The notes beneath the pieces are model-generated. The model did no database searches, was not told where the DNA came from, and saw nothing but the letters and a program-made list of their open reading frames with translations. From Stramenopiles sp. TOSAG23-6 (Eukaryota; Sar), in contig LT635994.1 of NCBI GenBank assembly GCA_900128565.1, positions 1 to 24,897 of the forward strand: a stretch of DNA of 24,897 nucleotides, given 5' to 3'. Positions 1 to 24,897 of this stretch are shown here, piece by piece (the stretch's first letter is position 1; each line of letters opens with the position of its first letter). The position numbers and the translations under genes were made by a program.

Positions 1-3000
1 AGCACTTCCATTAGTATAAGATTTTCCTCCTTGAATTTGAATACTTCCAGCATTTTCTTTGCTCGTTCCTGTCTTCAGTATCAAGTCCCCGGAAGGACCA
101 TTTGATGAGTCTCCTGTGAGTAATTTTGTCTTACCACTACGAGAAGCATCAGAACTTAAAATATCAATTGACCCGCTTAATTGATTACCTGTGCCACTAG
201 ACAGTGATACAAATCCACCTCTTATCGTTCCATTTCCTGCTTGTATGAAGACATCACTTCCAACTGAAGTTTTGCTAATTCCTACATTCATCTTTACATG
301 ACCACCATATTTGGAATATAAATTAATACTTCCACTTTTACCATTGGATGCAGTACCAGAAGTAAGAGTAGTAGCTCCACTTGAAGAGTCAGCTGCTGAA
401 GATATGAGAATATCTCCAGATTTAGAGTGTTTGCTTATACCACTTGTGATACTGATAGATCCGCCAGTATATGCTGATGAATTGCCAGAAGCAATATTCA
501 CTTCCCCACCACCAGATACAATACTTGCCTTACCAGCGCTTGCGATATCTGAGGATCCTGATAAAATTACAATAGACCCGCTACTATCCCTACTGCTATC
601 TCCTGTTTGCAATGATAATGAGCCGCTCATCCCTCCATCGGCAGTGGAAAATTGTGTAGTGCCAGTGGCCTGTGTACCACTTCCAGAGACGACACGAATA
701 TTACCTTGAAGTTCAATTCCTCCACCCCGTGTTTTTGAATCTGATGATTCAAGAAGGATAGAATTACCCGTCATTTTTATTTTACCAGATGATCCCTCCG
801 ATGCTCCACCTGAGAGTATTTGGACACTTCCACTCGTTTCAGAACTATTACCAGATGTGATCGAAACTATGCCTTTACTGTTTAATCCAATATTACCACC
901 AATAGAACCACTTGTAGAACCTGCTCTTATGTTGACTACACCTGCATCTTTATCAGANGTACCAGTTTGTATATTAATTGATCCTGCTGTAGCAGATGCG
1001 CTTCCTGTATTGATTGATACATCACCAGATTCATCATTGGTAGAATCGCCTGAAAGAAGATTTATCGTACCGCTAGTTTTTCCAGTATTACTTCTCATAT
1101 TGATATCTCCCCCAGATTCATTTCCTGAACCACTGAATACGGAAATAATACCTCCAGTTGTGGTGCTATTTCCCGACTGAATAGAAATGTATCCTCCAGC
1201 GAAATCATTTGTATACCCTGAATGCACTTGTATGTCACCACCTTTCTGTGAAGATACATTTACAATTCCAGTGACACCATTGGTAGTCGGTCCAGAGCTA
1301 AAGTCAACATCTCCGCTTGAAGAGCCAACCGATGAAGTAACATTAACATCACCAGATTTATATGTTTGACTAACACCACTTAAGACAGTAATATTTGATC
1401 CATTTGAATGCATCGATGAACCACCACTGATTTTTATAACACCCCCTTCATAATATGAGCTACCCACTTCAATATTAATGTTACCAGCCGTAGAATTTTC
1501 TGTGGAACCAGAATGTACATTTATTGCAGCACTACTATGTGTTTCGTGATTACCGGTCTTTAGTGTCAAGTTACCACTGGCATCGCCCTCTGCACTAACG
1601 AATTGTATTTTACCACTAGATTGGCTTCCTGAACCAGATGACATCACAATATTACCATAAAGTTCAACGGAACCACCATGTGTACTTGCTTTTGATGCAT
1701 TGAAAAATACTGAATTTCCATTCACGTTAACTTGACCGGGTGATCCGTTAGATGCACCACCTGACACTATTTGTATACCCCCACTTGATTGGTTACTATT
1801 AGCGGATGTGATAAAAACGTCACGTTCACTATTTAATTCAATCGATCCACCAATAGCTGAATTTGTTGAACCTGCCGTAATTTTCACTGCGGATCCTTCT
1901 GTTTCAGATATACCACTTTCTATTTCAATTGATCCAACCAAATGTTTTGCGGATGCTGTTCCAATAGCAACATTTCCTGATGGACCAATGTTGGCGTCAC
2001 CAGTAGAAAACTTAGTATTTCCCGTATCCCCATTTTCAACACGAGCTGAAAATATATCCAAAGTACCACTAGTTGTATGGGATACCCCAGTAAACACACG
2101 CACATCCCCGCCATTATTTTCAGCATTGCCAGCAGATATGTTTATTGTACTTCCACTTGATCTTTTCGATGTGTTCCCATGAATAAAAACTCCACCTACT
2201 GAAGCTTCATTTGAAGTACTCGTCATAATATGTATATGACCACTGTTGTCATTAGAATTGCTAGTATGTATATCGACTGAACCTGTTGCGGTTGTTGATA
2301 CTGGTGATTGAATACGAACATCACCAGAAGAGATTTTGCTTCTACCACTGATTATTTTTACATCCTGTGCAATCATCCCATCGCCACCTCTAATGATCGA
2401 ATTACCATCATTTCCTGGTATAATAAACGAGTCGCCTTTTGAGTTTAATTTGATATCAGCAGAGTTTGAATGCATATGACCATTCCCCGTTGCTAAACTA
2501 ATACCTCCACTTGTCTCAGCTTCTTGGGATACGACTCTGACATCGCGATTATTTTCACCTAATGTACTTGCACCGGAACTTAAAAAGATATTTGCATCTT
2601 TTAATTTAATATAGCTACCTTTCTCACCATTACGAATGTAAATATTTCCCTTGGATTGACTAGAGTCAATATGTATATTCCTGTCCTGTTCTTTGATACT
2701 CGATGACCCTACATGTATTTTTATTCCATGTGAAATGTCAGTAGTGGTAGAATTTCCCGACGAAATGTGTACGTTTCCAGATGTGCCATTATCTGCATTG
2801 CCCGAGAATACTTGAATATTTCCAGATCTACTTCCTCTAGCTGATTCAACTGTTACAGTATTTTCATTCGCAGCACCACCCTGAATAAACACATTTCCTC
2901 CCATAGATCCAAATTGATTAGTATTGGATCCGGATATTTCGACACTGCCTCCAATAAGATCGGTTTCGTCCGATGATCCTGCCATGATTTGTATATTCTT

Positions 3001-6000
3001 TGTTACATCAATGGAAACAACACCGGATGTGTCAAATGAAGATGCGCCTGAAGAAATAGCAATATTTGCGCTGCTCTTAGATGATTGTGTTGCGATTGAA
3101 ATTTTACCCCCAATTGATGTTTCACCTTCTCCAGTTTCAATAGATATATTTCCACCAGAAGAATGATTTCCAGTAGTATTACCAGCAGATATATCCACAA
3201 CTCCGCCACCATTTCTTTTGGTATGACCAACTGATATAGATATTGATGAGTTGCTATTTAATAGTGAACTTTGACCAGAACGGAGTACTAGAGAACCAGA
3301 AGAACCTTTTGTGGCTGCACCACTATTTATCATAATTTTACTTGTGCTGCTAGAGCCTTCCGAACTTGAGACAATTATATCCCCACTTTTCAAAGAACTT
3401 GCACCACCGCGTATAAATAATTTACCCCCCGGTGCGTTCTGTTTACTACTACCTGATTCAACAATTATATTTGTTTCATTATTTACATTGTTGCTTTCAC
3501 TAGTACTACTATGGATACGTATATGTCCACTGTGAGATTCTTCGGATGCGCCTGTTGTAATACCAATAGATCCGCTACTTTGTTCTGATAAACCTGACTG
3601 AATTAATACATCTCCAGTGATCAGAGAAGACGATGCCGAAGTAAGGAGTATTTCCCCACTTTCTAATTTGCCAGTACCACTGAATAAGTCAATACTACCA
3701 CTTATATTATCAGAGGATCCTGCTGCAAATGAAACACTCCCACCCGAAGTTGTAGTTTCAGTACTTTTACCAACAATAAGTTCGATGGAATTTTCTTCTT
3801 TTCCTGCAGAACTTCCAGTGAAGACTGAAATATTTCCAGTTAATCCAGATATAGAAGTACCAGTAAATATTTTTACGGAGTTACTTTCTACAGATTCTGA
3901 TGTGAAAATGTCCAATTCGCCAGATGTACCCCAAATTTCAGCGTTAGTACTATGCCCTGATTGAATTCGAACAGCACCGTTTTCCTTTTCACTTGACCCA
4001 GAAGTTAATCTCACCAGCCCTCCATTACTTTGGTTTGAGTTACCTCCATTAATACTAACACTTGCAGAATCCTGAAATACGAAATTTCCATCTCCAGCAG
4101 CGATGAAAACTGTTCCGCCGTTATTTTCCTTTGAAGATCCACTCTGAAGAAATAATTTGCCACTTGTGGACCCAACATCCGTATGAATATCAACATCTGC
4201 TCCCTGAACAGTAAAGTTTCCATCAGATCCAGTTTGCTTTGGACTAGTTGACAAGCCCACAGATATTTTTATTGGTTTTCCAGCCCTATTAGATTCCCCT
4301 GTATTTAATAAGATATTTCCTGAATTTAATGTTGAACTGCCAGATTTCACCTCAACTATACCCGACTGACCTTCAGTACTAACACCAGTGGAAATACGCA
4401 CAATACCAGAGCTTCTATTCGCCTCGGGAGTATGTATACTAATATCACCACCATGAGCAGCATTCAATGTAGAGTTGCCACCCATTCCTTTAATTGATTC
4501 ACTTTGATTTTGTTTAATTGAATTTTCACCAGCTATTAAAGTTATATTATTGGCATTTACATTTGACATTCCAGATGAAAATGATATAGAGCCACCCAAT
4601 TTATTATTAGTAGATGACCCGTTACCAGTTGAAAATAGAACACCTCCAGATAATCCATTTAGCGCATTTCCCGTTTTTAACACAGCATCACCAGATGACA
4701 TACCCGAATGTGTGCCTAACGATACACCGCCACTGGGTAACATACCTGAGGACCCAGATGATATTGCAACATTACCATCCATTTTCCAATTTTTAATTTG
4801 ACCTATAGACTCTCCGCCATGAATGCGCACATTACCAGAGATTGCTCTGTTGTGAGCAACACCTGCAGATAAATGAATACTACCTGAATTTCCTGAAACA
4901 GATGTCCCTGAAATTACGTTTACACTTCCTGTAGCCGTGTCTTGGACTGAACCGCTGCCAATACGAATACTACCCGTACGCGAGCTAGTAGAAGAACTAA
5001 TAGAGACAACATCATTTTCAGAAATAAGGCCAACTCCTGCACCAATTCCATCTGATGAATTCCCAGCTGATATTTCTACAGCACCACCCAAGGTATCTAC
5101 TCCTACTTCATTTGATATCTGGGAAGATCCAGAAATATTCAGATTTCCGCCATCATTTTTTTCAGAAGACCCAGGTTTGAGCACAATACCCGAAGTATTT
5201 AATGTCATTTTACTATCACCCGTGGTAATATATATACCCCCAGCTATAGAATGTTGAGTATGATCTGACTCACTCGAGAACGTCACATTTCCAGATACCT
5301 CAAAACCGTCACCACTGGTGAGCTCAAGGGTTCCTCCTTGAGAAAGTGAAGAACTTCCTGTAATAACGTTAATATCAGAGCCTTTCAGAAATCCCATACC
5401 GCTTTTTATTTTCACAGAGCCACCTGAAGAGTTATTGGATGAACCTGACACAATATCAATAGAATTTGATGTTTCTAATTTGATATTTCCAGTATTCAAT
5501 GATGCATTTACAGATGATATAACTACATCACCAGTTTTTTCTGTGTTGCTCTTACCGGCTACTACAGATAAACCACCGCTAGTATTATCAACCGATGAAC
5601 CTATGCGAAATGTAATATTTGCTCCTTCAGTTGTAGAATTACCAGGTAATATAGCTATTTCTCCACTTTCAATAGCACTTTTTGTCTTGATGACAATATC
5701 GCCACTTTGTATTCCAGATTGGGTATTTATTGCAATAACACCTGAATTATTCTCATTATGAAATGTTTTTACGGCAACATTACCACTTTGTCCTGCTGTA
5801 GTACTTCTCAAGTTTATATTGCCTCCTTTTGAATCATTATCTATCCCACGACCACCATCAATTAAGACACTGATATCATCCATGTTTCCACTTGCTTTCA
5901 AAGAAAATGAACCACCAACACTTTTTTCGCCCGATTTACCGCTTATAAGTTCTATGTTACCTGTGCCTTCATCTAATGATGTTCCTGTGCCAATATGTAT

Positions 6001-9000
6001 ATCCCCACTGTCATCTATAGCATTTGGTGATAAAAGCTTTACTTCACCACTTGAATAACCATCTGCACTTGACATGCCAAGAAATCCACCAACATCATTA
6101 ATAGAGTCCCCCGTTGTTACTTCAACGTTACCTCCGAACAATGATGCTGTTTTCGAATTTCTTTCGGAACCTCCAGATATAATAATCGACCCAGCGGAAT
6201 TATTTGAGGAATTTCCAGTGGAGAGGGAAAGTTGACCACTTGATGCACTTGATGTCCCACTTGATAGTACAACATATCCGGTTGAGCCATATTTTGAATC
6301 ACCTGTTGTAACATTAGCAGCTCCAGAATCTATACTCGAAGTATTTGTCTCCAGTGTCATATTTCCACTTGTTTTGCCCTCATGTGTGCTTCCAGATAAA
6401 GCAACAACATCACCGCCTTTACCTGTTGCAGAAAACATTTTCCCTCCAGTTATCGATAATTGGGCACCCTTTTTGAATGTAGACTTTCCTACTCCAATTT
6501 GGATCTCGCCTGAAGATGCATCCATTGAAACTGCTGTTCGAAATGATACAATACCAGAGATTCCTTTCGATGAATCACCTGTGACAATAGACATATTTCC
6601 GGAATTTGTATTCGGAAATGACTCAGAAGATGATAGTGATTCTATTATCATATGTCCACTATTTAAATTTTGAGTACCAGTAGATAAAATAACATTCCCT
6701 CCGTCAGAATTATGCTTCGTTGAAATGCCCCCTTTAATGGACACAGTTCCGGCAGATTCTCCACCTGATTCACCAACAGTAACAAAGATGCCTCCAGAAT
6801 TGTCTCGAACTGATCTACCAGAAAACATTTTTATATCCCCTGATTTGCCCGAGAAAGATGAGCCCGATTGAATATCGATACTTCCGGATATACCATTATG
6901 ATCTACACTTCCTGAAGATGATATACTCACAGTGCCACTTTCATACTCACTACGCCCTGTTTCAAAGTGAAGCGCTCCTCCATACCCATGTCCATTTACA
7001 TTTCCAGCAACCAAAACAATCGAGCCACCATTTTTTCCCTTACTTGAACCAACATTCATTGAAATATCTCCACTATTACCTGAAGAAGAAATGCCTGATT
7101 TCAAAATCACATCTCCGCTTATTCCAGAATTTGTTGAACCAGAGGCAATAAATATGGGACCACTTGATTGATTCGAGGATTTACCCGTCGCAACCGATAT
7201 TTTGCCTGTATCATACACATCAGAATACACAGAAGAAAAGTTGACGTGCCCACTTGTATCTTCATCGCTCATTCCAGAGTAAACAATAATACTGCCACCT
7301 TTCTTCGTCGATTTTGCTGAATTTGACTTTGTACTGCCCCCAACAACTGAAACACTGGCTCCGTTTCCTGATGAAGAAACACCAGCTGAAATATTTATTG
7401 ATGCGGTATCTTTTGAATTACCTGATGTTATTGCTACATCGCCCGAAGCCCCTGTTGGTGCATCGCCAGTAATCAGAGACAACCTACCTGAAAATGTATC
7501 CTGTCTACCTTCAATAACTGCCGATGTTGATACTTTAATGTGTCCACTCTCCATTACCCCAGTACCACTACTCAAACGTAAAGAACCCCCAGTAGATGAT
7601 TTCCCTATTGCTAGACCTCCGCGAATACTTAAGTTCCCTGTAGAAGAGCTGTCTCTACTTATACCGACACCTAAAGTAACATCGCCAGAATTTTCATGTG
7701 CTGAATCGCCAGATAAAATACTTACATTTCCAGAGTCCCCTTTGACCGATGATCCTGTCTGAATAATCGTAGCCCCGGATATTCCATTGGTACCGCCACT
7801 GCCGGAAGACAAGGAAGCACTTCCGCTATTCCTAGGTCCACGACCCGTTTCAAAACGAAGAGCACCTCCATTTCCATCTCCATTTGCATTTCCAGCAACA
7901 ATCGCAATCGATCCACCTCTTGACAAGTCACCTTCTCCAGCACTGATATAAACACTACTTCCTTCGCCAACGGATGAATATCCTGTGCGTACAGATACAC
8001 TTCCACTTGACGAATTATGTGCATCACCAGTCCGAAAAATAATAGGTCCACTGGAACCATCAGCTGACTTCCCTGTTACTATAGACATAATTCCGCTGCT
8101 ACCAGGAGATGTGACACTAGATGATATAGATGTGAAAGAAATGCTACCACTTGAATATTGTTTTCCCTTCCCCGACAAAACAACAACGCTTCCTCCTCGA
8201 GTACCTGTTCTGTGTGCTCCAATCATCTCAACGTCCATGCTTCCAAGATTCATCATACTTCCACGAGATTCAACACTATGACCAGTTGCAATTGATACCG
8301 TACCGGTTCGACGCTCATCAGATGAACCAGATTTTATGTCAACTTTGCCTGAATGGGAATTACTCTTACCTGTGCGCAATTCAACTGACCCACTCTTAAC
8401 ATGATTCCCACTTGCTGTTGATATATCAAATCTTCCAGAATTTAATTCACTTGATGCACCTGTTTTCATTCGAATTTCATATCCTTTAGTAGATTTCTTT
8501 GAGTAGTCTGGTAATGCTTCAATGTGTAGATTTCCTGCCAATAATTCTTCACTACTCCCTATAGAAAGCGTTACATCTCCAGCATTTCCACGATTTGTGT
8601 CATCAGTTTTTATTGTAATGTTGCCAGCTTTCCCAGCACCATGATGTATTCCAGTAGTAAGTGAAATGTTACCACTATAACCGGTGTCGGACTCGCCAGT
8701 ACCCACGAACAATGAACCAGTGTGAGAATTATTCAAATCATCACTGTTGCCTGTTATTATCGATGTTATTCCTGTAGATCTCTCGAAACTACCTGAACTA
8801 GCGTTTAAAGACCCACTCTCGACAATAATGGAACCTCCAATTTTCGAATGGGAAATACCGGATGCAATATTAATTGGTGCGCTAAAATCTAACTTCGAGC
8901 GTCCACTTTTGATATGTATGACTGCACCATCATGGTATTGTGTTGCGCCGACAGATAAAGTCATTGATCCTGAGTTCTCTAGTTTGCTTTTTCCTGTCTT

Positions 9001-12000
9001 AATATGAATGTGCGAACTTGACGATTGTCTTGAATCAGGCGAAAAAACATGAACATCTCCGCTACCCATTCCTTGTTTTTCAGTTAAACCGCCGCTTTGT
9101 ATATCAATTGACCCCCCGTCTGAATTAGTACTTGACCCAGCAGATATATCTAAATGTCCTGACTGAACAATAGCGCTCCCTGTACTAATATTTATATCTC
9201 CACTATCAGAATGATATGTTGCGTCACCAGTTTGAAATTCAATGTGTCCACTGTTGACTGCTGTTTCCGATGATCGAACCAATATCTCACCTGATGTATA
9301 ACCATCACCACTAGATAGTTCAATAGAACCTCCTACATTATTTCCGCTGACAATGTTCGCATCTACATCACCAGCACGAATGATAACACTTCGAGGTGCA
9401 TTATATGCATCCAATATATCTTTTTTTGATTCACTATCATTTTTGGTATTACCAGCGGCAATGTAAATAGACCCAGCAGTTCCGTTTTCCGCAAAAGATC
9501 TACCAGAGTTGATTGTTATATTACCAGATCTGTCTTTTATACTATTTCCTGTTTTAAAAGTAATTCTACCACTGGCACCTTTAATCCCACCTTCCCAATA
9601 TTCTGTTGCATTATCAGAAGAAATAGATAGACTGGCACTTTGTCCTGGAGTGTTCGGACCTATATTGAGCCTTCTTTGAACAGACTGAAGCGCCGAAAGA
9701 AGATCCATAGTAATTGCAATTTTGTCAACTTCATGAAAGTTATCACGGGAAAAATTTGTGTTTGATAGTCGAAACTTTTCAGTTGTATAAACATGTTCTG
9801 GGAAAATAGATTTTACTTGCTGGGCGATAATTCCTCTAACTTGATGTTTTACCCCATAGTCACCAGAGTCGAGGTGTCGTACTCTAGCCCAATCAGGGGT
9901 ATATCTATACTTTTTCATTTTTAGATCTTGAAGTCTTTGTAATATGCTATCTACATCTTGGTTTTCAATATTTTTTTTAATTCTCTCATCTGAAACATCT
10001 TGTGGATAAATCTGCGCAGGGACATGCATGAGTACTTTGTCTTTCCATACTCTAAACACTGTTGTTCCTTGTTTAGATTTATCTGTACCACCCTCAGAAC
10101 GCTCACCCCCGGCATTAACGTTTGCAAGTTCGTGACGAACACTGAACTCTCCGGTGGACTCTACAAGGTTTAGCGACACATCGAAACCACTATATATTCT
10201 AACATCATGACTATCTGTATTTGTAGACAGAGATAATGCACCTCTACCTGATAATTTCATAAAACTACCAGACTTATTACCTTTTAATTCGATATTTCCA
10301 TATTCCTCGTTTGAATCTCCGTGGCCTTTTCCCGGTTGCACGGTAACACTACCACCAACGGAAGTCAAAGAATCCCCCCCAAAAATTTTGATGGAACTGC
10401 TACTGCAAATACCACAAGCTTGTCGGCAGTTTAGAAGAATATCATTTTGACCAATATCAGAATATCCATATAGAGATTTTGCATTTTTGCATGAACGACT
10501 ATTCCAAGATAAGCATTTGTCACCTTTTTCATCGGTGAAATCAATTGTGTCGCAACATTCGCCAGTTCCGCAAATACCAACGGATGTTCCCGTCGAAAGG
10601 ACAATACTACCGCTCTTACCTTTATTGTTATTAGCAGTTTCAACTGTAAACCCCCCACTAAGATGTGTAGATTCCCCAGTCAGTATGTCAATTTTACCAC
10701 CTTGTTCAAAATCAGAGTTTGTTTGGCCAGCAATTACGGTAATATTTCCACCGTTTTCGATATCAACGGAACCACCTGAAAATGTGATGTTTCCAGCAGT
10801 ATTACTGGCAGCTGCTGTTTCAATATAGATACTACCAGGTACTGAAGACGTTGAATCTCCAGTCTCCAGAATTATGTTTCCTCCTGCAAAAGTCCTACCA
10901 ACTAAAGAACCACTCAAAACAGGACTATCGCCAGTGGCGATTGAGATAGACCCACCTTTGTCACTGGTCGAAATTCCGGCAAAAATATTTACATCTGATC
11001 CCGTATAGGTATCTGTGTTACCGCCGGAAAGATTGATATCACCACCTGTGGGAGTTTCAATGATTATTGGTGCAGATGAATCGGAGCTTGCTAATCCTGT
11101 CTTAATTTTTAAATCATTACTTTTACCATTGAAAATACCATCACCTGTTTGTATCATTATACCGCCACTTTTATCTATGTCCTTTGAGTCTAATGTCGTT
11201 GTGCCACTCTTAATACTAATGGAACCTCCTTTTGTATTCTTAGTAATAGCAGCACCGGATTTTAGGATAATCGAACCGCCACTTAAATTTGGTGTTGTGA
11301 TCGATTCCCCAATAGATAAACCGGTAGCAATCGAAATGCTCCCGCCTGAGCCTCTTGCAGACGACCCACTAACAAGAGATACATAGCTAGAGTTTAATGT
11401 TTCTTCAAAAGAATCTCCTGTCACTAGCTCGATATTTCCTGTGGATAATGCGCCTTCTTCTGGTGATGTAAATGCAGAATACCCTGTTTTAACTTCAATA
11501 GACCCGGTTGATGTTGTAATCGGATCAAGATTCCTTACTGATTCACCAGAACCTTTTCCAGTTGACACATTAATTTCACCAGATGCAGCAGAGTACGGAA
11601 CTACAATTTTTACTTTTCCAGATTGCAAATAACTCTCCCCTGTTGATATCAACGTGTCCCCACCGAGTTTAGCAGATTGTGAAGTTACAGTTGCTTCACC
11701 AGCTGAAAACTCAATGCTTCCACCATTTCCAAATGTAGTACTAGCACCTATACCCGAAGTTAAAACTTGATCCCATGGCTTGTTGGGCACAGTTCCACTT
11801 GCAAAGATAATATCTCCACTAAAGTCACCAGCAGCGCCACCAGTAGAAATCGACATACTTCCTACGGTAGTCCAATTAGATCCTGCATTTAAACATTCTT
11901 TCTTTGTTTTATAATTATTGTTTTCACAAACACCACTTCTAGCGCCATTATCCTTTAAAATATCCTTATTTGAACCAGTCTGAATTACAAGAGAACCAGA

Positions 12001-15000
12001 CATTGAAGATTTTGCCGTGTTTACCGTAATGTCACCAGAAATTCCAACATCTTCATCAGATGTAAAATAAGTTTTACCAGATACAATATCGATATCTCCT
12101 CCCACATGATCGAACAAATCCTCAGTTTCTACCATAATACTCCCTGCAAAAATATCGACATTGCCTGTGGAAACTCCACCAGCTTCTTTCTCTGACAGTG
12201 CGTCACCTACTTTTATGCTCATTGAGTTGCCACCCGGCGAACTTTTATTTGATCCCGTATTCATGGAAATACTACCTGAGCGTGTCCATGTATACCCCGC
12301 GGTAATGCATTCATCTTTATCAAGGATATTAACATCTAAACATCTACCCATAACACTATTCGGAGAGGAAGCAGATGTTTCAAATACAATTGAACCCGAG
12401 GTAAAATCATCAGAAGTATCAATATTTATGCTTCCACTAGCAGCCTTTTCTGTATTACTAATACCTGTCGATAATATAATATCACCACCAGTTCCTACAT
12501 TTTTATTATCTCGATTTCTTGTTTCCCCAGCTTCTATACTTATATTTGAAGAAGTTTCTCCAAGTCCACCTTTCATCCTAAATTCTCCAGCTTTTGTATT
12601 TGCATTTCCAGTTTTCAGTAAAACACTTCCTACAGAAACATTTTGCCTAGATGGTGAAATGACATTACCAGAAGATATTCGAAAAGCACCGGATTCACCC
12701 CCAGTCACCGTCTGTTGTTTTGTTTCTAGTTTGACATCCCCACTTGTACCAGAGGATACACCCTTCCCAGTTTTTACATGAATATACCCACCAGACATTT
12801 TTTGAGCTTTACTACGCCCTCCACCTATAAAAAGTTCCCCAATAGATGTACTACTCGTACCTGTACGAAATAAAATACCAGCAGCTTGGCCAGAATGAGC
12901 ATGTCCAGTATGCAATGTAATATTACCTGAATTAGATGCAAAGCCTTTACCAGTAGAAATACCAAATGACCCGGATACTCTCGAAGTAGATGTAGTCATA
13001 CTTATTCCACCACTATGACCAGTATTCCCAATACCCGAAGCTAACTTAAATGAGCCACCTTGAAAACCATCATCAATTGATACACTATTTCCTGCAACGA
13101 AGGAAACGCGGCCTCCTTTTGTAGAAGCACTTCCAGTACTTAGTGAAATCGAACCTGAATTTGTTTCACTAGAAATACCATTACCCGTTTCAATATCCAA
13201 ACTTCCGGACATTCCCTTATTTGCGGCACCCGAGTAAAGCGAAATAACACCTGATTTACCTAAAACTCCACTATCTGGTGTTTTTATATCCAGATTTCCA
13301 CTACTAGATTTTTTGTTCATTCCAGATGTTACTTTCGTATTTCCACCATGAACATTACCAGCACTTGAAATATCACCAGCAGAAATTTTTATTCCGGCAC
13401 CGATAAGCTTTTTAGCTACACCTCCAGAAATATGTATTGAACCAGCAGCACTAGTTGATGATACCGTGTTGCCCGTTGCAAATACTAAATGACCTGTATT
13501 TGTATTTTCGTGCACACTATTTCCAGTGGCGATAGAAATCAGTCCACTGGAGCCCATACTTCCTCCATTAACGGTGATTAATTTAATATCTCCACTTGAA
13601 CTCTTGGCACTAAATCCAGACAATACATTAACATTACCTCCAGATGCAATCGAATTTGAATTGCCAGCATCAAAAGACAAATATCCACCTTCTTCGCCGT
13701 TTTCGTTAGCTCCAACTAAAACATTTATACTACCACTAGAGCCGTAAGTTGCCTTACCAGTATGTAAAGTAATTTTACCAGAATTTCCACCTTTTGCTTT
13801 ACCTGTATGAAGAGATATGCTGCCGCTATTACCTAATATACCCCCTTGTGATGATACAACAGAGATTAATCCAGATGTACCCTTTGATGAAACATTCCCC
13901 GTATATATACCGACTTCTCCACCAATGTATTGTCCGTTGACGCTTCCAGCACCAATAAAAAGTTTCCCACTCATTTTACCTTCATTTGTTGTAGCGTCTC
14001 CGACAAAAACATTTACATCACCTGCTTTATCACCCATTGCATTTTCAGTGTTAACGGTAATATCACCAGCATTGCCCTGTACAGAATTTCCAGTATAAAC
14101 GTCCAAATGACCACTTTTTCCATTTTCCCCATCAATATCAGATGTTGCGAATACGACATTGCCACTTCCAGATTTGTATGTTGACCCACTTTGTAATAAT
14201 ACTCCGCCACCATTTCCATTTTTGGATTTTCCTGCTGTAATCAAGATATCCCCAGTTTCTTTATCCTTTATCTCTTTACCAACTTGTAACGTAATATTAG
14301 ACGGGATGCGAGACACATCTGTTTTCAATATGATACTCCCACTCGCTCCTTTTTCAGCATGACTTGTTTCAATAGTAATTTTTCCCGACATTCCACTTGT
14401 ACCGCTATTTTGAGAAAGAATCTTAATATTTCCACTGGACGTTTTTGTAGCATACCCTGAGATGAAGTTCACATATCCACCAGATGATGCCATTTCAGAC
14501 ACTGTATTAGTTTTTGCACCACCTTTAATGCTGACATGTCCTCCGCTTAGTGGGCCAGATCCCAACCCGGATTGAATGAAAATATTACCGCCTTTACCAG
14601 ATGAAGCGATATATGAATTTAAACGAATGTCACCCGAAATACCGTTTGATGAAGTTCCTGTAGAAATGTTCAAACTTCCACTAACTCCAGAGTTTTTTCC
14701 TGGGCTTTCAGAATATACATTTAGTATTCCACTTGTTGCCCCATTCCCTAAACCTTCGCCGGTATGAAGTGTAACTACACCCCCAGTACTTTCATCATTA
14801 GTACTACCTGCACTAATGACGATATTACCTCCAGATGTATCACTATCAACGCCGATTTCATTCATTCCAACTTGAATTGTCAAATCTCCAGACTTTCCAA
14901 TTTTCGCGAGTCCTGTTTCTAACTTAATATTACCACTATTTTTCTGGTGACCTACGCCTGTCATCATAGTCATAGAACCACTCACACCGGAGACGCCTGA

Positions 15001-18000
15001 GTTTGGTATATTGATCGAAATGTCCCCACTTGATGTCAACGCACCAAAACCAGTACTTAGTTGTAGTTTCCCACCAGATAAACTTCCGTTTCCTGACTGA
15101 ATAAGCACATCTCCACCATTGCCTTTATTATTTACTCCTGTGGCAACCAGAATAGAACTTCCTTGGTCCATGTCTGAATTCCCTGTCTTGAAATGAATAG
15201 ACCCGGAATAACTTTCACTTGACAAACCAGTCTTTAAAGTTAATGTGCCCGATGCAGTAGATATTTTACCTGTACCTGCACCTGATTTCATTGATGAAAT
15301 AAAAATATCGCCACTATTCGTCTCTTGGCCTAGACCAGATATAACCGCAATTTCACCACCCGTAGAGGAACTCTTTGTATTTCCACTTCTAATATCAACG
15401 TTGCCTTCTTGTACAGTTGAACTTTCACCACTCCCAACAACGATGCTGATAGATCCGGATACTTCTGAAGATGATGATAGACCTGACTTCAGTAGAATAT
15501 TTCCACCACTCCCATTCATTTGATTCGATTTTCCACTCTGGAGTGAGATATTTCCAGTAGCTCCTGCTTCTACATCTGTATTTGATGTTTCAATAATCAA
15601 GTTTCCACTGGATTCTTGCATACCTTGACCACTGTGTAGTTGTATATTACCCCCGGAGGACGAAGTCGAAGTTCCAGCATGAATGGCTACATTAGCACCA
15701 TATTGCATCCCATTTCCAGCTTTCACACTTATGGGACTACTTTTTCCATAAGCAGGACTATCCGAAGTTGCTATTAATATAGATCCAGAGTGTGGCCCTC
15801 CTTCGACCTTACCAGTATTAATTTGAATTGTTCCACTATTTCCTTTGATACCTGCTTGTTTTGTCATGATGTCAAAGTTTCCACTTGATGTGTTTGAACC
15901 GACACCAGTGTTTAGCAGTATCGTTCCACCACTTTGCAGAGTGGAGCTTCCTCCATTAAGAGCAATCGTACCCTTAGGATTTGAATGCGAGCCAGAAGAT
16001 GAACCAGCATCCAAAATGATTTGGCCTCCTCTACCGGTGATTGCTTTGCTCGTAGCTACATATATATGACCACTAGATAATTTACCACTTTTAACTTTCC
16101 CTGTATTAATGCTTATAGTGCCACTGTTTGCGTTGCCACCAGAACCAGCGGTGGGTGACATCACAGTCACAGCACCACTTGACGAAGCATTACCTTTTCC
16201 ACTTTTTACTACAACTTCACCACCACGCTGTGCTTCAGTATTTCCTGATGAAATTAAAACACTACCACCAGAAGAATATAATTTATTGGATTCCCCGACA
16301 GTCACTTCAATATCTCCTGATTTCCCTTTTATTGTTTTTCCTGTCATGAGGGCAATCCCCGTTTTTGAAGAAGTTGTTGAAAGAGAATGTTTTCCAGTTT
16401 GAATTACAATATTGCCACTTATACCAGCTGCATCTGCTTTTGGAGTACTCATAGTTAGATTCCCACTGGTAGACCCCTTATCTATGCTTTTTCCTGTTTC
16501 AATTTCAATATTTCCAGAAACCGAATTTTCTGCAGAAGTTGATCCAGATTGAACCTTTACTACATTTGCATTTCTTTCAGTTCCGCCAGATACTGAAATA
16601 GTTATATTACCACTCAAGCCCTCTGAAGATGAACCCGTTTGGATCAAAACATTCGAAGAAAAACCAGATGCTGTATTTCCTGAAGTTATTTTAACATCTC
16701 CTGTATGTCCTCTATCAAGACTAGTTGCACTACCCAGTTTCAGGTCACCTGAATTTTTCAGATCTCTATCAATATTTGAATCTATTCTTGGAGAAGAAGA
16801 AATTACGACATTACCACCATTTGCCGAAGTTTCCTCTGTAATACCAGCAATCATTTGTAAACTACCACCATCTTTATTTACAAAACCATCGCCCGACTGT
16901 ACAATAATATTACCAGTTGATGATGAACTTGCTCCTATGGGAGCACTAGATACTATAATATCAATTGCATTAGAATGACCTGATATTGTATTTCCAGTAG
17001 TCAGTGTTGTATCCCCACTCGCCCCTTTTTGTCCGCCATTTGCCGACGACATTTGAATATTGCCGCTAGTTGAGTCTTCACCTCCACTAAGACCACTCTT
17101 TATATCGATAGTTCCACCATAACTATTCGAACCACTTGACCCGACTACTTTACCAGATTCTATAGTTAAAGAATTGCCTGTGCCTGTATTTCCATTTCCG
17201 GCACTTGCAGTGATGTTTCCACCAGATCCATTTGTAGAATTACCACTAAATAATGAAACATGACCAGAATCTAAAGCATTGCCACTGCGGAGAACAATAT
17301 TTCCAGAGGGAACCTTGGTTGTAGCAGAAACCCTTTTTTCGGTATTTGAAGAAGCAATGAGCAGATCCCCACTATTCAAGGAATACGAACTTCCTGTCTG
17401 TAACAGAGCTTCACCAGATGGGTCGCGATTGAAACTTTGGCCTGTACCAATTTGAATTTTCCCACTTCTCCCATATATACCAGCTGAAGAACTTTTTATA
17501 ACCATCATACCACTCGAAGTCGACCGACTCAAACCAGTCTGCATAACTACAGATCCTCCAGATAGTGACTCGTCATCTGATATTGCACCAGCCTTCATGC
17601 TGAAAGTGGCACCGTTTTTTGTATCACCCGCACCAACCTGGTACATAATACTACCGGCTGATCCTACAGTAGCACTTCCTGTTGATATTTGCAAGGTCCC
17701 AGTATTTCCATTTGTCGTATTACCTGAGTATATATTTACATAACCACTATTTTCTCCATCGTTGTCTCGGTGATTTGAATTTAGAATAACATTTTTCTCG
17801 CCATTAAATCGAAGAGTTCCTGCTTGTATCTCTAATGTTGACTTTTCATCAAATGCTGAATCAAGAAGAATATTCCCTCCTTCAAGTGTTACCTTGCCGC
17901 GCCGTCGAGTTGAAGATGCAGCCTGGCCAGTCATAATTTGGATACCACCCGAGTCTTTCATTGCAATTCCATCTCCTGTATGAAATATAATTTCACCACT

Positions 18001-21000
18001 AATACCAGCTGTCCCAGAGTCTTCTGTTTTAACCTGTATATCCCCACTTGATGACATCAAACTTTTCCCAGTAGTTAATGAAATATCACCCCCCTTTCTC
18101 CTCCTATCAATCATTGGAATGTCGCCAGCATTTATTGTAAAGTTTCCTCCGAATGTGTCAACTAGTTTACCTTTACCAACATACAATTCAATGCTATTAG
18201 GGGGCTTATTTATAAAGACATCTTTCTTTGACTTCTGACTATCTCCCGTTTCAAGTAAAATATTTCCACTACTTCCACCACGAGTTGATTCATCTGATTT
18301 CACAGAAACTCCTGTCATGAGCTCAATTTTTCCACTTGAACCTACTGTAGCTGCCCCAGATTTAATAGTAATCGTCCCACTAGCATTGCCATCAGCAAAT
18401 CCATATTTTCCAGAATTCTCTGTGTGTAAAATGATGCTTCCACTACTTGTTCCTTTTGAAAATCCAGAATTTAATTGAACACGACCTCCACTAGAATTCT
18501 CTCTATCAGTTGCGACGCCAGCTACTACGGTGAAGCTACCACCTTTTACAGATTCTTTGTTTCCACCACCTACAATTAAGTGAATGTCACCCGCTTTAGG
18601 AGAGTCAGATTCAAATATTAATCTCTCCATATCCGTAGACCCAGTTGAGAGTGAGAGTGACCCAGACGATGATTCCTTTTTAGTTGATGAACCGGTTGCA
18701 ATTTGAACGAAACCCGAAACTCCTTCACTTGATTTTAATGCATTTCTTGTTGCAATAGAAATGTTTCCACTTGAAGTTTTCTGTGACATTCCTGATACAA
18801 GTCTTATTGAACCCCCAGATACACCACCAAGTCCAGTATTACCCCCAGCAAGTTTTAAGGCACCTGCAGAACTAAGATGACTATCACCAGCAGAAATTGC
18901 CACTTTTCCTGCTGTACCTAGGATTGAATTTCCAGTGACAAAAGACAAAAGACCAGAGCTTCCTTTACTTGAAGTTCCCGTACTTATCATAATATTACCG
19001 GATTCGCCATTTTTTCCAGAATTTACCGTTGTAAGGCTAATATTACCCGACGAGCTACTTTCGCTGTAACCTGCTTCTAAAGAAACTTGTCCACCTGTTT
19101 CTCCATATGACGTGTCTACCGAACCTTGGATTTGACCCGCTTTCACTATTATGTCGCCTCCCCTTTTTTTTAAACCCTTTCCTACGGTTATTGAAATATT
19201 ACCACCAACGTGAGAAGCGGAGCCAGAATACATTAATAATGATCCAGAATCTTCATTGGGTGCTTCACCAGTACTTATAGAAATATCCCCGCTACTTCCA
19301 GATGTACCTGAATTGGCCGTTTGTACATGAAACGAGCCACTACTTGAAAGTATTTGTGTCCCCGTAGTTATATCAATTGCACCACCGTTCTTTGTAAGCG
19401 ATGTGCTATCTTTAGTATGCCCAGCACTTATAGAGACTTTTCCCCCGTCACCACTTTTATTAAGAGAAGTGCCAACATTGAGCAAAATATCTCCTCCAGC
19501 GCCTTTTGCTGCAGTATTGGTCTCAAGAGAAATTATACCACTACCTCTGGTCTTGGTGGAACCAGTGGATATTGTTGCGTCACCACTTACTCCTTGTTTA
19601 CCTGCATTTGCAGTATTTAAAAATAAAGTTCCACTGTGCAATTCGTCAGAGAAACCCGTCGTCACTTTAATCAACCCACCGACTGAATTACCCTTAGTAT
19701 CTGTATCTCCTGCTGAAATGTTCAAAAATCCGCCCTCGTTTTTGTGTGATATTCCAACAGCCACGCGTTGGTCGCCACCTTTACCATCAGCTGAGGTTCC
19801 AGTTGATAGTAAAAGATCCCCAGATGATGCATGTGCATCACCAGTGTAGATATTTATACTACCACTACCACCTTTATGACCAGATGGCGCGGTTTCTAAT
19901 GTTATTTCACCGCTAGACCTTTTAGAAGAATATCCTGAAATCATTTCAACTAATCCACCTCTACTACTAGTTTTTATATTACCTGCATTCAATTCGATGC
20001 GCCCCCCTTCTTTTGCGGATGCGCTACCGACAGATGCAAGAATATCACCCGCATGACCAAGCTGAGATGAATCACTCAAAATTGATATCTTGCCGCTTGG
20101 ACCATTTTTAGAAGATTTGCTACCTATGCGAATCGATCCACTCTCGCCACTTTTTGTCAAATGCAATGCACCGTTTTGTGTTGCAAGGATAACTTCCCCA
20201 CTCGATGTAGTGAAACTTTTGCCAGATATTACATTTAATTCACCACCTCTAGTATGACTATTTGATGTACCACCTGTGAGAAATAAATCGCCGCCTACGT
20301 CAGCGATTTTATCAAGACTACCATATGTATTACCCGCACGAAAGTGTACCGAACCTCCAACAGCATTTCCGATATCTTTGGTGCTCAATGTATTACCACC
20401 TTGAATAGCGATTTTACCTCCTACAGCTGCTTCCGCGGTAGTGTCTCCAGCATTGCCAACAATTTCACCACCTTCATTTGTGTCCCCTTTTCCCAAAGTG
20501 ACAGAGTAGTCACCACCGTGCCCATTGACACTAGTACCACTTGTAAACTTCATTAATCCAGTTGGACCCAGAGAAGAACTTCCAGTCGTGATGTGAATTG
20601 TACCAGACACGCCTTTTTCTCCAGCATGGGTAGTGTCAATGTATATGTTGCCAGAGTGCCGTTGGACTCCAGAACCTGAGGTTAAACTGATATCACCACC
20701 GGACCTGGCTTTGCTTGTTGTATTTCCGGCATTCATGGTAATAATTCCACCTGATTTTGTGTCACCAGAGCCAACAATTACATCAATATCTCCAGCATGT
20801 TTATCTGTAGAATCACCAGTAGTAAATACAATATAACCAGAATTACCGTTTGATGAAGTTCCTGTGCGTAAATGTATATGTCCAGATACACCTTTATCTC
20901 CTGAATTTACAGTCGATAGAATAATAGAACCGCTTGTTGAAGCTTTCCCAGTACCAGATAAAAGTGTTATCTCTCCCCCAGTTCCTCCAGCAGATTTTCC

Positions 21001-24000
21001 AGGCTCCAAATTAATGATGCCCCCTTGGTTGTCTCTCTTTGTACTATATCCATGTCCCCCAGATAAGATGACATCACCACCAGAACTTTTATAATCATCA
21101 GCAAGACCATGTCCTCCACTCACTTTAACATCTCCTCCTTTAATGCGTTTATTAAACAAAGCTTTATTCGTGTCACCAGCTTGGATATTTACTTGCTGTC
21201 CTGTCTTTTGCCCTTGATTTACAGTAAGAGAAATCGCACCAGAAAATCCATATTTAGCTTCCGATGTGTGAATTCGAATGCTTCCACTATCCTTCGATTT
21301 CTTCAGAGATGCAGATCCAGTTGATATTTGTATTTGACCACTATTTCCTCCGCGGTCATAGCCTGCATTTCTAGTAGATATTATAAGTGGTCCACTATCA
21401 GCCTTTGTGGCATACCCAGTGATTAACGCAATATGACCTCCTGTTCCTTGTACGGCATTGGCAGCAGAGAGTAAAATACTACCCCCTTTTTCGTTGCGAG
21501 AAGTGCCACTAGCAACCCCACCATCAATCGTTACAGTACCTCCACCACCACCTTTTAGCTTACTCAGGGAGCCCATACCACCTCTTATATTAATGTCACC
21601 ACCAAATCCTTTGGGTGATTCTGTATTTCCTGCTTCTAGATAAAATTTACCACCCTCATCACTATTACCATCGCCAACTAGAAGAACAATTGAACCTCCA
21701 TTACCCTTATTTGCTTCACCAGTGACTGTTTTTATTGAACCGGAAGTTCCACCTGTTGCAAATCCAGTATTAATTCCAACAAGTCCACTAGAGCCTTGTA
21801 TTCCCCCAGTGTCAGTTCCAAAACTGACATCACCTGACGAAACAGTCCTGGATGATCCAGATGTTAACGATATTTTCCCACCTTGACCTTTTTTATCAGA
21901 AACGATACCACCAGATAATATTTGAATCATTCCACCAATATCGCCATCATTACTATCACCAACAATAGCACTTATGCTACCACCATGGTTACCTTTAGCC
22001 TTGCCAGTGCTAAGTCGCACATATCCTGATGCTCCAAGTGAAGCATCACCAGTTGTGATATTAATACGATTGCTGCTACCTTTTTGTCCACTACTAACAG
22101 TCAATAATTCAATGTGGCCACTTGATGTATCGGCACCATATCCACTAAGGAATATCATACTACCACCTGAGCCATTTGCAGCAGCTCCACCATTTAATTG
22201 CAATGACCCACCAATGTCTCTTGTTGGATTAGGACTTTGACCCTTTGCAATACCTGCAGTAAAAATGATATCTCCACCATTGCCTCCATCAATATATGAT
22301 TCTGATATCCCTGATCCACCGATAATTTGTACTTTTCCGCCAGTTTTTTTTGAAGAAGAAGTCTCACCAGCAACAAACACGGCACTACCTCCGTCTTTGT
22401 CACTATTTCCAATGGTCAACGTAAAACCCCCACCAGCACCATTATTTGCTTTACCAGTTTGCATTGAAAATTTCCCTGTAGTACCAGCACTGGATGTTCC
22501 TGTGGTTATACTAATTGCTCCACTCCCACCACCTTTCACTCCAGAAACACCACCAGAACCCGAATTTGTATTTTCACCTGCATTAGGTGTAGATATAAAG
22601 ATATTACCGGATGATGTGTAACTAGAATAACCCACATTTAAAGTAATTTCTCCACCAGTATTATGATCGAAAATATTTCCACTTTTTATAGATATGTGTC
22701 CACCTTCAGCAAACGAACCCTTTCCTACTTGAACTTGTACATACCCTGCAGCTCCTCCAGTGGATTGACCTGTACTCATGTATATTTGACCAGAAGAGCC
22801 AGCAGTAGTTGTGCCAGTCTCGAGGTTCATTGTACCAGAAATACCTTGTACACCCGCATTTCCTGTAGCAAATGCAAACACACCAGAGTTTTTCTCAGTA
22901 CTAACACCCGATGCCATTAATAATGATCCACCGTAACCCATGAAAGATTTACCACCTTTGATATCAGTATTTCCAGCATTGTCATCGTTTGTGGAACCTT
23001 TGGCATTTCCACCAATAATTTCAATAATTCCACCATCTCCACCATCGTAAGTGTGTGTACTACTACCTACACCTCCAAATAATGCAATATTTCCGCCAAT
23101 ACCTTCATCACCACTTGCAGTACCTGCTCGATAAATGATACTATCACCTACTGATGACATTCCGTCACCAACGGCAAAAGTCAAGTCCCCTCCACGACCA
23201 TCTTTGGCGAATCCTGTTTGTAACATTATTGCACCTGAATTTGAACTCGAATTTGTACCCGTTGACAATGATATTAAACCAGTGGACTTTACCGAATCTG
23301 CAGTAAAAAGATCAATATTTCCTCCAACTCTGTCTCTGCTTTCCCCGGACTTCATACGGATAGTCCCGGATTGACCATATGAAGCGGTGCCACCTTGGAC
23401 AATCAAAGTACCACCATTATCTCCAACATATGATCCTCGCGAAATACCAGAAGTCAGTTTAACAACTCCTCCACGCCCACCACTATAACCGTCTGTGTAT
23501 AAAGTTTCATCACTTGCACCTTCACCACCATCGAGTAAAATAGCCCCACCAGATGTGGATACTGCAGAAGAATCACCAGCTGATATTGTGACTTCATTAC
23601 CATTTGTTATATCTGCAGCCCCTACTCGCATTTCTATAGTACCTGATTTGCCGTCCCGACTGAAACCTGTAGCTATATTTATAGTACCGGTACTTCCACC
23701 AGTAGATTTCCCAGTCAGGACACCCAATGTGCCACTTGATCCAATGATGCCAGCGTCATTTGAAGCAATCACAACTCTACCGCTAGAAGTAGCGGTACCT
23801 TCTCCAGAGCGCAAAATAATCGAGCCACTAGCACCCATCTCATTTGTACCTGCATCTATTTGAATTCCACCAGCGACACCATCAGTAGAACTTCCAGCAA
23901 TGGCAACTACATTACCTCCTTTACCAAATCCCGCTGAACTTTCTGCTTTGCCACCCGAAACAACAACTTTCCCACCAACACTTGAATTATCAGCACCTCC

Positions 24001-24897
24001 AACACCCCCTACAATACTGATTTTACCCCCACTTTGTGAGTTCACAGTTCCTTTACCAGAGTTTACAAAGACATTACCACCTTCACGACTACCCGGCCCA
24101 GGTTGTAATTCGATATCACCTGGTCTACCTGTAACTGCATCACCTGTATTAAATATAATGTTACCCGAGTCACCTAAAATAGTCTTACCAGTAAATAACT
24201 TAGTAGCACCAGACGCAGACACAGCAACATTTGATTCAATAGATATAGTACCACTTGAAGTTGTGACAGATTTACCAGATGTTAGTGAAACTTTTCCACC
24301 AGATGATGAGTGAGATAATTGACTTGTTGTAGCACCTGCTTTCAAATATATTGAGGATCCTCCATTGATGTGAACATTCCCTCCTTTTACAGTACCTGAA
24401 TTTCCAGAGATAATGGATATTTTCCCTGTATCATATGAACTTGTACTATCACCAGAGAAAATTGATAGTGTACCAGAATCAGTGTCTTCAAGTGCATCCG
24501 CTGAAGATACGACTACGTCGTTGCTGCCATCATCGATTCCATTACCAGAAAATATGTTAATCGCACCACCTTTGCCTTTTGTTGCTCCACCTCCTTCAAT
24601 ATTGATCGCACCTCCATTATCTGTGACTGATGAACCATGAGACCGACCTCCTTGTATATTAGTCGTACCACCAGAGGATGAACCTCCAGCTTTTATAGAA
24701 AGCATTCCACCAATTGCTCCTTTTGCATACGCATTACCTGGCTTGAGATTTATTTCTCCACCCATTTTTGCAAAACTTACTTGAAGGGAAATATTCCCAG
24801 ATTGAGAAAAAATACCGTTACCAGTGCGTATATGTATACCCCCACCTTTGTTTTCAGTAGATGATGAATTTCCCGATATCACTTCAATTGAACCACT
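1..24897 (-). CDS. Giant repetitive beta-solenoid protein with internal S74 domain (partial, both ends open)
   Basis: One frame stays open across all 8,299 codons. I translated both ends and many stretches between them; they share the same phase, and I found no in-frame stop, intron or frameshift. Neither terminus is visible, so no start, signal peptide or anchor can be assigned. Nearly all of it is a degenerate coil of about 16 residues, G-x-[IVL]-x-[IVL]-x-[ST]-G-x-[SA] followed by a polar Ser/Asn/Asp/Lys-rich loop. About 13 coils occur in the first 212 residues, which extrapolates to roughly 500 in the window. Coils like this are expected to form a stacked parallel beta-solenoid. Residues about 4185-5079 carry Cys loops, a ShKT-like module and an S74 domain. 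Likely role (inference): an extracellular or cell-surface giant fibre of a microalga. Tryptophan and cysteine are rare, and those I saw lie mainly in the central hub. The frame call is very secure; the cellular role is unknown. Confidence 0.95.
532..975 (-). repeat. Higher-order duplication, 951-base offset, copy 2
   Basis: Partner of 1483-1926. It carries the only ambiguous base of the window, at 958, in the codon read ACN on the minus strand; it encodes Thr whatever the base. Coils on the low-coordinate side (about 150-250) also resemble those near 1050-1190 at a slightly different offset, so the duplicated unit is probably the full 950 or so bases arranged in tandem. Confidence 0.75.
1483..1926 (-). 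repeat. Higher-order duplication, 951-base offset, copy 1
   Basis: The segment pairs with 532-975 at a constant offset of 951 bases (317 residues). Matches include AGSTNSAIGGS against AGSTSGSIGGN (1852/901), SGGASNGSPG against SGGASEGSSG (1751/800), an atypical HGGSVELYGNIV against RGGGIELQGNIR (1652/701), and KIQFVSAEGDASG against TTQFSTADGGMSG (1552/601). Beyond 1926 one codon is gained or lost and the alignment shifts. The Gly-Asn-x-I/V coil without the usual Ser-Gly corner is a rare variant, which makes the match convincing. Confidence 0.8.
6653..7161 (-). repeat. Higher-order duplication, 888-base offset, copy 2
   Basis: Partner of 7541-8049, lying toward the C-terminus. The best-preserved piece is the GNVNGHGYGGALHFETGR stretch around 6960-7010, whose DNA also stays alike (the shared run catttacatttccagcaa differs from its partner at one base). 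Similarity continues beyond both edges into neighbouring coils, but I verified the constant offset only between the stated positions. Confidence 0.75.
7541..8049 (-). repeat. Higher-order duplication, 888-base offset, copy 1
   Basis: The segment pairs with 6653-7161 at a constant offset of 888 bases (296 residues, about three super-repeats). Anchor matches are SSGPI at 8044 against 7156, GGALRFETGR against GGALHFETGR around 7860 and 6970, the unusual N-x-N-G-x-G loop (7881 against 6993), NGISG near 7770 and 6885, and SGHIKV against SGHMII at 7541 and 6653. The constant offset shows no net insertions since the duplication. Loops have diverged while glycines and aliphatic positions are kept. 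Confidence 0.75.
9661..9993 (-). other. Peptidase S74 / intramolecular chaperone domain (internal)
   Basis: A 111-residue segment (visible residues 4969-5079) matches the S74 family, which drives trimer folding of phage tailspikes and fibres, and also of MyRF, then cuts itself off. It opens with SDERIKKN. The candidate nucleophile Ser is at 9991-9993 and the Lys five residues later at 9976-9978, the spacing of the family's Ser-Lys dyad. Next come a helical stretch (DSILQRLQDLKMKKYRYT), a Trp, the signature G-I-I-A-Q-Q-V-x5-F-P-E-x-V, and the closing amphipathic helix DLLSALQSVQRRL. All core elements are present, so the domain looks active. Cleavage is expected just before the Ser, next to Val. 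It is odd for S74 to be followed by thousands of residues; normally it ends the protein. Confidence 0.9.
9994..10404 (-). other. Beta-rich neck before the S74 domain
   Basis: These 137 residues join the ShKT-like module to the S74 domain. The first part still holds loose coils (GGSVTVQPG, YGNIELKG), then the sequence leaves the coil pattern. It continues with GALSLST, a charged Gly/Glu-rich stretch, and a final strand pair with VFRVWKDKVLMHV just before the S74 start. In S74 proteins of known structure the chaperone follows the end of a trimeric beta stalk, and short strands of this F-x-V-x-x-D type commonly precede the S-D-x-R motif. I therefore read this as the stalk-to-chaperone neck (inference). 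Trp is rare elsewhere. Confidence 0.65.
10405..10572 (-). other. ShKT-like cysteine-rich module
   Basis: A 56-residue segment (visible residues 4776-4831) holds eight cysteines in an otherwise Cys-poor protein. Cys codons start at 10570, 10555, 10552, 10513, 10489, 10426, 10414 and 10405. The order is C-x4-C-C-D, then C-L-S-W, then S-C-K-N-A, then L-L-N-C-R-Q-A-C-G-I-C. The C-x-x-W step, the spacing to the next Cys and the closing L-x-x-N-C-x-x-x-C-x-x-C are hallmarks of the ShKT fold, a small disulfide-bonded extracellular module of animals, plants and algae. Two extra Cys at the front and a long middle loop (about 22 residues before the fourth canonical Cys) are unusual. The module implies passage through an oxidising secretory compartment. 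A diverged unrelated Cys knot remains possible. Confidence 0.75.
10573..11871 (-). repeat. Coils between the Cys loops and the ShKT-like module
   Basis: About 433 residues of coil sequence, less regular than array A. It includes atypical, coil-poor stretches, such as one near 11765-11790 containing NKPWDQV with an unusual Trp and two Pro, and one near 11510-11535 (NLDPITT). Typical coils return nearer the ShKT-like module, for example SGSIVLSTG around 10600. The loss of regularity just before the S74 domain suggests the fibre changes shape here. I recognise no catalytic motif. Confidence 0.75.
11872..11928 (-). other. Cys/Trp loop 2 (C-x10-C-x2-A-G-x2-W)
   Basis: This is the second copy of the 19-residue insert, with Cys codons at 11926-11928 and 11893-11895 and Trp at 11872-11874. 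The segment around the second Cys reads KKECLNAGSNW. It matches loop 1 in the C-x10-C spacing, the A-G pair, the Trp position and the coil that follows (GSMSISTG), while the ten residues between the cysteines are unrelated. Conservation of only Cys, Ala-Gly and Trp argues for a real structural module. It lies about 430 residues before the ShKT-like module. Confidence 0.7.
12286..12342 (-). other. Cys/Trp loop 1 (C-x10-C-x2-A-G-x2-W)
   Basis: This 19-residue insert in the coil array has Cys codons at 12340-12342 and 12307-12309 and Trp at 12286-12288. The segment around the second Cys reads DKDECITAGYTW. It is followed immediately by a normal coil (SGSISMNTG). The spacing is identical to a second copy 138 residues further on. 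Cysteines are very scarce in the rest of the protein, so the two Cys probably pair in a disulfide-closed loop projecting from the solenoid (inference). Short Cys loops ending in A-G-x-x-W occur in secreted proteins of protists, but I cannot assign a named family with confidence. Confidence 0.7.
13273..15003 (-). repeat. Second well-phased super-repeat block of about 96 residues
   Basis: The same marker recurs here with anchors at 15001 (NSGVSGVSG), 14701 (PGKNSGVSG), 14407 (NSGTSGMSG), 14134 (IDGENGKSG), 13846 (QGGILGNSG), 13567 (NGGSMGSSG) and 13273 (DSGVLGKSG). Successive spacings are 300, 294, 273, 288, 279 and 294 bases, about 91 to 100 residues. Every spacing is a multiple of three, so the frame is kept throughout. 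The copies are diverged in DNA sequence and recognisable mainly at protein level. Together with the block near 19 kb, this shows a shared higher-order period spanning several kilobases rather than a local accident. Confidence 0.75.
18415..19887 (-). repeat. Super-repeat block of about 96 residues, marker N-S-G-x-x-G-x-S-G
   Basis: A phase marker recurs at regular spacing within the coil array. Examples are NSGKNGESG (Asn codon at 19021), NSGTSGSSG (19312), NAGKQGVSG (19606) and PSGHKGGSG (19885). Divergent versions anchor at 18736 and 18415. Spacings between anchors are 321, 285, 291, 294 and 279 bases, that is 93 to 107 residues or about six coils. After each marker comes a similar pair of coils of the type x-I-x-I-x-T-G-x-(S/A)-x-x-G-x-S-G. 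Two further anchors at 20626 and 20905 are 279 bases apart. This marks an ancestral multi-coil unit that was duplicated in tandem. Confidence 0.75.

Follow-up and report, generated by a model that had tools for sequence, protein, structure and literature searches.

The stretch of DNA analysed here (the window, 24,897 bases, contig C44) is a single open reading frame of 8,299 codons on the minus strand (1..24897), and both ends of the frame are open. Its translation, the spacing of its repeats, autocorrelation and a consensus of 20 segments all pointed to a giant Gly/Ser-rich repeat protein. The repeat unit is ~15 residues long: the spacing was exactly 15 in 84 of 324 pairs of loose motif hits, and on either side of an internal S74 domain the autocorrelation was strongest at lag 15, with weaker signals near 91–99. 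A structure model of the repeat had a mean pLDDT of 51.6 and was set aside; to call the repeat a solenoid would be to go by its sequence pattern only. Pfam rows for Phage-Gp8, Kelch_2, S100PBPR and AAA_32 in the repeat fell under their cut-offs, and we treated them as chance.

Read in protein order, the frame opens with an N-terminal repeat arm (residues 1–4877; 10267..24897, minus strand), recognized from the frame and the repeat pattern. Close to the end of this arm, shortly before the stalk, is a cysteine-rich stretch (residues 4776–4831; 10405..10572, minus strand) that holds 8 of the 12 cysteines of the frame. The stretch looked ShK-like, but Pfam returned zero matches to it at E values up to 1, and we leave it unassigned. 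A stalk-like segment of ~90 residues follows (residues 4878–4968, containing VFRVWKDKVLMHVPAQ; 9994..10266, minus strand). It lies outside the 15-residue pattern, is unlike the repeat, and is 44% identical to its counterpart in a second frame of the same genome, on contig C402. Next comes the S74 domain (residues 4969–5079; 9661..9993, minus strand), after which the repeats restart without any stop and form a C-terminal arm (residues 5080–8299; 1..9660, minus strand) that runs open to the contig end. The window thus holds 3,220 residues downstream of the domain, in agreement with an earlier note on this DNA, which had counted at least 3,200.

Comparison of offsets with the C402 frame indicated that the protein begins ~410 residues ahead of the window sequence. 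Within residues 1–4900 there was no Pfam match to a DNA-binding domain at E values up to 0.1. No transmembrane segment was found in the 3,220 residues after S74, the true C-terminus being beyond the window; the highest 19-residue hydropathy in the frame was 1.24.

The S74 domain and its catalytic positions

The earlier note had proposed that an intact S74 self-cleaving chaperone domain sits in the middle of a giant fibre, and our results bore out an intact-looking domain by its profile, its dyad and the open frame on either side. Positions 9661–9993 of the minus strand translate free of stops from SDERIKKN to RRLNI, and the translation contains GIIAQQV, FPEHV and the Ser and Lys five residues apart (Ser4969, Lys4974) that had been described. 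The profile search that the note had suggested gave a clear match to PF13884, Peptidase_S74 (E = 1.4e-13; 51.4 bits against a curated cut-off of 22; profile positions 1–58 of 58). Among solved structures, the best sequence match was the ICA domain of MyRF (7dc3, E = 2.5e-6), and among PHROG families the domain matched those of tail fibres (best E = 6.7e-17). A structure model of moderate confidence (mean pLDDT 65, pTM 0.44) had the MyRF ICA domain as its top fold match, followed by the phage structures 3gw6, 3gud and 4uw8; it contained the ICA order of alpha1-beta1-alpha2-beta2-alpha3-beta-beta-alpha4, preceded by an additional short helix. Profile, dyad and fold together identify residues 4969–5079 as an S74/ICA domain.

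The closing helix, which in ICA domains is long and builds the core of the trimer, was also said to be present. The model does contain alpha-4 (residues 5059–5076, 18 residues; 9670..9723, minus strand), but the helix is shortened, and Gly-Pro-Asn-Thr-Pro follows soon after it. From the conserved Ala of this helix to the Gly-Pro there are 10 residues, fewer than in any of the 20 viral S74 domains compared (alignment A4), where 14–23 residues (median 20) separate the Ala from the stop. By our own reading of the 7dc3 alignment, the window helix stops short of the places of MyRF L692, R695, I696 and L699. Changes at L692 and R695 block MyRF cleavage, and changes at L692, I696 and L699 were reported to stop both trimerisation and cleavage (PMC8326128).

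Four proteins with an internal S74 domain were available for comparison: the window, C402 and two metagenome proteins, P0003 (jgi, 507 residues) and P0004 (ena, 2,394 residues). The Ser-Lys dyad is kept in all four; the other three domains share 53, 49 and 31% identity with that of the window. On this conservation we predict that Ser4969 (codon 9991..9993, minus strand) is the nucleophile and Lys4974 (codon 9976..9978, minus strand) its dyad partner. MyRF is cut at P586-S587 (PMC8326128); by analogy, the predicted scissile bond of the window protein is Val4968-Ser4969, which would make Ser4969 the first residue after the cut. Immediately ahead of the predicted cut the window has Val, whereas C402 and P0003 have Pro and P0004 has Gly.

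In the four-member alignment, 24 of 111 columns are invariant, including Ser1, Arg4, Lys6, Tyr29, Tyr31, Ile56, Gln58 and Phe86. We took 14 reaction-centre residues from the MyRF structure paper (PMC8326128) and mapped them through the 7dc3 alignment; S587, one residue ahead of the aligned part, was placed by adjacency. Twelve of these positions never vary among the three closest members, and 10 never vary across all four; demands of the fold, as well as of catalysis, may lie behind this conservation. Two of the invariant positions differ from MyRF (Phe621 to Trp, Phe657 to Leu); the positions of I663 and I667 are not kept in the family, and those of K671 and V669 are lost in P0004. Between the window and C402, the S74 domain is conserved more than the four neighbouring stretches compared.

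Relatives in the same genome, in metagenomes and in viruses

A PF13884 search of the contigs of the genome found S74 in three places. On C402 the domain lies inside a frame of 6,667 codons. Window segments starting at residues 201 to 1601 match this frame at offsets of 474–501, and those starting at 5001, 5401 and 5601 match at offsets of 230, 196 and 192, with the S74 domain at 229; several segments between and beyond the collinear ones match best elsewhere, as expected of repeats. From these offsets we take C402 to be a full paralogue, partly collinear with the window, in which S74 was presumably in place before the duplication. The C402 frame includes the beginning of the protein, with its Met, a signal-like hydrophobic stretch and a PSI domain (28.5 bits against a cut-off of 23.1), all features of the paralogue that lie outside the window sequence. 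The piece of C402 that matches the missing N-terminus of the window gave just two Pfam rows, PSI and a Kelch_2 row below its threshold. The neighbours upstream of the C402 frame are genes for LMBR1 and a carbon-nitrogen hydrolase. Because the signal-like start and PSI domain stand beside these two genes, we read the S74 repeat protein as a host gene of a eukaryote, probably a protist.

Repeat frames also fill C332 (3,588 codons) and C172 (5,064 codons) and run in C237. The ends of C402 and C332 share an exact overlap of 52 bases and may join, but a near-copy of the end sequence (98.2% identical over 55 bases) recurs within C402. On C237, two frames reach stops after non-repeat C-terminal regions that lack a hydrophobic anchor. 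If these C-termini belong to the giant genes, the proteins would be secreted and may exceed ten thousand residues. Inverted arms of ~3,443 bases on this contig (L042, L043), 99.1% identical, lead to the two different C-terminal regions, which are 35% identical over 260 residues; this arrangement could reflect a pair of giant genes that lie tail to tail and have a homogenised stretch, or else a chimera formed during amplification.

P0003 and P0004 carry the same kind of Gly/Ser repeat with S74 inside. Each came from short query bands run against the protein database, P0003 as one of 493 candidates and P0004 as one of 1,966; a search with the whole frame gave no candidate, out of 139, below E = 0.001. 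Three of the four proteins have similar junctions between S74 and the repeat, and the P0004 stalk aligns poorly. At residue 2385 of P0004, ~1,900 residues past its first S74, a second S74-like start (SDSRIKRDIS) runs to the frame end at 2394. The profile score of this stub is only 2.6 bits, and the stub suggests, by its motif, repeated S74 modules in one giant gene. None of the pattern stretches from two scans of prokaryote genomes (143 and 595 stretches) was a relative, tblastn against named phage records found no match to the S74 domain or to one repeat segment, and a PHROG search with three repeat segments likewise found none.

The contigs gave further observations in their own right. A 367-codon frame on C53 (C53:19335-20435, minus strand; L010:4795-5895, minus strand) carries both S74 (46.5 bits, SDKRVKKN) and an ATAD3 N-terminal domain (PF12037, 53.7 bits), the S74 lying, by eye, soon after a hydrophobic signal-like start. 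Two more frames on the same strand hold the remaining ATAD3_N and an AAA domain, and the sequence of the locus points to a probable S74-ATAD3 fusion gene; we found no report in the open-licence literature that pairs ATAD3 with S74 or endosialidase. An element of ~50–100 bases occurs in five copies, on C53 (~17,699–17,751, 18,880–18,978 and 19,414–19,508) and C402 (~21,612–21,714 and 21,838–21,939). The copies are 75–85% identical, stand in both orientations and lie in gaps between coding frames. We read them as introner-like and the gaps as introns; the giant frames are uninterrupted. Lastly, C136 (L136:395-4602) has bacterial-type LSU and SSU rRNA genes, recognized by pattern, followed by a frame that looks, by eye, atp9-like. 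Since this frame follows the rRNA genes, C136 is probably the mitochondrial genome; searches for a eukaryotic SSU gene were unsuccessful.

We also scanned viral contigs with the family alignment, keeping 80 of at least 84 relatives. Among the matches listed, a stop was seen in 77 of the 80 loci, 99–174 codons past the match start; the other three run off the contig, and eight of the 80 matches begin one residue in, at Asp. A second scan gave stops in all 11 loci, 97–119 codons past the match start. For both scans together, 88 of 91 loci among the matches listed show a stop at 97–174 codons, counts that include near-identical contigs, and none of the 88 stop-bearing loci has S74 mid-chain. The earlier note had stated that in known S74 proteins the domain is C-terminal and is shed once the trimer has folded. 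Because viral loci stop soon after the domain, the C-terminal premise stands in the viruses sampled, but it fails for MYRF, where the ICA domain is mid-chain and the cut splits the protein into two halves (PMC8326128). According to PMC3742443, the MYRF domain sits between the DNA-binding and transmembrane parts, and after the cut the N-terminal half is trimeric and the C-terminal half, which keeps S74, is homo-oligomeric.

A proposed internal cut and competing readings

The window protein resembles MYRF (7dc3) in having a mid-chain S74/ICA domain behind a beta stalk, a Ser-Lys dyad five apart, and the YRY, G-I-A-Q and NF..V.K motifs. It differs from MYRF in that the frame yielded neither a DNA-binding domain match nor a transmembrane segment, in the thousands of repeat residues that flank its S74, in being probably secreted, and in its shorter closing helix. 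Hence the window protein is not a MYRF, but by this analogy its module most likely works like that of MYRF. It shares the same domain, the dyad and tail-fibre PHROG matches with the phage endosialidase and tail-fibre chaperones (3gw6, 3gud, 4uw8); in phages, however, S74 is C-terminal and shed (PMC8326128), and the position of its S74, with 3,220 residues behind it, sets the window protein apart from viral fibres that end in the domain. In the fibres of polinton-like viruses, S74 is likewise part of large modular proteins whose genes lie in protist genomes, although single S74 copies are described there as often C-terminal and the proteins as reaching 3.9 thousand residues (PMC12220804).

SEA and GAIN domains are, in outline, comparable as mid-chain self-cleaving modules that split large extracellular proteins; their fold is unrelated to S74, and they are not known to need trimerisation.

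We suggest that the window covers the greater part of a eukaryotic, probably protistan, gene for a giant repeat protein, and that this protein is probably secreted, at the cell surface or extracellular. Three chains would associate through the mid-chain module of stalk and S74 (ICA). Once the module is trimeric, Ser4969, aided by Lys4974, would cut Val4968-Ser4969. The N-terminal product would be a giant trimeric piece of ~5,000 or more residues, and the C-terminal product, also trimeric, would start with S74 and comprise at least 3,331 residues. That the C-terminal product would keep the chaperone was anticipated in the earlier note and agrees with MYRF; cutting in two, the first of its two alternatives, would amount to what MYRF is already known to do, now in a new protein. 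The two products would then separate or remain together non-covalently. That the module trimerises and self-cleaves the protein into two giant pieces is, judging from the sequence, the reading we favour, and we hold it to be somewhat better than an even bet.

The second alternative of the earlier note was a permanent trimer clamp, in which S74 joins three chains but no longer cuts and forms a structural knot in an uncut fibre. The short alpha-4, with Gly-Pro and repeats soon after it, is consistent with a clamp, as is the lack of a counterpart to the MyRF L692–L699 region that cleavage requires there. But the stalk-ICA part of the self-cleavage-dead MyRF S587A still crystallised as a trimer (PMC8326128), which implies that the Ser would be dispensable for clamping alone. 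Both Ser and Lys are kept in all four members at 31–53% identity, together with 10 of 14 reaction-centre positions, and cutting explains the kept dyad better than clamping does; we therefore consider a clamp, although the main rival, rather unlikely. Still less probable is that S74 is a leftover with little function, from an ancestral fibre that ended in S74 and later gained repeats downstream through duplication or fusion. The tail-fibre PHROG matches and the C-terminal position in the 88 stop-bearing viral loci (of 91 among the matches listed) fit such a history, which may be true as history. A useless domain should decay, though, and S74 is instead better conserved than the four stretches compared beside it in the window and C402, with the dyad in all four copies.

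We regard cleavage as a better account, too, than two readings that concern the origin of the frame. One is that it comes from an integrated polinton-like or giant virus, where S74 fibres occur: polinton-like viruses of protists are reported to have S74 in large modular proteins of up to 3.9 thousand residues (PMC12220804), and some Ostreococcus viruses to have an endosialidase chaperone (PMC12906663). We judge this very improbable. The S74 of polinton-like viruses is often C-terminal in that description (PMC12220804), no stop-bearing viral locus in our scans had it mid-chain, and frames of 20–25 kb would fill much or all of a virus of 14–40 kb, the reported size range. The signal-like start, the PSI domain and the adjoining LMBR1 and hydrolase genes also speak against a virus, an argument that rests on C402, as the window itself holds no neighbouring gene. 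The other is that an assembly or amplification chimera put S74 inside the repeat by accident. The genome is in 408 contigs, and the end sequence of one repeat contig recurs elsewhere; yet S74 also runs on into the repeat in C402 and in P0003 and P0004, which come from elsewhere, and three of the four junctions are similar; we give an accident hardly any credence.

Possible reuse of a viral folding tool

S74 is known in two roles: phage fibres carry it as a disposable end-piece, and one transcription factor family uses it as a switch. Among the matches listed from the open-licence literature, no S74-containing giant protein of eukaryotes or protists was described. Its presence in a giant repeat protein, kept in several copies that have diverged, would provide a third context, the self-division of a very large extracellular chain. 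More tentatively, and with the odds against it, a giant extracellular protist family may use one or more internal S74 modules as trimer-gated cut points, such that a polyprotein of perhaps at least ten thousand residues folds as a trimer at each S74 and self-splits into several giant fibre segments. The finding bears on how cells fold and export giant chains, and on the eukaryotic reuse of a viral folding tool.
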